NCBI GenBank assembly: GCA_024742875.1 | Contig: JANSXP010000006.1 | Coordinates: 124,001 to 188,000, forward strand | From: Planctomycetaceae bacterium | GTDB lineage: Bacteria > Planctomycetota > Planctomycetia > Planctomycetales > Planctomycetaceae | Length of the DNA: 64,000 bases | Reading direction: 5' to 3' | Shown: in pieces, positions 1 through 64,000 of the stretch | Position numbering within the stretch: the stretch's first letter is position 1 | How the letters are laid out: each line of letters opens with the position of its first letter | Program-made: the position numbers and the translations under genes | Notes under the pieces: model-generated | What the model was told of the DNA's origin: nothing | Database searches by the model: none | Seen by the model: only the letters and a program-made list of their open reading frames with translations

Positions 1-1
1 A

Positions 2-109
2 CAGCGGGGAGAATCGGGCGGATTCGACTATGGCGAAGGGTTTCGCCAGTACAAGGGCCACCCACACCCCACCGATGATCTGCTGTCTGCCGTGCTGAAG
101 TCTGCCTGA
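2..109 (+). CDS. 3' end of an unidentified protein gene
   Basis: Only the last 35 codons lie in the window (codons begin at base 2, stop TGA at 107-109). The tail is rich in Gly, Tyr and His and ends in LLSAVLKSA. No family can be recognised from this fragment. The 156 bases before the next gene hold an imperfect inverted repeat (arms about 115-127 and 146-159) without a T-run, so it is at best a weak terminator. Confidence 0.5.
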   Translation, partial: QRGESGGFDYGEGFRQYKGHPHPTDDLLSAVLKSA

Positions 110-265
110 CGGGGCGGTCCTGTTCTGGAGTTTGAAAATTCCTGACAGAGCAGGAACCGGTATTCGACCGCCTCCAGCTTTCAGGCTATCCTACCGCAGA
201 CCAACGGCCATCTGTTCGACCTCCTGCCAGACCTCCTGACCGAACTTTTATCCTGCAGTAAAACC

Positions 266-481
266 ATGACCGATACAGCCGCCTCATCAGACGATCCGCT
301 CTTCACACCAGTGGAACTGGAACAATTCGAAGCAGATGACGTTGTCGCCGGATCTGCCATCGGCAAAATGCTGTCGATTCTGTTTCTGTATACCGTGCTG
401 GTCATGTCCTTCGTCGGTTACTGGACGTACGCTCAGAATGTACCGGCCGAGGAAGCAACAACAGAAGCTGCCGATCACTAG
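266..481 (+). CDS. Small single-pass membrane protein, unknown function
   Basis: A 71-residue protein starting at ATG 266. It has an acidic N-terminal half (residues 1-28, rich in D and E), one strongly hydrophobic segment at about residues 33-54 (MLSILFLYTVLVMSFVGYW), and a short acidic tail. The arrangement predicts one transmembrane helix and no enzymatic domain. Planctomycete genomes carry small one-TM proteins of this kind, some beside respiratory genes, but the upstream gene is too truncated here to test that. The coding call rests on the coherent membrane-protein composition and on the lack of a better ORF in the interval. No clear Shine-Dalgarno site is visible. Confidence 0.6.
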   Translation: MTDTAASSDDPLFTPVELEQFEADDVVAGSAIGKMLSILFLYTVLVMSFVGYWTYAQNVPAEEATTEAADH

Positions 482-563
482 AGCCCGCCAGCCAGCGGCG
501 GAAACACAAATCCGACGTTTCCCGTGATGGGCACGGCCGCCAGTTGCGGTCCTCAAAACGCGG

Positions 564-608
564 GCTTCAAAAAGCGGGGCTTCAAAAAGCGGGGCTTCAA
601 AAAGCGGG
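564..608 (+). repeat. Three perfect copies of a 15-bp tandem repeat
   Basis: The unit gcttcaaaaagcggg occurs three times in a row (564-578, 579-593, 594-608) in the gap between the small membrane protein and the BRCT/TPR gene. The flanks resemble partial units (the bases just before 564 and after 608). A multiple of 3 would keep a reading frame open, encoding a Phe-Lys-Lys-Arg-Gly repeat on the + strand, but no convincing gene spans it. It is most likely intergenic. Confidence 0.9.
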
Positions 609-730
609 GTCCAAAACGGCCGCACGCCTTCACCACGCCGCACGTACTCCTGGAAGGCCGCCCAACCCACTGGAACGGCAGCGACATGGCGGAGCGCGTC
701 CAGCCGTGCAAAGCGGTGTTCGCCCATCAC

Positions 731-2125
731 CTACGCTTTGGTGGTTTCCATTTCCGCCGTTAGTCGCTCTCGCGCATGGTCGGCCCAGGGACCGCGAGAA
801 TCGTGCCGCAGATACTCTTCCCAGCAGTGGCGTGCTTCCGCCGCTCGGTCCGTCTGATCGAGCAGTTGTGCCAGATGCAGCAGCGCGTCAGGATTGGCAT
901 CGTGAATGGCGATGGCTGTGCGCAGAGCGTCTTCGGCCGCCCCCCATTTTTGCTGTTCGGCAAACAGGCAGCCCAGTTGTGTCCATGCCTCAATGAAATC
1001 GGGAGCAAATTCAATCGCGCAGTGGTAGCGTTCAATCGCCGCACCAGTTTCACCTGACCGGTAGAGTGCATCCGCCAGATGAAAGTGGACGTCCGCCGGG
1101 TCGGTCGCCGGAGGATCAGCCGCCAGGTGCACGGCGTTGCGCATCAGGCCGTGATCGGAGGCCAGCAAACTCAGGCAGTTGCGATACGCATTCACGGCAG
1201 ATTCAAACGCGTTTTCCTCGGACAGCCGACAGCCCTCGTGAAACCAGTCGTCTGCCGACCAGTCACCCATTTCCCGATCGTCCAGTTTGAGACGGGCTTC
1301 CAGAAATGAGATGGAAACGGGAGGGTCGTCGGAATCAGTTTCTTCTTCCGGCACGATGGACAGTGGATGTGGCTGGGGCTGCGGAGGTGGATCCTCGGTC
1401 GCTGCCATTACCTGCAGATCAGGGCGGATTTCAAAATCCAGCAGTCTCTGTCCGGTCCGCGGATTCATCACGCCGAACGAATCCCGCAGCACCACTTTCT
1501 CATCCTGCACCAGCAGGTTGAGCTGTGCCAGACTGCGATCACTGCCCGACAGCGCTGCGCTTAGCTGTGTGAGACTGGTCTCAAGCAGTTCCGGCTTCAC
1601 GCCGTCATCCAGCAGCCGCGCCAGTCGCTGTGCGCTGGCCACTTCCCGGTACTCAAAATAGGGCAGCCGACAAACGCGACGCACGGGACGAATCAGACCG
1701 ATTCGCGCCCAGCGACGAATGAGTCCGACAGGAACATCCAGCAGCCGCGACAGCATGGCGGGCGTATAGGAACGCTGGATTTCATCGCGCTGCTCATTCA
1801 GCCCGATCAGGTGCAGCCACTCAGACTCCTGCAGGATGCGAATCTCAGCACCGTCAGCCACCAGTTGAGTGGCCTGAATGAGCTTCTGCGAAGCGGCCCC
1901 GTCTTCTTCCAGTGGCCAGCCTTCTTCGCCAACAACGAGCAAAGAGACGGCTCGGGAGACAGAATGAACAGCACGACCGCCGTGTGTTTCGACCAGCGCC
2001 GCCGCATCACGATGCACCATGGATGCCAGCACACCAGTGAAGGCCACGCATTCGCCTTCCAGTGCTCGGCTGCTGCTGATTTCCCCTGGGGGAGAATCAC
2101 TGGTTAAGTCCGTCGATTCGGCCAC
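731..2125 (-). CDS. BRCT domain + MerR-type HTH + TPR protein
   Basis: A 464-residue cytoplasmic protein with a GTG start at 2125. Residues about 20-110 look like a BRCT domain (GECVAFTGVLASM start, a GG in the first loop, VSLLVVGEEGW). Residues about 118-190 resemble a MerR-like winged helix that recognises DNA (YTPAMLSRLLDVPVGLIRRW, then a GLIRPVRR wing). Residues about 295-455 contain tetratricopeptide repeats, including YRSGETGAAIERYHCAIEFAP and AEQQKWGAAEDALRTAIAIH. A basic linker with DPPPQPQPHP separates the halves. BRCT usually binds phosphopeptides or DNA ends and TPR binds proteins, so a DNA-bound adaptor is the simplest inference. No catalytic domain is seen. The gene is transcribed away from glyA; the 221 bp between them should hold both promoters. 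Confidence 0.85.
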   Translation of the reverse strand: MAESTDLTSDSPPGEISSSRALEGECVAFTGVLASMVHRDAAALVETHGGRAVHSVSRAVSLLVVGEEGWPLEEDGAASQKLIQATQLVADGAEIRILQESEWLHLIGLNEQRDEIQRSYTPAMLSRLLDVPVGLIRRWARIGLIRPVRRVCRLPYFEYREVASAQRLARLLDDGVKPELLETSLTQLSAALSGSDRSLAQLNLLVQDEKVVLRDSFGVMNPRTGQRLLDFEIRPDLQVMAATEDPPPQPQPHPLSIVPEEETDSDDPPVSISFLEARLKLDDREMGDWSADDWFHEGCRLSEENAFESAVNAYRNCLSLLASDHGLMRNAVHLAADPPATDPADVHFHLADALYRSGETGAAIERYHCAIEFAPDFIEAWTQLGCLFAEQQKWGAAEDALRTAIAIHDANPDALLHLAQLLDQTDRAAEARHCWEEYLRHDSRGPWADHARERLTAEMETTKA

Positions 2126-2346
2126 GGTATCATTCTGACTGGCGTCTTACTTTATGGATTCCGTTCGAAATCCGTGACTGTTTGCGATGAACATACCGTC
2201 GCCAAACGGGGAACGGTAGCATTCGGACCGACTACTGTTATAAGACCGGAGATTCGCCGATTTCGCCGGAAAAGTCGGCCAAATCCGGACCTGGCGGCAA
2301 GACGCAGGATGGCCGCCGGAGAACTCAAAACCGCGCAGGAAACGTC

Positions 2347-3588
2347 ATGTCAGTGATTGAAAATCTCGACCCCGCCGTCTGGGGCGCGATCGCCGAAGAA
2401 CGCACTCGTCAGGCCGAGGGCCTGGAGTTGATTGCCTCCGAAAACTACACGAGCGAAGCCATCATGGAAGCGGCGGGCTCTGTACTGACGAACAAGTACG
2501 CGGAAGGCTACCCCGGCCGTCGCTACTATGGCGGCTGTGAACACGTCGACACAGTCGAGGACATCGCTCGGCAGCGAGCGTGCGAATTGTTTGGCGCAGA
2601 ACACGCCAATGTGCAGCCGCATGCCGGCTCGCAGGCCAACATGGCCGTCTATCTGACGGTTATGAAACCCGGTGACACGGTTCTTGCGATGGACCTGTCA
2701 CACGGCGGCCACCTGACGCACGGAATGCGACTGAACTTCAGCGGTCAGCTTTACAACACGGCCCATTACGGTGTGCGGGAAGACGATCATCGCATCGACT
2801 TTGATCAGGTGGCCGCGCTGGCCAAAGAGCACAAACCCAAAATGATCATCGCCGGAGCGAGCGCTTACCCACGCGAGATCGATCATGCAAAGTTTGCGGA
2901 CATCGCCAAAGAGCACGGCGCCGTGCTGATGGTCGACATGGCCCATTATGCGGGTCTTGTTGCCGGTGGCGTTCACAACAGCCCCGTCCCGGTGGCCGAC
3001 TTTGTGACAACCACGACCCACAAGACGCTCCGCGGACCGCGGTCGGGGCTGATCATGTGCCGCAAAGACTACGCCAAAAACATCGACCGCTCAGTGTTCC
3101 CCGGCATGCAGGGTGGTCCCCTCATGCACGTGGTGGCTGCAAAAGCGGTCTGTTTTGGTGAAGCCCTCAAACCGGAATTCCAGCAGTACGCGCAGCAGAT
3201 TGTGGACAATGCCCGCACCCTCGCCGAGGTGCTGGTCGCCGGTGGACTGAGGCTGGCGTCCGGCGGCACAGACAACCACCTGATGCTGTGCGACGTCACC
3301 GCGATCGACCTGTCGGGCAGCGTCGCTGAGGTCGCTCTGGACAAAGCGGGCATCACGGTTAACAAGAACATGATTCCGTTTGATCAGCGTAAGCCCATGG
3401 ACCCCAGCGGTGTTCGCATCGGCACCGCTGCGCTGACCACCCGCGGCATGAAAACGGATGAAATGAAACGCGTGGGCGGCTGGATTCTGGAAGTGCTGAA
3501 AAACGCAGACAGCGACAGCGAACTGGAGCGAATTCGCGGTGAGATCGCCGAATTTGCCCGAGACTTCCCTGTTCCCGGCATCGCTTAG
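2347..3588 (+). CDS. glyA: Serine hydroxymethyltransferase
   Basis: A 413-residue PLP enzyme of normal family length. It interconverts serine and glycine while moving a one-carbon unit to or from tetrahydrofolate in the cytoplasm. Diagnostic stretches are the N-terminal LIASENYTS, the [18 protein letters not shown] segment, [13 protein letters not shown], and [11 protein letters not shown], which holds the PLP lysine. The ATG at 2347 follows an AGGA site 6 bases upstream. A strong terminator follows the stop. The window also holds folK, another folate-related gene, but not nearby. Nothing is unusual about the protein. Confidence 0.98.
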
Positions 3589-3637
3589 GCAGCGTCGGTA
3601 ACCCGCCGCGCAGCAATTCGGCTGATCAGAATCACCG

Positions 3638-3671
3638 CGGGCCGTCTGACGAGTATCAGGCGGCCCGTTTT
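3638..3671 (+). terminator. Rho-independent terminator of glyA
   Basis: A 12-bp stem (arms 3638-3649 and 3656-3667, one G-U pair) with a 6-base loop is followed by TTTT at 3668-3671. Its 3' arm lies inside the last codons of the convergent polysaccharide deacetylase gene, so the two genes share this DNA. Confidence 0.8.
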
Positions 3672-4390
3672 GCTGCGCCCTGAGTTTCCATCGCTGCCTG
3701 ATGTGAGGCCTGCGGGATCACAAACCGCATGCCCTCAGCCTTCAGTTCTGTGATGATGCGATCCACGGCTTCGGGCACCCAGACGCGATTTTCCGGAGAC
3801 TCCGCCCACGTAGTCTCCGGCATCAGCGACGGCACCAGACTGCCATCGTGAAAGACAAACAGCCCCCCCCGTTTTTCCCGCGCACTGCTGAGCATCATGT
3901 CGACAACCGGCTTGCAGTTGCCGGGCCCCACACGGGTGTCCCAGCCATAGTGCGTGAGCAGCACCTGCTGCATTTTCCGTCGCCGTGTCACGCGCCGCAC
4001 AGCGGGCGTCACAATGCCGTACGGGGCACGAAAGTAGAGCGATCGATATCCCGGAATGCCCAGCGCTCGGCTCAGCGCTTCATCACAGGCGGCGACTTCC
4101 CCATCGAGCACACGATACGACTGGCGCATGGGGTGTCGATGGCGATAGGTGTGGTTGATGAGCAGGTGTCCGCTGTGATACATCCGCCGTACCACCTGCG
4201 GGTGCGAATCAATCAGTTTGCCCACCAGACAAAAGCCTGCTTTGACGTCGTGACGGTGGAGCACATTCAGCAGCGAGACGGTCACGTTGTCGACAAGGTT
4301 GGGGCCGTCATCAAACGTCAGGAAAACATCTCCTGGCTTCAGTCCCGCGCTGTACAGTCGCTTGCGCAGGATGGTGAACAGCGAAAGCAT
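3656..4390 (-). CDS. Polysaccharide deacetylase (NodB/CE4 family)
   Basis: A 244-residue protein that should hydrolyse N- or O-acetyl groups on a polysaccharide. The NodB motifs are intact: TFDDGP carries the two aspartates, HTYRH supplies the two metal histidines, and FRAPYG is motif 3. The frame stays open upstream to 4567, but I chose ATG 4390 because a GGAGGG site lies just upstream and homology-like sequence starts there. No signal peptide is clear, so location is uncertain. A run of eight G (C on the + strand, 3863-3870) lies within the coding region at KRGGLFVF. The substrate cannot be told: peptidoglycan is unlikely to be abundant in this lineage, so another glycan is possible. Confidence 0.9.
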   Translation of the reverse strand: MLSLFTILRKRLYSAGLKPGDVFLTFDDGPNLVDNVTVSLLNVLHRHDVKAGFCLVGKLIDSHPQVVRRMYHSGHLLINHTYRHRHPMRQSYRVLDGEVAACDEALSRALGIPGYRSLYFRAPYGIVTPAVRRVTRRRKMQQVLLTHYGWDTRVGPGNCKPVVDMMLSSAREKRGGLFVFHDGSLVPSLMPETTWAESPENRVWVPEAVDRIITELKAEGMRFVIPQASHQAAMETQGAAKRAA

Positions 4391-4570
4391 CCCGTGTCCC
4401 TCCAGGTTGCGAAAACGACACGACGCGGGTCGGGATCCCTGGCGTCGAGCTGGCCCCAACGAGGAACTTCGGCAACCACTGCCAGGACACTTGGCGGCAT
4501 TCTTTGAGAATCTGCACGGCGGAGTGCGATCGGGCTCACGAAACAGAATCCGCACGCTCCGCCGCAACCG

Positions 4571-5479
4571 CTATTCAGGCGTATTTAGCGGAACCATGGT
4601 CAGCGACTGGTTCAAATTGCCGGAGCGAAAGCCGGCCGGGTCAATGGAGACCGAACGAAAACCCAGACGACGCAGTTCGGCAAAAACGGCCGATTGTCGA
4701 TCTTCGCGCTGCAGGTCCGCGATGCGGGACGGATCCACTTCAATCCGAGCCGCCTCTTCGGACTCACAGCGAACCCGCAGATTTCCATCCGGCACCCATT
4801 GTCGCACAAAGGCCTCGGCCCGTTCGATACGCCGCACACGTTCCGCCGTAACCTCAATACCGTAGGCAACTCGGCTGCTCAGGCAGGGAGACGCGGGCTT
4901 ATCGGCCACCGCCATATGCCAGTGCCTCGCCAGGTGCCGAACATCAGACTTTCGACAGCCGATCTCAACCAGCGGACTGCGAACCTGATGGGCCTTGGCC
5001 GCCTGCAGACCGGGGCGATGATCGCCGAGGTCGTCCACATTGGTGCCATTGACGAAAAACGCCACGCCCAGTTCCGTTTGCTGTTCGCCGCTGAGCCGAT
5101 ACAGAGTTTCTTTACAGAAAAAGCAGCGGTTGCCAGCGTTCGCACGATAGTCGGCGTTCTCAAATTCGTTGGTGGCAATCTCCACATGCCGGATGCCCAT
5201 GGACTTTGCTAAAGCGGCGGCCTGCTGCCGCTCCACCGTCGCCAGGCTGGGGCTCACGGCCGTCACAGCCACAGCGCGATCGCCGATCGCTTCGACACTG
5301 GCGCGGGCCACGACGGCGCTGTCAACTCCTCCGGAGAATGCGACGGCGACAGATCCCAGCGAACGGATCAGCTGCACCAAACGCTCGGCCATAGCACCGA
5401 TGTGATGGCCGTCACCAATGTCGGGTGCTGCTGGCACCGGCACGTCATCAAAGTTAGCAGGCTGGGGTACGTACGTCAT
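4571..5479 (-). CDS. larE: ATP-dependent sacrificial sulfur transferase LarE-like
   Basis: A 302-residue PP-loop protein. The AMP-forming ATP pyrophosphatase motif SGGVDSAVVA is at about residues 49-58, followed by RCFFCKETLY and PASPCLSSR. In LarE the cysteine of the CLSSR motif donates sulfur to the pincer nickel cofactor of lactate racemase; that cysteine is present. A further cysteine (RVRCESEE) follows, and I cannot tell whether the protein uses a sacrificial cysteine or an iron-sulfur cluster. LarA, LarB and LarC are not in the window. The gene is on the same strand as the deacetylase, with 180 bp between them. Confidence 0.9.
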   Translation of the reverse strand: MTYVPQPANFDDVPVPAAPDIGDGHHIGAMAERLVQLIRSLGSVAVAFSGGVDSAVVARASVEAIGDRAVAVTAVSPSLATVERQQAAALAKSMGIRHVEIATNEFENADYRANAGNRCFFCKETLYRLSGEQQTELGVAFFVNGTNVDDLGDHRPGLQAAKAHQVRSPLVEIGCRKSDVRHLARHWHMAVADKPASPCLSSRVAYGIEVTAERVRRIERAEAFVRQWVPDGNLRVRCESEEAARIEVDPSRIADLQREDRQSAVFAELRRLGFRSVSIDPAGFRSGNLNQSLTMVPLNTPE

Positions 5480-5849
5480 GGTGAACGGGAAGTGGATGGT
5501 CTCTCAGGTCAGAACCGTGACAAACAGAAACGGCGGCTCGTATTTGGTGGCACTTCGATAATTGGGGGAACCAATTCTCCACCCGCCGCACTGTATTTGT
5601 TGTGGCCTCAAAATTCTCCAGCGCCCCCCGTGTTCCCGAAATTGCCCGCTGAGAATATGTAAATTCGGCGCAAATGGTAGACTTTGGGCATCGATTCATG
5701 CTGGGGCGACTGCCCAAAATAAAGCAGATTCGGAGGTTCACGTCGGCAACGACAGGTGCACTCCGGGTCTCCGGCACGGTTGAAAAGTTCCCCACAACGG
5801 CGAATTCGTGTCGTCGTTTTGATTCCTTCTGAGTTGATTGGTCAAAGGC
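5480..5849. other. Intergenic region between larE and the giant-protein genes
   Basis: 370 bases between divergent genes. It must carry promoters for both directions. I see no RNA gene, no strong inverted repeat and no convincing -35/-10 pair. A short hairpin (ATTGG/CCAAT near 5560-5574) is present. A 133-codon minus-strand frame overlaps it but lacks coding character. Confidence 0.5.
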
Positions 5850-8800
5850 ATGCAAAAAGCGGCCCTTTTTCTGCTGTTTGGGTTCACCGTCTCACTTTGG
5901 CCTGCCGAATGCCGCGCCCAGGACGAAGAGGCACCCGCGACCGCGGAAGCAGACTCGGAGGAGGCGAGCATTGATCAGCTGGAACGACTGATCTACATCC
6001 CGTTCGCTCAGTTGCGCAAAGTGCTCGACAACCAGGAGGCCTCGGCCGTCGTGCCTTACGCCGAGTACATGAAACTGCTCGACGCCTACATGAAGAACAC
6101 GGGAGCAGCCGACAATTCCCCCGATGCCGTGATCACCGAATCGCATTATTCGGGATCGGTGGAAGACGATGTGGCGAGGATTGAAGCTGAACTGCAGATT
6201 GAGGTCCTGCGAGAAGACGGCTGGGCGCGGCTTCCACTCACGTTTGGACAGTCGGCCGTCGGCAGGCTAAAGACCGACAGGCCGGACGACACGCTGCTTC
6301 GGGGTGTGTCCGACGGAAAGTATGAGCTGCTGCTCAAAGGTAAGGGACAGCATACGGTCACCATTTCGCTGCTGGCCGCCATCAAGACGTCACCCGAACA
6401 TCGGTCGTTCCGAATCACCTGTCCGGCCGTGGGCATCAGCGACCTGACGCTCACCATTCCGGAAGCCGATCAGGCCGTACGGCTGTTTCCTCTGCAGGTG
6501 CTGCAGCCGGTGGACGACGCGGCCGATGGCACGACAAAAATCAAAGCCAGCCTCGGCTCAGCCAGCTATTTTGAAGCCCGCTGGAATCCGGAAGCCGGGT
6601 CTCAGCCAATCATGGATCTGCTCACCAGTGTGTCCAACAGCACGAACGTTCGCATCGAGCAGGGGCTCATCCAGACCACCACTCAGCTGAACTACGAAGT
6701 CCTGCGTGGGGAACTGACAGAAGTCGCCGTGGCCGTGCCGGCAGACGCCAGCATCATTGACGTGGTTTCGACATCCGGTCGCATTCGCACGTGGAGTGCC
6801 GAGGCTGTTGGCACAACCCACCAGCTGCTGAAAATCGAACTGCTCACAGCTGTCACAGAAAGCCTTGGGATCGAAATTCAGACCGAACGCACGCCCGATG
6901 GCGACACGGTGCAGCTGATTGGCAAAACGGAAGACGGACTGCTGCGGGGGATTCACGCGGAAGGTGTGGTGCGAGAGTCCGGTCGGCTGACGCTGAGCAC
7001 AGATTCTTCCCTGACGACAGTGGTTGAATCACAAAGCGGAGTGAAACGCATTGAGGCAGCAATCAGCAAAGGGGGCAACCCAGCCGCGCAGGCGTGGGAA
7101 TTCAGTGGCACAACGGGCGCATTGGTGGTGCGGGTCAAACCTGTCGAACCTCGGCTGCTCGTGGCGCAGTCTTCGCGCGTCATTTTCGGAAACGATGAAC
7201 TAAAGCTGACATCCCGTCTGATCTACACGGTCGAACGGGCGGGCGTCTTCCAGCTGTCACTGTCCTATCCGGAGACTCTGACAATTGACACGGTCCGGGC
7301 CGACGGCATGAGTGAGTTCAATGTGGATAAGAACAGCGGAAAGCTTACGCTGTCGCTGACACAGAAGCGACTGGGCCAGATCGTCGTGGATGTTGTCGCG
7401 CGTCAGCCATTTGATGCGGCCGCTGAAGGACTGGAAACCGTGGTCCCCACCATCACGCCCGAGGGTGTGGAACGGGAGAGTGGCACGCTCGATCTGTACG
7501 CTCCCCGCTTTCTGGATGTGACCACACTCAATGACAGCGTTGTGAACCTGTTCCCCAACGAGGAAGCGGGCGGGGCAGCGGTGGGTTCTGCCGTGCGTGT
7601 TTCGTCGTGGAAATACACACAGCGGCCTGTGGCTGTCAGCGTTCGCACGTCGCCGCGCCCGGCACAGCTGGCCGGCAGTGTGGGCACAACGGTTGAAGTT
7701 GAGCCCGATGTGGCGAAAGTCTCCAGTGTTGCCACGTTTACTGTGCAGAACGCCGGAATTGACACCTACCGCATCGCCGTGCCGGAAGCCATCGCCGATG
7801 AAGTGCGCTTTCAGTCGGCCAGTTCGGCCCACGTCATTCAGCAGCGTGATCGCGGCGATGCGGTGGACGGCTGGGTCACCTGGACGCTTGTGCTGCAGAA
7901 CGAAGTGACGGGCACCGTCGCCATTACGGCAGACTGGGAAGTGCCGCTGGATACCGCTCAGTCAGAACAGGAAGGGCTGGAGCTGATGCTGCAGCCGGTA
8001 CAGATATTGTCCCCTTATGATGATGACGCGGCCGACAAACGCCGAGTGACTTTGTCTCAGACGAGAGGGGAAATTCGGCTGCTGCGACACGAATCGCTGT
8101 CGATCACCAGCGAAGGAGACGGAGAAACGCTGGAACGTGTGGACGTGCGGGAACTGGAACTGCTGCCTCAGGAAGGCTATGTCGGCTATCGCTATTTCAG
8201 TCAGCCCGTCACGATCAGCATCGATGTTCGCCGTCACGAAATCCATGAGGTGGTGGCAACCGTCGTGTCGCGGGCCGCCTTTGAGGTGGTCACAGATCAG
8301 CAGCCTCTGGCCAGCTATCGCTGCCGACTGCGAGTCACCACCAGCGAGCGACAGCGTCTGCTCGTCTACCTGCCAGTGGGTGCCGACCTGCAGACTCCCC
8401 TGCTGAATAATCGTCGCACCACGTTCGAAGCGGCGGAAGACGCCGCCGAGATCGCTCAGTGGGACGCGTACTACGTGAACATCAGCCGCGAAGGCACATC
8501 GGACCAGGAGTTTTTGCTGGCATTTCAGTTCCGCTGCCCCATCACGGCGGCCAGCGAGTTTCCCTATGAAGGGCAGGGCAGTAAGCAGATTCTGCGGTTG
8601 CCCATGATCGGTGACGATTCCGGCGCGACGGTTGTGCAGGAAGTCCGCACAGCGGTCTGGAGCCCGGAGAGCATTTCCTTTGTGGGTGAACCACGCAACT
8701 GGAAACTCAGCGGAGGACTGAGCTGGACTCCGTGGAACCCCATGGTGTCCCCCGTTTCCGTACGGGCGGCGGCGGAGCTCAATGACTGGATCGGCGACAG

Positions 8801-9329
8801 CTCCGGCGGGGGCGACTTTGCTCAGCAGGGCAATGTCACCGTGTATCAGTCTCTCGGACGCCAGGCCACAGTGAATATTGTGTGGTGGAATCGCCCATTC
8901 CTGGTGGCCGTCATCTGTGGCGCTCTGGTGTTTGCCGGTTTCATTCTGCGACGCACCTCCTGGGAAAACCGTCTGACTCTCGTGATTCTGGGCACACTGG
9001 CGGTCGCCCTGTGGTCCATCAAAGACAGTTCCGAAACGCTGCAGTTTCTGTCAGCCGGCTCTCTGGGACTGATTGCTGTGGCTGGCATCTGGATTGTCGG
9101 ACTGCTGCTTGGCCCCGACCGAACCGCGGAGATTCCGTCGCCGCCACCGTCTGAACCGGGAGCCGAGGCGGGGCCACAAACACCTCCGGAACCAGCGCCC
9201 GTCGCTCCGTCCCCCATTCCCGATTCGAAACCGCAGAGCAACACTTCGGCGGACGAGTCAGACCGAACAGCCATCAGTCCGTCACCGGAAGTGAGCAAGT
9301 GGATGAACGATCTGATGGGAGGCAAATGA
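5850..9329 (+). CDS. Giant exported membrane-anchored protein, module A (1159 aa)
   Basis: This protein of unknown function begins with a signal peptide (MQKAALFLLFGFTVSLWPA, cleavage near CRAQ). ATG 5850 was preferred to the in-frame TTG at 5838. Residues about 45-80 hold an anchor motif, VVPYAEYMKLLDAY, that recurs in both halves of the next gene. A long mainly beta-strand ectodomain follows, with repeated phrases of the form 'YTQRPVAVSV' and 'YRIAVPEAIADEV'. Three hydrophobic helices lie near residues 1015-1089, then a Pro/Ser-rich tail of about 70 residues. The layout predicts a large extracytoplasmic domain held by C-terminal helices. The stop overlaps the next start (ATGA), so the two are translationally coupled. 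I recognise no catalytic motif. Confidence 0.9.
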   Translation: MQKAALFLLFGFTVSLWPAECRAQDEEAPATAEADSEEASIDQLERLIYIPFAQLRKVLDNQEASAVVPYAEYMKLLDAYMKNTGAADNSPDAVITESHYSGSVEDDVARIEAELQIEVLREDGWARLPLTFGQSAVGRLKTDRPDDTLLRGVSDGKYELLLKGKGQHTVTISLLAAIKTSPEHRSFRITCPAVGISDLTLTIPEADQAVRLFPLQVLQPVDDAADGTTKIKASLGSASYFEARWNPEAGSQPIMDLLTSVSNSTNVRIEQGLIQTTTQLNYEVLRGELTEVAVAVPADASIIDVVSTSGRIRTWSAEAVGTTHQLLKIELLTAVTESLGIEIQTERTPDGDTVQLIGKTEDGLLRGIHAEGVVRESGRLTLSTDSSLTTVVESQSGVKRIEAAISKGGNPAAQAWEFSGTTGALVVRVKPVEPRLLVAQSSRVIFGNDELKLTSRLIYTVERAGVFQLSLSYPETLTIDTVRADGMSEFNVDKNSGKLTLSLTQKRLGQIVVDVVARQPFDAAAEGLETVVPTITPEGVERESGTLDLYAPRFLDVTTLNDSVVNLFPNEEAGGAAVGSAVRVSSWKYTQRPVAVSVRTSPRPAQLAGSVGTTVEVEPDVAKVSSVATFTVQNAGIDTYRIAVPEAIADEVRFQSASSAHVIQQRDRGDAVDGWVTWTLVLQNEVTGTVAITADWEVPLDTAQSEQEGLELMLQPVQILSPYDDDAADKRRVTLSQTRGEIRLLRHESLSITSEGDGETLERVDVRELELLPQEGYVGYRYFSQPVTISIDVRRHEIHEVVATVVSRAAFEVVTDQQPLASYRCRLRVTTSERQRLLVYLPVGADLQTPLLNNRRTTFEAAEDAAEIAQWDAYYVNISREGTSDQEFLLAFQFRCPITAASEFPYEGQGSKQILRLPMIGDDSGATVVQEVRTAVWSPESISFVGEPRNWKLSGGLSWTPWNPMVSPVSVRAAAELNDWIGDSSGGGDFAQQGNVTVYQSLGRQATVNIVWWNRPFLVAVICGALVFAGFILRRTSWENRLTLVILGTLAVALWSIKDSSETLQFLSAGSLGLIAVAGIWIVGLLLGPDRTAEIPSPPPSEPGAEAGPQTPPEPAPVAPSPIPDSKPQSNTSADESDRTAISPSPEVSKWMNDLMGGK

Positions 9330-12300
9330 TGAATCATCACTCCCATCATCCCTCGCGGCGACGATCACAGACTGTGCTGCTGTGCAGTTTGCTGGTCAGC
9401 CTGATCGCGGTCTCTGCGGCCCGGTCAGATGAGCCGTCCGGTCGTGCGCGTTTCGTGCCGGCCGACCAGTTGGCGGACGTCTTTGACAAGACACCACAGG
9501 GCGTATTCCTGCCGCGGGAGGAATACCTCGCGCTTGTCAGCAAAGCGAGCGCCGCAAAGCGCGCGAGTGCAAACTCGCCGGAACCTGTCGTGATTGAGTC
9601 CGCCAGCTACAAGGTCAGCCAGAATGACAATCACGCGATCGTCGAGCTGACCATCAACGTCCGACAGTTTCTGGATGACTGGGCCATCGCCCGATTTCCC
9701 CTGGGCAACCTCAGTCTGGAATCAGCCACGATTGATAACAGGGCGGCGCATGTTGCCCGCGTGGATGGCACAGATCACATTGCCATCGCCCACAACGGGG
9801 CAGGCACGTTTGCCATCAAACTTGAACTGTCGACACCACTGGGCGTTGTGGGCAGCGATCGCGTGGCCGCTTTCCGTACCTCGGGGGACATCCCCACGAC
9901 ACTGAGCGTGAACTGCCCGGCTGGAAAGATTCTGAATTTCAACGATCTGAAGATTCGCCGGCCGGCCGACATCACTGAGCGGACCGACTACACCATCCCG
10001 GCGGGCAGCTTTGACCAGGTGCGGCTGAAATGGACAACCGAACGTCAGCAGTCTGACTCACAATCGCTGGTCTTCGCGAAAACAAACGCCCGTCTGAGCC
10101 TGTCTGCTGACAATCTCCGCTGGAATTCGGACAGCCGGCTTTCTGTCTTTGGCAGTGCCATTAACCAGATCATGGCCAGTGTTCCGGCGGAACTGGAAAT
10201 CACGGCCGTGGACTCAGCCGGCCTGGAATCCTGGAAGCTTGAAGACGACCCGGACTCCGCGGGAGACACGCGACTGGTGCTGAGTTACCGCCAGCCCTTC
10301 ACGCAGGATCGGATGCTCAAAATCTCAGCCGTTATGACGGCCGTCGGCTCGGAACAGTGGCAGGTACCCAACCTGCAGTTTCGCCAGCTGACATCACACA
10401 CCGGACGCCTGCTCGTGCAGCATCAGGACAATCTGCGTTTGCTGGCGGACGCACAGAACGGCATTCGTCAGGTCTCACTGGGACAGGCCCAGGGAGAGGC
10501 CTTTGACTTCTGGCTGCAGGACTTTGATCTGGGACTGACTGTTCGACCAAGGGACCGGGAACTGTTTGCGGAAGTCAACTCCTGGCTGCGGTTTGATGAT
10601 TCTCAGGTGACGCTGGAAGCACGCACCACCATCGAATCACTCAACGCACCACTGTTTGAGCTGCCCGTCACGGTCCCCTCAGGCTGGCAGGTCGCGGAGC
10701 TGACCGGCCTCAACAACCCCGCGCCGAGTTACCGCAAAACGTCAGACGAATCCGTGATTGTGCTGCAGCCGCAGACGCCCGTGGCGGCCGGTGGCCTGCT
10801 GGGTTTTCGCCTCGTGCTGACGCGGACCATCGACAGCCCCACGCAGGAACAGGTCATTGACATTCCCATTGTGTCCGCCAGCAACGCTCTGCTGGTGGGC
10901 GGCACCTACAGTATTGCGGGGGCAACAGACCTAACGGTCTCTCCGCTACAGATCAATGGTCTCGCGCCAATCGCGGATGAAAACGGACAGACTCTGTTTG
11001 AAACGCAGGGGACGTCTTATTCCGGTCGGGTGAGTGTCGTGCGCAAGCCGTCACGACTGGCCAGTCGCGCTGTGATTCGCACGTGGCTTGATGAACGTCA
11101 AAAATCGGTCGAGCTGCTGCTAACCGTGGATGTCCTGAACGGCACCACCCGCACACTGGATCTGGCGGTGCCCGAATCTCTGGGCAGTGACCTGCGTTTT
11201 TCTTTGCAGTCGATCACCCAGGTGCCCGGCCACTCCGACCAGATGATACCCGGAAGTCTGAAGCTCACGGAACAATCGGCCGACGAGCCAGTCGACGGAC
11301 AGCGAGTGTATCGGCTGACGTTTGATCGACGATTTGTTGGTGCCGTCACGCTGCGGACGTTCGTGCAGCAGGAACGAGAGGCCGACACCAAACTGGCGGC
11401 CCCGTTCATCAAAGTGGAAGGGGCCGTTCGTCAGCATGGACTCATCGCCTTTGAAGCTCAGTCCGATCAGCAGATCGACACACCGCAGGATCTGACGGGC
11501 AGCGGACTGTCTATCGCCGATGCGGGTCTGATTCCCGCACCGCCGGCCAGCACCGGGCGTCGTGTGGCGCTGGTGTACCGATTTATTCAGCCAGACTATC
11601 AGCTGGAACTGACAGAAACCACGTTCGCCACCAACGCGGTGCCGTCGGCCGTTGTTCCTCTGATTGAAAATACGAGCGTCGTCAGCGAAGGTGAGATGCA
11701 GCAGCGGCAAAGTCGCATTCACTTTCGCTGTTCGGGCGTGCAGACGATGCGATTTGTGCTGCCCCATGCCGAGCAGTCGTATCTGTGGTCCACAGTTCTG
11801 AACGGCGAGCCCATCGAAGTGCGCAAAGATGAGTCCGACTACCTGGTCGCCATTCCCCCCGGTTCTCCGGCGACAGACTACGTGCTGGAAGTTCTGTTCG
11901 AGTCTCCCAGCGTGTCGTCCTCTTTTCTGGGAGAATCCGCACAGGATTCTGTGCAGCTGAAAATTGACACCGAAGATGGACGCGTCACGCCGGTCGATGT
12001 GCTGCAGCAGCAGTGGGATGTGCGGTACCCGCCGTCGGCCATGCTGCTTAACCATGGGGCTGGATTCCGGCCCCTGCGCGCGGTGGACCAGGCCGGGTGG
12101 CTGCAGACACTGCCGGACCTGCTTAGCCTTCCCACCCGCAGTACCTTCCTTGAACGGGCGCGGCCCGCCGTTGTGCTGCTGGCCATTTTCTTTGTCGCCA
12201 CGGCACTGATTGTCAAACGCCGCTGGAAGACGCTGGCCGCTGTCGCCATTTTTGCATTCGTGCTCACGCTTCCACGCGTGTTCAACAGCCGTCAATACCA

Positions 12301-15300
12301 GGCAGAGAAGTCAATCGCTCCGGCGAGTCCGAGCGAGGAAACAGCAGAGTACGAGGAAGACTACGGCATGATGAGCGGTGGCAGGAACCTGCAAGAGCTG
12401 GCCCCCAGCGATACCGCAGGCGGCATGGCTGGGTTTGGCGGCATCGCTGGTGCAGAGATGGCCCCCATGGAGGGCATGGATGTGGACGGGGAAATGGATT
12501 TTGCGCGAAATGCCGCGGGTTTGGAACGATCCACGGCCACTCCACAGCGGGCCTCCGGAGGTGGGGACGCAGATGGTGGGGACGGTTTTGCCGGTGACAG
12601 CACGGCCAATGGATCTGGAGGATCGGCTTCGCAGATGAGTGCTCCACGGGATGATTTTTCGGGCCAGATGGCGGGCCTGCCAGCCCCCGATTTTCAGATG
12701 CGTAAAGGTGCCGCCAGGTTGTCGGTCAAAGCCAGCATCGCCGCCCCTGGCGATTTTCGATCGATGCAGTTTCGCAGCATCGGCGCCACGGCCGATGCTG
12801 GCCGTCTGCAGATTACCATCCAGCCGCGGGCGCGTGTGACGGCGCTGCGTATCATCGCCGCCGCATTCGTGGCGCTTGTCTGCCTGCTGATCAACCGCGC
12901 ACCGGCCGTCAGCAAGGTCGCATTTTTGGTGATCATTACCATCGCGGCGATCGCCGCTGTCCCCGTGGCTCCCAACGAATGGCAAAGTGCGGTGGACGGC
13001 GTTTTGATTGGCGCAGGCCTTGGCCTGGTCATCTGGCTGGCGTTCGCTGTGTGCGGCTGCCTGATGTCTTGTTGCAGGGGGCTGTTCCGCCCCAAAAATA
13101 TGACACTGGGAACAACGGCCAAACTCCTTTTGCTGGCCCTGTTGTGTGGTGGCTCCACCGTGGTCGCGCAGCCTCCGACCGAAACCGCCGCGTCGGAGGA
13201 CATCATTCTGCCCTATGACCCCGATCAACCGGAACTGCTGGCTGACAAGGTGTTTTTGCCGCAGTCACAGTTTCTCAAACTGTATCGGGCGGCTTACCCG
13301 GATCGACTCAAAACGGAAACGCTCCCGCTCCCCGGACAGGTGATCGCCGCCTATTACACGTCCACCGATCTGAATCAGGTGGCGGGCTCCACGTGGACAC
13401 AAACCATCAAAGCCCGATTCGTCATTCAAATCGCCAGTGAGGCTCAGCCCACTGTGGACATTCCTCTGGGGTCTGTCGCCATCAAGTCCGCGGTCATCGA
13501 CGGTCAGCCTGTCGCAATGACACCCCGAAAGGTGCCCGCCGCCGGACAGTCGGACGCCGGTCAGATGCCCCAGCAGACGCAGCAGCGACTGCAGACGCAG
13601 GCGAAAACACAGCAGGTGCAATCAGCAAAGATCGCCGCGCCCGGCCCGGCCGCATCAGCCTACCAGGTCAGCGTGACAACTCCGGGACTGCACCTATTGG
13701 ACGTGGAATTTGATGTGGCCGCTGATGTCGAGGGGGCCGTCGGTAAGCTCAGCCTGCCGCTGCGAAGCGCCGGCATGGGGACATTGACATTCACGCTGCC
13801 GGCGGATGATCTGGACGCCACCATCAACGGACGAACCAGCGCCTATCGTCGCGACGGCCGGACGCTCATCCTGCCTACAGGCCAGGCCAAAGACATCACC
13901 ATTGCGTGGCGGCCGGCCGAGAAGAAAAACGCGGCAGACACCACGTACCACAGCTACGTGAACTCCGCACTGAGCATCAGTGATCAGGGCCTGACTCTGG
14001 AATCCGCACTGCGCATCAGCTGCCGGCAGGGAGAGCTCTCCGAATTGGACATTGTCCTGCCGACCGACTACTCCGTCAGAAGTGTTGACGGTACGGAAAT
14101 CGCCGGTTGGGAAACACCGGCCGATTCTCCCGGCTCGCTGCGACTGCTGTTTAAACAGCCTGTCACCAAAGAAGCGATCATCCGCCTGACGCTGTTTCGG
14201 CGAGCCGTTTTTGGTCAGGATGAATCCCGCCTTAATGTGCCCGTGCCCGTCGTCCCTGGTTCAACGCGAGACGTGGGCATGATCTCGGTCTGTGCAGGCA
14301 GCGAGCTGGAGGTACGTGTTGATTCCCTGTCTGCCGTCAGTCAGATCAACGCGGCCGATGTTCCCGCACCGGACGGCACGCAGCAGAACCTGCCCAGAAT
14401 CCTCGCCTGGCGCTACACGCGCCACCCGGTGTCCATTGGCGTTCGCGTTTTTCGGGATGCTGACAGGCTGAACATCAACACGCTGTCCGGTGTGCAGCTG
14501 GAAGCCCAGCGTCAGCTGTGGACCACACTGGTCAGCGCCAATATCTCCGGCGCCCCGAGACGGCGGATTGAAGTGGAAGTGCCGGACGATTTTCTGGCAC
14601 TGGACGTGACGGCCAACGGGCTGGCGGACTGGTACTACACAGACGGCACAAAACCGGGCACCCGACTGCTGAACATTCAGCTGCAGCAGGCAAGATCCGG
14701 TGTGGTCAACGCCGTGATCCAGGGGCAGACGGGCCGCGCACAGAACGAACTGACGGCGCAATTGAAACCGCTGATCGTCCGCGGTGCCACCAGCGTCAAA
14801 GCCACGATCAGTGTCTGGCTGGATGCCGCCTCAGAAATTGCCTCAGTGAATTCCGGAGAGTGGAATCGTGTGGGCCGCGAGGTGAGCCTCGATCCACGCA
14901 TCCTCAAACTGCAGTCCGATTCTCCTGACATTTCGTTCCAGACAACAGCGGCCACCGAATCAGATATCGCCCTGGAACTGCGACAGGCCGAGTCATCACT
15001 GGCCGCAGAATCCGTGACGATTTCCACCGTCACGGACACTTCTGTCGAGCTGACGCTGGGGCTGAACTGGAAAATCTCCGGCGCAGCCACCCGCACGGTC
15101 GCCTTTCAGATTCCCGCAGCCCTGTCCGACGTTTACGACTTTCAGGTGCCCGGGCTGCGACGGTTGCAAAAATCCACCGAAGGCGACGTCACGACCGTCA
15201 CCGTCCATCTGCAGCAGCCGGCAGGTGAAAGCCTGTTTGTGCTGGGAATCGGCACACTGCCGCTGCCGGACTCCCGGGAAATTTCTCCGGAGCAGCCGGA

Positions 15301-17326
15301 ATTCGTGGTTCCCGAGACAACATCCGATCGCGTGTCGACGCAGTCGCATTTCTGGGTGATTGTCAATCAGTCTCCCGGGCTGCTGCAGCCGGTTGACGCC
15401 GGTCAGGATGGCGACCAGGTGAAGCCGGATGAAATTCGCACGAATATGCCACCCGAACTGCTGGAACAGGCGGTCGCCATCAGGCGGCTCAAGTCGAATC
15501 AGCCACAGACGCCATGGCTGCTGTCGTTCCCCGAACGTCAGCAGGTGGCGCCTGCCATTGTGGCTTTGGCGGCCCACACCACGGTTATTGCCGAAGACGG
15601 CACGTGGCGTTCGCGACATCGCCTGCAGGTTCGCAATGAGTCACGACAGTTTCTCACCGTGCAGATGCCGGACGACAGTCGTCTTTTGTATTCCCGCGTT
15701 GAGGGTCGCCCTGTGCGCATGGTGTCGCGAACCCTCGGCGAGCAGGAGCTGTTTCTGATTCCGATCCCGCAATCGGGTGAAGTGTCTCGCCCCATTAATG
15801 TGGAATTTGCGATTGCCGGCACCACGGCGCTTCGCAATCTGCGTGCCGCAGGTTCGGACTTGAGCATTCCCTGCCCGCACATTCCCACATTCCGTGAGTT
15901 TCCGGAGTTCGGTGTGACCATTTCCAGAAACACGTGGCAGGTCTATGTGCCACAATCCTGGCACACGAGCGTGCTGGACAATCCCCGCCAGACCAACATG
16001 GCACGGGCCAACCAGGAAGTGCTGGAGGACACCATCATGCTCTCGGGCATGGAGAATCTGAAGTCCATTCTCAACGCAGCCAGTTCTCAGGGACAGGTCG
16101 ACAACATCAATCTGGTTCAGGAAATCGAACGACAAAGTCTGCTGCTCGAATCACTGCGGTGTAACGACATTTCTGTTGCCCAGCAGCGAACGGAAATCCT
16201 CAATGAAGCGGAGGTCCTGTTTGAGCAGCTGAACCGAGACAACAAAGATCAGATCGACGCCATTCAGCAGTGGCAAAGTGAGGGCGCGGGGGTCAACAGT
16301 TTCCTGGACCAGCAGGCCCTGCAGCAAAACGGATACAACCAGAGAAACTCTTTGAATCTGCTGTTTGGTAATTCGGCGCAGGGCGTTCAGGTGGACATCG
16401 AAGAACCGGCGCTGTTCAACTTTGTACTGCCCACAGAACCACAGTCGGAATCCCGTTCCGGACGGGAATTTGGTGGCAAACGGGAGAATGGCAAAGCCGC
16501 TCCGAAAGTCATGGCGCCCGTCGACAACAACGCGTCGCAACTGCTGAACCGACGCGACTCCAATCGAAAATCCCAGTCCGAACAGCTCAAACTGCAAAAT
16601 ATGCCTCGCAAAGCGGGGCAGCTGCAGGCGCCGCAATCCAACAGCGTTCCGGCCTTTGGCAGTCGACAGCTCATGTTTCCCGGACAGCCACTGGCTGATG
16701 AGGACGCCACACTGATCATTGGCGGAAATGCGACCGGAGGCGTCGGTCAAAATGGAATCACAATCCTGTCTGATGGCGGCGTTGTGAGCCCCCTCGTCCA
16801 GCCGGAATATGCGGCACCGGCGAATCAGAGCGCTGCCCCCGCCGACGACCCGTTCAGCACACTGCAGGCGGGTGAAGTGGCCGTGGGACAGGTGCCGCAG
16901 TCGGGCCGGATCGCTGGGAATGCGGACGGGTGGTGGACTGGCGTGGCGGGCACAGGCCTGCTGTCGCTGGAATTCGACATTCCGGAAGACGGACTGCGAT
17001 ATGATTTTGTGCGTTCCGGTGGCAATGCCAGCCTGGCGCTGCGGGTACAGCCGCAGGATAGCGTCAACCGCCTGCAGGGCCTGATCTGGATCGTGGTCTG
17101 CCTGATTCTGCTGATCATCATCCTGCAGGGAGCCAGCCACGGCATGGCCTCACTGGCCCGCCGCGTGTGCCTGATTCTGAGCGTTGCCAGCCTTGCCGGC
17201 TGGATGTGCACGCAGAATCCGGTGCGTGATCTGGCGATCGGCGTCTTTGTGGTCGCGGCTCTGCTGACCTGTATTCTGTATATCGTGCAGTCACGAGCGC
17301 AAAGTCGGCCACCCGTCGAAGCGTGA
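9326..17326 (+). CDS. Giant two-module membrane protein (2666 aa)
   Basis: Starts at ATG 9326 in the ATGA overlap, 3 bases after GGAGG, rather than at the upstream in-frame ATG 9299. It has a signal peptide at residues 10-35. Module B1 (residues 1-1258) opens with FLPREEYLALVSK, continues as a beta-rich ectodomain, and ends in two TM hairpins (about 946-988 and 1173-1250) split by a Gly/Met/Asp-rich linker (about 1014-1121). Module B2 begins at an internal Met (1259) with a second signal-like segment (TAKLLLLALLCGG), then FLPQSQFLKLYRA. It is also beta-rich, has a helical Gln/Glu-rich stretch near 2238-2322, and ends in about three TM segments (2586-2658). The organisation suggests a head-to-tail fusion of two paralogues of the upstream gene. 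Function is unknown; a cell-envelope role is inferred only from topology. Confidence 0.9.
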   Translation: MMNHHSHHPSRRRSQTVLLCSLLVSLIAVSAARSDEPSGRARFVPADQLADVFDKTPQGVFLPREEYLALVSKASAAKRASANSPEPVVIESASYKVSQNDNHAIVELTINVRQFLDDWAIARFPLGNLSLESATIDNRAAHVARVDGTDHIAIAHNGAGTFAIKLELSTPLGVVGSDRVAAFRTSGDIPTTLSVNCPAGKILNFNDLKIRRPADITERTDYTIPAGSFDQVRLKWTTERQQSDSQSLVFAKTNARLSLSADNLRWNSDSRLSVFGSAINQIMASVPAELEITAVDSAGLESWKLEDDPDSAGDTRLVLSYRQPFTQDRMLKISAVMTAVGSEQWQVPNLQFRQLTSHTGRLLVQHQDNLRLLADAQNGIRQVSLGQAQGEAFDFWLQDFDLGLTVRPRDRELFAEVNSWLRFDDSQVTLEARTTIESLNAPLFELPVTVPSGWQVAELTGLNNPAPSYRKTSDESVIVLQPQTPVAAGGLLGFRLVLTRTIDSPTQEQVIDIPIVSASNALLVGGTYSIAGATDLTVSPLQINGLAPIADENGQTLFETQGTSYSGRVSVVRKPSRLASRAVIRTWLDERQKSVELLLTVDVLNGTTRTLDLAVPESLGSDLRFSLQSITQVPGHSDQMIPGSLKLTEQSADEPVDGQRVYRLTFDRRFVGAVTLRTFVQQEREADTKLAAPFIKVEGAVRQHGLIAFEAQSDQQIDTPQDLTGSGLSIADAGLIPAPPASTGRRVALVYRFIQPDYQLELTETTFATNAVPSAVVPLIENTSVVSEGEMQQRQSRIHFRCSGVQTMRFVLPHAEQSYLWSTVLNGEPIEVRKDESDYLVAIPPGSPATDYVLEVLFESPSVSSSFLGESAQDSVQLKIDTEDGRVTPVDVLQQQWDVRYPPSAMLLNHGAGFRPLRAVDQAGWLQTLPDLLSLPTRSTFLERARPAVVLLAIFFVATALIVKRRWKTLAAVAIFAFVLTLPRVFNSRQYQAEKSIAPASPSEETAEYEEDYGMMSGGRNLQELAPSDTAGGMAGFGGIAGAEMAPMEGMDVDGEMDFARNAAGLERSTATPQRASGGGDADGGDGFAGDSTANGSGGSASQMSAPRDDFSGQMAGLPAPDFQMRKGAARLSVKASIAAPGDFRSMQFRSIGATADAGRLQITIQPRARVTALRIIAAAFVALVCLLINRAPAVSKVAFLVIITIAAIAAVPVAPNEWQSAVDGVLIGAGLGLVIWLAFAVCGCLMSCCRGLFRPKNMTLGTTAKLLLLALLCGGSTVVAQPPTETAASEDIILPYDPDQPELLADKVFLPQSQFLKLYRAAYPDRLKTETLPLPGQVIAAYYTSTDLNQVAGSTWTQTIKARFVIQIASEAQPTVDIPLGSVAIKSAVIDGQPVAMTPRKVPAAGQSDAGQMPQQTQQRLQTQAKTQQVQSAKIAAPGPAASAYQVSVTTPGLHLLDVEFDVAADVEGAVGKLSLPLRSAGMGTLTFTLPADDLDATINGRTSAYRRDGRTLILPTGQAKDITIAWRPAEKKNAADTTYHSYVNSALSISDQGLTLESALRISCRQGELSELDIVLPTDYSVRSVDGTEIAGWETPADSPGSLRLLFKQPVTKEAIIRLTLFRRAVFGQDESRLNVPVPVVPGSTRDVGMISVCAGSELEVRVDSLSAVSQINAADVPAPDGTQQNLPRILAWRYTRHPVSIGVRVFRDADRLNINTLSGVQLEAQRQLWTTLVSANISGAPRRRIEVEVPDDFLALDVTANGLADWYYTDGTKPGTRLLNIQLQQARSGVVNAVIQGQTGRAQNELTAQLKPLIVRGATSVKATISVWLDAASEIASVNSGEWNRVGREVSLDPRILKLQSDSPDISFQTTAATESDIALELRQAESSLAAESVTISTVTDTSVELTLGLNWKISGAATRTVAFQIPAALSDVYDFQVPGLRRLQKSTEGDVTTVTVHLQQPAGESLFVLGIGTLPLPDSREISPEQPEFVVPETTSDRVSTQSHFWVIVNQSPGLLQPVDAGQDGDQVKPDEIRTNMPPELLEQAVAIRRLKSNQPQTPWLLSFPERQQVAPAIVALAAHTTVIAEDGTWRSRHRLQVRNESRQFLTVQMPDDSRLLYSRVEGRPVRMVSRTLGEQELFLIPIPQSGEVSRPINVEFAIAGTTALRNLRAAGSDLSIPCPHIPTFREFPEFGVTISRNTWQVYVPQSWHTSVLDNPRQTNMARANQEVLEDTIMLSGMENLKSILNAASSQGQVDNINLVQEIERQSLLLESLRCNDISVAQQRTEILNEAEVLFEQLNRDNKDQIDAIQQWQSEGAGVNSFLDQQALQQNGYNQRNSLNLLFGNSAQGVQVDIEEPALFNFVLPTEPQSESRSGREFGGKRENGKAAPKVMAPVDNNASQLLNRRDSNRKSQSEQLKLQNMPRKAGQLQAPQSNSVPAFGSRQLMFPGQPLADEDATLIIGGNATGGVGQNGITILSDGGVVSPLVQPEYAAPANQSAAPADDPFSTLQAGEVAVGQVPQSGRIAGNADGWWTGVAGTGLLSLEFDIPEDGLRYDFVRSGGNASLALRVQPQDSVNRLQGLIWIVVCLILLIIILQGASHGMASLARRVCLILSVASLAGWMCTQNPVRDLAIGVFVVAALLTCILYIVQSRAQSRPPVEA

Positions 17327-17513
17327 CGGCCGTATCAGGAGAATGAACCGCCGGGAATGGGCGGCTGAATTGGGAAATGGCCGCATGGGGCCACGTCCTG
17401 AGCGTCCGTCTGGTCACAGCGGGCAAAATTCCACTAAGATCGCCCCGGACCGGCGAGAGACTGGAATCTCTCGGTCATAACCAGACTCACCTCTTCGGCC
17501 AGGATGCAGAAGC

Positions 17514-18203
17514 ATGGCGACCTCACTTCACCAGCAGCTGAAACTTCATTATGTCGCCGACGAGTCACAGCACGAGATTGATCTGGACGGCTATCGCATT
17601 GATGCCATCGACGAACAGGATCGGCTGATTGAAGTGCAGTGTGCTTCGCTTTTGGCCATCCGGGACAAAATCCGCAAGCTGACCAAAAAGCACAAAGTGG
17701 TGGTCGTCAAACCACTGGCGGCAAGGAAGAAGCTGCTGAAAAAAGAACGCCGCAACGGCAAGGTGGTCAGCAGTCGCTACAGCCCGGCGCGACAGTCACT
17801 GCCGTGGATCTTTCAGGAGTTGGTTCATTTCACCAAGGCGTTTCCTCATCCGAATCTGCAGCTCGACATTCTGCTGACCGAGCAGGAGGAAGTACGGGTG
17901 CCCGCCAAACGCAAAACATGGCGACGCAGGCATTCGGTGCAGGACCGTCGACTGGTGGAAGTGCAGCAGACCGTCTCACTGTCGACCGTCAAGGATCTTT
18001 GGAACAGCCTCGAAGCCGACGTGCCTAAAGTGTTTACGACGGCGGATTTGGCGCGGGAAGGAGCGATGCCCCGCTGGCTGGCACAGAAGGCGGCGTACTG
18101 TTTTCGTGAAATGGGGCACATTGAGATGTGCGGCAAGCAGGGAAACGCGATCGAATATCAACTGAAAAAGAGAAGGAATAGACGTAAGAAGTCGGCCGCG
18201 TAA
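17514..18203 (+). CDS. Predicted nuclease-like domain + winged-helix protein
   Basis: A 229-residue cytoplasmic protein. Residues about 15-70 have the pattern of a PD-(D/E)XK core: a glutamate and aspartates in HEIDLDGYRIDAID, then IEVQ, where Q replaces the usual lysine, followed by a helix (SLLAIRDKIRKL) and a strand (KVVVVKPL). The middle is strongly basic (KKLLKKERRNGK, KRKTWRRRHS). Residues about 155-220 look like a winged helix (FTTADLAREGAMPRWLAQKA, then EMGHIEMCGKQGN). Together these predict a DNA-binding protein with possible nuclease activity, but this is inference from motif shape; the active-site assignment is unproven. It has a basic C-terminal tail. Neighbours are an envelope gene and a redox gene, not a restriction or repair cluster. 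Confidence 0.75.
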   Translation: MATSLHQQLKLHYVADESQHEIDLDGYRIDAIDEQDRLIEVQCASLLAIRDKIRKLTKKHKVVVVKPLAARKKLLKKERRNGKVVSSRYSPARQSLPWIFQELVHFTKAFPHPNLQLDILLTEQEEVRVPAKRKTWRRRHSVQDRRLVEVQQTVSLSTVKDLWNSLEADVPKVFTTADLAREGAMPRWLAQKAAYCFREMGHIEMCGKQGNAIEYQLKKRRNRRKKSAA

Positions 18204-18245
18204 TACTCGCAGAAACGTCCATACCCTTTTTACGGAACTTCTCTC

Positions 18246-18779
18246 ATGACAAAACGCATCGCACTGGGACTGTGCCTGCTGGTCTGTTCGGCGGTCTGTG
18301 CCGACGAGGCCAAAACCGCCAAAGCGGAAATCGGCAAGCCGGCTCCCAACTTCACCGCGACCGGAATCGACGGTGAAACATTCACACTGAAAGACAAACT
18401 CAAGTCCGGCAAAAAGAATGTTGTCCTAATCTTCAGCCGCGCCAGCTGGTGACCATTCTGCATGAGGCAACTGGGTCAGTTGCAACAGCAGGCGGACGAA
18501 TTCAAGGCATTGAACACAGAGCTGATCTTTGTTTTCCGTGAAGAACAACAGGGCGTGGACGGCCTGAAAAAGATCAAAAGCAAAACGAAGACCACATTTA
18601 CACTCGCAGTCGATTTCGACAAGAAATCGAGCAATGCCTACAGCTCCAAACGCATGACGTTCGACAATTATGTCGTCAGCAAAGACGGCACGATTAAAGC
18701 GGTTGTGGACGGTTCCCTGCGAACGCGTGCTACGGCCGAGCAACTGATGAAGACGCTGAAAGAAATTGAAGGCAAATAG
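18246..18779 (+). CDS. Candidate selenoprotein: exported thioredoxin-fold peroxiredoxin-like (UPFC)
   Basis: Read as one 177-residue frame with TGA at 18450-18452 decoded as selenocysteine (Sec69). Residues 1-25 form a signal peptide (MTKRIALGLCLLVCSAVCA). IGKPAPNFTATGIDGETF is the usual AhpC/TSA N-terminus. The redox site reads FSRASW-U-PFC, where relatives have a cysteine in WCPFC; Cys72 is the partner. Downstream the fold continues without damage: ELIFVFREEQ, and FDNYVVSKDGTI of the thioredoxin cis-Pro region. A standard gene caller splits it into 68 and 105 codons in the same frame. A SECIS-like hairpin follows the TGA. The role would be thiol/peroxide redox chemistry outside the cytoplasm. 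The alternative is a nonsense mutation of a Cys codon (one base). No sel genes are in the window. Confidence 0.75.
18458..18491 (+). promoter_or_regulatory. Candidate bacterial SECIS element
   Basis: A hairpin inside the coding region directly after the in-frame TGA. The outer stem CTGC/GCAG (18458-18461, 18488-18491) is followed by a bulged A and a TG/CA pair, then a 2x2 internal loop. The inner stem is a perfect 6-bp GCAACT/AGTTGC (18467-18472, 18478-18483), and the apical loop is GGGTC (18473-18477). The loop starts 20 bases after the TGA and contains GGU, matching the known bacterial pattern (loop about 16-37 bases from UGA, G in the first two loop positions). It would bind SelB. Confidence 0.7.
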
Positions 18780-18877
18780 GGCACTCGGCCTGGCAAAAGA
18801 GCGACGAACGTCGTCAATACGCGAGGTGTGATACAACGGGTCACCACGCGCTGCAGAACGGCCGGCAGACATCTGAC

Positions 18878-18917
18878 GGGGCGGAACACGGGTTTTCCTG
18901 TGTTCCGCCCTGTTTTT
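18878..18917 (+). terminator. Rho-independent terminator after the redox gene
   Basis: An 11-12 bp GC-rich stem (arms 18878-18889 and 18900-18911, the outermost pair G-T) with a 10-base loop is followed by a T-run ending at 18917. It separates the redox gene from polA. Confidence 0.85.
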
Positions 18918-19007
18918 GCGCAGTGGCCGTTGCCCGCACGCGTGCGACACACAGCAGGCTCGCTATGATCGGCCCGACTTTGTTCGCAATCTCTGACGGC
19001 TGCACCG

Positions 19008-21818
19008 ATGGCAAAACAAGAACTGTTCCCTGACGACAAAAAACTGGTCCTGCTGGATGGAATGGCGCTCGTCTACCGCGCGCACTTTGCCCTAATACGC
19101 AGTCCGCGTTATACGTCCGGTGGACTGTGCACATCCGGAGTGTTTGGCTTCGCGAATACCCTGCTGGACATCCTCAAAAAGGAAAATCCTACACATATTG
19201 CGGCCGCGTTCGACACGTCAGATCCCACCGAACGACACGAGATCTTTCCCGAATACAAGGCGCAACGCGATGCGCTGCCTGAAGACATCGGCGCGGCACT
19301 GCCTTACATCGATAAACTTCTGGCCGCGTTCAACATCACGGTCATCCGCCGCCCCGGTTACGAAGCGGATGACATCATCGGCACCATGGCTCACGAAGCA
19401 GCCGCCCAGGGCTACCAGACGCTGATGGTGACACCCGATAAGGACTACCATCAACTCGTGACCGAAGACGTGGTCATCTTTCGCCCCGGCCGCAAGGGGG
19501 CGGCTTACGAAACTCTGGGCATTCCGGAAGTGCTGGAACAGTGGCAGATCGAGCGTGTGGATCAGGTCATCGACATCCTGGGCTTGATGGGCGATTCCAG
19601 CGATAACATCCCCGGCGTGCCAGGAGTCGGTCCCAAGACGGCGCAGAAACTAATTGCCAAATACGGCAGCATCGAAAACCTGCTGAACCACACAGACGAA
19701 CTGAAAGGCAAACAGAAAGAACGCGTTGAGGAAAACGCCGAGATGGCCCTGCTGTCCAAAAAGCTGGTCACCATTCAGCTGGATGTACCGCATGGGGTCA
19801 ATCTTGATTCGCTGGCGGTCGTGGATCGCAACGACGATGACCTGAAGGCGCTGTTCGAGGAACTCGAGTTTGATGCCATTGGCCGCAAGATGTTTGGGAA
19901 GGATTTTTCATCCTCAGCCAGCCGCGCGGCCCGCATTCGGGAAAAGCGGGAAGCACAAATTCAGGCCACGCTGTTTGACGATGCCGATGAGGTATCGGTG
20001 AAGTCCATTCAGGATGTCAGGCACACCTATCACACCATTCGCACAGCAGCTGAACGCAAAAAGCTGATCACAGAACTGAAGAAACAGAAGGCCGTCTGTT
20101 TCGATACGGAAACCACCGGGCTGGATCCGCGCAGCGCTTTGCCACTGGGAGTCGCCTTCAGCTATCAGCCGCATGAAGCGTGGTATGTACTGTGTGAAAA
20201 CGCAGAAGGCGCCGCCACACCACTGGACGTACTGGAAGAATTGCGGCCCGTTTTTGAGGATGAATCCATTCGCAAAGTGGGACACAACCTGAAGTACGAC
20301 GTGACACTGCTGAAGTGGCACGGTATCGAGACCCGCGGCGAATTGTTTGACACCATGCTGGCTCATTCCATGAAAGAGCCGGAAATGAAGCACGGCCTGG
20401 ATTATCTGTCGGAGCTCTATCTGGCTTACAAGCCCATTCCGACAAGTGCTCTGATAGGCGAGCGGGGCGACGAGCAGAAGAACATGAGTGAAGTTCCCAT
20501 CGAGCAGGTTGCCGAATATGCGGCCGAAGATGCGGACATCACGCTGCAGGTCGCCACCGTCATTGAGCCCGACATCGAAAAGCAGGGCGTCAGTTCGGTG
20601 TGCTACGAGGTGGAGTGTCCGCTGATTCCCGTTCTGGTGGATATGGAGTTTGAGGGCATCCGCCTGGACACCGCCGCATTGGAGAAAATCTCAGGACAGC
20701 TGGAAGCCGACATCAATGCGCTGGAGGAACAGATCTACACGGCCGCCGGCCACACGTTCAACATTGATTCTCCCAAGCAACTGGGCGTGGTGCTGTATGA
20801 AGAACTGAAGCTGGTGGAAAAGCCCAAGAAGACGGCCACCGGACAGTGGTCCACGCGGGAAACCGAACTGCAGCGACTGGCCGGCAAACATCAGATTGTG
20901 GCCGACGTGCTGGATTATCGTAACGCCGTCAAACTGAAGTCTGTCTATGTGGATCAGCTGCCGTCCTACGTGAATGAACAGACGGGCCGCCTGCATACTC
21001 ATTACAGTCAGACATGGACGGCGACCGGCCGCATGCAGAGCAACAATCCGAACCTGCAGACCATCCCCGTGCGAAAAGAACGAGGCCGTGAAATCCGCGC
21101 GGCGTTTGTTCCGCGAGATGAAGACCACCTGCTGCTGGCGGCCGACTACTCCCAGATTGAACTGCGCATCATGGCCGAACTCAGCGGCGACGAGGCCATG
21201 AAGCAGGCATTTATTGAAGGCACAGACATTCACTCCGTCACGGCATCAAAGGTGTACGGAGTCGACTTTAGTGAGGTGACCCGCGAGATGCGGGACAAAG
21301 CCAAGATGGTCAACTTCGGTATCATTTATGGTATCTCCGCCTTTGGTCTGCAGCAGCGTCTGAATATCCCTCGTGCCGAAGCCAACGAGCTGATTGACGG
21401 CTACTTTGACAAGTACCCGGGAGTGCAGAAGTGGATTGACGCCACGATCGAGCAGGCCAAAACCGACGGATACGTGCAGACGCAAACAGGACGTCGACGC
21501 TATTTGCGAGACATCAATTCCCGCAGTGCGTCACTGGCAAATGCCGCCAAACGGCTGGCGCAGAATACGCCCGTGCAGGGGACAGCAGCCGACATGCTGA
21601 AGCTGGCCATGATCAAAGTGCACGCGGCGCTCACCGCGGGCGGATTCCAAACGAAAATGCTGCTGACGGTCCACGATGAAATCGTATTTGACATGCTCAA
21701 GTCCGAAGAGGATCGCGTGAAGCCCGTCATCGAACAGGCCATGAAAGAAGCGCTGCCCATGAGCGTGCCGGTCGTGGTGGAACTGGGCACGGGAGAAAAC
21801 TGGCTGCAAGCGCATTAG
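19008..21818 (+). CDS. polA: DNA polymerase I
   Basis: A 936-residue enzyme of standard length for repair synthesis and Okazaki fragment processing. The 5'-3' nuclease domain is N-terminal (LLDGMALVYRAHFALI onward, with the helix-hairpin-helix GVPGVGPKTAQKL). The 3'-5' proofreading domain is intact: FDTETTGLDP carries the two acidic residues, and YAAEDADITLQ is the third motif. The polymerase domain shows motif A (ADYSQIELRIMAEL), motif B (KMVNFGIIYGIS) and motif C (TVHDEIVF). The start is ATG 19008, since LLDGMALVYR and the preceding residues follow it directly. It appears to be transcribed alone, flanked by terminators. Confidence 0.98.
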   Translation: MAKQELFPDDKKLVLLDGMALVYRAHFALIRSPRYTSGGLCTSGVFGFANTLLDILKKENPTHIAAAFDTSDPTERHEIFPEYKAQRDALPEDIGAALPYIDKLLAAFNITVIRRPGYEADDIIGTMAHEAAAQGYQTLMVTPDKDYHQLVTEDVVIFRPGRKGAAYETLGIPEVLEQWQIERVDQVIDILGLMGDSSDNIPGVPGVGPKTAQKLIAKYGSIENLLNHTDELKGKQKERVEENAEMALLSKKLVTIQLDVPHGVNLDSLAVVDRNDDDLKALFEELEFDAIGRKMFGKDFSSSASRAARIREKREAQIQATLFDDADEVSVKSIQDVRHTYHTIRTAAERKKLITELKKQKAVCFDTETTGLDPRSALPLGVAFSYQPHEAWYVLCENAEGAATPLDVLEELRPVFEDESIRKVGHNLKYDVTLLKWHGIETRGELFDTMLAHSMKEPEMKHGLDYLSELYLAYKPIPTSALIGERGDEQKNMSEVPIEQVAEYAAEDADITLQVATVIEPDIEKQGVSSVCYEVECPLIPVLVDMEFEGIRLDTAALEKISGQLEADINALEEQIYTAAGHTFNIDSPKQLGVVLYEELKLVEKPKKTATGQWSTRETELQRLAGKHQIVADVLDYRNAVKLKSVYVDQLPSYVNEQTGRLHTHYSQTWTATGRMQSNNPNLQTIPVRKERGREIRAAFVPRDEDHLLLAADYSQIELRIMAELSGDEAMKQAFIEGTDIHSVTASKVYGVDFSEVTREMRDKAKMVNFGIIYGISAFGLQQRLNIPRAEANELIDGYFDKYPGVQKWIDATIEQAKTDGYVQTQTGRRRYLRDINSRSASLANAAKRLAQNTPVQGTAADMLKLAMIKVHAALTAGGFQTKMLLTVHDEIVFDMLKSEEDRVKPVIEQAMKEALPMSVPVVVELGTGENWLQAH

Positions 21819-21867
21819 TGAAGCCACGGAGCGACCATCTGATTTTCCATCCGGTCAATGGGCGCAC

Positions 21868-21897
21868 AAAAAAAGACCGCGACGAAAATCGTCGCGG
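21868..21897 (-). terminator. Rho-independent terminator of the PDZ gene (minus strand)
   Basis: A perfect 9-bp stem (21877-21885 with 21889-21897) and 3-base loop precede seven T on the minus strand (A-run 21868-21874 on +). It fits the minus-strand PDZ gene that ends at 21924, and it lies between two convergent genes. Confidence 0.85.
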
Positions 21898-21923
21898 CCA
21901 GCTCATTCGAAGTTGCCGAGCGT

Positions 21924-22610
21924 TTAACGGTTGAAAAGATTTGCTGCACTTCGGTTTGAGCCTGTCTTCGGACGCACGGGGAACTTTGGCATCGGAGTGG
22001 GCTTCAGTGTGCCGGGTGTCGGAACTCGCGGCGGCACAGGTTTGCGGAGAATGGGGTTCTTCTGAAAGGGAGTCTTCTGCGAAGGTGTCTTTAGTGTGTG
22101 CCCCTGGGGAGCTGACGGTTTCTTCAGAAACAGCTGTCGTGCGCCCGGCTTTTCAGTTTCCATACGGAAGCTGGCTTTACCGCGGGCTTTGTTTTGCATT
22201 CGTGGCTGAGGGACACCGGGTGCTGAGCTGTAAGCAATGGCGGGAGCACTGTACAGAGGCGTGAACTCAACCCAGGCGTAGATCATGCCATGGCCGGGTC
22301 GCCAGATTTCCACAGCCGCCTCGCGTCCGGGGCCAATGGCCATCTTTGCGTTTTCCATTTCGTGATGAGATCGCAGGTTGTACATCGTCCAGCCGTCCAT
22401 CGTGGCTCGCAGGAGGACATCACCGGGGAACAGCCGCCCCTGAGCGCTGTAGCCGGGAATCGTACTATTGACACGCATGCCGCCCTGACCGGGGCTGGCA
22501 TAAACGCCCAGCAGCAGCCCCGAGGTCACTCCACTGAAATCAGCGGCGACGGCACTGGTTGAAAATACAGAGGAGACAGTCAGCAGCAGAGCACAGGTCA
22601 GGCGTGTCAT
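21924..22610 (-). CDS. Exported PDZ-domain protein
   Basis: A 228-residue protein starting at ATG 22610, preceded by an AAGGAA site. The frame is open upstream to 22748, but the signal peptide (MTRLTCALLLTVSSVFS, cleavage after AVAA) marks this start. Residues about 28-110 form one PDZ-like domain: GLLLGVYASPGQGGMRV, the GRLFPGDVLLRA strand-turn, and an R/E-rich final strand (REAAVEIWR). The rest is low-complexity, proline/lysine/threonine-rich (PQPRMQNKARGK, repeated TP and KP motifs), and probably unstructured. PDZ domains bind C-terminal peptides; no protease domain is attached. The promoter region carries a 7-bp inverted repeat (see separate entry). Confidence 0.85.
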   Translation of the reverse strand: MTRLTCALLLTVSSVFSTSAVAADFSGVTSGLLLGVYASPGQGGMRVNSTIPGYSAQGRLFPGDVLLRATMDGWTMYNLRSHHEMENAKMAIGPGREAAVEIWRPGHGMIYAWVEFTPLYSAPAIAYSSAPGVPQPRMQNKARGKASFRMETEKPGARQLFLKKPSAPQGHTLKTPSQKTPFQKNPILRKPVPPRVPTPGTLKPTPMPKFPVRPKTGSNRSAANLFNR

Positions 22611-22679
22611 TGTTCTTTCCTTCCGTCGTGAAGTTGGGGTCGCCCGGCCTGGGCGATTGATTGAGTTGACGGAAGATTC

Positions 22680-22700
22680 ATTGGCACAGACGATGCCAAT
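22680..22700. promoter_or_regulatory. 7-bp inverted repeat upstream of the PDZ gene
   Basis: Arms ATTGGCA (22680-22686) and TGCCAAT (22694-22700) separated by 7 bases, about 70 bp upstream of the PDZ gene start. It resembles a dimeric repressor or activator operator. No cognate regulator is visible. Confidence 0.4.
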
Positions 22701-22890
22701 TCGCGTGAGCGCCAGATGACTTGCCCTAAACATATCGCCCAAAAGCACTTAGAATAATTCTCCGGAGAGCCAGCCTAAGAAAGCTGTGTACTCACTTCGA
22801 CACAGCCGAGTCACCCTGATGGCGCACTTTGCGGTTTGGCGTCACCAAACTGATCGGGCGTTCACTGGCAGTAACGGCCGATCAACGGTT

Positions 22891-23277
22891 TCAGTAGCCA
22901 GTCAGCGACGCCAGAGGCTGGGCCAGCAGAAAATGGCCTGCGGTGAAAGAGAGCAGGTTGGCAACAATGATGACCACGTCGTTGCGATCAAAGGCAGCAG
23001 TGAGTTTGCGTGCCGTGATGAAACGAAAAAAGAGGATCTCAGCCGCTGGCGCGAAGACCTCCGCCACCAGCAGATAAACGGGACGGCTGAACACACCTGA
23101 CATGACGAATGGCAGCAGGATCACGACCACCGGATAAGTGAACGCCGTCAGCAGTAAGCCGGCCTCCAGACGCAGACGCACGGGTGTCTGTTGATCCATC
23201 CCCACACACAACACGGGTGTTTCGATGGCGACGGTGGCCAGATAGCCGAAAATCAGAAACGCGACCGTGGGCGACAT
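22891..23277 (-). CDS. Small integral membrane protein, unknown
   Basis: A 128-residue protein. It starts at ATG 23277, 6 bases after a GAGGGG site; an ATG at 23283 in the same frame abuts that site and is less likely. It carries about four hydrophobic segments (AFLIFGYLATVAIETPVL, LLLTAFTYPVVVILLPFV, VYLLVAEVFAPAAEILFF, VVIIVANLLSFTAGHFLL). The stop of the next membrane gene is 10 bp upstream on the same strand, so the two form an operon and probably a complex. No known family is recognised. Confidence 0.8.
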   Translation of the reverse strand: MSPTVAFLIFGYLATVAIETPVLCVGMDQQTPVRLRLEAGLLLTAFTYPVVVILLPFVMSGVFSRPVYLLVAEVFAPAAEILFFRFITARKLTAAFDRNDVVIIVANLLSFTAGHFLLAQPLASLTGY

Positions 23278-23287
23278 AAGCATCCCC

Positions 23288-24301
23288 TCACAGGATCCGC
23301 AACAAGAATGGAAACTCGGCCAGCACATGCAACGTGGCGATCGCAAAATAGACGCTGCGCGTCGTCGTGTAGTCCACCGCGAAGGCCAGCCAGAGCGCGA
23401 CGACCACCACGCCGGCGACCGCCAGCATAAGCGTGATCAATTGCTTCATAGATGGCGATCGCTTCATTAAAGGGATCTGGGCAAACGCCGATCGGAACAC
23501 ACGTCCGCTGGCCAGAGGAATGGCCACCAGCCACACGGCATAGTGCACCAGTTCCAAAAATGCGTGTGTGGCCACCAGACGGTTCAGATCAATTTGCGTC
23601 AGATACCAGCCACCCACATGCTCTGCCATCAATTGTTGCAATTGTGGTGACACGAACTGCGATTCACTGACAGCCAGCAAAGACAATGGCCTGACCCACA
23701 GGCCAATCGCCAGTACGGGAATCAGCCAAAGCACGCGCCGCCAGGCAACATGCCACGCCGGCCGCGATCTGCGAATTTCAACATCCAGAATCCACAGCCC
23801 AACCAGCGGATGCGCAAAGACCAGCAGCACGGGCAGAGCAAACGGCTGCAGCAAAGACAGTCCAATGAGCGCTAAACCACAGGGCCACGCGAACGGCCAG
23901 TTTTTTCGTGGCGGCTGAGTGCTGCGTTTGTTGACCAGCCACGAGCACCACAGAATCAGCGCAGTGTTCCAGCAGATGATTGACCAGATAACAGCACGCG
24001 GCGGCCCACCGAGCCAGGCAGGAACATGAAAGGCGAGCGGCAGCGTCACGCTCAGCCCCACAACGCCAGCAGCCGACACCAGAAAGAACGCACGCAGCTG
24101 GCCCATCCGCGCAGGCAGCCGCGTAAGAAAGTAGCGTGATTCCACGTAGTTGTGCGGACCGGCGAACAGAAACACCATCCCCAGGCAAACCGACAGCGGC
24201 AGCGCAGAAGACAGCACAGCCAGCAGGATCAGCAGCAGGGCTGCGGCACACGCCGGTTTTCGGCTGCCGTCTGTTTGTTTCGGCAGGGCGACCAGTGACA
24301 T
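23288..24301 (-). CDS. Polytopic membrane protein, unknown
   Basis: A 337-residue protein with about eight hydrophobic helices. The ATG at 24301 is favoured over a GTG at 24316. Histidines sit in or beside helices: GPHNYVESRYF near residue 50, HAFLELVHYAVWL near 260, and TLHVLAEFPFLLR at the C-terminus. Such patterns occur in membrane enzymes and metal- or haem-binding proteins, but no family is certain. It forms a two-gene operon with the downstream small membrane protein. Confidence 0.8.
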   Translation of the reverse strand: MSLVALPKQTDGSRKPACAAALLLILLAVLSSALPLSVCLGMVFLFAGPHNYVESRYFLTRLPARMGQLRAFFLVSAAGVVGLSVTLPLAFHVPAWLGGPPRAVIWSIICWNTALILWCSWLVNKRSTQPPRKNWPFAWPCGLALIGLSLLQPFALPVLLVFAHPLVGLWILDVEIRRSRPAWHVAWRRVLWLIPVLAIGLWVRPLSLLAVSESQFVSPQLQQLMAEHVGGWYLTQIDLNRLVATHAFLELVHYAVWLVAIPLASGRVFRSAFAQIPLMKRSPSMKQLITLMLAVAGVVVVALWLAFAVDYTTTRSVYFAIATLHVLAEFPFLLRIL

Positions 24302-24355
24302 AAAACGGCTCTTCACGTGGGAGCAAGCCAGGGGATGACGCAGGAGAGTGACCGT

Positions 24356-24877
24356 CTAGTCTTCACGCGGTGACGAGATGTCCGTTGATTCGTCATTGGC
24401 GCGATTATCGCTCGGGCCCGGTTCGGCCACTGGTTCAGCCGCCGATTCCGCTATTGATTCCTCGGACGCCCCGATCTGATCAGCAGTTTCATCGACAGAC
24501 GAACGCGAATACTGCGGCGGTGGCTCCCAGACGCGTTCGCGTCTTTGCCTCTGGAGCGTGTTGGCATACATGATGTGCTCAACGGCCGCGTACCCTGAAC
24601 TGACGATGGTCAGCCCGGCAAGGACCACACTAATCGCCCGCACCAAACGAGCACCCGTTTGTGCTCCGTTGCGCCGGGCAATGACGGCTCCCCACCACAT
24701 GGCCGCTGCGATTAGCCCACCGCCTGCCAGCACGGCAACCGGGTCCGGCACGGCAATCTGCGTCAGGGGGATCTGCGGCCGCGGTGGAGCAATGTCTCCG
24801 ATCGCCACTCCAGTCAGCGCGATCACGGCGAGCAGCATCAGCAGCAGATTGACGAAAACACGAATGATGGATGCCAT
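24356..24877 (-). CDS. Membrane protein with acidic C-terminal tail, unknown
   Basis: A 173-residue protein starting at ATG 24877, with an AAAGGA site 7-10 bases upstream (a TTG at 24895 is in frame but poorer). It has three hydrophobic segments (RVFVNLLLMLLAVIALTGVA, PVAVLAGGGLIAAAMWWGAVI, AISVVLAGLTIVSSGYAA). The last ~50 residues are acidic and rich in Ser, Glu and Asp, hence probably cytoplasmic or exposed and disordered. The family is unknown. It lies 54 bp downstream of the membrane-protein pair's upstream end, on the same strand. Confidence 0.75.
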   Translation of the reverse strand: MASIIRVFVNLLLMLLAVIALTGVAIGDIAPPRPQIPLTQIAVPDPVAVLAGGGLIAAAMWWGAVIARRNGAQTGARLVRAISVVLAGLTIVSSGYAAVEHIMYANTLQRQRRERVWEPPPQYSRSSVDETADQIGASEESIAESAAEPVAEPGPSDNRANDESTDISSPRED

Positions 24878-25285
24878 CTTCTGATCCTTTGACAAACAAG
24901 CTCACATCAACCGACGTTGACTGTGCAACAAACATCCAGTGACGAAAAGGCAGAGTTCGTTCAGCCAATCGGAGAAAATCGGGGCCAGATCCAATGGAAA
25001 TATCCCACCTGGGCATCGGTAAGCCGTGTCAAACAGGCGTGACCCGCTCACGCGACAGAAATCGCCGCACGACGGTCGAATCCAGACACGCCTGACACGC
25101 CCATCCCCGTAAACAGCGGAGAATCTGCTCGGCTGGTACCGTGTTTTTGCCATCACTTCCTGTGAGTGTTAACGCTGAAAGAGAAACACGGCAACTAACC
25201 TGCTCGATTGTCGCGATCCGACTTATGATTGGTGACATGGCCGCCAGTCATCATCCCATAAACGCAAACTCCGAAAGCGAGCCGC
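24878..25285. other. Intergenic region with no supported gene
   Basis: 408 bases between divergent genes. A minus-strand frame of 84 codons (24902-25156) looks non-coding. I see no RNA gene or strong hairpin. Promoters for both neighbours should lie here, but none is clear. Confidence 0.5.
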
Positions 25286-25714
25286 GTGGAAATTCGGCAA
25301 CTCACCTTTGACGACGAAGACCTGCTGTGTGGCTGTGCCCCCGATATCTTTGATAACGCCGTTGCGCCGCTACGCGCTGCAGAATTTCTCAACGATGATC
25401 GACATCATCTCATTGCCGCCATCGCGGCAGGCCGCATTGTTGGTTTCCTTTCAGCCGTGCACTACGTGCACCCCGATAAAGCCGCGGCGGAATTGTGGAT
25501 CAATGAAGTGGGTGTGGCAGCCGCATGGCGTCGTCAGGGTATCGCCCTCCGCCTGCTGACAGAGGTTCAGCGGCTCGCTGCCAGGCTGCATTGCGGTGAG
25601 GTCTGGGTGCTGACCGAACGCGACAACGTACCCGCCATGAGTCTGTACGCTTCGGTGCCCAAAGCCAGACAGGATGACACTGTCATGTTCACACTGCCGC
25701 CATTGCAAAAGTGA
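25286..25714 (+). CDS. GNAT family N-acetyltransferase
   Basis: A 142-residue cytoplasmic enzyme. It starts at GTG 25286, because an in-frame stop precedes it closely and the fold begins at once (EIRQLTFDD). The acetyl-CoA binding motif A is visible as EVGVAAAWRRQGIALRLL. The C-terminus ASVPKARQDDTVMFTLP resembles the AAC(3)-I branch. Small GNAT proteins acetylate many substrates, so aminoglycoside resistance must not be assumed. No operon partner is obvious; a sulfatase gene follows 64 bp downstream. Confidence 0.85.
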   Translation: MEIRQLTFDDEDLLCGCAPDIFDNAVAPLRAAEFLNDDRHHLIAAIAAGRIVGFLSAVHYVHPDKAAAELWINEVGVAAAWRRQGIALRLLTEVQRLAARLHCGEVWVLTERDNVPAMSLYASVPKARQDDTVMFTLPPLQK

Positions 25715-25778
25715 GCTGGCTGTTGTGCAGGACAGCTGTGCACTAGATTGATCCGACAACATTCCACAGGAGACATTC

Positions 25779-27167
25779 ATGCGACTGATGACACTGCTGT
25801 TGCTCACCGGGGCGGTAGCCGCCGCCGCACCTGACGGTCAGAATCAGCTGGTCGCCCATCAACAACCGCCCAATGTTGTGATGCTGCTGGCCGATGATCT
25901 GGGCTTTCAGGATGTGGGCTGTTACGACGGCCCTGTGAAAACTCCGAACATCGACGCGCTGGCAGCTGGCGGCACCCGATTCACAGACTTCTATTCAGGC
26001 TGCGCCGTTTGTTCTCCATCGCGGGCTTCGCTGCTGACCGGACGCCACCATATTCGCGCGGGCGTCTACAGCTGGATCCATGACGCCAGCCAGAATTCTC
26101 ACCTGCTGCGTCGCGAGGTCACTTTGGCAGAAATCCTGAAAGAGCAGGGCTACGCAACGGCCCATATTGGGAAATGGCATCTGGGCCTGCCGACAGAACA
26201 GCGCAACAAGCCCACGCCGGACGAACATGGTTTTGACCACTGGTTTGCGACCTGGAACAACGCAGAACCGAGCCATCGCAACCCTCGCAACTTCATCCGC
26301 AACGGCACGCACGTGGGCCAGCAGGAAGGCTATTCGTGTCAGCTGGTGGTCGAGGAGGCCATTCGCTGGCTGGATGCTCAGTCCCGAGAACAGCCATTTT
26401 TTCTGAACGTGTGGTTTCATGAACCCCATGCGCCGATCGCCGCCCCGTCGGAAATCGTCACCGGTTATGGCAAAGCCAAAGACAAAGCGGCCGTCTATTC
26501 AGGAACGATCGACAACACCGACCGGGCGATCGGCCGACTGCTGAAAAAGCTGCATGCCATCGCTCCTGCAGAAGACACACTGATCATTTACGCGTCAGAT
26601 AACGGCAGCTACCGCGACGATCGCACGGGAGGCCTGCGGGGCCGCAAAGGGGTGAACTGGGACGGCGGCATTCGTGTGCCGGGTATTTTCCACTGGCCCG
26701 GCAGAATTGAGGCGAACGCTGTGTCATCTGAGCCAGCAGGAATTGTGGACATCGTACCAACAGTCTGCGGCCTGCTGCAGATCCCGCAGCCGAACGGAGT
26801 GCACCTGGACGGCTCGGATCTGACAACCGTTCTGACCGGCCACTCCGGACAGTTCACGCGACATCAGCCGCTCTTCTGGCACCTGCAGAAGTCTCGCCCG
26901 ATTGTGGCCATGCGGGACGGACGCTACAGCCTCGTCGCTGAGCCCGACTACGAACTGTCGACCAGCAACATGTTTCAGGAAGCATGGATTCCCGCCATCA
27001 AGTCAGGCGGCTACCGCAATTATCAACTGTTCGATCTGCAGTCCGATCCCCGTCAGACGCGCAACATCGCAGGCGTCCACCCGGAGCTGGTCGCAAGGCT
27101 GAAGCAAAAGCTGCTGCAGATCAACCACAGCATCATGCAGGACGGCGCTGACTGGCACCTCAAGTGA
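25779..27167 (+). CDS. Secreted type I sulfatase
   Basis: A 462-residue exported protein with a signal peptide (MRLMTLLLLTGAVAAAA). The active site CSPSRASLLTGR, in which Cys is converted to formylglycine, is at about residues 76-87. Other metal and substrate motifs are LLADDLGFQDVG, GKWHLG, FHEPHAP, and YASDNGS with the downstream GRKGVNWDGG lysine. This is the full set for the arylsulfatase S1 family. The substrate is a sulfate ester of a sugar or polymer; I cannot tell which. The modifying enzyme is not in the window. The stop overlaps the 3' end of the convergent cupin gene by 8 bp. Confidence 0.93.
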   Translation: MRLMTLLLLTGAVAAAAPDGQNQLVAHQQPPNVVMLLADDLGFQDVGCYDGPVKTPNIDALAAGGTRFTDFYSGCAVCSPSRASLLTGRHHIRAGVYSWIHDASQNSHLLRREVTLAEILKEQGYATAHIGKWHLGLPTEQRNKPTPDEHGFDHWFATWNNAEPSHRNPRNFIRNGTHVGQQEGYSCQLVVEEAIRWLDAQSREQPFFLNVWFHEPHAPIAAPSEIVTGYGKAKDKAAVYSGTIDNTDRAIGRLLKKLHAIAPAEDTLIIYASDNGSYRDDRTGGLRGRKGVNWDGGIRVPGIFHWPGRIEANAVSSEPAGIVDIVPTVCGLLQIPQPNGVHLDGSDLTTVLTGHSGQFTRHQPLFWHLQKSRPIVAMRDGRYSLVAEPDYELSTSNMFQEAWIPAIKSGGYRNYQLFDLQSDPRQTRNIAGVHPELVARLKQKLLQINHSIMQDGADWHLK

Positions 27168-27522
27168 TGCGATCAGGATTCTCCACGGTTCGTTCCGTCT
27201 TCACGTTGCCTGTGTTCAGCGTGGAGGCGGGCTCAAACAGGACCACCTGAACCTCGCTGTCACAAACAGGCCGATGCTCCACACCGCGTGGCACAACAAA
27301 CAGTTCGCCGGGAGTCAGTGTGACGGTGCGATCTCGCAGTTCAATCTGCAGTGTCCCGCTGATCACCCAAAACAGTTCGTCCTCCTGCTCGTGATTGTGC
27401 CAGTCAAACTCTCCGAGCAGTCGCGCCACCTTAACGTGCTGTCCGTTCAGCTCAGCCACGATGTGAGGCGTCCAGTGTTCTGAAAACTGGCCGAAACAGG
27501 CCTCCAAATTGACAACATTCAT
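27160..27522 (-). CDS. Cupin-domain protein
   Basis: A 120-residue single-cupin protein starting at ATG 27522, with TGGTGG 5 bases upstream. Cupin motif 1 is EFDWHNHEQEDELFWVISG, with the metal ligands H, H and E, and motif 2 is PGELFVVPRGVEHRPV. The fold binds a metal in a small beta barrel; many members are regulators, isomerases or dioxygenases, so function is open. It lies on the opposite strand to two sulfatases and overlaps the first by 8 bases at its 3' end. Confidence 0.85.
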   Translation of the reverse strand: MNVVNLEACFGQFSEHWTPHIVAELNGQHVKVARLLGEFDWHNHEQEDELFWVISGTLQIELRDRTVTLTPGELFVVPRGVEHRPVCDSEVQVVLFEPASTLNTGNVKTERTVENPDRIT

Positions 27523-27649
27523 CAAAGCCACCAATCACGCCCCCCAAAAAGACTGCCATTCTCAGCAGATAGTTTCCATTCCACCAAAAACAAAATGACA
27601 ACATAGCTTAGAATAAGAAAGACACTCAACTTTATTCGGCTCGCCTAAT

Positions 27650-29158
27650 ATGACCCAGCCAGCGTATTCTTTGTGCCTGACAATCGTCCTGCATCTGCTC
27701 AGTTTGCAGCACACAGCAGCAACCGAAAAGCCAAACGTGCTGTTGATTCTGGTCGATGACCTGAAGCCGGCCATCAGCTGTTACGGGGACACGCACGCGA
27801 TCACCCCCCATCTGGATCGGCTCATCGGACGCGGAATGCGATTCGATGCGGCCTACTGCAATCAGGCCGTGTGTGCCCCCTCGCGATTTACGCTGATGCT
27901 CGGATCTCACTCCACGTCGACGGGACTGTACGGTCTGGGAAGTCGACTGCGGCAGACACTCCCCAGCGCGGTGACCTTTCCGCAACACTTTGCGGAGCAC
28001 GGCTATCACACAGAATCCCTGGGAAAGATCTTCCATGTGGGCCACGGGAACGAAGGAGACCCACAATCGTTCGCGGCGCCTCACTTTAAGGACAAAGTCA
28101 TTGAGTACCTTGATCCTGCCAGCACCGATGGTGGCCAACTGACTCGCGAGGAGGCGCTGTTTACCAATCAGAAACTGGGACAGATCCGCTCACTCCCACG
28201 AGGCGCTGCATTTGAATCTCCCGTCGCCGACGACGATGACTACGCTGACGGACGTGTGGCCACAGAAACCATCAAACGACTGCACGCGGCCGCCCGGAAA
28301 CGCGAGCAGGACGGCACGCCCTTTTTTATCGCGGCCGGCTTTGTGCGACCGCATCTGCCGTTCAGCGCCCCGCAGCGATACTGGGATCTGTACGACCGTG
28401 AAAAGCTGCCGTTGCCGGAACATGAAATTCTTCCGGAAGGGGCGCCCGCCGTCGCCGGCAAACGCGGAGGAGAAATTGCCGCCTACAAGCCAGTGCCCGT
28501 CCAGGGCCCGTTTTCAACAACGCTGAAACGACAACTGATTCATGGGTACTACGCCAGTGTCAGCTACGTGGACGCGCAGATTGGCCGAGTGCTGGACGGT
28601 CTGGACGCCAGCGGACTGGCGGACAATACCATCGTTGTGCTGTGGGGCGATCACGGTTTTCATCTGGGCGATCTGGGCATCTGGACCAAACACACCAACT
28701 ACGAGCAGGCCACTCATATTCCCATTGCCATTATCGCCCCCGGAGTCACGCTGCCCGGATCGCACTGCAGCCAGCCCATCGAAACGGTGGACCTGTTTCC
28801 CACGATCAGCGAACTGGCCGGGCTCCCGCGGCCAGCGGGTCCACAACCGATTGATGGATTGAGCCTGGTCCCCGTCCTGAAAGACCCGACGGCCTGGGTG
28901 CGCCGGCACGCGTTCCACGCTTACCCCAAAAAGAAACTGGGGCGGGCGATTCGCACACCCCGTTATCGTCTGGTCGAGTGGCGATCGTTTGACGCCGCGA
29001 AGGCAGACGCCGAATATGAGCTCTACGACTATGAAAAAGACCCGCTGGAAACGCGCAATCTGGCGACCGAATCCCCGGACGTAGTCGCACGACTGAAGAA
29101 AGTGCTCGACGGCTACCCGCAACCAGTCAGCCGGAAAAAGTCCCCGCCCAAAAAATAA
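27650..29158 (+). CDS. Secreted sulfatase, iduronate-2-sulfatase-like
   Basis: A 502-residue exported protein (signal peptide at residues 1-25). The formylglycine motif is CAPSRFTLMLGS. Ligand motifs are ILVDDLKPAISCYGD, GKIFHVGHGN, VRPHLPFSAP, and WGDHGFHLGDLGIW. The FHLG and the GSHSTSTGLYG segment place it near the iduronate-2-sulfatase branch rather than the first sulfatase. An extended C-terminus ends in lysines and prolines (SRKKSPPKK). A PQQ-type protein follows 39 bp downstream and may be cotranscribed. Confidence 0.93.
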   Translation: MTQPAYSLCLTIVLHLLSLQHTAATEKPNVLLILVDDLKPAISCYGDTHAITPHLDRLIGRGMRFDAAYCNQAVCAPSRFTLMLGSHSTSTGLYGLGSRLRQTLPSAVTFPQHFAEHGYHTESLGKIFHVGHGNEGDPQSFAAPHFKDKVIEYLDPASTDGGQLTREEALFTNQKLGQIRSLPRGAAFESPVADDDDYADGRVATETIKRLHAAARKREQDGTPFFIAAGFVRPHLPFSAPQRYWDLYDREKLPLPEHEILPEGAPAVAGKRGGEIAAYKPVPVQGPFSTTLKRQLIHGYYASVSYVDAQIGRVLDGLDASGLADNTIVVLWGDHGFHLGDLGIWTKHTNYEQATHIPIAIIAPGVTLPGSHCSQPIETVDLFPTISELAGLPRPAGPQPIDGLSLVPVLKDPTAWVRRHAFHAYPKKKLGRAIRTPRYRLVEWRSFDAAKADAEYELYDYEKDPLETRNLATESPDVVARLKKVLDGYPQPVSRKKSPPKK

Positions 29159-29197
29159 GGCAGCCGGAAGGTTGCCGGCAACAGAAAGATCACGAAC

Positions 29198-30529
29198 GTG
29201 AAAAACGTCATCCCAGCAATCATCCTGCTCACGGCCACTTCGGTGGTCACCGCAGACGACTGGACGCAGTGGTCGGGCAACACGCGCGACGGCCGCTGGA
29301 CAGAATCAGGCGTATTGACCGAGTTTCCTGCGGGTGGTTTGAAGCCCGTGTGGACGGTTCCTGTCGGCAGTGGCTATGCGGCTCCAGTCGTGGCCGAGGG
29401 ACGTGTTTTTGTCGTCGACTATCGCCCCAAACAAAACACAAGAACGCTGGAAGCCGTCGAACGACTGCTGTGTCTGGACGAAAAGACGGGCGCGCAACTG
29501 TGGGACCACGAATGGGAAACACACTACCGGCGGCAAATGCAGTCGTATGCCACCGGCCCCCGTGCCGCACCTCTGGTGCACGAAGGCCTTGTGTATTTGA
29601 TTGGCGCCACAGGTCGCGTTTTCTGCCTGAACGCCGTCAATGGAGATGTCGTCTGGGAACACGACGCGCTGGAAGCTTTCGCAGCGAAGGTACCTGTGTT
29701 TGGTGTGTCCGCTGGTCCCGTGGTCTGGAAAGACACAATCATTTTTCCCTGCGGCGGCAGCGACGGCCTGCTGCGTGCACTGGATCGAAAAACGGGAGAG
29801 ACCATTTGGAAGGCGCTGCCTGCCATTCATGACCTGCCGTATTCTTCCCCCGAAATCTTCACGCTGGCCGGCCGACCACAACTGGTGCAGTGGTCAAAGG
29901 ACTCTGTCAAAGGGTTTGATCCGAACACTGGCGCAGAACTGTGGTCTGTGCCGTTCTCTGTGAAAGCCAACATGGCCATTGGTCGGCCCGTGCAGGTTGG
30001 CAATCAGATTCTCGTCAGCGGTTTTTATGATGGCTCGGCGCTCATCGAAGTGGGGCCCGATTCGGCCGAACTGGTTTGGAAGAATGGTGGTTCCGGCGAA
30101 CGTCCTCACCAGACAGCCAGCCTGCACGCCGTGATGACCACGCCCATCGTGGAAGGTGAGCATTACTACGGCACGTGCAGTTACGGAGAACTGCGGGGGC
30201 TGAGACTGGCGGACGGTGAACGAGTGTGGGAAGACAAAACTCTGACGCGACAGGGCCGCTGGGGCTCGATGTTCTGGGTCAGGAATGGCGATCGCTATTT
30301 TGTGAACAACGATCTGGGCGAGTTACTGATCATGCGATTCACCCCGGAAGGTCCGGAGGTCATCGACCGCACACCGTTAATCAAACCGGACACTGAATGC
30401 GGCTATGGCCCGCGGCGATTTGCCAATGATCTGGTGAACTGGGTCCACCCCGCTTATGCAAACGGACACGTCATTATCCGAAACGACTCAGAGATTCGCC
30501 GCGTTTCACTTCAGGCGAAAACAGAGTGA
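29198..30529 (+). CDS. Exported PQQ-like beta-propeller protein
   Basis: A 443-residue protein with a signal peptide (MKNVIPAIILLTATSVVTA). It is built of WD/PQQ-type blades; examples are YAAPVVAEGRVFVVDY, APLVHEGLVYLIGATGRVFC, and LLRALDRKTGETIWK. This resembles BamB-like or quinoprotein propellers, which bind partner proteins or pyrroloquinoline quinone. No cytochrome motif is seen. The gene probably follows the sulfatase in one transcription unit (39 bp gap). A role in the periplasm is inferred from the signal peptide. Confidence 0.85.
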   Translation: MKNVIPAIILLTATSVVTADDWTQWSGNTRDGRWTESGVLTEFPAGGLKPVWTVPVGSGYAAPVVAEGRVFVVDYRPKQNTRTLEAVERLLCLDEKTGAQLWDHEWETHYRRQMQSYATGPRAAPLVHEGLVYLIGATGRVFCLNAVNGDVVWEHDALEAFAAKVPVFGVSAGPVVWKDTIIFPCGGSDGLLRALDRKTGETIWKALPAIHDLPYSSPEIFTLAGRPQLVQWSKDSVKGFDPNTGAELWSVPFSVKANMAIGRPVQVGNQILVSGFYDGSALIEVGPDSAELVWKNGGSGERPHQTASLHAVMTTPIVEGEHYYGTCSYGELRGLRLADGERVWEDKTLTRQGRWGSMFWVRNGDRYFVNNDLGELLIMRFTPEGPEVIDRTPLIKPDTECGYGPRRFANDLVNWVHPAYANGHVIIRNDSEIRRVSLQAKTE

Positions 30530-30582
30530 GCGGCAGAACGACAGTGGTCGGCCGGCATGGGAATCTGCACCCGACTGGACCG

Positions 30583-30852
30583 TCACATTTCGCCCGCAGA
30601 CTCCCCGGAATCATCGGCCAGATCGTCGTGATCGATCATGCGACGCAGCGCACGATCAAACAGGTCGTCGTGGTCGTAGACACCTTCATCAATGGCCCGC
30701 TTGATCGCATCCAGTCGCAGCTGGCGCTGTTCGGCTTCGGACAGGACTCGCTCACCCGCGTCAGGTGACTGATCGGCAGATGGCGTGGCACCGGAATCAT
30801 CGTCCGGCGACGGTCCCGCAGGCGAGGGGAAGCGATCAGAGTGAGAAGACAT
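30583..30852 (-). CDS. Small FlgM-like protein
   Basis: An 89-residue acidic, hydrophilic protein, start ATG 30852 (the ORF extends to 30978 but that start is implausible). The C-terminal half, LDAIKRAIDEGVYDHDDLFDRAL, resembles the sigma-28-binding region of FlgM (I-x-x-A-I-x-x-G-x-Y followed by acidic helices). The N-terminus is low-complexity and probably disordered. FlgM is an anti-sigma factor of flagellar genes, but no flagellar gene is near, so it may control another sigma factor. The call rests on one short motif. Confidence 0.6.
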   Translation of the reverse strand: MSSHSDRFPSPAGPSPDDDSGATPSADQSPDAGERVLSEAEQRQLRLDAIKRAIDEGVYDHDDLFDRALRRMIDHDDLADDSGESAGEM

Positions 30853-31011
30853 GGGACGTCGCGAACGGACGGGACGGGAATCGGCAGAAGGTCGCCAGGT
30901 CGCAAATACTAGGAGCGGGGCCGGGCGCGGTCCACTTGAAACCACAAGCCAGTTGCAGAACTCGTCAGAGAGACACATGATCTGCGGGAAAACACAGAGG
31001 ATTCCTGGGCG

Positions 31012-31842
31012 TCAATCCGATTCGGCTTCGGTGGTCGCCCCAAAAACCCCCAGAATGCCGGCCGGCACTTCAAAGCGTTCCGGCTTTTTCTGGATCCGAC
31101 CGTTCGTCTTCTGCGCGAGTTTGGCATTCTTACGTTCGATGCCCCGCTGCAGCAGTCCCTTCACCGCCTGGCCGAATTCGCGGACCAGGGCGCCCTTGGC
31201 GTGACTGACGCGGCGAAGACTGAAAGAGTCCAGCCGAGCGTGGAGTGTTTCAATAAACGGCAGGACTCTTAGTTTGCTGTCTCGCTCAGTCTTAATGAGC
31301 TGACTGCGGAACTGCAGTTCTGCGACCACGCGAACGTCAGCCACGGCATCAGCACTCACACTGTAGAGTTTGGCGCCATAGCTCCACTGCTGCTGCCTCA
31401 CTGTGGCTCGAACGCGAACGCTGGCCGTGATGCGATAGCGGGAGATACCCCGTTCCTGCTTCGGCAGTATGACGATCTTCAGATCGAAGTGCTCCTGCGG
31501 GTCCACCAGTGTGGCATCCACCCGCTGCCATGTGCCGTGATTCACGTCCTTCCAGCGGCGAGATGTTTTGACCTTCAATCCGTCCAGATCCACGTTCAGC
31601 CCGGACTGCACTTTCTTCTGCCGTCCCCAGTCATCATCGTCGGTGTAGGTCTGAGGCAGCAGCAGCAGAACCATGCCCTTGACGAACTGCGTCGCTTCGT
31701 GAGTAAATGGCCGCTCCTGTTCGTCAGCTGTGGCGACGGACCGAACGGCCTGACCTGCGGCCGGTGGCCCCGATCCCGGGGCCTGAACGGGAGACAGGGG
31801 CAGGCAGCAGCCAACGGCTGTGAGAAGCCAGAGTGCGGACAT
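31012..31842 (-). CDS. Exported protein, possibly a lipoprotein
   Basis: A 276-residue protein starting at ATG 31842 after AAAGGA, because the upstream sequence back to 31956 is not protein-like. The N-terminus MSALWLLTAVGCC reads as a signal with a possible lipobox at AVGC. The mature part has few distinctive features apart from many basic residues. The downstream end is at 31012; upstream lies the threonine aldolase gene on the same strand, 46 bp away, so the two may be cotranscribed. No family is recognised. Confidence 0.7.
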   Translation of the reverse strand: MSALWLLTAVGCCLPLSPVQAPGSGPPAAGQAVRSVATADEQERPFTHEATQFVKGMVLLLLPQTYTDDDDWGRQKKVQSGLNVDLDGLKVKTSRRWKDVNHGTWQRVDATLVDPQEHFDLKIVILPKQERGISRYRITASVRVRATVRQQQWSYGAKLYSVSADAVADVRVVAELQFRSQLIKTERDSKLRVLPFIETLHARLDSFSLRRVSHAKGALVREFGQAVKGLLQRGIERKNAKLAQKTNGRIQKKPERFEVPAGILGVFGATTEAESD

Positions 31843-31888
31843 CGTGATTCCTTTCGCGAGCCGATTGGTCAACTGTCGGTGAGGCTGT

Positions 31889-32962
31889 TTACTTTGAGTA
31901 CGGTCCCGATCCCACCAGCGCCTGTTCGGCAAATCCACTGGTGACACAGTCCGCAACCGCCTCGGCCACTACGGAAATGTCTGATTCGGCCACATCCAGA
32001 TGCGTGGCGGCACGCAGCTTTTGGCCACCCATCGGTCCAATCAGGACGCCCCGCTCACGCAGCGCGGCCGACAGCTGCACGGCCGTGCCCAGTTCCGGAT
32101 CAATTTCAAAAAACACAAGGTTGGACTCCGTGGCCGCGGGATCCGCAGCGACGCCATCGATCTGCGCCAGCAATGTGGCCAGCCGCTGGGCATTATCGTG
32201 ATCCTGCTGCATTCGGTCCACATGATTTTCCAGCGCGTAAACGGCCGCCGCCGCCATCATTCCGGACTGCCGCATGGCTCCGCCGAACATTTTGCGGGCT
32301 CTTCGCGCCAGGCGCACTTCTTCCTGCGAGCCCGCGAGTATCGAGCCCATGGGACAGCCCAGCCCCTTACTGAAACAAATACTGATTGTGTCAAAGCAGG
32401 CGGCCAGTTCCGCGGGAGTGTAGCCACCGGCCACCGTCGCATTAAAAAAGCGAGCACCATCCAGATGCATTTTCAACCCCTGAGACCACGCCCAGCCAGA
32501 GACATCCTGCAACTGCCCCAGCGAGTACACAAAGCCGCCCGCGATGTTGGTTGTGTTTTCCAGGCAGACCAGTCGCGTGCGACAGTAGTGCTGGTCATCC
32601 ACGCGGGGCTTGTCTTCCAGATCGGCGACACTCAGCATCCCTTTGGGCGCTTCGATCTGCCGCACGGTAATGCCACTGAGGGCTGCCGGACCGCCGCACT
32701 CGAAAATTCCAATGTGACCGGTGGCGTTAATCAGCAGTTCATCGCCGGGGACACAATGCGCCCGCAGTCCCATCTGATTGGACTGTGTTCCGCTGCAGGC
32801 AAAAACGGCCCCCTCTTTCCCAAGCAGGTCGGCGACCATTGACTCCAGATGCCTGACTGTGGGATCTTCGCCCATCACGTCATCGCCAACTTCGGCGTCC
32901 ATCATGGCCTGCTTCATGGCGGCCACTGGACGGGTTACTGTATCGCTTCTCAAATCGATCAT
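31889..32962 (-). CDS. ltaE: Low-specificity threonine aldolase
   Basis: A 357-residue PLP enzyme that cleaves threonine to glycine and acetaldehyde (or acts on related beta-hydroxy amino acids). The N-terminus MIDLRSDTVTRP is typical. HLDGARFFNA and SICFSKGLGCPMGS contain the cofactor aspartate and the PLP lysine. Glycine is also made by glyA in this window. It precedes a small exported protein on the same strand, 46 bp away. Confidence 0.95.
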   Translation of the reverse strand: MIDLRSDTVTRPVAAMKQAMMDAEVGDDVMGEDPTVRHLESMVADLLGKEGAVFACSGTQSNQMGLRAHCVPGDELLINATGHIGIFECGGPAALSGITVRQIEAPKGMLSVADLEDKPRVDDQHYCRTRLVCLENTTNIAGGFVYSLGQLQDVSGWAWSQGLKMHLDGARFFNATVAGGYTPAELAACFDTISICFSKGLGCPMGSILAGSQEEVRLARRARKMFGGAMRQSGMMAAAAVYALENHVDRMQQDHDNAQRLATLLAQIDGVAADPAATESNLVFFEIDPELGTAVQLSAALRERGVLIGPMGGQKLRAATHLDVAESDISVVAEAVADCVTSGFAEQALVGSGPYSK

Positions 32963-33209
32963 TCTGGTTCCGATCTCTACAGGCTTTGCGCCTGAACAGG
33001 GTTCGCGGGCCGAACAGAATACTCAGTGATGGGAGAAAGTGGCAGGGCAGGGTGGGAAACGTGGAAATCGCGTGGAAAATCGACTGAGCCCCTCTGTAAT
33101 TCGGGGACGAGAGACGACACTCAAAACGACACCAACTGCCGAAAAACGTTCTGTCGCCAGCAGAGGCCGGCATTTGTGTTTCGTCCTGTGACCTACCGAA
33201 ACCATCGCT

Positions 33210-34592
33210 ATGACCGACGACGCCATCAACATTACCACCATCGACTGCCGACACGAAAACGCGCTGCCACTGTTCAGCGAGCTGCGCAACAAACTGAGTC
33301 CGCGCGGCGATGTGGTATCGGAGGCTGGCCGACAGCGAACCATCGAGCTGTTTGGAGAGGCACTGAGTCCCCGTGCAGTGGTGCAGCGCATTTGCGAAGA
33401 TGTGAGAACTAAGGGAGTGGACGCGCTGCTGGATTACACGGCGCGACTGGACCGCAAACAGCTCACAGCGGACACCATCCGCGTCGCGCCCCAGGAGCTG
33501 CAGGCAGCAGCGGACGCGGCGAGTCCACAGTTGCTGCAGGCTGTGCGCGAAATCCGTGACAACATTGTCGAATTCCAGTCTGCCATTCTGCCGGAAGACA
33601 CCCGCGTCGAACGCGCACTGAACGGCGGCACGGTGACATTGCGGCAGCGACACCTGCCGATGAAACGCATCGGCATTTGCGTGCCTGGTGGCGCGGCCGC
33701 TTATCCGTCGACGGTACTGATGACGGCAGTCCCCGCGATGACAGCCGGCGTTCCGCAGATTGCCATCGTGGTTCCGCCCACCGACTTCGGTGGCTACAAC
33801 ACCGACATGCTGGCGACGTGTCATGAGATCGGCGTGACCGAAGTCTACCGTGTGGGGGGCGCTCAGGCAGTGGCCGCACTGGCTTATGGCGTCGAAGGCA
33901 TCCCCCGTGTTGACAAGATTGTTGGCCCCGGCAACCTGTTCGTGGCGCTCGCCAAGCAGCGGGTGTTTGGCGATGTGGATATCGACAGCATCGCCGGCCC
34001 CAGTGAAGTGGTGGTCCTGGCAGATGAAACGGCCAGAGCCGAATTTGTTGCGGCGGATCTGATCTCGCAGGCCGAACACAGTCCCGGGTCCGGAGTCCTG
34101 ATCACGTGGCACGAACCGCTCATCGAACAGGTGCGCGCCGCCCTGACAGCCCAGCTGGCCCAACTGGATCGAGGAGGTCTGGCCCGCCAGAGCCTGGAAG
34201 ATTACGGCGCGTTGATTCTTGTCCGCAGCGCTGAGGAAGCGGCGGAATACACGGATCTGCTGGCGCCCGAGCACCTGCATATTTCCATGGACGACGCTGA
34301 GTCGATGCTGGCCCGCATTCAGAACGCGGGAGCAATTTTCATGGGACACTACACACCTGTGGCGCTGGGCGATTACGCGGCCGGTCCTTCGCACGTGCTG
34401 CCCACGGGAGGCACCGCGCGTTTTGCCAACGGCCTGGCATCCACCGATTTTCTGAAACGCAGCTCGGTCATTGGATACGACCAGGCGGCGCTCTCTGGGG
34501 AAGCCGATCGCGTAAGATTGCTGGCCGCCAAAGAGGGGCTCACAGCCCACAGTGCCAGCGTTGATGTCCGACTCACTGATGGTGATCAATAG
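33210..34592 (+). CDS. hisD: Histidinol dehydrogenase
   Basis: A 460-residue enzyme for the last two steps of histidine synthesis (histidinol to histidine, NAD-dependent, zinc). Core motifs are GGAQAVAALAYG, VGPGNLFVALAKQ and the adjacent AGPSEVVVLAD, QAEHSPGSG, and a zinc-binding segment near PSHVLPTGGTA. No other his gene is close, so hisD is not in an operon here. The start is ATG 33210. A 574-codon frame on the opposite strand is a shadow of this gene. Confidence 0.97.
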   Translation: MTDDAINITTIDCRHENALPLFSELRNKLSPRGDVVSEAGRQRTIELFGEALSPRAVVQRICEDVRTKGVDALLDYTARLDRKQLTADTIRVAPQELQAAADAASPQLLQAVREIRDNIVEFQSAILPEDTRVERALNGGTVTLRQRHLPMKRIGICVPGGAAAYPSTVLMTAVPAMTAGVPQIAIVVPPTDFGGYNTDMLATCHEIGVTEVYRVGGAQAVAALAYGVEGIPRVDKIVGPGNLFVALAKQRVFGDVDIDSIAGPSEVVVLADETARAEFVAADLISQAEHSPGSGVLITWHEPLIEQVRAALTAQLAQLDRGGLARQSLEDYGALILVRSAEEAAEYTDLLAPEHLHISMDDAESMLARIQNAGAIFMGHYTPVALGDYAAGPSHVLPTGGTARFANGLASTDFLKRSSVIGYDQAALSGEADRVRLLAAKEGLTAHSASVDVRLTDGDQ

Positions 34593-34887
34593 AATCCCAA
34601 CCACCGCTCAGCTATAGTTGCGACCTGCAGGGCGTGATCTTCACCGGGAGAATTGGTGACCAGCCAAACGACTGAGATATGTTCTCACACGTGCGGCCAC
34701 CACGAATTCAGATTCGCCAGCAAACGTGAGGCATGGCCTCCAGCGAACAACAGGGCGCGCCATGTTCAGCAGGTGTGGCAACCAACCGCATCGATCCGCC
34801 GACCACGCGGGGCGCTGCCTGACGTTCCCTCATCAGGACGCTGATTGGGCGTCTGCTTCTACTATCCTTTGTCACCAAAGCGAAACG

Positions 34888-35706
34888 ATGATCAAGTCTG
34901 CTGTAACGATTAGTATTGTGGAAGAAGCCAAAAAGGGCCCGTTTGTCTTTCATGGCGACGTGGCCGCCGGCTGTGCCAAAGCCGCCGAGCTGGGCTTCGA
35001 CGCCGTGGAACTGTTTGCCCCCGCTCCCGAAGCCATCACCGCTCTTCCGCTGGCGGATCTGCTGCAGGAACACGGTCTGAGTCTGGCGGCCGTTGGCACT
35101 GGTGCCGGCATGGTGAAGCACGGTCTGCATCTGTGTGACCCGGACGAAAGCCGCCGCGGTAAAGCGTGTGACTTCATTCGCGGCATCATTGATGCCGGGG
35201 CTCCTCACGGTGCACCCGCCATCATTGGCTCCATGCAGGGCAAGTGGGATGCCGTCACAGACAAACCCACGGCACTGGGTTATCTGCGGGACAGTCTGAA
35301 TGTGCTGGGTGAACACGCCAAAGGGCATGGCCTCCCGCTGATATACGAACCCCTGAACCGTTACGAAACCAACCTGGCCACCACCATGGCCGAAGGTGTC
35401 GAACTGATTGCTCCGCTGACGACCGACAACGTGGTGCTGCTGGCGGATCTGTTTCACATGAACATCGAAGAATCGTCGATTGCCGACGGTCTGCGGGATG
35501 GCGGCAGGCATATTGGCCACGTGCACTTTGTGGATTCCAATCGACAGGCGGCCGGCCGCGGTCACATGGACTACGCGCCGATCGCGGTGGCATTGAAAGA
35601 GATCGGCTATGACGGCTATGCGTGTGCAGAGGCGTTCCCGATTCCAGACTCGGTGGAAGCCGCCCGTCAGACAATCGAAACCTTCAAAGCCGTTTTTCGT
35701 TCCTAG
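34888..35706 (+). CDS. Sugar phosphate isomerase/epimerase (TIM barrel)
   Basis: A 272-residue protein starting at ATG 34888; the ORF is open to 34726 but the fold begins at VTISIVEEAKKG. It belongs to the xylose isomerase-like TIM barrel (AP endonuclease 2 superfamily). Metal ligands likely lie in YEPLNRYE, ADLFHMNIEE, HVHFVDSNR, and the CAEAFP segment near the C-terminus. Substrate specificity is unknown; D-tagatose 3-epimerase-like and hydroxypyruvate isomerase-like members both fit. The RbsD/FucU gene is 109 bp downstream. Confidence 0.85.
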   Translation: MIKSAVTISIVEEAKKGPFVFHGDVAAGCAKAAELGFDAVELFAPAPEAITALPLADLLQEHGLSLAAVGTGAGMVKHGLHLCDPDESRRGKACDFIRGIIDAGAPHGAPAIIGSMQGKWDAVTDKPTALGYLRDSLNVLGEHAKGHGLPLIYEPLNRYETNLATTMAEGVELIAPLTTDNVVLLADLFHMNIEESSIADGLRDGGRHIGHVHFVDSNRQAAGRGHMDYAPIAVALKEIGYDGYACAEAFPIPDSVEAARQTIETFKAVFRS

Positions 35707-35815
35707 TCACGTCGCTGGCTGAGGCCGCCGGCTGACGATTTCCGCGAAAGCATCGACAGCCAGCTGCCGTTCGTTTACAGCGAAGCTCCAACGCAACCAC
35801 CCCGAAAATCAACTC

Positions 35816-36268
35816 ATGCTCAAATCACAACTGATTCACCCGGACATTTCCGCCATCATTGCGCGGGCGGGACACAGTTCCAAAATTTTGATCGCTGACG
35901 GCAACTACCCAGCGTCTTCCGCCATTGGCCCGGGAGCCGAGCTGGTGAGCCTGAATCTGGCACCAGGGATGCCGACCGTGGCTCAGGTATTTCAGGTGCT
36001 GCTGACGGCCATTCCCATCGAAGCGGTGAACACCATGGGAATGCCGGAAGACGACCCGTTCAAACTTCCCGAAGATCCCCCCGTCTGGAACGAATATCGT
36101 TCCATTCTGAAAGACGCCGAAGCGTCCATCGAACTGCAGCCCATTGAACGCTGGGATTTCTACGATGCGGTGGCCTCCAGGGATCACGTGCTGACGATAC
36201 AAACGGGCGACCAGGCACTTTGGGCAAACCTGCTGCTGACCGTTGGTGTTCGTCAGGCGGGCGAATAA
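35816..36268 (+). CDS. RbsD/FucU family sugar mutarotase
   Basis: A 150-residue protein of this family, which interconverts sugar anomers (ribose pyranose, or fucose, mutarotase). Visible features are the short N-terminal helix, the HSSKILIADGNYP segment with conserved His, Asp and Asn, and the C-terminal QTGDQALWANLLL region. It pairs with the upstream TIM-barrel isomerase and suggests uptake and use of sugars. Whether it prefers ribose or fucose cannot be told from the sequence by eye. Confidence 0.9.
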   Translation: MLKSQLIHPDISAIIARAGHSSKILIADGNYPASSAIGPGAELVSLNLAPGMPTVAQVFQVLLTAIPIEAVNTMGMPEDDPFKLPEDPPVWNEYRSILKDAEASIELQPIERWDFYDAVASRDHVLTIQTGDQALWANLLLTVGVRQAGE

Positions 36269-36290
36269 CGATCGGCCGCTGCCATCTGAC

Positions 36291-36322
36291 CGCAGACGTC
36301 CTGCACCGCAGACGTCCTGCAC
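36291..36322 (+). repeat. 16-bp tandem duplication
   Basis: The 16-mer cgcagacgtcctgcac occurs twice in succession, 36291-36306 and 36307-36322, in the short gap after the RbsD/FucU gene. It lies just upstream of that gene's terminator. Confidence 0.9.
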
Positions 36323-36379
36323 CGACTGGTGGTCTGGAAAAATAGCTTTGAGCCAACAGGCGGCCATGCTGTACACTTC

Positions 36380-36416
36380 GAGGGCAGCCAGTGTTCACTG
36401 GCTGCCCTCTTTCTTT
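36380..36416 (+). terminator. Rho-independent terminator of the RbsD/FucU gene
   Basis: A perfect 12-bp stem (36380-36391 with 36398-36409; the 6-base loop can add two pairs) is followed by TTTCTTT. It sits between the sugar mutarotase gene and the next promoter. Confidence 0.9.
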
Positions 36417-36456
36417 GCCCACCACCCCCTACCTCAGAACTGCCTGGGAGTCATCC

Positions 36457-37347
36457 ATGCGATCATCAGTTGTCCGTATCCTCGCCTGCACGTGCCTTGT
36501 CAGCACCTCGCTGTCTGTTACGGCTCAGGACACGCTGCAGTGGAAGTTTCGCGCCAAAGAGACGCTGAAGTACAACGTGGTACAGAACATGACCACGGTG
36601 CAGAAAGTGGGGGATCAGACACGCAATGCCGTCATGAACCAGGCGATGGAGATGTCCTGGCAGGTTCTGGGCGCATCGGCGGCTGGTGACACGGTCATGA
36701 ACCAGATCGTCCGCCGCATTCGAATGAAGATGGACAATGGCCCTGCCGGCGTGATTGAATTCGACACTCAATCCACCGACCGTCCGGACAACCCGGCCAT
36801 CGCCCGGATGGGGCAGACGTTCGAAAAAATCGTCAACCAGCCGTTTCAGGTGACCATGAAATCCACCGGCAGGATTGCCGACGTCAAAGTGCCGGAAGGA
36901 CTGCTGGCTGCCATCCAGCAGAATGCCGCCGGAAATGCGGCCGCTCTGGACGACAACACGCTCAAGCAGATGATGAAGCAGTCTGCCGTCACGCTCCCGA
37001 GTGAAGCGGTGGGCCCCAACAGCACATGGACCAGTACGGAGGCAATTCAGCTGCCGTTCGGAACAATGAACGTCAACTCGAAAATGACATACCTGCAAAA
37101 AGATGCGCAGGGCAATGCCATCATCGACATTCAGCCGCAGATCACGGTGGCCCCCCGCGAAGGAGCGCCCGTGTCCATGACACTGACCAGTTCCGAAGGC
37201 CGCGGTCAGGTCACATTCAACATCGCATCCGGCCGCGTTCTGAAGTCCCGTCTGGACCTGACGCTGGCGATGAAAATTAGCGCCCCGGGTGGACAGGCCA
37301 TTGAGCAAACGATCAAACAGACTACCGCCATGACGCTGGCTCAATAA
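36457..37347 (+). CDS. Exported protein of unknown function (DUF6263-like)
   Basis: A 296-residue protein starting at ATG 36457, with GGAG upstream. The signal peptide is MRSSVVRILACTCLVST, cleavage near SVTAQ. The mature part is a plain beta-rich domain with recurring polar stretches (TTVQKVGDQTR, LPSEAVGPNST, SEGRGQVTFN) and resembles DUF6263, though I could not confirm this. No enzyme motif is visible. A terminator follows. Confidence 0.7.
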   Translation: MRSSVVRILACTCLVSTSLSVTAQDTLQWKFRAKETLKYNVVQNMTTVQKVGDQTRNAVMNQAMEMSWQVLGASAAGDTVMNQIVRRIRMKMDNGPAGVIEFDTQSTDRPDNPAIARMGQTFEKIVNQPFQVTMKSTGRIADVKVPEGLLAAIQQNAAGNAAALDDNTLKQMMKQSAVTLPSEAVGPNSTWTSTEAIQLPFGTMNVNSKMTYLQKDAQGNAIIDIQPQITVAPREGAPVSMTLTSSEGRGQVTFNIASGRVLKSRLDLTLAMKISAPGGQAIEQTIKQTTAMTLAQ

Positions 37348-37438
37348 CGGCTCTTCGGGCGACCGTTGGTCGCGGGCGAAACAGGTCGCGAGCACCGATT
37401 AGCCCGATTCGTATCGCTCACAGGAATGATTTATCTGT

Positions 37439-37484
37439 CGGGCCACCGTTGATTCTCAATGAGAAGAACGGTGGCCCGCTTTTT
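37439..37484 (+). terminator. Rho-independent terminator after the DUF6263-like gene
   Basis: A stem of 11-12 bp (37439-37450 with 37467-37478) and T-run at 37480-37484 follow the preceding gene's stop by about 90 bases. Confidence 0.85.
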
Positions 37485-37546
37485 GTCTGCATGGCGGCCC
37501 GGGCGTATGATGCAGTGTCATTCGCTCTTCCCGCTGGATCCGGCCC

Positions 37547-38095
37547 GTGAAACGCATTTTCGTCACTCTCGCCATCTGCGCCGCTGCGCTGCTGATTCTC
37601 ACTGTCGTGCTGGGCCTGAACATCGGTGACGCCACGTCTGCGGAGGCTCAGGGGCCAATCAGCCAGCATATGCTGATTGGCATGGGAGCGCTGACATTTG
37701 GCATTCTGGTCCACGCCATCAGCCTGACCTACTTCATGGGAACCGGGCGGTGGATTGAAGAAACGAGCAACGCCTACGGACTGGGCGAAGAACTCTACAA
37801 CCGCAGCCAGAAGATCAAATACGGGACACTGCCAGGACTGACCGTCTGCGTCGGTCTGCTTATCGCCACGGGGGCATTTGGCGCCGTGGCGGATCCGGCC
37901 ACACAGATTTCCCTGGACGGATTTCTGGGGCTGTCCGGAGCCACCATTCATTTTGCCATCGCCGTGACGACCGCGGTGGTCAACATGCTGACCAACTTCT
38001 CGCAGTATGTCGCCATCTCCAAAAACTCACAGGTGGTCGAGTCGGTGCTCGCGGAGGTCCGTCGGATTCGGACCGAGCGCGGGCTGCCCACGTAG
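37547..38095 (+). CDS. Integral membrane protein, unknown
   Basis: A 182-residue protein with a GTG start at 37547. It has four predicted TM helices: KRIFVTLAICAAALLILTVV, MLIGMGALTFGILVHAIS, LPGLTVCVGLLIATGAFG, and ATIHFAIAVTTAVVNMLT. An Arg/Lys-rich C-terminal tail (VRRIRTERGLPT) is cytosolic by the positive-inside rule. The family is unrecognised. It lies downstream of a terminator, so it has its own promoter. Confidence 0.8.
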   Translation: MKRIFVTLAICAAALLILTVVLGLNIGDATSAEAQGPISQHMLIGMGALTFGILVHAISLTYFMGTGRWIEETSNAYGLGEELYNRSQKIKYGTLPGLTVCVGLLIATGAFGAVADPATQISLDGFLGLSGATIHFAIAVTTAVVNMLTNFSQYVAISKNSQVVESVLAEVRRIRTERGLPT

Positions 38096-38190
38096 TCAGC
38101 CCGCGGAGTCTGCTCAAACCATTGGCCGCCTGTGATCCTGCTGTGCGAACACACGATGGCCCAGCCCGCCCTCACTGAGGAATCCCAGCC

Positions 38191-39288
38191 ATGTCCGTCG
38201 AATTTCCCCGTCTGGCGGCTGCCATTGAACAGGGTGTGGAAAAACGTCTGCACACCGCCGTGCAGGTCTATGTGTCCCTGGAGGGAGACATTCTGCTCGA
38301 TCAGGGGTTTGGCGCGTCGCTCGACGCACGTCCGATCGCAGCGGACTCCATCATGCTGTGGCGATCCGCCGGAAAACCGGTCACTGCTGTCGCCATCATG
38401 ACGCTGGTCGAACGAGGTGAGCTAAGCCTGGATTCCCCCCTGCAACAGTGTTTGCCGGAGGCTGCGGGCCCCGTCGGTCAGTTGACCCTGCAAGACCTGC
38501 TCACGCATACATCCGGATTGCCGCTGCTCAACACGGGCTGGCCGCAGAGTGAGTGGTCGGACTCACTTGCGAGAATTCTGGCGGCAGCTCCGCTTGATCA
38601 GACGATCGCCGCCTATCAGCCACAGAGCACCTGGTTTCTGCTCGGAGAGGTGCTCCGTCGTCAGCTCAATGTCGACAGTTTTGACACGGCACTGCGACAG
38701 ACCGTTCTTGCTCCGTTTGGCATGGAGGATGTCTGGTGTGGTCTTCCGGAAGCGACTGCCAGCGCCCTGCAGCATCGTCTGCCTGACTACTACGAGCGGG
38801 AAAAAGGGACGCTGGTCGCCAGTCCGTATGGCGGCGGACGCTGGCTGACCACGGCGTCACCGGGCGGAAATCTCCGCGGTCCCGTTTCTCAGTTGGGACG
38901 ATTCTACGAAGTGCTGCTTCAAAACGGGGCCGGTACCGATGGCCGTCAGTTGCTGCAGCCAGCCACCGTGCAGCAGATGACGCAGCGACATCGCACGGAT
39001 CGCTTCGACGAAGTCCTGCAGCATGTGATTGACTTCGGGCTGGGAGTGATCATCGATTCTGGCCACCATGGTCGCGACACCGTCCCCTATGGCTTCAGCC
39101 GCTACTGCAGTCCCCGCAGTTTTGGCCACGGCGGGGCACAGTGCTCCATCGGCTTTTGCGATCCTGATCGTCAGCTCGTGGTCGCATGGGCGACCAACGC
39201 GTTTTGCGGGGAGGGGCAGCATCAGCGACGCAATCGCGCCATTAACGAAGCCATCTACGAGGACCTGGGCCTGGCCACATCCGGGTAG
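38191..39288 (+). CDS. Beta-lactamase-fold serine hydrolase
   Basis: A 365-residue protein of the serine beta-lactamase/esterase superfamily. The catalytic S-x-x-K is SAGK (in WRSAGKPVTA). The second motif is a YQP segment where Y-x-N is usual, and HGGAQC fits the HxG/KTG position. The family includes penicillin-binding proteins, esterases and D-aminopeptidases; the loss of Asn in motif 2 points to an esterase-like member, a tentative view. There is no signal peptide, so the protein is probably cytoplasmic. The start is ATG 38191. Confidence 0.85.
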   Translation: MSVEFPRLAAAIEQGVEKRLHTAVQVYVSLEGDILLDQGFGASLDARPIAADSIMLWRSAGKPVTAVAIMTLVERGELSLDSPLQQCLPEAAGPVGQLTLQDLLTHTSGLPLLNTGWPQSEWSDSLARILAAAPLDQTIAAYQPQSTWFLLGEVLRRQLNVDSFDTALRQTVLAPFGMEDVWCGLPEATASALQHRLPDYYEREKGTLVASPYGGGRWLTTASPGGNLRGPVSQLGRFYEVLLQNGAGTDGRQLLQPATVQQMTQRHRTDRFDEVLQHVIDFGLGVIIDSGHHGRDTVPYGFSRYCSPRSFGHGGAQCSIGFCDPDRQLVVAWATNAFCGEGQHQRRNRAINEAIYEDLGLATSG

Positions 39289-39430
39289 ACGCCAGGCGAC
39301 GGGACACTCGTGACCACGGGACGACACGACATTTGGCGGACGGCCGGCTACACTCAATCGGCGCCCGGATTCTGCCTCACGATTCCAAACGCATCCTGCC
39401 GATTCCGTCCCACCCTGCCCGGAGCCTCGC

Positions 39431-40555
39431 ATGCACAAATTCTGCCTTCTGATCGCCCTCACCGCATCGTCTGTCAGCCTGCCTTCATCAGCCGCACAGG
39501 ACATTCGTTTTGGGGACGTGTTCGTCAGTGGACAGCACGGTTATCACTCTTTTCGCATTCCCGCCATTGTCTCAACCAAAGCGGGAACCCTGCTGGCGTT
39601 TTGTGAAGGACGCAAAGACAGTCGCAGTGATGCGGGCGATATAGATTTAGTCGTCAGCCGATCCACAGACGCAGGGAAATCCTGGAGCAGCCCGGCGATC
39701 GTGTGGGACGATGCCGACAACACGTGCGGCAACCCAGCCCCGGTGGTCGATCAGACGACAGGCACCATCTGGCTGCCGATGACCTGGAACCGTGGCAAAG
39801 ACCGCGAAAAAAAGATCAAAGATGGCACCAGCCAGTTTCCCCGGCGGGTGTTCATGACACACTCCTCCGACGACGGATTGACGTGGGCCGAGCCGAAAGA
39901 AATCAGCGGCAGCACACGGAAAGAACACTGGAGGTGGTATGCCACCGGTCCAGGCAACGCCATTCAACTGCAGCGTGGCGCCCACAAGGGGCGTCTGCTG
40001 ATCCCCGCCAACCATTCGGACCACCAGGACAGCACAAAACACCCTTATCGCAGCCACGTGTTCTGGTCCGACGACCACGGAACCACCTGGCAGCTGGGAG
40101 CCGTCCAGGAAGACAAGACCAACGAATCGGCCGTGGTGGAGCTTCCGGATGATGGCGTGCTGCACGTGATGCGTTCCTATCACGGCAACAATCGACGGGC
40201 GATGGCAGTGAGTGGAGACGGTGGACAGACGTTTGGCGGCGTGTATCTGGACGAGGCCCTCGATACGCCCGTCTGTCAGGCCAGCGCAATCCGCTACTCG
40301 TGGGCCGATGAAGGCGGCAGCCGCATTCTGTTCTCCAGCCCCCGCGGAAAGGCACGCACCGGTCTCACTGTCTGGCTCAGTCAGGACGAGGGAAAAACGT
40401 GGCCGGTCAGCCGCCAGATTTACGAAGGCGGCTCGGCCTATTCCAATCTGATTCGACTGCCAGACGATCAGGTGGGCGTGCTGTTTGAAAAAGACGGCTA
40501 CAAGTCGATCACGCTGGCGACCTTCGACCTTAGCTGGCTGGAAGCCACCCCATAG
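39431..40555 (+). CDS. Exo-alpha-sialidase (neuraminidase-like)
   Basis: A 374-residue exported protein (signal peptide MHKFCLLIALTASSVSLPSS). It has the sialidase FRIP motif (HSFRIPAIV) near residue 40 and five Asp-box repeats: STDAGKSW, SSDDGLTW, SDDHGTTW, SGDGGQTF and SQDEGKTW. A likely nucleophile region is YSNLIRL. This is a six-bladed propeller glycoside hydrolase of the GH33 type, which removes terminal sialic acids. It is convergent with the sulfatase gene, with 59 bp between stop codons. Confidence 0.92.
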   Translation: MHKFCLLIALTASSVSLPSSAAQDIRFGDVFVSGQHGYHSFRIPAIVSTKAGTLLAFCEGRKDSRSDAGDIDLVVSRSTDAGKSWSSPAIVWDDADNTCGNPAPVVDQTTGTIWLPMTWNRGKDREKKIKDGTSQFPRRVFMTHSSDDGLTWAEPKEISGSTRKEHWRWYATGPGNAIQLQRGAHKGRLLIPANHSDHQDSTKHPYRSHVFWSDDHGTTWQLGAVQEDKTNESAVVELPDDGVLHVMRSYHGNNRRAMAVSGDGGQTFGGVYLDEALDTPVCQASAIRYSWADEGGSRILFSSPRGKARTGLTVWLSQDEGKTWPVSRQIYEGGSAYSNLIRLPDDQVGVLFEKDGYKSITLATFDLSWLEATP

Positions 40556-40614
40556 CATCCGGCGCTGACGATCGTCCGACGCGATGCGCAAGGACGCTGC
40601 CGGACTCGGATCCA

Positions 40615-42126
40615 TCAGTGTTTCTTTAGATCCGGCACGGGGGCCGCCTCGCTGTCAGGGAGCCACCGGCGATGTTCGTTCATGACCTGGCGATACTCGT
40701 CGCGGACTTTCCCATGCTTCGGCTCCGCGAGGTTGTGCCATTCGTGGGGATCGGTCGTGTGGTCGTACAGTTCTTCTGAACCATCCCGATAACGGATATA
40801 CCGCCAGCGCTGACTTCGTACGGCATGGTTTCCGCGCTGGTATGTCATCACGGCCGGCTCACTCCAGGGCCGTGTCGGATCACGCAGCAATGGCACCACA
40901 CTGCGGCCATCGGCCGACTCATCCGGCGGCAAACCCGCCAGTTCCAGCAGCGTGGGATACAGGACGCTCAGGTCAAGCGGACGATCACAAACCGTATTCG
41001 CCCGCGCGACTCCCGGTGCAACGATCACAAACGGGATGTGGGTCGTCTTTTCCCAAAGCGCGAATTTCTCAATGTGGTCCTTCTCACCCAGATGAAAGCC
41101 GTGGTCCGACCACAGCAACATCACCGCATTTCGATAACGATCACTGCGATCCACCGCGTCCAGCAATCGCCCGAGCTGCGCGTCGACAAACTCCGCACAC
41201 GCGACATAGCTGCCAATGAAATCTTGCCACGCCCCCGGCTGCCGCTGCTCCACCGCCTGCATTCCCTGCCAGAACCAGTCTTTCCGCTTCATCAGCTGAT
41301 GGGCGCCGGCCGGCAGATCGCCTCGATCATCAGCAAGTCGCTGCGGCAGGGCGTCGATTGGCCGGTGCCATTGGGGTGGCGCGAAAAACGGAGAATGTGG
41401 TTTGAACAGCCCACAGGTGAGAAACAGGGGCTGGTCAGCATCATGATCTTCAAGCACTTCGATACAGCGGGTGACCGTCTGGTAGTCAATCGTCTGCTCG
41501 TCGCCAGGTGGCCACGGCCCCCAGTCGGTATTGCGTGAGCCGTATTCAGGCGCCCGATTGAGCTTGGAGGCCGGATACTGCTGGGGCGTCATGGGCGTGA
41601 AGTGAACAAAAGAAGCCGGATCGTGAAAGGCGCCGTTCAGATGATGATGAAAGACTTTGCCCGCACCTGCCACGTAATAGCCAGCATTACGAAACTGCTG
41701 TGTGATGGTGAGACGATCGGGCAGGGCCCGTCGCCAGTCACTGGCGTTGCCGTATACGCCGGAGGTCGCTGGACGCAGCCCGGTGAGCGTGGCAACGCGT
41801 GACGGATTGCAGGCTGGAGACACGCAGTACGCCCGACGAAACAGGACGCCGCGACGAGCCAGACGGCGCAGATGAGGCGTGCGAACAGGGCCCTGCGGAT
41901 CAAGCAGCGAAATCCAGTCATTCAGGTCGTCCACGATCACCATAATCACGTCAGGCGATGGCGAGTAGCGGGGGCGTGCGCGGGGTTCGGATTTCGCGGT
42001 GGCAGCCACGGCACCGTCAGAGTGACCGACAGCCTCACAGTCTGCGGCCAGCCCCCCCGTCAGCCCCGAGCACAGCAAGACGACGAACATTCTTTTGCAC
42101 GGCACGCGGGTCTGTCGCCTCATCAC
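40615..42126 (-). CDS. Secreted sulfatase, iduronate-2-sulfatase-like
   Basis: A 503-residue exported protein. The signal region is MFVVLLCSGLTGGLAA (residues 13-28). The formylglycine site is CNPSRVATLTGL. Ligand motifs are VIVDDLNDWISL, AGKVFHHHL, LFKPHSPFFAP and WSDHGFHLGEKDH. These match the second sulfatase more than the first. With the convergent sialidase it suggests joint attack on a sulfated, sialylated glycan. Another gene in the same direction lies 104 bp upstream. Confidence 0.93.
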   Translation of the reverse strand: MMRRQTRVPCKRMFVVLLCSGLTGGLAADCEAVGHSDGAVAATAKSEPRARPRYSPSPDVIMVIVDDLNDWISLLDPQGPVRTPHLRRLARRGVLFRRAYCVSPACNPSRVATLTGLRPATSGVYGNASDWRRALPDRLTITQQFRNAGYYVAGAGKVFHHHLNGAFHDPASFVHFTPMTPQQYPASKLNRAPEYGSRNTDWGPWPPGDEQTIDYQTVTRCIEVLEDHDADQPLFLTCGLFKPHSPFFAPPQWHRPIDALPQRLADDRGDLPAGAHQLMKRKDWFWQGMQAVEQRQPGAWQDFIGSYVACAEFVDAQLGRLLDAVDRSDRYRNAVMLLWSDHGFHLGEKDHIEKFALWEKTTHIPFVIVAPGVARANTVCDRPLDLSVLYPTLLELAGLPPDESADGRSVVPLLRDPTRPWSEPAVMTYQRGNHAVRSQRWRYIRYRDGSEELYDHTTDPHEWHNLAEPKHGKVRDEYRQVMNEHRRWLPDSEAAPVPDLKKH

Positions 42127-42230
42127 ACGATCCCATCAAAGGCTGGCACGGTCAGCACCCAGCTTACCCGGGGGAGTGCACACTCACAACGCGAGCAACA
42201 TCAGCGACGCACTGAGGATCGTGGCGAAGG

Positions 42231-42680
42231 TTACGACGACAGATTCTCGAAGGCCCCTGTGTCGGCAAAGTACAGCCGGCCAGGATCAAACTCTTCCGGC
42301 GGAACCTGCAGAATGCGCAACCACACTTCGCGTCCGCGCGCCAGGCCTTCCAGCGAAACGTGGCATCCAAGTTGATCGTCATCGGCAAACGAGCTGGCCT
42401 GCCACCTCAACTGCGGCGTGGAGTCAAACAACGAGACAACAGCGTTCAGATCGATCTGAAAATACGAGGGCAGGTGACTGCCATCCGCTGGTCCGCCCAC
42501 AACTTCGGTGGCCATCACGAACAGCGTCATTTCCCAGACGTTTTCGACCGCATCTTGGAAAAAATGACAGCCGACGGGCGCCGAGTCCTGTCGACTGCCG
42601 CTGATAATTTTCGCTACGTCATTTCCCAGCCATCGCAGCCACCCGGGGGGCTGCGGGTCTGAATCGACCACGCCTGTCAT
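42231..42680 (-). CDS. Small hypothetical protein
   Basis: A 149-residue soluble protein starting at ATG 42680 (the open frame extends to 42767 but without good coding character). It shows balanced composition and has no signal peptide or TM. The N-terminal WLRWLGNDVAKIISG and the aromatic C-terminal half are the only landmarks. It may be a planctomycete family of unknown function. It is read on the same strand as, and upstream of, the third sulfatase. Confidence 0.6.
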   Translation of the reverse strand: MTGVVDSDPQPPGWLRWLGNDVAKIISGSRQDSAPVGCHFFQDAVENVWEMTLFVMATEVVGGPADGSHLPSYFQIDLNAVVSLFDSTPQLRWQASSFADDDQLGCHVSLEGLARGREVWLRILQVPPEEFDPGRLYFADTGAFENLSS

Positions 42681-42918
42681 GTTATCATTCCGGTTTGGTC
42701 GACCCGTTGTGCCCACAGGTCGCACTGCATAGACAATTGGTACCATTTGCTGCCAGCACGCGTGCAACTAATGAGCCAACGTGGGATTTCCCAGTGTTTG
42801 CCGGAAAATCGGTTTGATACGGATCGTCCCGGAAAAGAAACGTTTTAACTTGTAAGCGATCTGCTGAACAATTTGTAAAGCCGTCTGAACACATCCTCTG
42901 CCGGAAGGCCCCAGCCTG

Positions 42919-44217
42919 ATGACGCGCGTTTTCCTTTTGCCGCTGATGTTGCTCCTGTTCATCCCGACCCCGGCGGCAACCGCTGAAGTGCCCATTCGTC
43001 GTCGCGCGGTGGACCTGATCATCCTGAAGGACGGGACACGCCTGCTGGGAGCCATTGTCAGCGACGACCGCCGCAATGGCACGGACCTGCTTGTCCGACA
43101 GCAGTGGCTGTCGGACAACGCACCGGATGTTGTCGCACGCCTGGAGGACGACCAGAACGAAGCTGACAATGCGGCCAACCCGGTCGCTGCGCTCGTGCAG
43201 CAGTACATCGAGCAAATTGAAGGCACCCCCAAAGGCAGTTTGGAACGCATTGGCTACCTGCAGGAGCGACTGACCAATCTGCAGGCGGTTCCTGCCGGCG
43301 GCAATCTGGCAGAGTTCGTGCTTATCCATATCCCCCCCCGTCAGGTACGCCAGCGACTGCAGCAGACCGGCGGCGGACCGGGACTGTCCACAGCAGCGAT
43401 CCTCAATGGGATCGACGATGTTGAGAATCGCAGTCGCACGGAAGTCCTGAAGGAACTGCGACAGATTCCTCAGGGACAATTGCTGACGCGCCTCCCTCAG
43501 CAGGAACAGCAGACATCGTCTGAACGGCAGGCGGAACAGCAGTTTCGCCAGTTGCTGGTGGTCACGGACCGAGCCTTCGGAACAACGGCGAAGCTGATTC
43601 TGCTGAACGGCGACTACGTTTCAGAGCGCGGGTCTGCAGCCCAAATTCAAATGCTCACCACCAAAATGATGATGAATCAGGTCCAGTCGCAGCTCCAGGA
43701 TCTGCTCAATGAAGGGAGTGGGCTGCCGGGCGGACTGGGTGGCGAACTTTCCAACACGGGCGCTGACAATACCGGCGCGGTTCCCGGGTCGCTTCCCGCC
43801 AAAGCGGCTGCGATCGCCGCTGCCGAGAATGCCGATGTGGTAGAGGTCTCAGAAATGAACTTAAACCCCACGGCCGGTTCAGCCGTCGTACGAATCTCAA
43901 TGTACCATCGCGGTGCCCCTGAAGACGATTACCGGCTGGCGACGTCGGTTGTCGGAAGAGCCAGCGGGGCAGACATCACACCAGAGCAGAAGAAACGCAT
44001 TGAGCAGGACTCCCGCGTGCAGCAGGTGACCACCATGTTCAGCGCGCTGGGCTCGGGAGGACAGCAGATCAACCGGGCACTGTCGGTGGGTGCTGCAGTC
44101 GAAGTGGCACAGGAACGGGCGCGGGCGGCTCTGAATCAGGCACTGGCCACCAGCCCCACAGACGCTGCAACGGCGATCTCCATTCGACGCAGTGAACTGG
44201 TCCCGGTGGAGGAGTAG
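42919..44217 (+). CDS. Exported protein, unknown, Gln-rich
   Basis: A 432-residue protein starting at ATG 42919 after GGAAGG, with a signal peptide (MTRVFLLPLMLLLFIPTPAATA). The N-terminal part is a small domain starting RRAVDLIILKDGTRLLG. A glutamine/arginine-rich helical segment follows (QQEQQTSSERQAEQQ). The central section is Gly/Asn/Ser-rich and probably flexible. The family is unknown. Confidence 0.7.
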   Translation: MTRVFLLPLMLLLFIPTPAATAEVPIRRRAVDLIILKDGTRLLGAIVSDDRRNGTDLLVRQQWLSDNAPDVVARLEDDQNEADNAANPVAALVQQYIEQIEGTPKGSLERIGYLQERLTNLQAVPAGGNLAEFVLIHIPPRQVRQRLQQTGGGPGLSTAAILNGIDDVENRSRTEVLKELRQIPQGQLLTRLPQQEQQTSSERQAEQQFRQLLVVTDRAFGTTAKLILLNGDYVSERGSAAQIQMLTTKMMMNQVQSQLQDLLNEGSGLPGGLGGELSNTGADNTGAVPGSLPAKAAAIAAAENADVVEVSEMNLNPTAGSAVVRISMYHRGAPEDDYRLATSVVGRASGADITPEQKKRIEQDSRVQQVTTMFSALGSGGQQINRALSVGAAVEVAQERARAALNQALATSPTDAATAISIRRSELVPVEE

Positions 44218-44245
44218 ACACGGTCCGGCACTGATGTACGCCCCT

Positions 44246-45013
44246 TCAGGAGACGGTCGGAAGCACGGCCGTCAACACGTCATGCAGAAAGGCGGCCAGC
44301 CGCGGCAGCAATTCATCAGGCGGCAAAGATGCCTGAAATGGTCGCAGAATTCGCCCTCGCTGCTGCGGCGGCTGTCGACCGACGGACGCGCACGCAGACA
44401 GATCCACCGCAGCGAATGTCGGCAGCGATGGAGTTTTTTGATGTGTCTGCACGGCAAACGGCGTGGGCTGGTGTGCTGACAGTGACTGCTCCAGCTCGCG
44501 TTGCAGGCTTTGCGCCTGTTGTTCAGAGAATCCCGGGACGTGCAGGATGATTGGCCTGGCACTGAGTCGCGCAAGCAGTTCGGCCGTCGTTTCCTGAAGG
44601 AGAGGGTGCGGCCAGTGCGGCGCGACTTCATTTAGTGGCTCCAGCACAAAGCGTCGAAACCACATCAGCGGATGGGGCACGGTAAGCTGGGGCGACTCGA
44701 CCACGAGATCATCAAACAGCAGCAGATCCAGATCGAGCGGACGTGGCCCCCAGACCGTCGTCCGCGTTCGCCCCGCCTGATCCTCGATTTGGTGCAGCAG
44801 GCTCAGCAGGGCGGCAGCCGAAAGATCGGTCTGCACAAGCGCCGCGGCGTTCAGGAATTCGGGTCCGGCATCAGTCCCCATGGGGGCCGTTCGCAGTAGA
44901 GAACTGCGTTGCAGCAGGGTGACCCCCGACTGCTCGAGTCGTTCACAGGCCAGGTCAAATGCGCGCTCAGGATTGTCCAGGTTGGCCCCCAGAGCGATAC
45001 AGCAGCGGTTCAC
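44246..45013 (-). CDS. folK: HPPK (folate pathway) with C-terminal extension
   Basis: A 255-residue protein with GTG start at 45013, 6 bases after AAAGGA. Residues 1-150 are 6-hydroxymethyl-7,8-dihydropterin pyrophosphokinase: ALGANLDNPERAF, RTAPMGT, WGPRPLDLDLLLFDD, and VPHPLMWFRRFVLEPL. It transfers pyrophosphate from ATP to the pterin in tetrahydrofolate synthesis. Residues about 155-255 (PIILHVPGFSEQQAQ onward) are an extra ~100-residue domain not usual in the family. Its fold is not recognised. Confidence 0.95.
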   Translation of the reverse strand: MNRCCIALGANLDNPERAFDLACERLEQSGVTLLQRSSLLRTAPMGTDAGPEFLNAAALVQTDLSAAALLSLLHQIEDQAGRTRTTVWGPRPLDLDLLLFDDLVVESPQLTVPHPLMWFRRFVLEPLNEVAPHWPHPLLQETTAELLARLSARPIILHVPGFSEQQAQSLQRELEQSLSAHQPTPFAVQTHQKTPSLPTFAAVDLSACASVGRQPPQQRGRILRPFQASLPPDELLPRLAAFLHDVLTAVLPTVS

Positions 45014-45112
45014 GTCGTCGTCCTTTCAGGAGCAGACTCTGACAACGTGGACGGCGATCGTCAATTCGCAGGCGGGGCAGCAGAACACGATTCGCATGGC
45101 CGGCTGGCCGTA

Positions 45113-45286
45113 CTAGAAGCCGTTGGTATCCAGTTCGGTATCGATACTGGTCCACCAGTTGGCCACACCGCCACCGGCAGACAACAGCCCAACGATGAGG
45201 ACCAGTAAGATCATGGCCAGCATCACACAGTATTCGACTGCGGTGGTGCCGTCTTCATTGCGTAGAAATGACTTCAATCTGCTCAT
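45113..45286 (-). CDS. Flp-type IVb pilin
   Basis: A 57-residue pilin subunit. ATG 45286 gives a short basic leader (MSRLKSFLRNEDG). The processing site is G-TTAVEYCVM, followed by a hydrophobic helix (LAMILLVLIVGLLSAG). The Glu at +5 of the mature pilin is present. The tight-adherence (Tad) secretion genes that assemble Flp pili are not in the window. Confidence 0.85.
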   Translation of the reverse strand: MSRLKSFLRNEDGTTAVEYCVMLAMILLVLIVGLLSAGGGVANWWTSIDTELDTNGF

Positions 45287-45595
45287 TGATTCTGCCGCGT
45301 CTGGGTGTTTCGAGTCTGCTGCCTGGATGTTAGAAGCTAGGTCGCCAGGCCTGGTCGGCAAATTTGCGGGTCGATGGACGGCCGAATTGACGGGCGACCA
45401 CCATTCTGACGGCCCTACAATCCGCACAGCCCGTGGAATCAACGACCGTTTACGGGCAAAACCCCAGACAATTCATCGGCTGTCGCCTGACAATTCGCTC
45501 CCAACGATGCGGGTCGGATGGTCGTTAACTGGTAACCCCGGCGGATCTTAATACAGTGCGAAGCCCGAATTCCCGACCTTGCGTGTTACACAACT
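45287..45595. other. Intergenic region between the Flp pilin and pyrF
   Basis: 309 bases. It holds two 10-bp palindromes (CCAGGCCTGG at 45345-45354 and GCAAATTTGC at 45358-45367) close together. I see no gene or RNA; the region must hold the promoters of the divergent neighbours. Confidence 0.5.
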
Positions 45596-46531
45596 ATGGC
45601 TTCCTACACTGATCGACTGCACGAGCAAATCCGTGCCCGACAAACGTCTGCTCTGGTGGGCCTTGATCCCCGCTGGAATCTGCTGCCTGACGAAATCCGA
45701 GCCGCCGCCGAGGCGGCCGGCGGGACAACATCCGAAATCCACGCCCGGGCGTTCCAGTCGTTCTGCTGTGAGCTGATTGACATCGTCGCGCCAGTGGTCA
45801 GCTGCGTAAAACCGCAGGTGGCTTTCTTTGAACAACTTGGCCCGGCTGGCATCCTCGCCGTGCAGCATGTGATTCGATACGCCCGCAGGCAGGGACTGAT
45901 TGTGATCGCGGACGCCAAACGGGGTGACATCGGATCCACGGCAGAAGCCTATGCTGACGCCTGGCTGGCCGGTGAAGATCCGGACCGCGCGCCGTTTGCT
46001 GCCGATGCGCTGACGGTCAATGCGTATCTGGGGACGGACACGCTCGCGCCGTTTGTCCAGGCCGCCTGCGAGCGGAAGGCGGGACTTTATATTCTGGTGC
46101 GCACCAGCAACCCGGGTGCGGCGGCTTTTCAGGATCGGGTCACTGACAGTCAAAAGCTGTTCGAAGGTGTGGCTGATGTCGTTGAAGCGCTGAACACAGA
46201 AAACTGGCCGGACGCTGACTATGGCAGTGTCGGCGCGGTGGTCGGAGCCACATGGCCGGAAGAACTGCAGCAACTGCGGCAACGCATGCCCCACACGCCG
46301 CTGCTGGTGCCAGGTTACGGCAGTCAGGGCGGCACGGCCGCTGACGTCGCTGGCGCATTTGACGGCAGCGGCCTGGGGGGGGTGATCAACAGTTCCCGCG
46401 GCATCAACTTTGCCCATCGCAAAGAGCCCTTTGCGACAGAGTTTGGAGAGGCCCGGTGGCGAGACGCCGTTGTCGCCGCCACACAGCAGATGATTGAGGA
46501 TTTGCGAAGTCACACGCCAGCGATCAGCTGA
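45596..46531 (+). CDS. pyrF: Orotidine 5'-phosphate decarboxylase (type 2)
   Basis: A 311-residue enzyme for the last step of UMP synthesis. The active site DAKRGDIGSTAEAY has the invariant Asp-Lys-Asp, and CVKPQVAFFE provides the other conserved lysine. At about 310 residues, it matches the longer type 2 class rather than the short E. coli form. The start is ATG 45596. Confidence 0.96.
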   Translation: MASYTDRLHEQIRARQTSALVGLDPRWNLLPDEIRAAAEAAGGTTSEIHARAFQSFCCELIDIVAPVVSCVKPQVAFFEQLGPAGILAVQHVIRYARRQGLIVIADAKRGDIGSTAEAYADAWLAGEDPDRAPFAADALTVNAYLGTDTLAPFVQAACERKAGLYILVRTSNPGAAAFQDRVTDSQKLFEGVADVVEALNTENWPDADYGSVGAVVGATWPEELQQLRQRMPHTPLLVPGYGSQGGTAADVAGAFDGSGLGGVINSSRGINFAHRKEPFATEFGEARWRDAVVAATQQMIEDLRSHTPAIS

Positions 46532-46578
46532 GCAGCGCTGCCCGCACCTGTGCGCGGCCAGTCAGATTCTGCCGGGCA

Positions 46579-48330
46579 CTAGGAACGCACGCGCGGAGCG
46601 CCACTGGTGGACACATCGCTGCCGGCTTCATCGGATCGGGAATCGCTGTTGATCACTTCTTCGTGGAACGATAATCGCAGACCTGGCAGTTCGATTTCGG
46701 CAATTTCAAACCGTGACGCGGGTGCCTGAGGGCGGCTGGCCAGGCCGGGAAAACCGGACCGCAAAGCGCGGCCGCCCAGAAATCCCTGCTGAGGGGACGC
46801 TGCCGCCGGGGCAGGGGGCGTCGAACGGTTCAGCGTGACATGAATGGGGGGCGTGGACGGGTAATTCAGCACCACTCGGACCATGCCGCCGTCAGCCACT
46901 TCGCCGGGACCGGCGGCCACAAACTCGGCGCTGACGCCCTGTTGCAAAGGACGATAGCCCACCGAATGAAACGTCCGATTGCCGCGAACGACTTCCGGGC
47001 GGGCGTCATTCAGCTTCCAGCCTGGTGAAGCGGCCAGCACAATGGCATCCCCGCGCGCTGTCTGCCGCAGCGAGGCCGTCAGCGTGGAAGCAAGGTAGGT
47101 GCGAGCGACCTGGGGCATACGATCAGCACCCAGCAGTTGTGCGCTTAGCAGCAGTCCCGGGATGGGCACGTCACGGACCACCCGTTCATCGTCAAGCAGG
47201 CTGGCCAGTTTGGTGGCATCGCCAGAGTGATAATACAGCGACACCAAAGCGATGCGGCTTTGCTGTGGCTCCTGCCCTTCATCCAGGTTGCACAGAATCA
47301 AATCCTCCGCATCCGCATACTGACGATGTCGGCCCAGCACCCAGGCGCAGATCAGGTTGGACTCCCAGTTGCGGGTGGAATAATCCAGAACACGGGCGGC
47401 CGTGCGGGCGGCATCCGGATGCCCCATGTGCTCCTGCAACAGCGCCATGTTGGCCGTGCTGCTGGCCAGCATGTCGTCCTGGCGAAAATGTCCGCTGCCG
47501 ATTTCTGTCAGCCGCTGATAGGTTTCCAGTGCTTCTTCCGTGTGTCCCAGATGCTGCTGCGTGCGGGCCTTGTAGTACCAGTACGGCGGATAGCATTCCA
47601 TGAAGCGTTCCATTCGCTTCAGCATCCGCAGCTGACGCTCACCGTCGGTCTCCTGCAGCACGCGGGCCAGCTGATCCAGATCCTGATCGCGAATCAGCCA
47701 CCGATCGGGGATGTTGTTCTTTTGCGACAGGCGCCAGAAACTGTCCAGAAACGTACTGCTGCGGGACATCAGACTGGAGAACTCTGATTTCTCCACCTTC
47801 CACTGGTCCGCATCGCGGCGATGCTCCTGCGTGCGATAGTCCCACCAGCTGTTCGCCCCGCTTTGAATGGCGGACCCCAGCTGACCGGTGGCCATCTGAG
47901 CGCCGATGACAAAAAAGCTGGTCCCCAGCTGACGGTGCACATTGCGACGGAACTGCTCGGAAATCACCGTGCGTTCCCGCTCGCTGATTTCGACCTGGCT
48001 GATCTCATCGAGAATCGACTTATAGAGCGCGATGACTTCCGGATCTTCAATCTGATTCAAATCCAGATTGTTGAGAATCCGGGTTTGCTCTTCGTAGAAG
48101 ACGGGCTTTTGCGGCGACCGCCGAATGCGATGCAGCGCGGCGCGACAGTAATTGAGCGCGACGGCCGTGGTCTTGCGAACTTTCTCTTCGTGTTCCGCCG
48201 ACTGATCGGGGTTCGCGGATGTTGATCCAGTTGTGACCAGCCCGACAAGCAGACCCACAACGAGACGACGAGAAACAGAAATCGGCGGACGCCGAACGGG
48301 GAGGGATTGGTGGAGGGAGGGCAGTTTCAT
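46579..48330 (-). CDS. Membrane-anchored or exported TPR-like protein
   Basis: A 583-residue protein. The N-terminus has a basic stretch then a hydrophobic helix (VVGLLVGLVTTGSTSA), a signal sequence or anchor. A helical domain follows, with repeats of the tetratricopeptide style near residues 250-400 (PPYWYYKARTQQHLGHTEEALETYQRL). A second conserved domain then leads to the C-terminal Pro/Ser-rich tail. No enzyme motif is visible. A role in protein-protein interaction at the envelope is inferred. Confidence 0.75.
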   Translation of the reverse strand: MKLPSLHQSLPVRRPPISVSRRLVVGLLVGLVTTGSTSANPDQSAEHEEKVRKTTAVALNYCRAALHRIRRSPQKPVFYEEQTRILNNLDLNQIEDPEVIALYKSILDEISQVEISERERTVISEQFRRNVHRQLGTSFFVIGAQMATGQLGSAIQSGANSWWDYRTQEHRRDADQWKVEKSEFSSLMSRSSTFLDSFWRLSQKNNIPDRWLIRDQDLDQLARVLQETDGERQLRMLKRMERFMECYPPYWYYKARTQQHLGHTEEALETYQRLTEIGSGHFRQDDMLASSTANMALLQEHMGHPDAARTAARVLDYSTRNWESNLICAWVLGRHRQYADAEDLILCNLDEGQEPQQSRIALVSLYYHSGDATKLASLLDDERVVRDVPIPGLLLSAQLLGADRMPQVARTYLASTLTASLRQTARGDAIVLAASPGWKLNDARPEVVRGNRTFHSVGYRPLQQGVSAEFVAAGPGEVADGGMVRVVLNYPSTPPIHVTLNRSTPPAPAAASPQQGFLGGRALRSGFPGLASRPQAPASRFEIAEIELPGLRLSFHEEVINSDSRSDEAGSDVSTSGAPRVRS

Positions 48331-48798
48331 GGATCTGTTCGAATTGACCGGCTGCGGTGGCCATCATCCCGATCGCCGCGCTGCCAAATTCCAGAAAAAC
48401 CGGTTCGTCAGGCGCCTCCTGCGGATCACGAACGACTCTATGATTGGTCACCAGCCGCACCAGGCAAGGATGGATGTCCTCTGACCTGGGGTTCGTCCAC
48501 CTGTCGTGTCAGTCATCCGGAACAGAGAAACGGCAGAATCAGCGATATCTGCCGAAGCCTGTCAAACTCTGTCGATTCTGACGCCACGCCTCCCGTCAGA
48601 TTGATCACACGCACGGCACAGCACGCAGAACACGAGTGGCTGCCTGAGACCAGACCATGTGACGAACACGCCAAAAACACGCCCATTTTCGTCAAAACAG
48701 GGCCTCAACGGACGTCTCATGTCAGTTTGATCTGGCTGTCATCGGAGGAAATCACTAAATCTGTCGGCCCCGCTAACCGCTGTGCAAGGAGGCACCCC
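48331..48798. other. Intergenic region upstream of the aminotransferase gene
   Basis: 468 bases between divergent genes. A 7-bp inverted repeat, TCTGACG/CGTCAGA, lies at 48577-48600. The aminotransferase frame is open across most of the region, but no coding-like sequence or start precedes GTG 48799. No RNA gene is seen. Confidence 0.5.
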
Positions 48799-49971
48799 GT
48801 GCGAGACACATTTTTGCCCTTCGCCCCCCCGCTGATCGGCGAAGAAGAAATCAACGAAGTCGTCGATACGCTCAAATCTGGCTGGCTGACCACCGGCCCC
48901 AAAACACGCAAATTTGCTGAGCAATTCGCCACATACACTCAGGCTCCCGGCGCCCTGACGGTCAGTTCCTGCACGGCCGCCCTGCATCTGTCCCTGGTTG
49001 CACTGGAAATCGGGCCCGGCGATGAAGTGATCACCACACCGCTCACGTTTGCTGCCTCGGTCAACGTGATCGAGCATGCGGGCGCGAAACCCGTGCTGGT
49101 CGATGTCGAGGCGGATACGCTGAACATCGATCCGGTGGCTGTGGAAGCGGCCATCACGCCAGCGACCAAAGCCATCATTGCCGTCCACTATGCGGGGCAC
49201 CCGGTGGAACTGGATGCGCTGCGAAAAATTGCTGCGGACCACAACGTGCATTTGATCGAAGACGCGGCTCACGCCATCGGCGCCAGTTACAAAGGTGAGC
49301 CTGTGGGCAGTGGATCCAATCCGGCCTGTTTCAGTTTCTATGCCACCAAGAACCTGACCACAGGCGAAGGGGGAATGCTCACCGGCGATGACGCGCTGCT
49401 GGAACGAGCCCGACAACTGAGTCTGCACGGCATGAGTCGTGAGGCGTGGAGTCGATATGCGGCGGGAGGCAAATGGGCGTATGACATTGTCGCCCCTGGT
49501 TTCAAATACAACATGACCGACATCCAGGCGGCTCTGGGCATTCAGCAGTTGAATCGTTTCGAGTCCATGCAGCAGCGTCGCGCTGATATCGTGGCTCGCT
49601 ATCAGTTGGCGTTTGGTGGCAATGCGGCCCTGCAAACACCCGTGACGCGTGATCACGTGACGCACGCCTGGCACCTGTACGTCATTCGCCTGAATGAGGG
49701 GGAACTGACCATCGACCGCAACCAGTTCATCGAGGAAATCAACGGCCGCAACATTGGCACATCGGTGCACTTTATTCCCATTCACATCCACTCTTACTAC
49801 GCCCGGAAGTACGGCTGGCAACCAGACGATTTCCCGGTGGCCCTAAGCAACTACGGCCGCATGCTCAGTCTCCCGCTGTCGCCCCGCATGAGTGACCAGG
49901 ATGTCGAGGATGTCATCGACGCTGTTGCCGCCGTCACGGCAGCGGCGGCACCCAGGAAAATGGCCGGGTAA
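48799..49971 (+). CDS. DegT/DnrJ/EryC1/StrS aminotransferase
   Basis: A 390-residue PLP aminotransferase of sugar-nucleotide metabolism. The start GTG 48799 is preceded by a strong AAGGAGG, though the frame is open to 48307. Key segments are SCTAALHLSLVAL, IEDAAHAIGASYKG, and SFYATKNLTTGEGGM with the PLP lysine. These enzymes add an amino group to a keto-sugar nucleotide for LPS, antigen or antibiotic sugars. No other nucleotide-sugar gene is in the window. Confidence 0.93.
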   Translation: MRDTFLPFAPPLIGEEEINEVVDTLKSGWLTTGPKTRKFAEQFATYTQAPGALTVSSCTAALHLSLVALEIGPGDEVITTPLTFAASVNVIEHAGAKPVLVDVEADTLNIDPVAVEAAITPATKAIIAVHYAGHPVELDALRKIAADHNVHLIEDAAHAIGASYKGEPVGSGSNPACFSFYATKNLTTGEGGMLTGDDALLERARQLSLHGMSREAWSRYAAGGKWAYDIVAPGFKYNMTDIQAALGIQQLNRFESMQQRRADIVARYQLAFGGNAALQTPVTRDHVTHAWHLYVIRLNEGELTIDRNQFIEEINGRNIGTSVHFIPIHIHSYYARKYGWQPDDFPVALSNYGRMLSLPLSPRMSDQDVEDVIDAVAAVTAAAAPRKMAG

Positions 49972-50087
49972 AGAAGCGGTCACTGTTGTCTGTCACGGCA
50001 GGGCGATGGTGGCGATCGCCGCAGGGAACGAGTCTAATACGACAGGAAGTTCCCAACGGCCCGTTCGGCAGCCAGCAGCGAGACATC

Positions 50088-50552
50088 ATGTCGGTTAGTA
50101 CGTCCACCATTCGACTTTCCATCAGCAGCGAAGAGCAGTTTCAGGTTCAGGTTGGCACTGAGGTTCGCGCCGGCGAGCTCTACTACCTGGGCATCGATCC
50201 CAAACAGGACGACCACGACTGCACGGCCCAGGAAGGCCTGCAAGCGCTGATTGACGCATGGATCGAGGCCATCGAGTCAGCGCCTGAGCGGAAGATCTTT
50301 TATCTGCCGTTTGATTTCTCTGACGAATACACGCGGTGGCTCGGCTGCGAGAAAACGGCAACCACCATCACGGTGGTCTGCGGCTCTGCTGAGGTGGAAG
50401 GCTGGGCTTTTTCACCACGTGACTTCTCCGCACACGTGTTCGCCCTGGCCGATTTTCAGGCCGACGAGCCGGTCAATCCTCAGACGTTCTATACGCCCCG
50501 ATTTCTGGCTGGACTGCGGAGCAGCCGGGCGGCCCTGTCTGCCGACAGCTAA
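50088..50552 (+). CDS. Hypothetical protein, unknown
   Basis: A 154-residue soluble protein, start ATG 50088 (frame open to 49986). The C-terminal half, including PFDFSDEYTRWLGC, has no recognised motif. Its 3' end overlaps the convergent rhomboid gene by 4 bp. Confidence 0.65.
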   Translation: MSVSTSTIRLSISSEEQFQVQVGTEVRAGELYYLGIDPKQDDHDCTAQEGLQALIDAWIEAIESAPERKIFYLPFDFSDEYTRWLGCEKTATTITVVCGSAEVEGWAFSPRDFSAHVFALADFQADEPVNPQTFYTPRFLAGLRSSRAALSADS

Positions 50553-51139
50553 GCGATCTCCCTCGAAAACGCGGTCGTCTCGGCCGACGGATCGTCGTGG
50601 CTGCCAAACCACGCGATGACCGCGCCGGCCACCGCACCAGCGAGGTGCCCGTCCCACGAGATACCTTCGCCTACCGTGGGCAGCACGCCGGTCAGCAGGG
50701 TCGCACCATACGTCAGACCAACAAAGATCGAAATGATCAGCGCGGCCGGCCGTCGTTCACGCACCCCGCTGATTATCAGAAACGCAATCAGCGCGTACAC
50801 CAAACCGCTGGCTCCCACGTGTCGCGACGTGCGGCCAAAACACCACAGAAGCAGTCCTCCACCAACGATCAGCTGCGGGACAACGGCATAGGAATTGGCG
50901 CGGGAACCAGCGAGCAGTCCCAGCAGAATGATGAGCGGCACCGTGTTACCAAACAGATGGCCGAAATCCGCATGCAGAAATGGCATCGTTAAAATTCCAG
51001 CCAGACCAGAGGTGGTGCGGGGCACCAGCCCATACTGCGTCAGATCGGCGGGCAGCAGCCAGTCCACGCCAAACACAATCCAGATCAATCCCAGCAGAGT
51101 GGCGACGCCATCCAGTTCTTCGACCACACGATGCTTCAT
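50549..51139 (-). CDS. Rhomboid-family intramembrane serine protease
   Basis: A 196-residue membrane protein starting at ATG 51139. It has the rhomboid signature: HADFGHLFGN in the loop after helix 1, the catalytic Ser in HVGASGLVYAL, and the catalytic His in GHLAGAVAG. About six TM helices are present, as in the minimal bacterial form. It cleaves membrane proteins near the bilayer surface. The upstream gene lies 11 bp away, so they form an operon. Confidence 0.92.
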   Translation of the reverse strand: MKHRVVEELDGVATLLGLIWIVFGVDWLLPADLTQYGLVPRTTSGLAGILTMPFLHADFGHLFGNTVPLIILLGLLAGSRANSYAVVPQLIVGGGLLLWCFGRTSRHVGASGLVYALIAFLIISGVRERRPAALIISIFVGLTYGATLLTGVLPTVGEGISWDGHLAGAVAGAVIAWFGSHDDPSAETTAFSREIA

Positions 51140-51150
51140 ACTCTGGCCTG

Positions 51151-52383
51151 TCAGCTGAGTTCTGTTTTCAGTCCCGTCAATCGGCTGGCTGCCGGCGTCT
51201 GGGGGTCCTGCACATTCAGCGACGCCCCCAGGCACTCTGCCAGTTGCGGCAGTTGACTGTTGTAGTAACGACTGAACGTCAGCTCCCCTGATACCTCGCC
51301 CGTTACACGGAGCACATTCGTAAAATAGCCCGTCTCCAGTTCCAGTTGACTGGCCTGCTGACTGATTTCCAGCACCGTGTCTGCGGCAATCAGCCCGGGC
51401 TGTACGAGTCGCCAGCCCGAGTCAAGTCGCTGCAGGCGACAACGGGTGCGGGCGGCAAACGGACCAAATTCACTGACGGGAAACACGCTGATTTCGGATT
51501 TCGCCTGCTGCGGCGGTGCCAGCATGGCCCAGCAGGCGTCCATCAACATCGTTCGGAAGAAGACTTCTCGCCGATACACCCACCGAAACACGATCGCGGC
51601 CGCCAGAAACAGGGCGAGATTGATCACGGTCGCCAGTGTCGGACTGTAGCCGTAAACCGCCATCAGAAAAGCGCATGCTGCCTTGTTGGCAATTTCGAAG
51701 ATGGCGTCCACGGTGGGAATCGGGGTGATCCAGATCAGCACTTCGAAGAAGAACTTAACCGTGTTGATCACGAACACATTGATAATGGCGGCGATGGCCA
51801 GCAGCGTGCTGATGGTGAAACTCAGCGGGGACATCAAAACGACAGTCTGATCCGGCAGCAGAGCGGGCTGCCCGGCCGTCTCAGCGTCCAGCCCGGCGGT
51901 CTGCTGCACCAGAAACTTCAACACCAGCATCGTGATAATCCCCGCCCACGCTTCCACCTGATCCACGGCCTGGGCAAACGGCTTGCTGACTTTGGTAAAG
52001 CGGGGCACCGACGTGAGCACAGTGAGAATGAGAAACACGACAAACACGGTTTCGTTGTGCAGCGGAGAGGCTTCCCCCAGAAATGCATTGTCCGGCGCCA
52101 CAAAGCCCTGGCCGTACAGTGCCAGTCCCGACAAACAGGCGATGCCGAAAAACGGCGACAATGCGACGGGAGCCAGAGGGCCCAGCCAGTCGGCCACGCC
52201 GAGTGACTGGCTCAGTTGCTGCGCCTGAGCGATTTCCGCGGAGGAAATGGGGGCCTCCCGATTTCCCGCGCGGGAGGCGCTTTGTCCCCGCCCATCGAGT
52301 GAGACCACTGTCAGCAGCAGAAAGACTGCCAGCATCAACTGGCGAACGAAATGGGGCGACGAGCAGGAATTGGCTGTTGTCAT
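51151..52383 (-). CDS. Polytopic membrane protein, unknown
   Basis: A 410-residue protein. ATG 52383 gives a signal-like start; another in-frame ATG lies at 52419, and the choice is uncertain. It has about five to seven hydrophobic helices (including VALSPFFGIACLSGLALYG, VFVVFLILTVLTSV, and ATVINLALFLAAAIVFRWVY), and a C-terminal soluble domain of about 130 residues. It is in an operon with the rhomboid protease and could be a partner or substrate. The family is not recognised. Confidence 0.75.
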   Translation of the reverse strand: MTTANSCSSPHFVRQLMLAVFLLLTVVSLDGRGQSASRAGNREAPISSAEIAQAQQLSQSLGVADWLGPLAPVALSPFFGIACLSGLALYGQGFVAPDNAFLGEASPLHNETVFVVFLILTVLTSVPRFTKVSKPFAQAVDQVEAWAGIITMLVLKFLVQQTAGLDAETAGQPALLPDQTVVLMSPLSFTISTLLAIAAIINVFVINTVKFFFEVLIWITPIPTVDAIFEIANKAACAFLMAVYGYSPTLATVINLALFLAAAIVFRWVYRREVFFRTMLMDACWAMLAPPQQAKSEISVFPVSEFGPFAARTRCRLQRLDSGWRLVQPGLIAADTVLEISQQASQLELETGYFTNVLRVTGEVSGELTFSRYYNSQLPQLAECLGASLNVQDPQTPAASRLTGLKTELS

Positions 52384-52556
52384 GACGGGAACCGCATTTG
52401 AACGACTGAAGATCGGCATCTTAATCAGTGAAGGCCGTTTCCTGACACCCCCGAGCGGTCAAAGAACTCCACCACTTCCGGGGTCATATTGCCCGGGATT
52501 TCGCGGGATGTTACAACCGCCCGGCACGAGGCCCCATCTCTGCAGGAGGCAGCAAC

Positions 52557-53774
52557 ATGACGGAACCCGCGTCGGATCGGCAGACCAGGATCAGGACTTC
52601 ACGCCCAAAGCGACGGCGATCACGCGCGTTTCGCTGCGGTGCCGGGCTGATCGTGGCGGCGGCCGTTCTGGTCTCGCTGGAACTGTCGGTGCGCGCGTTG
52701 ACGGCAGACCCTGGCAGTCGACGATTCCAGCAGATTAATCAGATTGTTCTGTTTCTGGGCACTCACGAATCCGACCTGATGCTGGACGCCGATCCGGAGC
52801 GCTTCTGGAAACTGAAGCCAGGCGTGCGGATTGAAGATTCCCGCAACGACTTCTGGAAAGGACGCGTGTCGAATTCGCTCGGATTTCGCAACCCGGAATT
52901 TGAAATCGCACGCAAAGAGGGTTCGCTGCGTATCGTCTGCTTTGGCGACAGCAGCACTTTCGGCATTGGCAACCGCATGGCAGAGACGTGGCCCGCTCAG
53001 CTGGAAACGCAGTTACGTTCGACCGACTGTTCGGCAGACTTCTCACAGATTGAAGTGATCAATGCGGGCGTCCCAGGCTACTCATCGTGGCAGGGGCTGC
53101 AGCATATGCGGCAGGAGATTGGTCGACTGCAGCCGGACATTGTGCTGGCCTCCTACGCGAATAATGACTTCTGGCACTGGGACGACGCCACGGACAGGGC
53201 TCATGCCGAGCGGTTTCGGCAGTCCACCTTGCGCAGTGTGCTGCTGCGCAGTCGCGTGGCCTGTCTGTTTGACGATCTGCTGTCGCAACTTCGGCAGCCG
53301 GGGGCGGAAGCGCTGCAGTCGCCCTCACCCAACAAGCGCTGGGCGCAGACGGCAACAGTCAATTACGTGAGTCCGATTCCGCAATGGACACGACGTGTGC
53401 CGCTGGACGACTTTCGAAACAACCTTTCCGCCATGGCAGATCTTTGCGGAGAACATCAGGCTGCGTGCATCTTCGTGAAATGGCCCGACCAGCCTCTGGC
53501 GTCCGGGCAGGGCAGTCCGCGTGAAGAGTACCATGAGGTTCTGGGGCAGATCGCGGCGGAACGTCGCCTGGCTGTCGCTGATGTTGTCGCTTCGTTTCAG
53601 CGGCACCCCTGGTCCGTGGACACGTACATTCCCAATGACATCGTCCATGTTGACAGAGCGGGAAATGCTCTGGCCGCTCAGGCGGCCCTGGCAGCCGTCC
53701 GTCAGGTGCTCGGAACACCAGGCTCCACGGACATTGGTTCGCCCGGCCCCATTGCTTCTGTGCCGACCAACTGA
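52557..53774 (+). CDS. SGNH/GDSL hydrolase, membrane-anchored
   Basis: A 405-residue protein starting at ATG 52557 after an AGGAGG site. A basic N-terminus and a hydrophobic helix (CGAGLIVAAAVLVSLEL) anchor it. The four SGNH blocks are seen: FGDSST (Ser), NAGVPGY (Gly), YANND (Asn), and NDIVHVD (Asp and His). Such enzymes de-esterify lipids or acetylated sugars. A weak terminator is found at about 53953-53976. Confidence 0.9.
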   Translation: MTEPASDRQTRIRTSRPKRRRSRAFRCGAGLIVAAAVLVSLELSVRALTADPGSRRFQQINQIVLFLGTHESDLMLDADPERFWKLKPGVRIEDSRNDFWKGRVSNSLGFRNPEFEIARKEGSLRIVCFGDSSTFGIGNRMAETWPAQLETQLRSTDCSADFSQIEVINAGVPGYSSWQGLQHMRQEIGRLQPDIVLASYANNDFWHWDDATDRAHAERFRQSTLRSVLLRSRVACLFDDLLSQLRQPGAEALQSPSPNKRWAQTATVNYVSPIPQWTRRVPLDDFRNNLSAMADLCGEHQAACIFVKWPDQPLASGQGSPREEYHEVLGQIAAERRLAVADVVASFQRHPWSVDTYIPNDIVHVDRAGNALAAQAALAAVRQVLGTPGSTDIGSPGPIASVPTN

Positions 53775-54091
53775 CAGAGTCGTCAGCATTCTGGTTACCG
53801 CCAGTTGCGTCCCGCCTCCATCCGGTGGAGCAGTCACGACAGCGCCGTGTCAGCAGGGGCTCGCGTGTCCAGCCATCACGCCACAGACGGCCCGTCATCA
53901 GATCTCCACCGCGCAGATTTTTGCCAGCGACACCGGCTTCCGGCAGAATCAGCTCACTAACTCTGAGTGAGTTTTTGGAGTCTGAGGGGAAGCGCTCAAA
54001 AGTGCAGGATTGCCTTTCAGTGAGATGAGGGCTTTCACTAACCTCCCGAGGTCAAACCCGCACCCGGAACCACACTCACGAAAGGGCCGTC
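53775..54091. other. Intergenic region between the SGNH hydrolase and the zinc-ribbon gene
   Basis: 317 bases. Apart from the weak terminator-like stem at 53953-53976, nothing gene-like is visible. No RNA or clear promoter was recognised. Confidence 0.5.
53953..53976 (+). terminator. Weak possible terminator
   Basis: Stem CTCACT/AGTGAG (6 bp, loop 7) followed by five T (53972-53976), 180 bp downstream of the SGNH hydrolase stop. Weak because of the short stem. Confidence 0.4.
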
Positions 54092-54295
54092 ATGAAGTGT
54101 TCACGTTGCGGCGAATCCAAGTACATTCGAATCAGTGAAAGTAAGGATCGTCTGCTATTTCGCCTGTTTCTGGGCCGCTGCCTGCGATGTCACTATTGCG
54201 GCGACACATTCATGGCTCCTGTGTGGAAGTCATTCCGACCAGCGCGGACAGCCTCACGACGGGTGGTCGCCCGTCGTCAGGAAGCGCTCGGCTAA
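54092..54295 (+). CDS. Small zinc-ribbon protein
   Basis: A 67-residue basic protein. Two Cys pairs, CSRCG near the start and CHYCG near residue 33 (with another Cys just before), could bind a zinc ion. The C-terminus is very basic (RTASRRVVARRQ), fitting nucleic-acid binding. ATG 54092 has AAGG 8 bases upstream. It is too short for a catalytic domain and is a candidate regulator, but the function is unknown. Confidence 0.75.
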   Translation: MKCSRCGESKYIRISESKDRLLFRLFLGRCLRCHYCGDTFMAPVWKSFRPARTASRRVVARRQEALG

Positions 54296-54339
54296 CGTAT
54301 CGCTTTCGCCGTGACGTCAGACGATGCGGTCCGCCGCCG

Positions 54340-55176
54340 CTACTTCTGACACGAGGGACAGTAAAAGGTAGATCGCTGTGCCTGCACGATTCGTTTGATT
54401 TTGGTGTCAGCGCACTTATCACACGCCTCGCCAGCCTTCTGATAGACCACGTGGGCGTTCTGGTAAGAACCATCCTTATTCAGAGCGTTGCGGTACGTCC
54501 CGTCACCCAGAGTGGAGCCTTCGTACTCAATCGCCTTCTCGAGGACTGACAGCGTCGCCTCGTGCAGTTTGGCGATCTGGCCGCTTGTAAGTCGGTGCGC
54601 CCCGCGATTGGGGGAAATGCCGGCACGATGCAGGATCTCACTGGCGTAGAGATTGCCAATGCCAGCCACCAGCTTCTGGTCAAGAAGCGCGACTTTTACC
54701 GGCCGTTTCGTCCGCTGCAGCTGAGCTTTCCACACGGCCGGCGTCATCTCGAGGGCATCGGGTCCCAGCTTGTCCCTCAGAGCAGACATCCCTTCAGGGT
54801 CCAGCAGACTGACGGTTCCCAGTCCGCGACGATCCCAAAACTCAAAAGAACTGCGCCGACCCCGCTTTGGCTTCAGATGCCAGCACAGTCGGCGATGCTC
54901 CGACGTGGGGGGATCGGCGACCAGCATCAGGCCCGTCATGCGGGGCTCCACGACGATCGCGTCGCCTGTCTCCAGTTCAACAATCACCCGTTTCGCGAAT
55001 CTGGTCACCCGCAAAATCGTCGTATTTCGGACTTTTTGCCGGAAGCTCCGCGACGACGGCGTTACCTGTATCGGACGTCGCGTGCAGGGGCAGAATTCCA
55101 GATCGAGGATCGTGCGACCTTCCAGTTCGGGCCGCAATCCCCGCACCATCGTTTCAACTTCCGGTAATTCCGGCAT
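54340..55176 (-). CDS. mutM: Formamidopyrimidine-DNA glycosylase
   Basis: A 278-residue base-excision repair enzyme. ATG 55176 gives the N-terminal catalytic proline in MPELPEVET (Pro2 and Glu3). The zinc-finger motif is at the C-terminus: CDKC followed by YCPSC. It removes oxidised purines such as 8-oxoguanine and cuts the strand. Upstream in-frame sequence to 55260 is not part of the family. Confidence 0.96.
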
Positions 55177-55493
55177 CGTCTGCGTCTCGTTTGTATTTTT
55201 TCGAATTTTCGTACTGGGCAGGCTGAAAGCATAATTGGGAATGCGTGCGAGCTGAAGCATCCGTGGGGCAGGGGCGGTCGCCCGTATTTGCCGGCGTCAA
55301 ACGTGCAGGATGTGCTGGAAATCGTGGATTATTCTTGACCACGGTAACTCCCACGACGATGCTTGGAACTAGGTTTTCAGGCCGCCAAATGACGAGTGCG
55401 CGCCTCCGGATTCCCGGTTTGCCCACTCGTCTGCTCACCAGAGCCCAGTGAATCGAATTCACACCTTCAGGAAATCAGATCAAGGGCATTCTT
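55177..55493. other. Intergenic region between mutM and the DUF1598 gene
   Basis: 317 bases between divergent genes. A TTGACC near 55337 could be a -35 element, but no good -10 follows. No RNA or strong hairpin is seen. Confidence 0.4.
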
Positions 55494-57134
55494 ATGCTGC
55501 GTTCACCGTTTCAGCTGCTCCTTATTGCCGCGATGACATCGACGATGGCCGTTCGAGCCACAGCAGATGAAGTCGAGGCGGGCGTGAAGGCTTCCGCTCT
55601 GCGAATGCAGGCCCGAGTGGCCGCCGAGCAGGGCGACTTCACCACAGCGCTGCAGGACATTGAGCAGGCTGCTCGGCTGCAGGGTGATCGTGCCACGGCC
55701 GATCGGGCCCGCAAGCTGAAGCCCCAAATTCAGGGCGGCAGTCAGTTCTGGGATCCCACCGAGCTGATCAACCTGATTCAGTCACAAACCAGCCCGCCCG
55801 CCATGTGGATTGATGTGGACGGCGAAGGCGGAACCATCACGCCCAACTCACAGGGTGTGTTTGTCGCGGCTCCTGCTGTGCTGAAGGCACTGTCTCAGAT
55901 CAAGGACGACAGCCACCTGCAGGACGCTGTGAAATTTGTTCGCAATGCCAACCACAACAAAGACGTTCGCAAAGCTTCCAAACTGCGAATGGTGTCTTTG
56001 GTCCGACTGGAACAGCACGTCAAAGAACTGCTGGCCGCCGGCCAGGAAATCCCCGCGGACGTCGCCAACCTGGCCGGGCTGACGCGTATCGAGTACCTGC
56101 TGGTCTATCCGGAAACTGGTGACATTGTGATCGCCGGCCCTGCCGCTGACTGGAACACAGACGCCTCTGGCCGCACGGTCAGCCTAGACGGACGCCCCAC
56201 TCTGCAGCTGGACGACCTGGTGACTCTGTCACGAGCATTCAGCGACACGGGCGCTGGTTTCTTTATGTGCACCATCGATCCCAAACAGGATCAGGTCGCG
56301 ACCGTTCAGGAATATGTCAACAAGCATGTGGCCAAACTCAATCGCCGCAATGCGGATGAATTCACACGCCAGGTCGAACAGGGTCTGGGTCTGCAGAACG
56401 TGTTCGTGAAGGGCATTCCCCAAAATTCTCGCGTCGCCTCTGTGATTGTTGAAGCCGACTACCGCATGAAGGAAATCGGCATTGGCAAACGCAAAGGCCC
56501 GGAAGGCATGAAGAGTTACTTTGACCTGCTGACTCGCTCTGAGCAGCGTGGCTCCGGATCGATGGACGCCCTTCGCTGGTGGATGGCCGTTGGCTATGAC
56601 GCGGTTAACATGTCGCAGTCTGGTCACGTCTTCGAATTTGCCGGCAACCCCGTTCAGTGTCTGAGTGAAGATCAGGTAGTTGGCCCTGGTGGCCAGCGAA
56701 CCGGCACGGGCAAAGCCACGCGTGCCAACGCAAAGTTTGCGGACCTGTTCACCCGTTTCCTGCCGGATCTGGCAAAACAGGACGTCGTCTTTGCCGACCT
56801 GGAGAACATCTTCGACCTGTCCATGGTGGCCGCTCTGGTCAACGCTCACGGACTGGCCGGACAGGTGGGCTGGACGCCTGAAACATTTGTCAGCCGCAAC
56901 AGCTTCCCCACACGTGAGCTGGATGTTCCCGCCGAACTGATGACCGCCGCAGCACACCGCGTTTATCCGGGAGGCAGCATTGTGATCCAGGTCGCAGGTG
57001 GTGTTCGCGTCGATCTGGACGAATACGTGAATGGTCGTGGCAAAGTGGCCATCAGCGCAGAGCTGGATCAGCAAAGCTCCAAAGCCACCCCACGGGGACA
57101 GCAGGACGGTCGCTGGTGGTGGGACGCCAACTAG
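55494..57134 (+). CDS. DUF1598-domain exported protein
   Basis: A 546-residue protein of the planctomycete-specific DUF1598 family. The signal peptide is MLRSPFQLLLIAAMTSTMAV. The following 40 residues form a helical TPR-like segment (DFTTALQDIEQAARLQ). The DUF1598 core runs over the middle and includes AMWIDVDGEGGTITPN and the ENIFDLSMVAAL stretch. Function is unknown; the family is useful as a lineage marker. ATG 55494 has AAGGG upstream. A strong terminator follows. Confidence 0.9.
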   Translation: MLRSPFQLLLIAAMTSTMAVRATADEVEAGVKASALRMQARVAAEQGDFTTALQDIEQAARLQGDRATADRARKLKPQIQGGSQFWDPTELINLIQSQTSPPAMWIDVDGEGGTITPNSQGVFVAAPAVLKALSQIKDDSHLQDAVKFVRNANHNKDVRKASKLRMVSLVRLEQHVKELLAAGQEIPADVANLAGLTRIEYLLVYPETGDIVIAGPAADWNTDASGRTVSLDGRPTLQLDDLVTLSRAFSDTGAGFFMCTIDPKQDQVATVQEYVNKHVAKLNRRNADEFTRQVEQGLGLQNVFVKGIPQNSRVASVIVEADYRMKEIGIGKRKGPEGMKSYFDLLTRSEQRGSGSMDALRWWMAVGYDAVNMSQSGHVFEFAGNPVQCLSEDQVVGPGGQRTGTGKATRANAKFADLFTRFLPDLAKQDVVFADLENIFDLSMVAALVNAHGLAGQVGWTPETFVSRNSFPTRELDVPAELMTAAAHRVYPGGSIVIQVAGGVRVDLDEYVNGRGKVAISAELDQQSSKATPRGQQDGRWWWDAN

Positions 57135-57162
57135 TCGCAATCGCAAGCTCTGAATATTACGA

Positions 57163-57196
57163 AGCGAGTCTCCCCGCGAGACTCGCTTTTTTTTTT
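57163..57196 (+). terminator. Rho-independent terminator of the DUF1598 gene
   Basis: A perfect 10-bp stem (57163-57172 with 57178-57187) and 5-base loop are followed by T-run to 57196. Very strong. Confidence 0.93.
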
Positions 57197-57231
57197 GCGT
57201 TCAAGGACTGGCGCGCTCCTGCGGTTCCCGC

Positions 57232-57645
57232 TCAATCCTGCCCGCAGTGTTCAGCGCTGTTTTGCCCCCTGCCGATCCACCGCAGCAGCCCCCACACCAC
57301 TGCGGCGCCAAGAAAGTAGGGCGGAAAGTCATCCCAGTGGAACGAAGTCCCCAGCAGCCCTGCGCCCAGTCGCGTGGCCCGGAAGCTGGCGAGTGGTTCC
57401 GGATTCCACAATTGGCCAATTTCAATCACGCAGGTGGCAAGCAGCACCAAAATGGCAATGCGATTTACCGACTCCTGGCGCGGCCAGATTGCGAACGCAA
57501 AAGTCATCCAGAATACGACGTAAGGAATTCCACCGCCGTTCGCTGCCCACCACGCAGGAAGACGGGATCGGTAGCCAGCGTAGGCCAGCAAAAGCAACGC
57601 GCTGGCCACACACAGTACGCCAGAGCCTATTCGTTGTCGGTTCAT
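57232..57645 (-). CDS. DUF2809-like membrane protein
   Basis: A 137-residue integral membrane protein, start ATG 57645. It has four hydrophobic segments (GVLCVASALLLLAYAGY, GIPYVVFWMTFAFAIW, IAILVLLATCVIEIGQLW, and FLGAAVVWGLLRWIG). The C-terminal GTSFHWDDFPPYFLGA resembles the conserved end of DUF2809 proteins. The function is unknown. The gene is convergent with the DUF1598 gene. Confidence 0.8.
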   Translation of the reverse strand: MNRQRIGSGVLCVASALLLLAYAGYRSRLPAWWAANGGGIPYVVFWMTFAFAIWPRQESVNRIAILVLLATCVIEIGQLWNPEPLASFRATRLGAGLLGTSFHWDDFPPYFLGAAVVWGLLRWIGRGQNSAEHCGQD

Positions 57646-57766
57646 GATTGACGGTTTCGTGGCCGAGTGCAGGTCGAGAGCATCCGATGCCAGACCGGCA
57701 TGTTAGCGGCCTGAAGCGGACCGTCACAACACCAGCAACTGAGCGGCGCAAGGGGCATCAGTGCGT

Positions 57767-57776
57767 CCCCCCCCCC
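57767..57776 (+). repeat. C10 homopolymer upstream of the sigma-factor gene
   Basis: Ten consecutive C, 35-44 bases before the ECF sigma start. Such tracts are prone to slippage and can alter promoter spacing or RBS distance. It is the longest C-run in the window. Confidence 0.85.
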
Positions 57777-57810
57777 AGGCGATCACGTGAAATCTGCCGT
57801 TTGACTGTTT

Positions 57811-58425
57811 ATGCTCGATCCTATGAACCCGGATGCCTCGAACGACCAAACCCGAAGCAGCCTGCTGCGGCGGGTGCGCGATCCGTCTGATGAGACGGCC
57901 TGGGAACAGTTCCACGATCTGTATTCGCCACTCATGTACGAGTACGCCGTCAGTCGCGGCCTGCAGCCGGCCGATGCAGAGGAAGTGCGGTCCGAGTGCC
58001 TGATGACGATGGCCCGGCAAATCTCCGCCTTTCGGTACGAACGCCGCCGCGGCACGTTTCGATCGTGGTTGCGGACGATCGTCGTCCGTCGCGTCATCGA
58101 TCAGTTTCGGCGAAGAGGGCGGCCAGTCACCGGGCTGGAATCTCCGGAAACCGTCCCCGATGCATCCGACCGCCCCGACGAACTCTGGGAACGCATGTGG
58201 CGGGAGAATCATTTGCAGCACTGCATGAGTCAGGTCAAGCCACTGGTCTCTGCAGCGACCTGGGAAATCTTCGAGTCACTCGTCGACGAACGGGAGTCCG
58301 TTGACGAACTCTGTCAGCGGCTGCAGATTTCACGAAATCAGGCTTACAAGGCACGCAGCCGGGTGCTGGCGTTGATTCGCGACAAGATGAAGTATCTGGA
58401 CCCGGATACAGCCACCGATTCGTAA
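57811..58425 (+). CDS. ECF RNA polymerase sigma factor
   Basis: A 204-residue sigma-70 family protein without the large primary-sigma domains. Region 2 starts AWEQFHDLYSPLMYEYAVSRG and includes RSWLRTIVVRRVIDQFRR. Region 4 is WEIFESLVDERESVDELCQRLQISRNQAYKARSRVLALIR. It is 29 bp upstream of a Ser/Thr kinase with WD40 repeats. Planctomycete ECF groups encoded beside such kinases are known, so signal-controlled transcription is likely. ATG 57811 or 57823 may be used. Confidence 0.92.
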   Translation: MLDPMNPDASNDQTRSSLLRRVRDPSDETAWEQFHDLYSPLMYEYAVSRGLQPADAEEVRSECLMTMARQISAFRYERRRGTFRSWLRTIVVRRVIDQFRRRGRPVTGLESPETVPDASDRPDELWERMWRENHLQHCMSQVKPLVSAATWEIFESLVDERESVDELCQRLQISRNQAYKARSRVLALIRDKMKYLDPDTATDS

Positions 58426-58454
58426 CCACCGTTTGTTGGGCAGGCACCTCCGCC

Positions 58455-61400
58455 ATGAGCTCAGATTCGTTTTCGTCAACTGACCCCCTCCCATCTGGGG
58501 GAGAAGATATCGCACCGGATGATGACAGGCTGCTCGCGGAGCTGCGGGCGATTCGACGAAAACAGACCGCTGAGACAGCCAGCGAGCGACCGCTGCCGGA
58601 CAACAACCGCTATGAGGTTATCCGGGAGATCCGCCGTGGCGGCCAGGGCATTGTTTATGAAGCCATTCAACTGACCACGGGCCGACGCGTGGCACTGAAA
58701 GTGCTCTTGAACGGCGAATACAGCACGCCCGGTCATCGGCATCGATTTGAGCGGGAGGTCGATCTGCTGGCGGGATTGAATCATCCGCACGTCGTCACCC
58801 TGCATGATTCGGGCGTCCTGGGCAACCAGCTGTTCTATGCCATGGAGTTTGTGGACGGCGTCCCCCTGCATCATTTCGGGCCTTTGCGATTTACCAGTGA
58901 AACAGATTCACGGCAGGCCACGCAGCACCTTAAATCAGCGATCTGCTTTTTCACGTCCCTGACAGCGGCCGTGGCTTACTGCCATCAGCGCGGGCTGATT
59001 CATCGGGATCTGAAGCCTGGCAATGTCATGGTCAGCAAAGACGGGCAGCCAGTCCTTGTTGACTTTGGACTGGCCAAGTCGCTGAACGCCGCACGAATCA
59101 CAGATTCCGACCTGACGTCGACCGGCGATTTCGTTGGCACCCTCGCGTACGCCGCCCCGGAGCAGGCCACCGCGACCACGCCTGTGGCTGACGTCCGCAG
59201 CGACGTGTATTCGCTGGGCGCCATCCTCTATGAACTGGTGACCGGACAACGACCGATTCCCGATGGAGTCAGTCCGGCCGAGTTCATCCGCCGCATTGCG
59301 GAACAACCGCCCGCTCGTCCGTCCGAACGCAACCCACAGGTCAATGTCGATCTGGAGATCATCATTCTCAAAGCGCTGTCGAAGGATCCGGATCGGCGCT
59401 ATCAGTCGGCCGTGGAACTGCTGCGCGACATCGAACGCTGGCAACGACACCTGCCGATTGACGCGCGATCGGACAGCACCTGGTACGTCATCAGCCAGCG
59501 ACTGAAAAGGCACAAACTGCCCGTCGGGTTCGCGGCCGGATTTGTGGTCCTGATGATGGCTTTTGGGGTCATCATGTTTCAGCTGTGGCAGAACGCCGTC
59601 AGGCAGAACGACGAAGCCGCCTTTCAGACCTACGTGGCGTCACTGTACGCCGCAGACGCCGCTCATGCGGAGCACAGGCGACTCGACGCAGAAGATCATC
59701 TGAACCGTCCGCTGCCCGATTACCGTGGCTGGGAATGGGATTACCTGAAATCGCAGCTGAATCACTGCGACACGTGTATTCCGATTGGGAATGTCGGCGA
59801 CCACATCGCCTGCTGGACACGATCCCCCGATCGCCACCACTTTATCAGTCTGGGAACTGAGGGGACGGTGTTTGTCACGGACATCGATTCCGGTACGGTC
59901 GTGCAGCAGATTGCGACTGACTTTACGGGCCTATCTATCGCCGTGGACCAGATGAACGGTCGCCTGCTGGTGGGTGGTGACGACGGGATTCTCAGAGCGT
60001 ACCCCCTGCTGGAAACAGAGGGTCCTGCCCATCGCATCTCCGATGCAGAATCAACGGCTCTCCGCTGGAGACCTGTGGCAAAGCTGCCCAGTGCGATTTC
60101 GGCCGTGTGCACGAGCCCCGACGGTCGGAGAATTTTTGTGGCGACGGGCACGGCGGGTTCGTGGGATGGTCAGTTTCAGACGCTGGACTCAGACGGACAG
60201 CCGGTGGCCGGTCCCCGGCGGGCGGGCCTGACCGCAAAGCACATTGCCATCCGAGCGGACGGCCAGCTGCTGGCCGTCGGTTCGTCAGAACTGCAGTTGC
60301 GGGACGTGCAGAAAGGGAAGCTGCTGCAGGCTGTGGAACCACAATTTGCCACGCCTCCAGGCAGCACGTATACGCTGACGGATCTTGTCTTTTCTGATGA
60401 CGGCCGACTGCTGGTCGCCGGTACGGATACAACAAGTGCCTTTGTGTGGGATCTGGCGGATCCCGCTCATCCGCGACAAATCGCCGAACTGGCCGAGCAC
60501 TCCGCGGCCATCGCGAGTGTGGCGTTTTCGCCGGATGGCGACTCCATCGTCACATCGTCCCGGGATCAGTGCGTCCGTCTGTGGAGCACGACCGATGGCA
60601 GCCTGCAGTCCGTCTTTCACGGTATGGTGGGCTGGGGAACGGGCGTCCTGTTCAGTGCCGATGCGACGCGCATCATCGCAGCGGAGTCGCGACACCAACT
60701 CAACGTCTATCGAGCGAATCTGCACACCGGCAACTGGGAATCTCAGCGACATCAATCCAGCATCATGACGGTGCGGTTCAGTCCGGATGGGCAGCTTGTC
60801 GCCACTGGTGGAGCCGATTATCTGATCCAGCTGACTGACGTCGCCACAGGGCAGATCACCACCACGCTGGCCGGCCATGAGGATATCGTGCAGACCGTGG
60901 CCTGGTCAGCCAGCGGCGAACAACTGCTGTCCGGAGACCTGTCCGGTCGCGTGCTGCTGTGGCAGGTCGGTAAGCATTCCGAGCAGTCCGGAATTCAGGA
61001 AGTGGCCCGCCTCGAATCGGCCGTCCGGGGAGTGGCTCTGTCATCCGACAATCAACTGGCCTGCGTGGGCTGCATGGACGGTCATGTCTTTGTCTTTGAT
61101 CTGACGCAGGACGGGAAACAGATCTCTGAGTGGTCTCACGCCGATTCTCTGCTGGCGCTGCGACTCTCCCGGCAGACAAACGCTCTGGTAACGGCCGGCG
61201 TGCATCAGCTGCATGTGATCGACCTGGCCAGCGGAGATGTTCGCAGCGAGATCACTCGGGAAGCCCATCATCACTACGCGTCGCTGGCCCTGCATCCCAC
61301 GCGGGCAACGGTCGCCGTGGGCGGAAACTCGGGGCGGACGGCGGAACTGTCATTGAGTGATGGCACACTGATTGGGCAGTGGGACTGGCATCAAATGCCT

Positions 61401-61646
61401 CCGACTGCGGCCGCCTTTCACCCGCAGGGGACGCGGCTGGTCACGGCAGGGTCCGACGGCAGCATCAAACTGTGGGACGTGAACCGTCACGCAGAACTGC
61501 TGCGACTGAATGTCAACGGCAGCTTTGCCTACGCGCTGGACTGGTCGCCCGACGGACGCCGAATCGCGGCCGCTGTTTACGACGGACGGCTGGTAATGTT
61601 TGAAGCGATTCCGGCCGCACAGCGGAAAAACGGGGTCATCGACTGA
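58455..61646 (+). CDS. Ser/Thr protein kinase with C-terminal WD40 repeats
   Basis: A 1063-residue membrane protein. The N-terminal kinase has the Gly loop GGQGIVYEA (about 61-69), VALKVL with the ATP Lys, HRDLKPGN (about 182-189), DFGLAKS (about 203-209), and YAAPEQATA (activation segment end, about 233). A TM helix is at about 356-378 (FAAGFVVLMMAFGVIMF). About 600 residues of WD40-type blades follow (VAFSPDGDSIVTSS, VRFSPDGQLVATGG, SDGSIKLWDV), on the other side of the membrane. The design places a propeller sensor outside and the kinase inside. It is probably cotranscribed with the ECF sigma factor. Confidence 0.95.
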   Translation: MSSDSFSSTDPLPSGGEDIAPDDDRLLAELRAIRRKQTAETASERPLPDNNRYEVIREIRRGGQGIVYEAIQLTTGRRVALKVLLNGEYSTPGHRHRFEREVDLLAGLNHPHVVTLHDSGVLGNQLFYAMEFVDGVPLHHFGPLRFTSETDSRQATQHLKSAICFFTSLTAAVAYCHQRGLIHRDLKPGNVMVSKDGQPVLVDFGLAKSLNAARITDSDLTSTGDFVGTLAYAAPEQATATTPVADVRSDVYSLGAILYELVTGQRPIPDGVSPAEFIRRIAEQPPARPSERNPQVNVDLEIIILKALSKDPDRRYQSAVELLRDIERWQRHLPIDARSDSTWYVISQRLKRHKLPVGFAAGFVVLMMAFGVIMFQLWQNAVRQNDEAAFQTYVASLYAADAAHAEHRRLDAEDHLNRPLPDYRGWEWDYLKSQLNHCDTCIPIGNVGDHIACWTRSPDRHHFISLGTEGTVFVTDIDSGTVVQQIATDFTGLSIAVDQMNGRLLVGGDDGILRAYPLLETEGPAHRISDAESTALRWRPVAKLPSAISAVCTSPDGRRIFVATGTAGSWDGQFQTLDSDGQPVAGPRRAGLTAKHIAIRADGQLLAVGSSELQLRDVQKGKLLQAVEPQFATPPGSTYTLTDLVFSDDGRLLVAGTDTTSAFVWDLADPAHPRQIAELAEHSAAIASVAFSPDGDSIVTSSRDQCVRLWSTTDGSLQSVFHGMVGWGTGVLFSADATRIIAAESRHQLNVYRANLHTGNWESQRHQSSIMTVRFSPDGQLVATGGADYLIQLTDVATGQITTTLAGHEDIVQTVAWSASGEQLLSGDLSGRVLLWQVGKHSEQSGIQEVARLESAVRGVALSSDNQLACVGCMDGHVFVFDLTQDGKQISEWSHADSLLALRLSRQTNALVTAGVHQLHVIDLASGDVRSEITREAHHHYASLALHPTRATVAVGGNSGRTAELSLSDGTLIGQWDWHQMPPTAAAFHPQGTRLVTAGSDGSIKLWDVNRHAELLRLNVNGSFAYALDWSPDGRRIAAAVYDGRLVMFEAIPAAQRKNGVID

Positions 61647-61652
61647 GTCTTC

Positions 61653-61684
61653 CGGCTGTCGTCCGAGTCAGCAACCGACAGCCG
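61653..61684 (+). other. Hairpin downstream of the kinase gene
   Basis: Perfect 9-bp arms CGGCTGTCG/CGACAGCCG (61653-61661, 61676-61684) with a 14-base loop. No T-run follows, so it may be a rho-dependent or stability element rather than a standard terminator. Confidence 0.5.
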
Positions 61685-61840
61685 TAACCAATTGAACAGC
61701 AACAGCTTACATCCTATGCAGTGATCGTCGAGCGATACATCGCCGTAATTCGCCGTATTTCAGCCGGTGTCGAGATTTTTCGCGGCTGATCCCGGGCATG
61801 CGCACGAAACCAGACCAGAACACCGGCCTGGAGCGAACAC

Positions 61841-64000
61841 ATGCCCGATCAGACACACCGTTTTCTGTCTCCCGTTTCTGCCTGCCTGCAGGCCATCCGA
61901 CAATGGCGTTCGAAGCCGTCGCGCCGCAGATGTCGGCTGTGGTCGAGCGGCGACCGCCTGGAGGATCGCCAGTTGCTCACGCCGCTGTTGATTTCACTGG
62001 CCGCAGAAAATGCGTCCGGCGAAGACGACAGCATGAACCCGCAGCTGAGTGGCAACGGTCGGTTTGTGGCGTTTCAAAGTGACGCCGACAACCTGGTGAC
62101 CAGCAACGGGACCGACGACAACGGAGGTCGCGACGTCTTCGTGCGAGATCTGGAGACTGATACCACAGTGCTGATCAGCGCCACGGCATCCGGCGCGGCC
62201 GGCAATGGGGGTTCGTTTCAGCCCAGCATTAGCGACGACGGCCGGTTTGTGGCCTTCGCCAGCTTTGCCACGGACCTGGTGAGCGATGCGACCTTCGCAG
62301 GGGGGCCGCAGGTGTTCCTCCGCGATCGGGACGCTGATGGCAACGGCATTTTTGATGAGCCGGACGGCAGTCGAACGATCCTCATCACGCGCGACGCCAC
62401 GGCTCCTGAGTTCTCAGCCAACAACAACTCAGGCGGCTCTGCGCTGGGCGATCAGTGGGCCACTCGCCCCGTCATTTCCGGAGATGGCAGCAGCATTGTG
62501 TTCGGCAGCGCGTCCACGCGGCTGCTCGATCCGGAAGGCGGTGTGACCGACCTGTTTGTTGATGTCGATTTGTATCGCGCGGACGCCCCCTATGGCGGTG
62601 GCGTACAACTGGTGAGTGTCAACGACTCCGGCACCGCGGCTGCCGTTGCTCCGGGGGCGGGCGTCGCGTGGGCCCCCTCTGTCGATCGCCGCGGAGAGGT
62701 GATCGCCTTCGACAGCAACAACGTGGATCTCGTGGCCGGCGACGACGAAGGATTCTCTGACGTGTTTGTCAGTACAGGAGGTTCGGCCGTGCGCATCAGT
62801 GAGTCGGATTCCGGAAAGGGGGGCAACGGGGACTCAAGAGAACCGATCGTCAGCCGCAATGGACGGCACGTCGTTTTTCGCAGCGAGGCTGATAATCTCG
62901 TGCCGGGAGACAACAACGGCGTGTCCGATCTGTTTGTGGTGGATCTTGACCTCGACGAAGTGAAACTGGTCAGCCGCAGCCGAGATCCCGACAGCGAATC
63001 CGCTACCGCCAATGCCATGTCGCCCGGGGCCACCGGCTATGTGAAAAACGGCTATGCAATCAGCAGCAATGGACGCTTCATCGTCTTTAGCAGTACCGCC
63101 ACGGACCTGCTGGATGCGTCTCTGGGAATCACAGACACCAACGGCACGTCCGACGTATTTGTGCTGGATCGGGATGCCGATCAGGATTTCGTCTTCGACG
63201 AGACGCAGCCTGGCAGCACACGCACTATTCCCGTCAGCGTAAATGCGTCGGGTCTGGCGATGAGCAATTCGTCGGCCTTCACCGGCGGATCGAATGCGGT
63301 GTCCATCAGTGATGACGGACGATACGTCGTGTTTACCAGTCCCGGCACGGATTTGGTGGACGGCGGCAGCACGGGAACGGCCGTCTATATTCGCGATCTG
63401 GAAGCGGGCGTCACGCAGCTGGTGGGAGAGACGGGCACGGTGGAAGCCCTGATGGCATTCACCGCTAGCGCCTTCGATACGGAACCACTGCGGACCATCT
63501 TCGCCAGCGGTAACGACCTCGATGCCGCCGTCAGCGACACCAACATCGCGCTGGATCTGTTTGAGTACACCGCAGCGATTGACATCGACATGCGGAGCGT
63601 TGTCGGAGATGGCTACGATCTGCTCGAGATTCAGTACACGATCGAAAATGAGGCAGCGTCACAGAGTTTTGAGATCGGCATTTATCGCTCCCGTGATGGA
63701 TTGTTCGATCCGGAAACCGACACACTGCTGGACACGATTCTCATCACCGGCACCGATCTCGACCAGGGCGGGCACTCGCTGATCCGCGAGATTGGCAGTG
63801 GTCCGGATCAGGTCATGCTGCCTGGAGCAGGCATCGCCGAAACCGACGACGACTATCAGCTGCTGTTCGTGGCCGATCATGAAGATATTCTTGTCGAATT
63901 CGACGCAGACGCCTTCAATGACGACAACGTGGCCCGATTTCAGAATCTCTACCACCTGCCAGGAGGGCCTGTCTTTGCTCACGGGCGGACGGGGATCCGC
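61841..64000 (+). CDS. LEPR-XLL surface protein with beta-propeller repeats (partial)
   Basis: An open frame from ATG 61841 to the window end (720 codons, no stop). Residues 40-46 read LEDRQLL, the planctomycete LEPR-XLL sorting-associated motif, after a basic N-terminus. Seven similar repeats follow: SGNGRFVAFQS, SDDGRFVAFAS, SGDGSSIVFGS, DRRGEVIAFDS, SRNGRHVVFRS, SSNGRFIVFSS and SDDGRYVVFTS, each followed by about D-LV. They predict a TolB/WD40-like propeller with DVFVRDL-type strands. The next region (about residue 585 on) resembles a CARDB-like beta domain. It is probably exported and surface-bound. Confidence 0.88.
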   Translation, partial: MPDQTHRFLSPVSACLQAIRQWRSKPSRRRCRLWSSGDRLEDRQLLTPLLISLAAENASGEDDSMNPQLSGNGRFVAFQSDADNLVTSNGTDDNGGRDVFVRDLETDTTVLISATASGAAGNGGSFQPSISDDGRFVAFASFATDLVSDATFAGGPQVFLRDRDADGNGIFDEPDGSRTILITRDATAPEFSANNNSGGSALGDQWATRPVISGDGSSIVFGSASTRLLDPEGGVTDLFVDVDLYRADAPYGGGVQLVSVNDSGTAAAVAPGAGVAWAPSVDRRGEVIAFDSNNVDLVAGDDEGFSDVFVSTGGSAVRISESDSGKGGNGDSREPIVSRNGRHVVFRSEADNLVPGDNNGVSDLFVVDLDLDEVKLVSRSRDPDSESATANAMSPGATGYVKNGYAISSNGRFIVFSSTATDLLDASLGITDTNGTSDVFVLDRDADQDFVFDETQPGSTRTIPVSVNASGLAMSNSSAFTGGSNAVSISDDGRYVVFTSPGTDLVDGGSTGTAVYIRDLEAGVTQLVGETGTVEALMAFTASAFDTEPLRTIFASGNDLDAAVSDTNIALDLFEYTAAIDIDMRSVVGDGYDLLEIQYTIENEAASQSFEIGIYRSRDGLFDPETDTLLDTILITGTDLDQGGHSLIREIGSGPDQVMLPGAGIAETDDDYQLLFVADHEDILVEFDADAFNDDNVARFQNLYHLPGGPVFAHGRTGIR

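Follow-up and report, generated by a model that had tools for sequence, protein, structure and literature searches.

A predicted selenocysteine codon in the redox motif of a putatively exported AhpC/TSA-fold oxidoreductase of a planctomycete

The window analysed here, a stretch of 64,000 nucleotides (contig C22:124001-188000), contains two open reading frames (ORFs) that lie in the same frame and are separated by a single TGA codon. The question raised by the locus is whether this TGA terminates a short protein or is read as selenocysteine (Sec) within a longer one. The genome of 8.18 Mb in 168 contigs is 98.1% complete with 2.05% contamination. The best explanation, to which we assign a probability of about 0.93 on the basis of sequence comparison, is that the in-frame TGA is the Sec codon of an exported UxxC thiol:disulfide oxidoreductase with an AhpC/TSA fold. 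The original prediction had proposed Sec decoding, and the proposal is supported by the Sec machinery of the genome, the column of the TGA among the homologues, the comparison of hairpins, and the association of the TGA with selA. The features of the locus are listed in Table 1.

Table 1. Features of the predicted selenoprotein gene and of the region downstream, in positions of the window.
Feature	Position	Strand	Basis or remark
Predicted selenoprotein coding sequence, 177 residues, stop TAG included	18246..18779	+	open but for one TGA
N-terminus resembling a signal peptide, MTKRIALGLCLLVCSAVCA, with probable cleavage before DE	18246..18302	+	judged by eye
TGA codon predicted to be read as Sec, residue 69	18450..18452	+	among 16 aligned homologues, eight have TGA and eight have Cys here
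Cys72, second redox residue of UxxC	18459..18461	+	nearly invariant in the 15-row alignment; Phe in L035
SECIS-like hairpin of bacterial type with a 7-bp stem; its GGU loop (18474-18476) lies 21 nt after the TGA	18467..18483	+	folding and comparison
Very strong terminator-like hairpin with a 17-bp stem and a loop of 4, followed by four T	18876..18917	+	-33.6 kcal/mol, z -8.63; between the gene and polA

Reading frame and predicted protein

The frame of 177 codons extends from the ATG at 18246 to the TAG at 18777-18779, and the TGA at 18450-18452 is its sole interruption. Bacterial translation rules split the frame into ORFs of 68 residues (18246-18452) and 105 residues (18462-18779), in agreement with the original prediction, which had described the two ORFs and expected a gene caller to break the gene in two. 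The protein obtained by reading through the TGA forms a single AhpC/TSA domain (PF00578, E 1.2e-20, 74.1 bits against a cut-off of 26), and also matches Redoxin (PF08534, E 1.8e-11). When scored separately, the two halves match consecutive stretches of the PF00578 profile with 22 and 27.8 bits.

The ratios dN/dS (Nei-Gojobori) of the window gene to the genus members for which they are computable are about 0.12-0.16 before the TGA and 0.10-0.13 after it, and the pair of relatives L026 and L028 has a value of 0.09 after the TGA; all values before the TGA are within 0.09-0.16. These values are rough, because synonymous sites are near saturation and several pairs are without a value. Even as rough estimates, they show that the protein is under ordinary constraint before as well as after the TGA. 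The claim that the fold continues undamaged beyond the TGA is borne out by the absence of a further stop, the score of the whole PF00578 domain, and the dN/dS of about 0.09-0.13 in this part of the gene.

The hydrophobic start of the protein and its A-DE junction are similar in several homologues, and the predicted structure has low pLDDT across approximately the first 20 residues. The window protein is probably exported.

Homologues and position of the TGA in the redox motif

Homologues with E<=1e-15 are present in 15 of the 170 genomes of the order, including the genome of the window. A scan of the collection added a copy from a Rubripirellula MAG, resulting in 16 copies, of which eight have TGA and eight Cys in one column; two weak matches of the same scan (L021 and L022) are outside the counts. 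The correspondence of the TGA to a Cys of the homologues, anticipated in the original prediction, is thus found in half of the copies, and seven other genomes share the TGA in this redox column. G019, one of the seven other members of the genus, has selA and contains no match to the gene at E<=1e-15. The search of the phylum yielded 48 matches, distributed over 47 of the 392 genomes. One TGA is present in 27 of the 48 matches, and in 26 of these 27 it belongs to a UxxC motif. The 48 matches include five duplicates of the first set (L038, L039, L044, L040, and L041). The matches L056, L061, L067, L080, L082, and L085 have neither U nor WC[P/A]xC and do not enter the hairpin counts or the selA count for Cys copies.

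The TGA is the first position of the redox motif W-U/C-P-F-C, which reads W-U-P-F-C in the window protein. The motif has the form W-[U/C]-P-[F/H/Y]-C in 14 of the 16 copies, W-U-Y-F-C in L037, and W-C-P-F-F in L035. In phmmer alignments, Sec69 is positioned opposite the first Cys of the WCxxC motif of ResA. In the alignment to the peroxiredoxin Bcp, Sec69 is opposite the Thr of the active-site loop, and Cys72 is opposite the catalytic column. The active-site motif of peroxiredoxins is TxxC. Sec forms of peroxiredoxin are described as carrying TXXU (PMC1088965). The original prediction had placed the TGA at a peroxidatic or redox Cys. The term redox is correct, as the TGA matches the first Cys of the ResA motif, whereas the label peroxidatic is unsupported, because Sec69 occupies the Thr column of peroxiredoxins.

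The AlphaFold model of the window protein, calculated from the 15-row alignment, has a pLDDT of 87.9 and a pTM of 0.80. Among the top 1000 PDB chains identified by Foldseek, the model is nearest to peroxiredoxins (3drn, Z 22.1, rmsd 1.5 over 145 residues, 27% identity). A peroxiredoxin-like fold in a predicted model is by itself no proof of activity.

Selenocysteine machinery in the genome and across the phylum

The original prediction had named the absence of selA, selB, or selC as a refutation of Sec decoding. The genes for tRNA-Sec, selA, selB, and selD are all present in the genome. The tRNA-Sec (77.8 bits against a cut-off of 47, anticodon TCA) and selB (334.8 bits) are located on contigs other than that of the gene. 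In line with this, ARAGORN identifies no tRNA in the window. The genes selA (485.5 bits, C22:21803-23143) and selD (256.3 bits, C22:19695-20597) share the contig of the gene, and mis-binning is therefore no explanation for these two.

The presence of selA follows the redox codon. A score over the cut-off is found in 29 of the 30 genomes with a UxxC copy versus nine of the 20 with a Cys copy (Fisher p 4e-5, order and phylum pooled), a p-value that is optimistic because the related rows are not independent. The TGA genome without a selA match (G326) is an assembly that is 84% complete and consists of 990 contigs. This count is exclusive of six genomes whose copies have neither motif, four of which have selA, and of the genome with the TxxU copy L075. 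If the six are taken as genomes without TGA and that of L075 as a TGA genome, selA is present in 30 of 31 versus 13 of 26. The genome of L020, a Sec copy from outside the genus, contains selB over the cut-off.

SECIS-like hairpin downstream of the TGA

The hairpin GCAACUG-GGU-CAGUUGC follows the TGA at the distance suitable for a SECIS element, as had been proposed, and its strength lies in comparison. The hairpin of the window alone is modestly unusual, with shuffle z of -0.10 to -2.45 over four folded stretches. The peptide Q-L-x-Q-L written in common codons is nearly self-complementary at the RNA level. This peptide favours pairing by itself, and hairpins of single sequences therefore prove little. 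Under a null model in which the peptide is fixed and synonymous codons are drawn anew, the window sequence forms on average 5.6 of the seven pairs, and the probability of forming all seven is approximately 0.13; none of the eight TGA copies has a probability below 0.12. Because of the weak result of the window hairpin under this model, the case rests on comparative evidence.

All eight TGA copies of the first set have a stem of 6-7 bp, an apical loop that begins 20-21 nt past the TGA, and a G among the first two bases of the loop. In the alignment of these copies, the 7-pair stem is 96.4% paired, which is reached by 8 of 500 shuffles. Three pairs of the stem are doubly changed, each in one sequence (reached by 6 of 500 shuffles), and further pair types are not beyond the shuffles (93 of 500). 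The same columns in the eight Cys copies are 55.4% paired, which is indistinguishable from shuffles.

The comparison was extended to 53 copies in which the redox position can be recognised (33 TGA and 20 Cys), comprising the first 16 copies and 37 of the 48 phylum matches. The loop had to be located 16-37 nt downstream of the TGA or Cys codon, within the limits of distance for a SECIS hairpin after UGA, and the stem had to contain at least 6 bp. The criterion for the loop is the G in the small apical loop of bacterial SECIS elements described in PMC1088965. Hairpins of this description occur in 31 of the 33 TGA copies versus four of the 20 Cys copies (p 4e-8, which is optimistic since the rows are related and not independent). 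The 33 TGA copies include L075, a TxxU peroxiredoxin with its TGA in another column.

The peptide Q-L-x-[Q/E]-L is positioned immediately after the active site in 19 of the 33 TGA copies versus two of the 20 Cys copies. Some of the stems are formed over different peptides, such as L-L-Q-V-L-Q in L052. The Cys copies L027, L043, L045, and L047 retain a 7-bp stem with a GUU or GUC loop at the place of the SECIS, and in the genomes of the last three (G476, G365, and G525) selA is without a score over the cut-off. These stems may be relics of a SECIS or effects of the peptide. Rfam models gave no match in the window at their gathering thresholds.

Alternative readings of the TGA and proposed mechanism

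The UGA could be read through as another amino acid, such as a near-cognate Trp or Cys, in a manner independent of SelB. Leaky readthrough is a known general phenomenon. However, the genome contains the complete Sec machinery, the hairpin after the UGA covaries, the TGA is positioned at the redox column, and selA goes with the TGA. Readthrough of this kind is thus very unlikely.

Alternatively, the locus could be a Cys gene of the ordinary kind that was turned into a pseudogene by a nonsense mutation or was misread in sequencing. TGA is one base away from TGC and TGT, and Cys is present in half of the 16 close homologues. The copy L027, which has a TAG elsewhere in the frame, indicates that damaged or misread copies exist in the group. 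However, the TGA is in the same column in eight genomes, and distant relatives also have TGA in UxxC. The frame is without another stop, dN/dS after the TGA is low, and the hairpin goes with the TGA. Chance or decay into a pseudogene was rejected on account of the shared TGA column, dN/dS, and the association of the hairpin with the TGA, and such a mutation or error is extremely improbable. Termination at the TGA after an exported peptide of 68 residues, with re-initiation of a separate protein of 105 residues at the ATG at 18462, is barely credible despite the position of this ATG 9 nt past the TGA, because neither half by itself makes up the complete fold, the second half would be without a signal peptide and the redox pair, and the same Met is present in single-frame Cys homologues (e.g. 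L024 and L032-L034), so that it belongs to the protein.

Under the preferred reading as a Sec codon, SelA and SelD would produce Sec-tRNA(Sec), and SelB, bound to the hairpin 21 nt after the UGA, would deliver this tRNA to the ribosome, so that the UGA at codon 69 would be read as Sec. The finished protein would be secreted across the inner membrane, and the pair Sec69-Cys72 would alternate between the selenol and thiol forms and a selenenylsulfide, reducing periplasmic disulfides or peroxides. The frame, the column, the machinery, and the hairpin with its covariation are read directly from the sequences; from them we infer the decoding itself, the export, and the catalysed reaction.

Standard annotation would cut this well-supported selenoprotein in two. 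The 26 of 48 AhpC/TSA-type matches in the 392 genomes of the phylum that, by search and motif, have TGA in UxxC indicate that selenium-dependent redox proteins are probably under-counted in this phylum. The general picture of selenoproteins is left unchanged.

Relation to known families

The window protein fits a published predicted family of selenoproteins as a further member. A Prx-like family in which UXXC replaces TXXU is described in PMC1088965, Table 2 of PMC2398784 lists "Prx-like 1, pfam00578, UxxC" with 225 sequences, and Table 1 of PMC13188914 lists "Prx-like thiol:disulfide oxidoreductase, PF00578, UxxC, UxxU". As far as the domain and motif descriptions in PMC13188914 and PMC2398784 allow the comparison, the AhpC/TSA domain, UxxC in place of TxxU, and a SECIS-like hairpin are common to the window protein and this family, of which WP_010940744.1 is the published representative. 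Six putative antioxidant selenoproteins are reported from one planctomycete genome in PMC4807772, and relatives of the window protein may well be among those in table S9 of that paper. Among the papers listed in the literature searches, none dealt with this particular protein.

The nearest solved fold among the top 1000 PDB chains from Foldseek is that of peroxiredoxin Q/BCP (3drn). Unlike peroxiredoxins and the selenoprotein PrxU, which have TxxC or TxxU, the window protein has UxxC at this place, and its score with the PrxU model is 20.4 of 270 bits. ResA is an exported protein. The WCxxC column of ResA/TlpA-type oxidoreductases (PDB 4nmu) matches the W-U-P-F-C of the window protein, but ResA has Cys in the position of Sec, the NCBIfam ResA model NF002854 reaches 55.8 of 170 bits, and the predicted fold is nearer to peroxiredoxins among the rows compared. 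The other redoxin-type models are weak matches: the SelL-related NF040769 (40.3 of 120 bits), the deiodinase-related model (23.4 of 250 bits), WAxxUGC (19.6 of 300 bits), and TUGYCR (12.4 of 100 bits). The window protein is under the cut-off of every one of the 20 NCBIfam models matched at E<=1, and the named models of NCBI would therefore not catch it.

Putative changes from selenocysteine to cysteine in the genus

Two members of the genus have Cys in the redox column, and their genomes both contain selA. In the tree of 24 rows, the Cys copy L027 is nested among Sec copies with support of 100/99 and 94/87, and its hairpin is intact. The Cys copy L024 diverges first among the genus members, and the Sec copy L020 is placed outside the genus. 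The hairpin of L024 is decayed, with six of the seven pairs and no stable fold. The simplest reading of this arrangement of sequences is a change from Sec to Cys in genomes that still hold selA. Events of this type in selenoprotein-containing organisms are described in PMC1794560.

The copy L027 (G016:C42) contains an in-frame TAG at a codon other than that of the redox column, and may therefore be damaged or misread. The use of UAG as a Sec codon in G016 was considered and dropped, as the TAG is at a different codon and this copy has Cys in the redox column.

A broader account of the genus, which we regard as evenly balanced between right and wrong, is that Sec was replaced by Cys on at least one occasion, and probably on two, while selA was kept, that the hairpin of L027 is a relic, and that the hairpin imprinted Q-L-x-[Q/E]-L on the protein. 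If it were true, this small family would be a natural record of a recoding signal that constrained a protein and was then lost. A genus with Sec and Cys versions in genomes containing selA is a good place to measure the benefit of selenium.

Other in-frame TGA genes and genomic neighbourhood

The same genome contains a second gene with an in-frame TGA (L068, G000:C57:63212-63694, minus strand). It encodes HEAT repeats and, after them, an AhpC/TSA domain that carries the motif D-T-U-P-V-C, and has its own SECIS-like hairpin. The identical motif D-T-U-P-V-C is present in L065 of another genome. The search of the genome with the model of formate dehydrogenase alpha gave no match over the cut-off, and led to a third in-frame-TGA gene (L089:474-1643, minus strand, G000:C125). 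This gene, cut by the end of the contig, encodes formylmethanofuran dehydrogenase subunit B (FwdB, 448.7 bits against a cut-off of 327.8) with the motif U-H-G-P. FwdB with UHxP is a selenoprotein family listed in Table 1 of PMC13188914, and an FmdB selenoprotein is reported in a planctomycete in PMC4807772. The two additional genes count in favour of Sec decoding in the window gene.

The gene context gives no functional partner. The scan of 18150-19020 for promoter patterns identified no promoter, and also did not list the terminator-like hairpin at 18876-18917. In the loci of the relatives, the flanks are at most 1.5-3 kb long, and shorter at contig ends; polA is not found in these short flanks. 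The ORF of 229 residues upstream of the gene (17514-18203) is without a Pfam match at E<=0.001 or an NCBIfam match at E<=0.01, and is found near the gene at E<=1e-4 in four of 13 loci (L025-L028). Further upstream is an ORF of 2675 residues (9299-17326), the start of which resembles a signal peptide when judged by eye.
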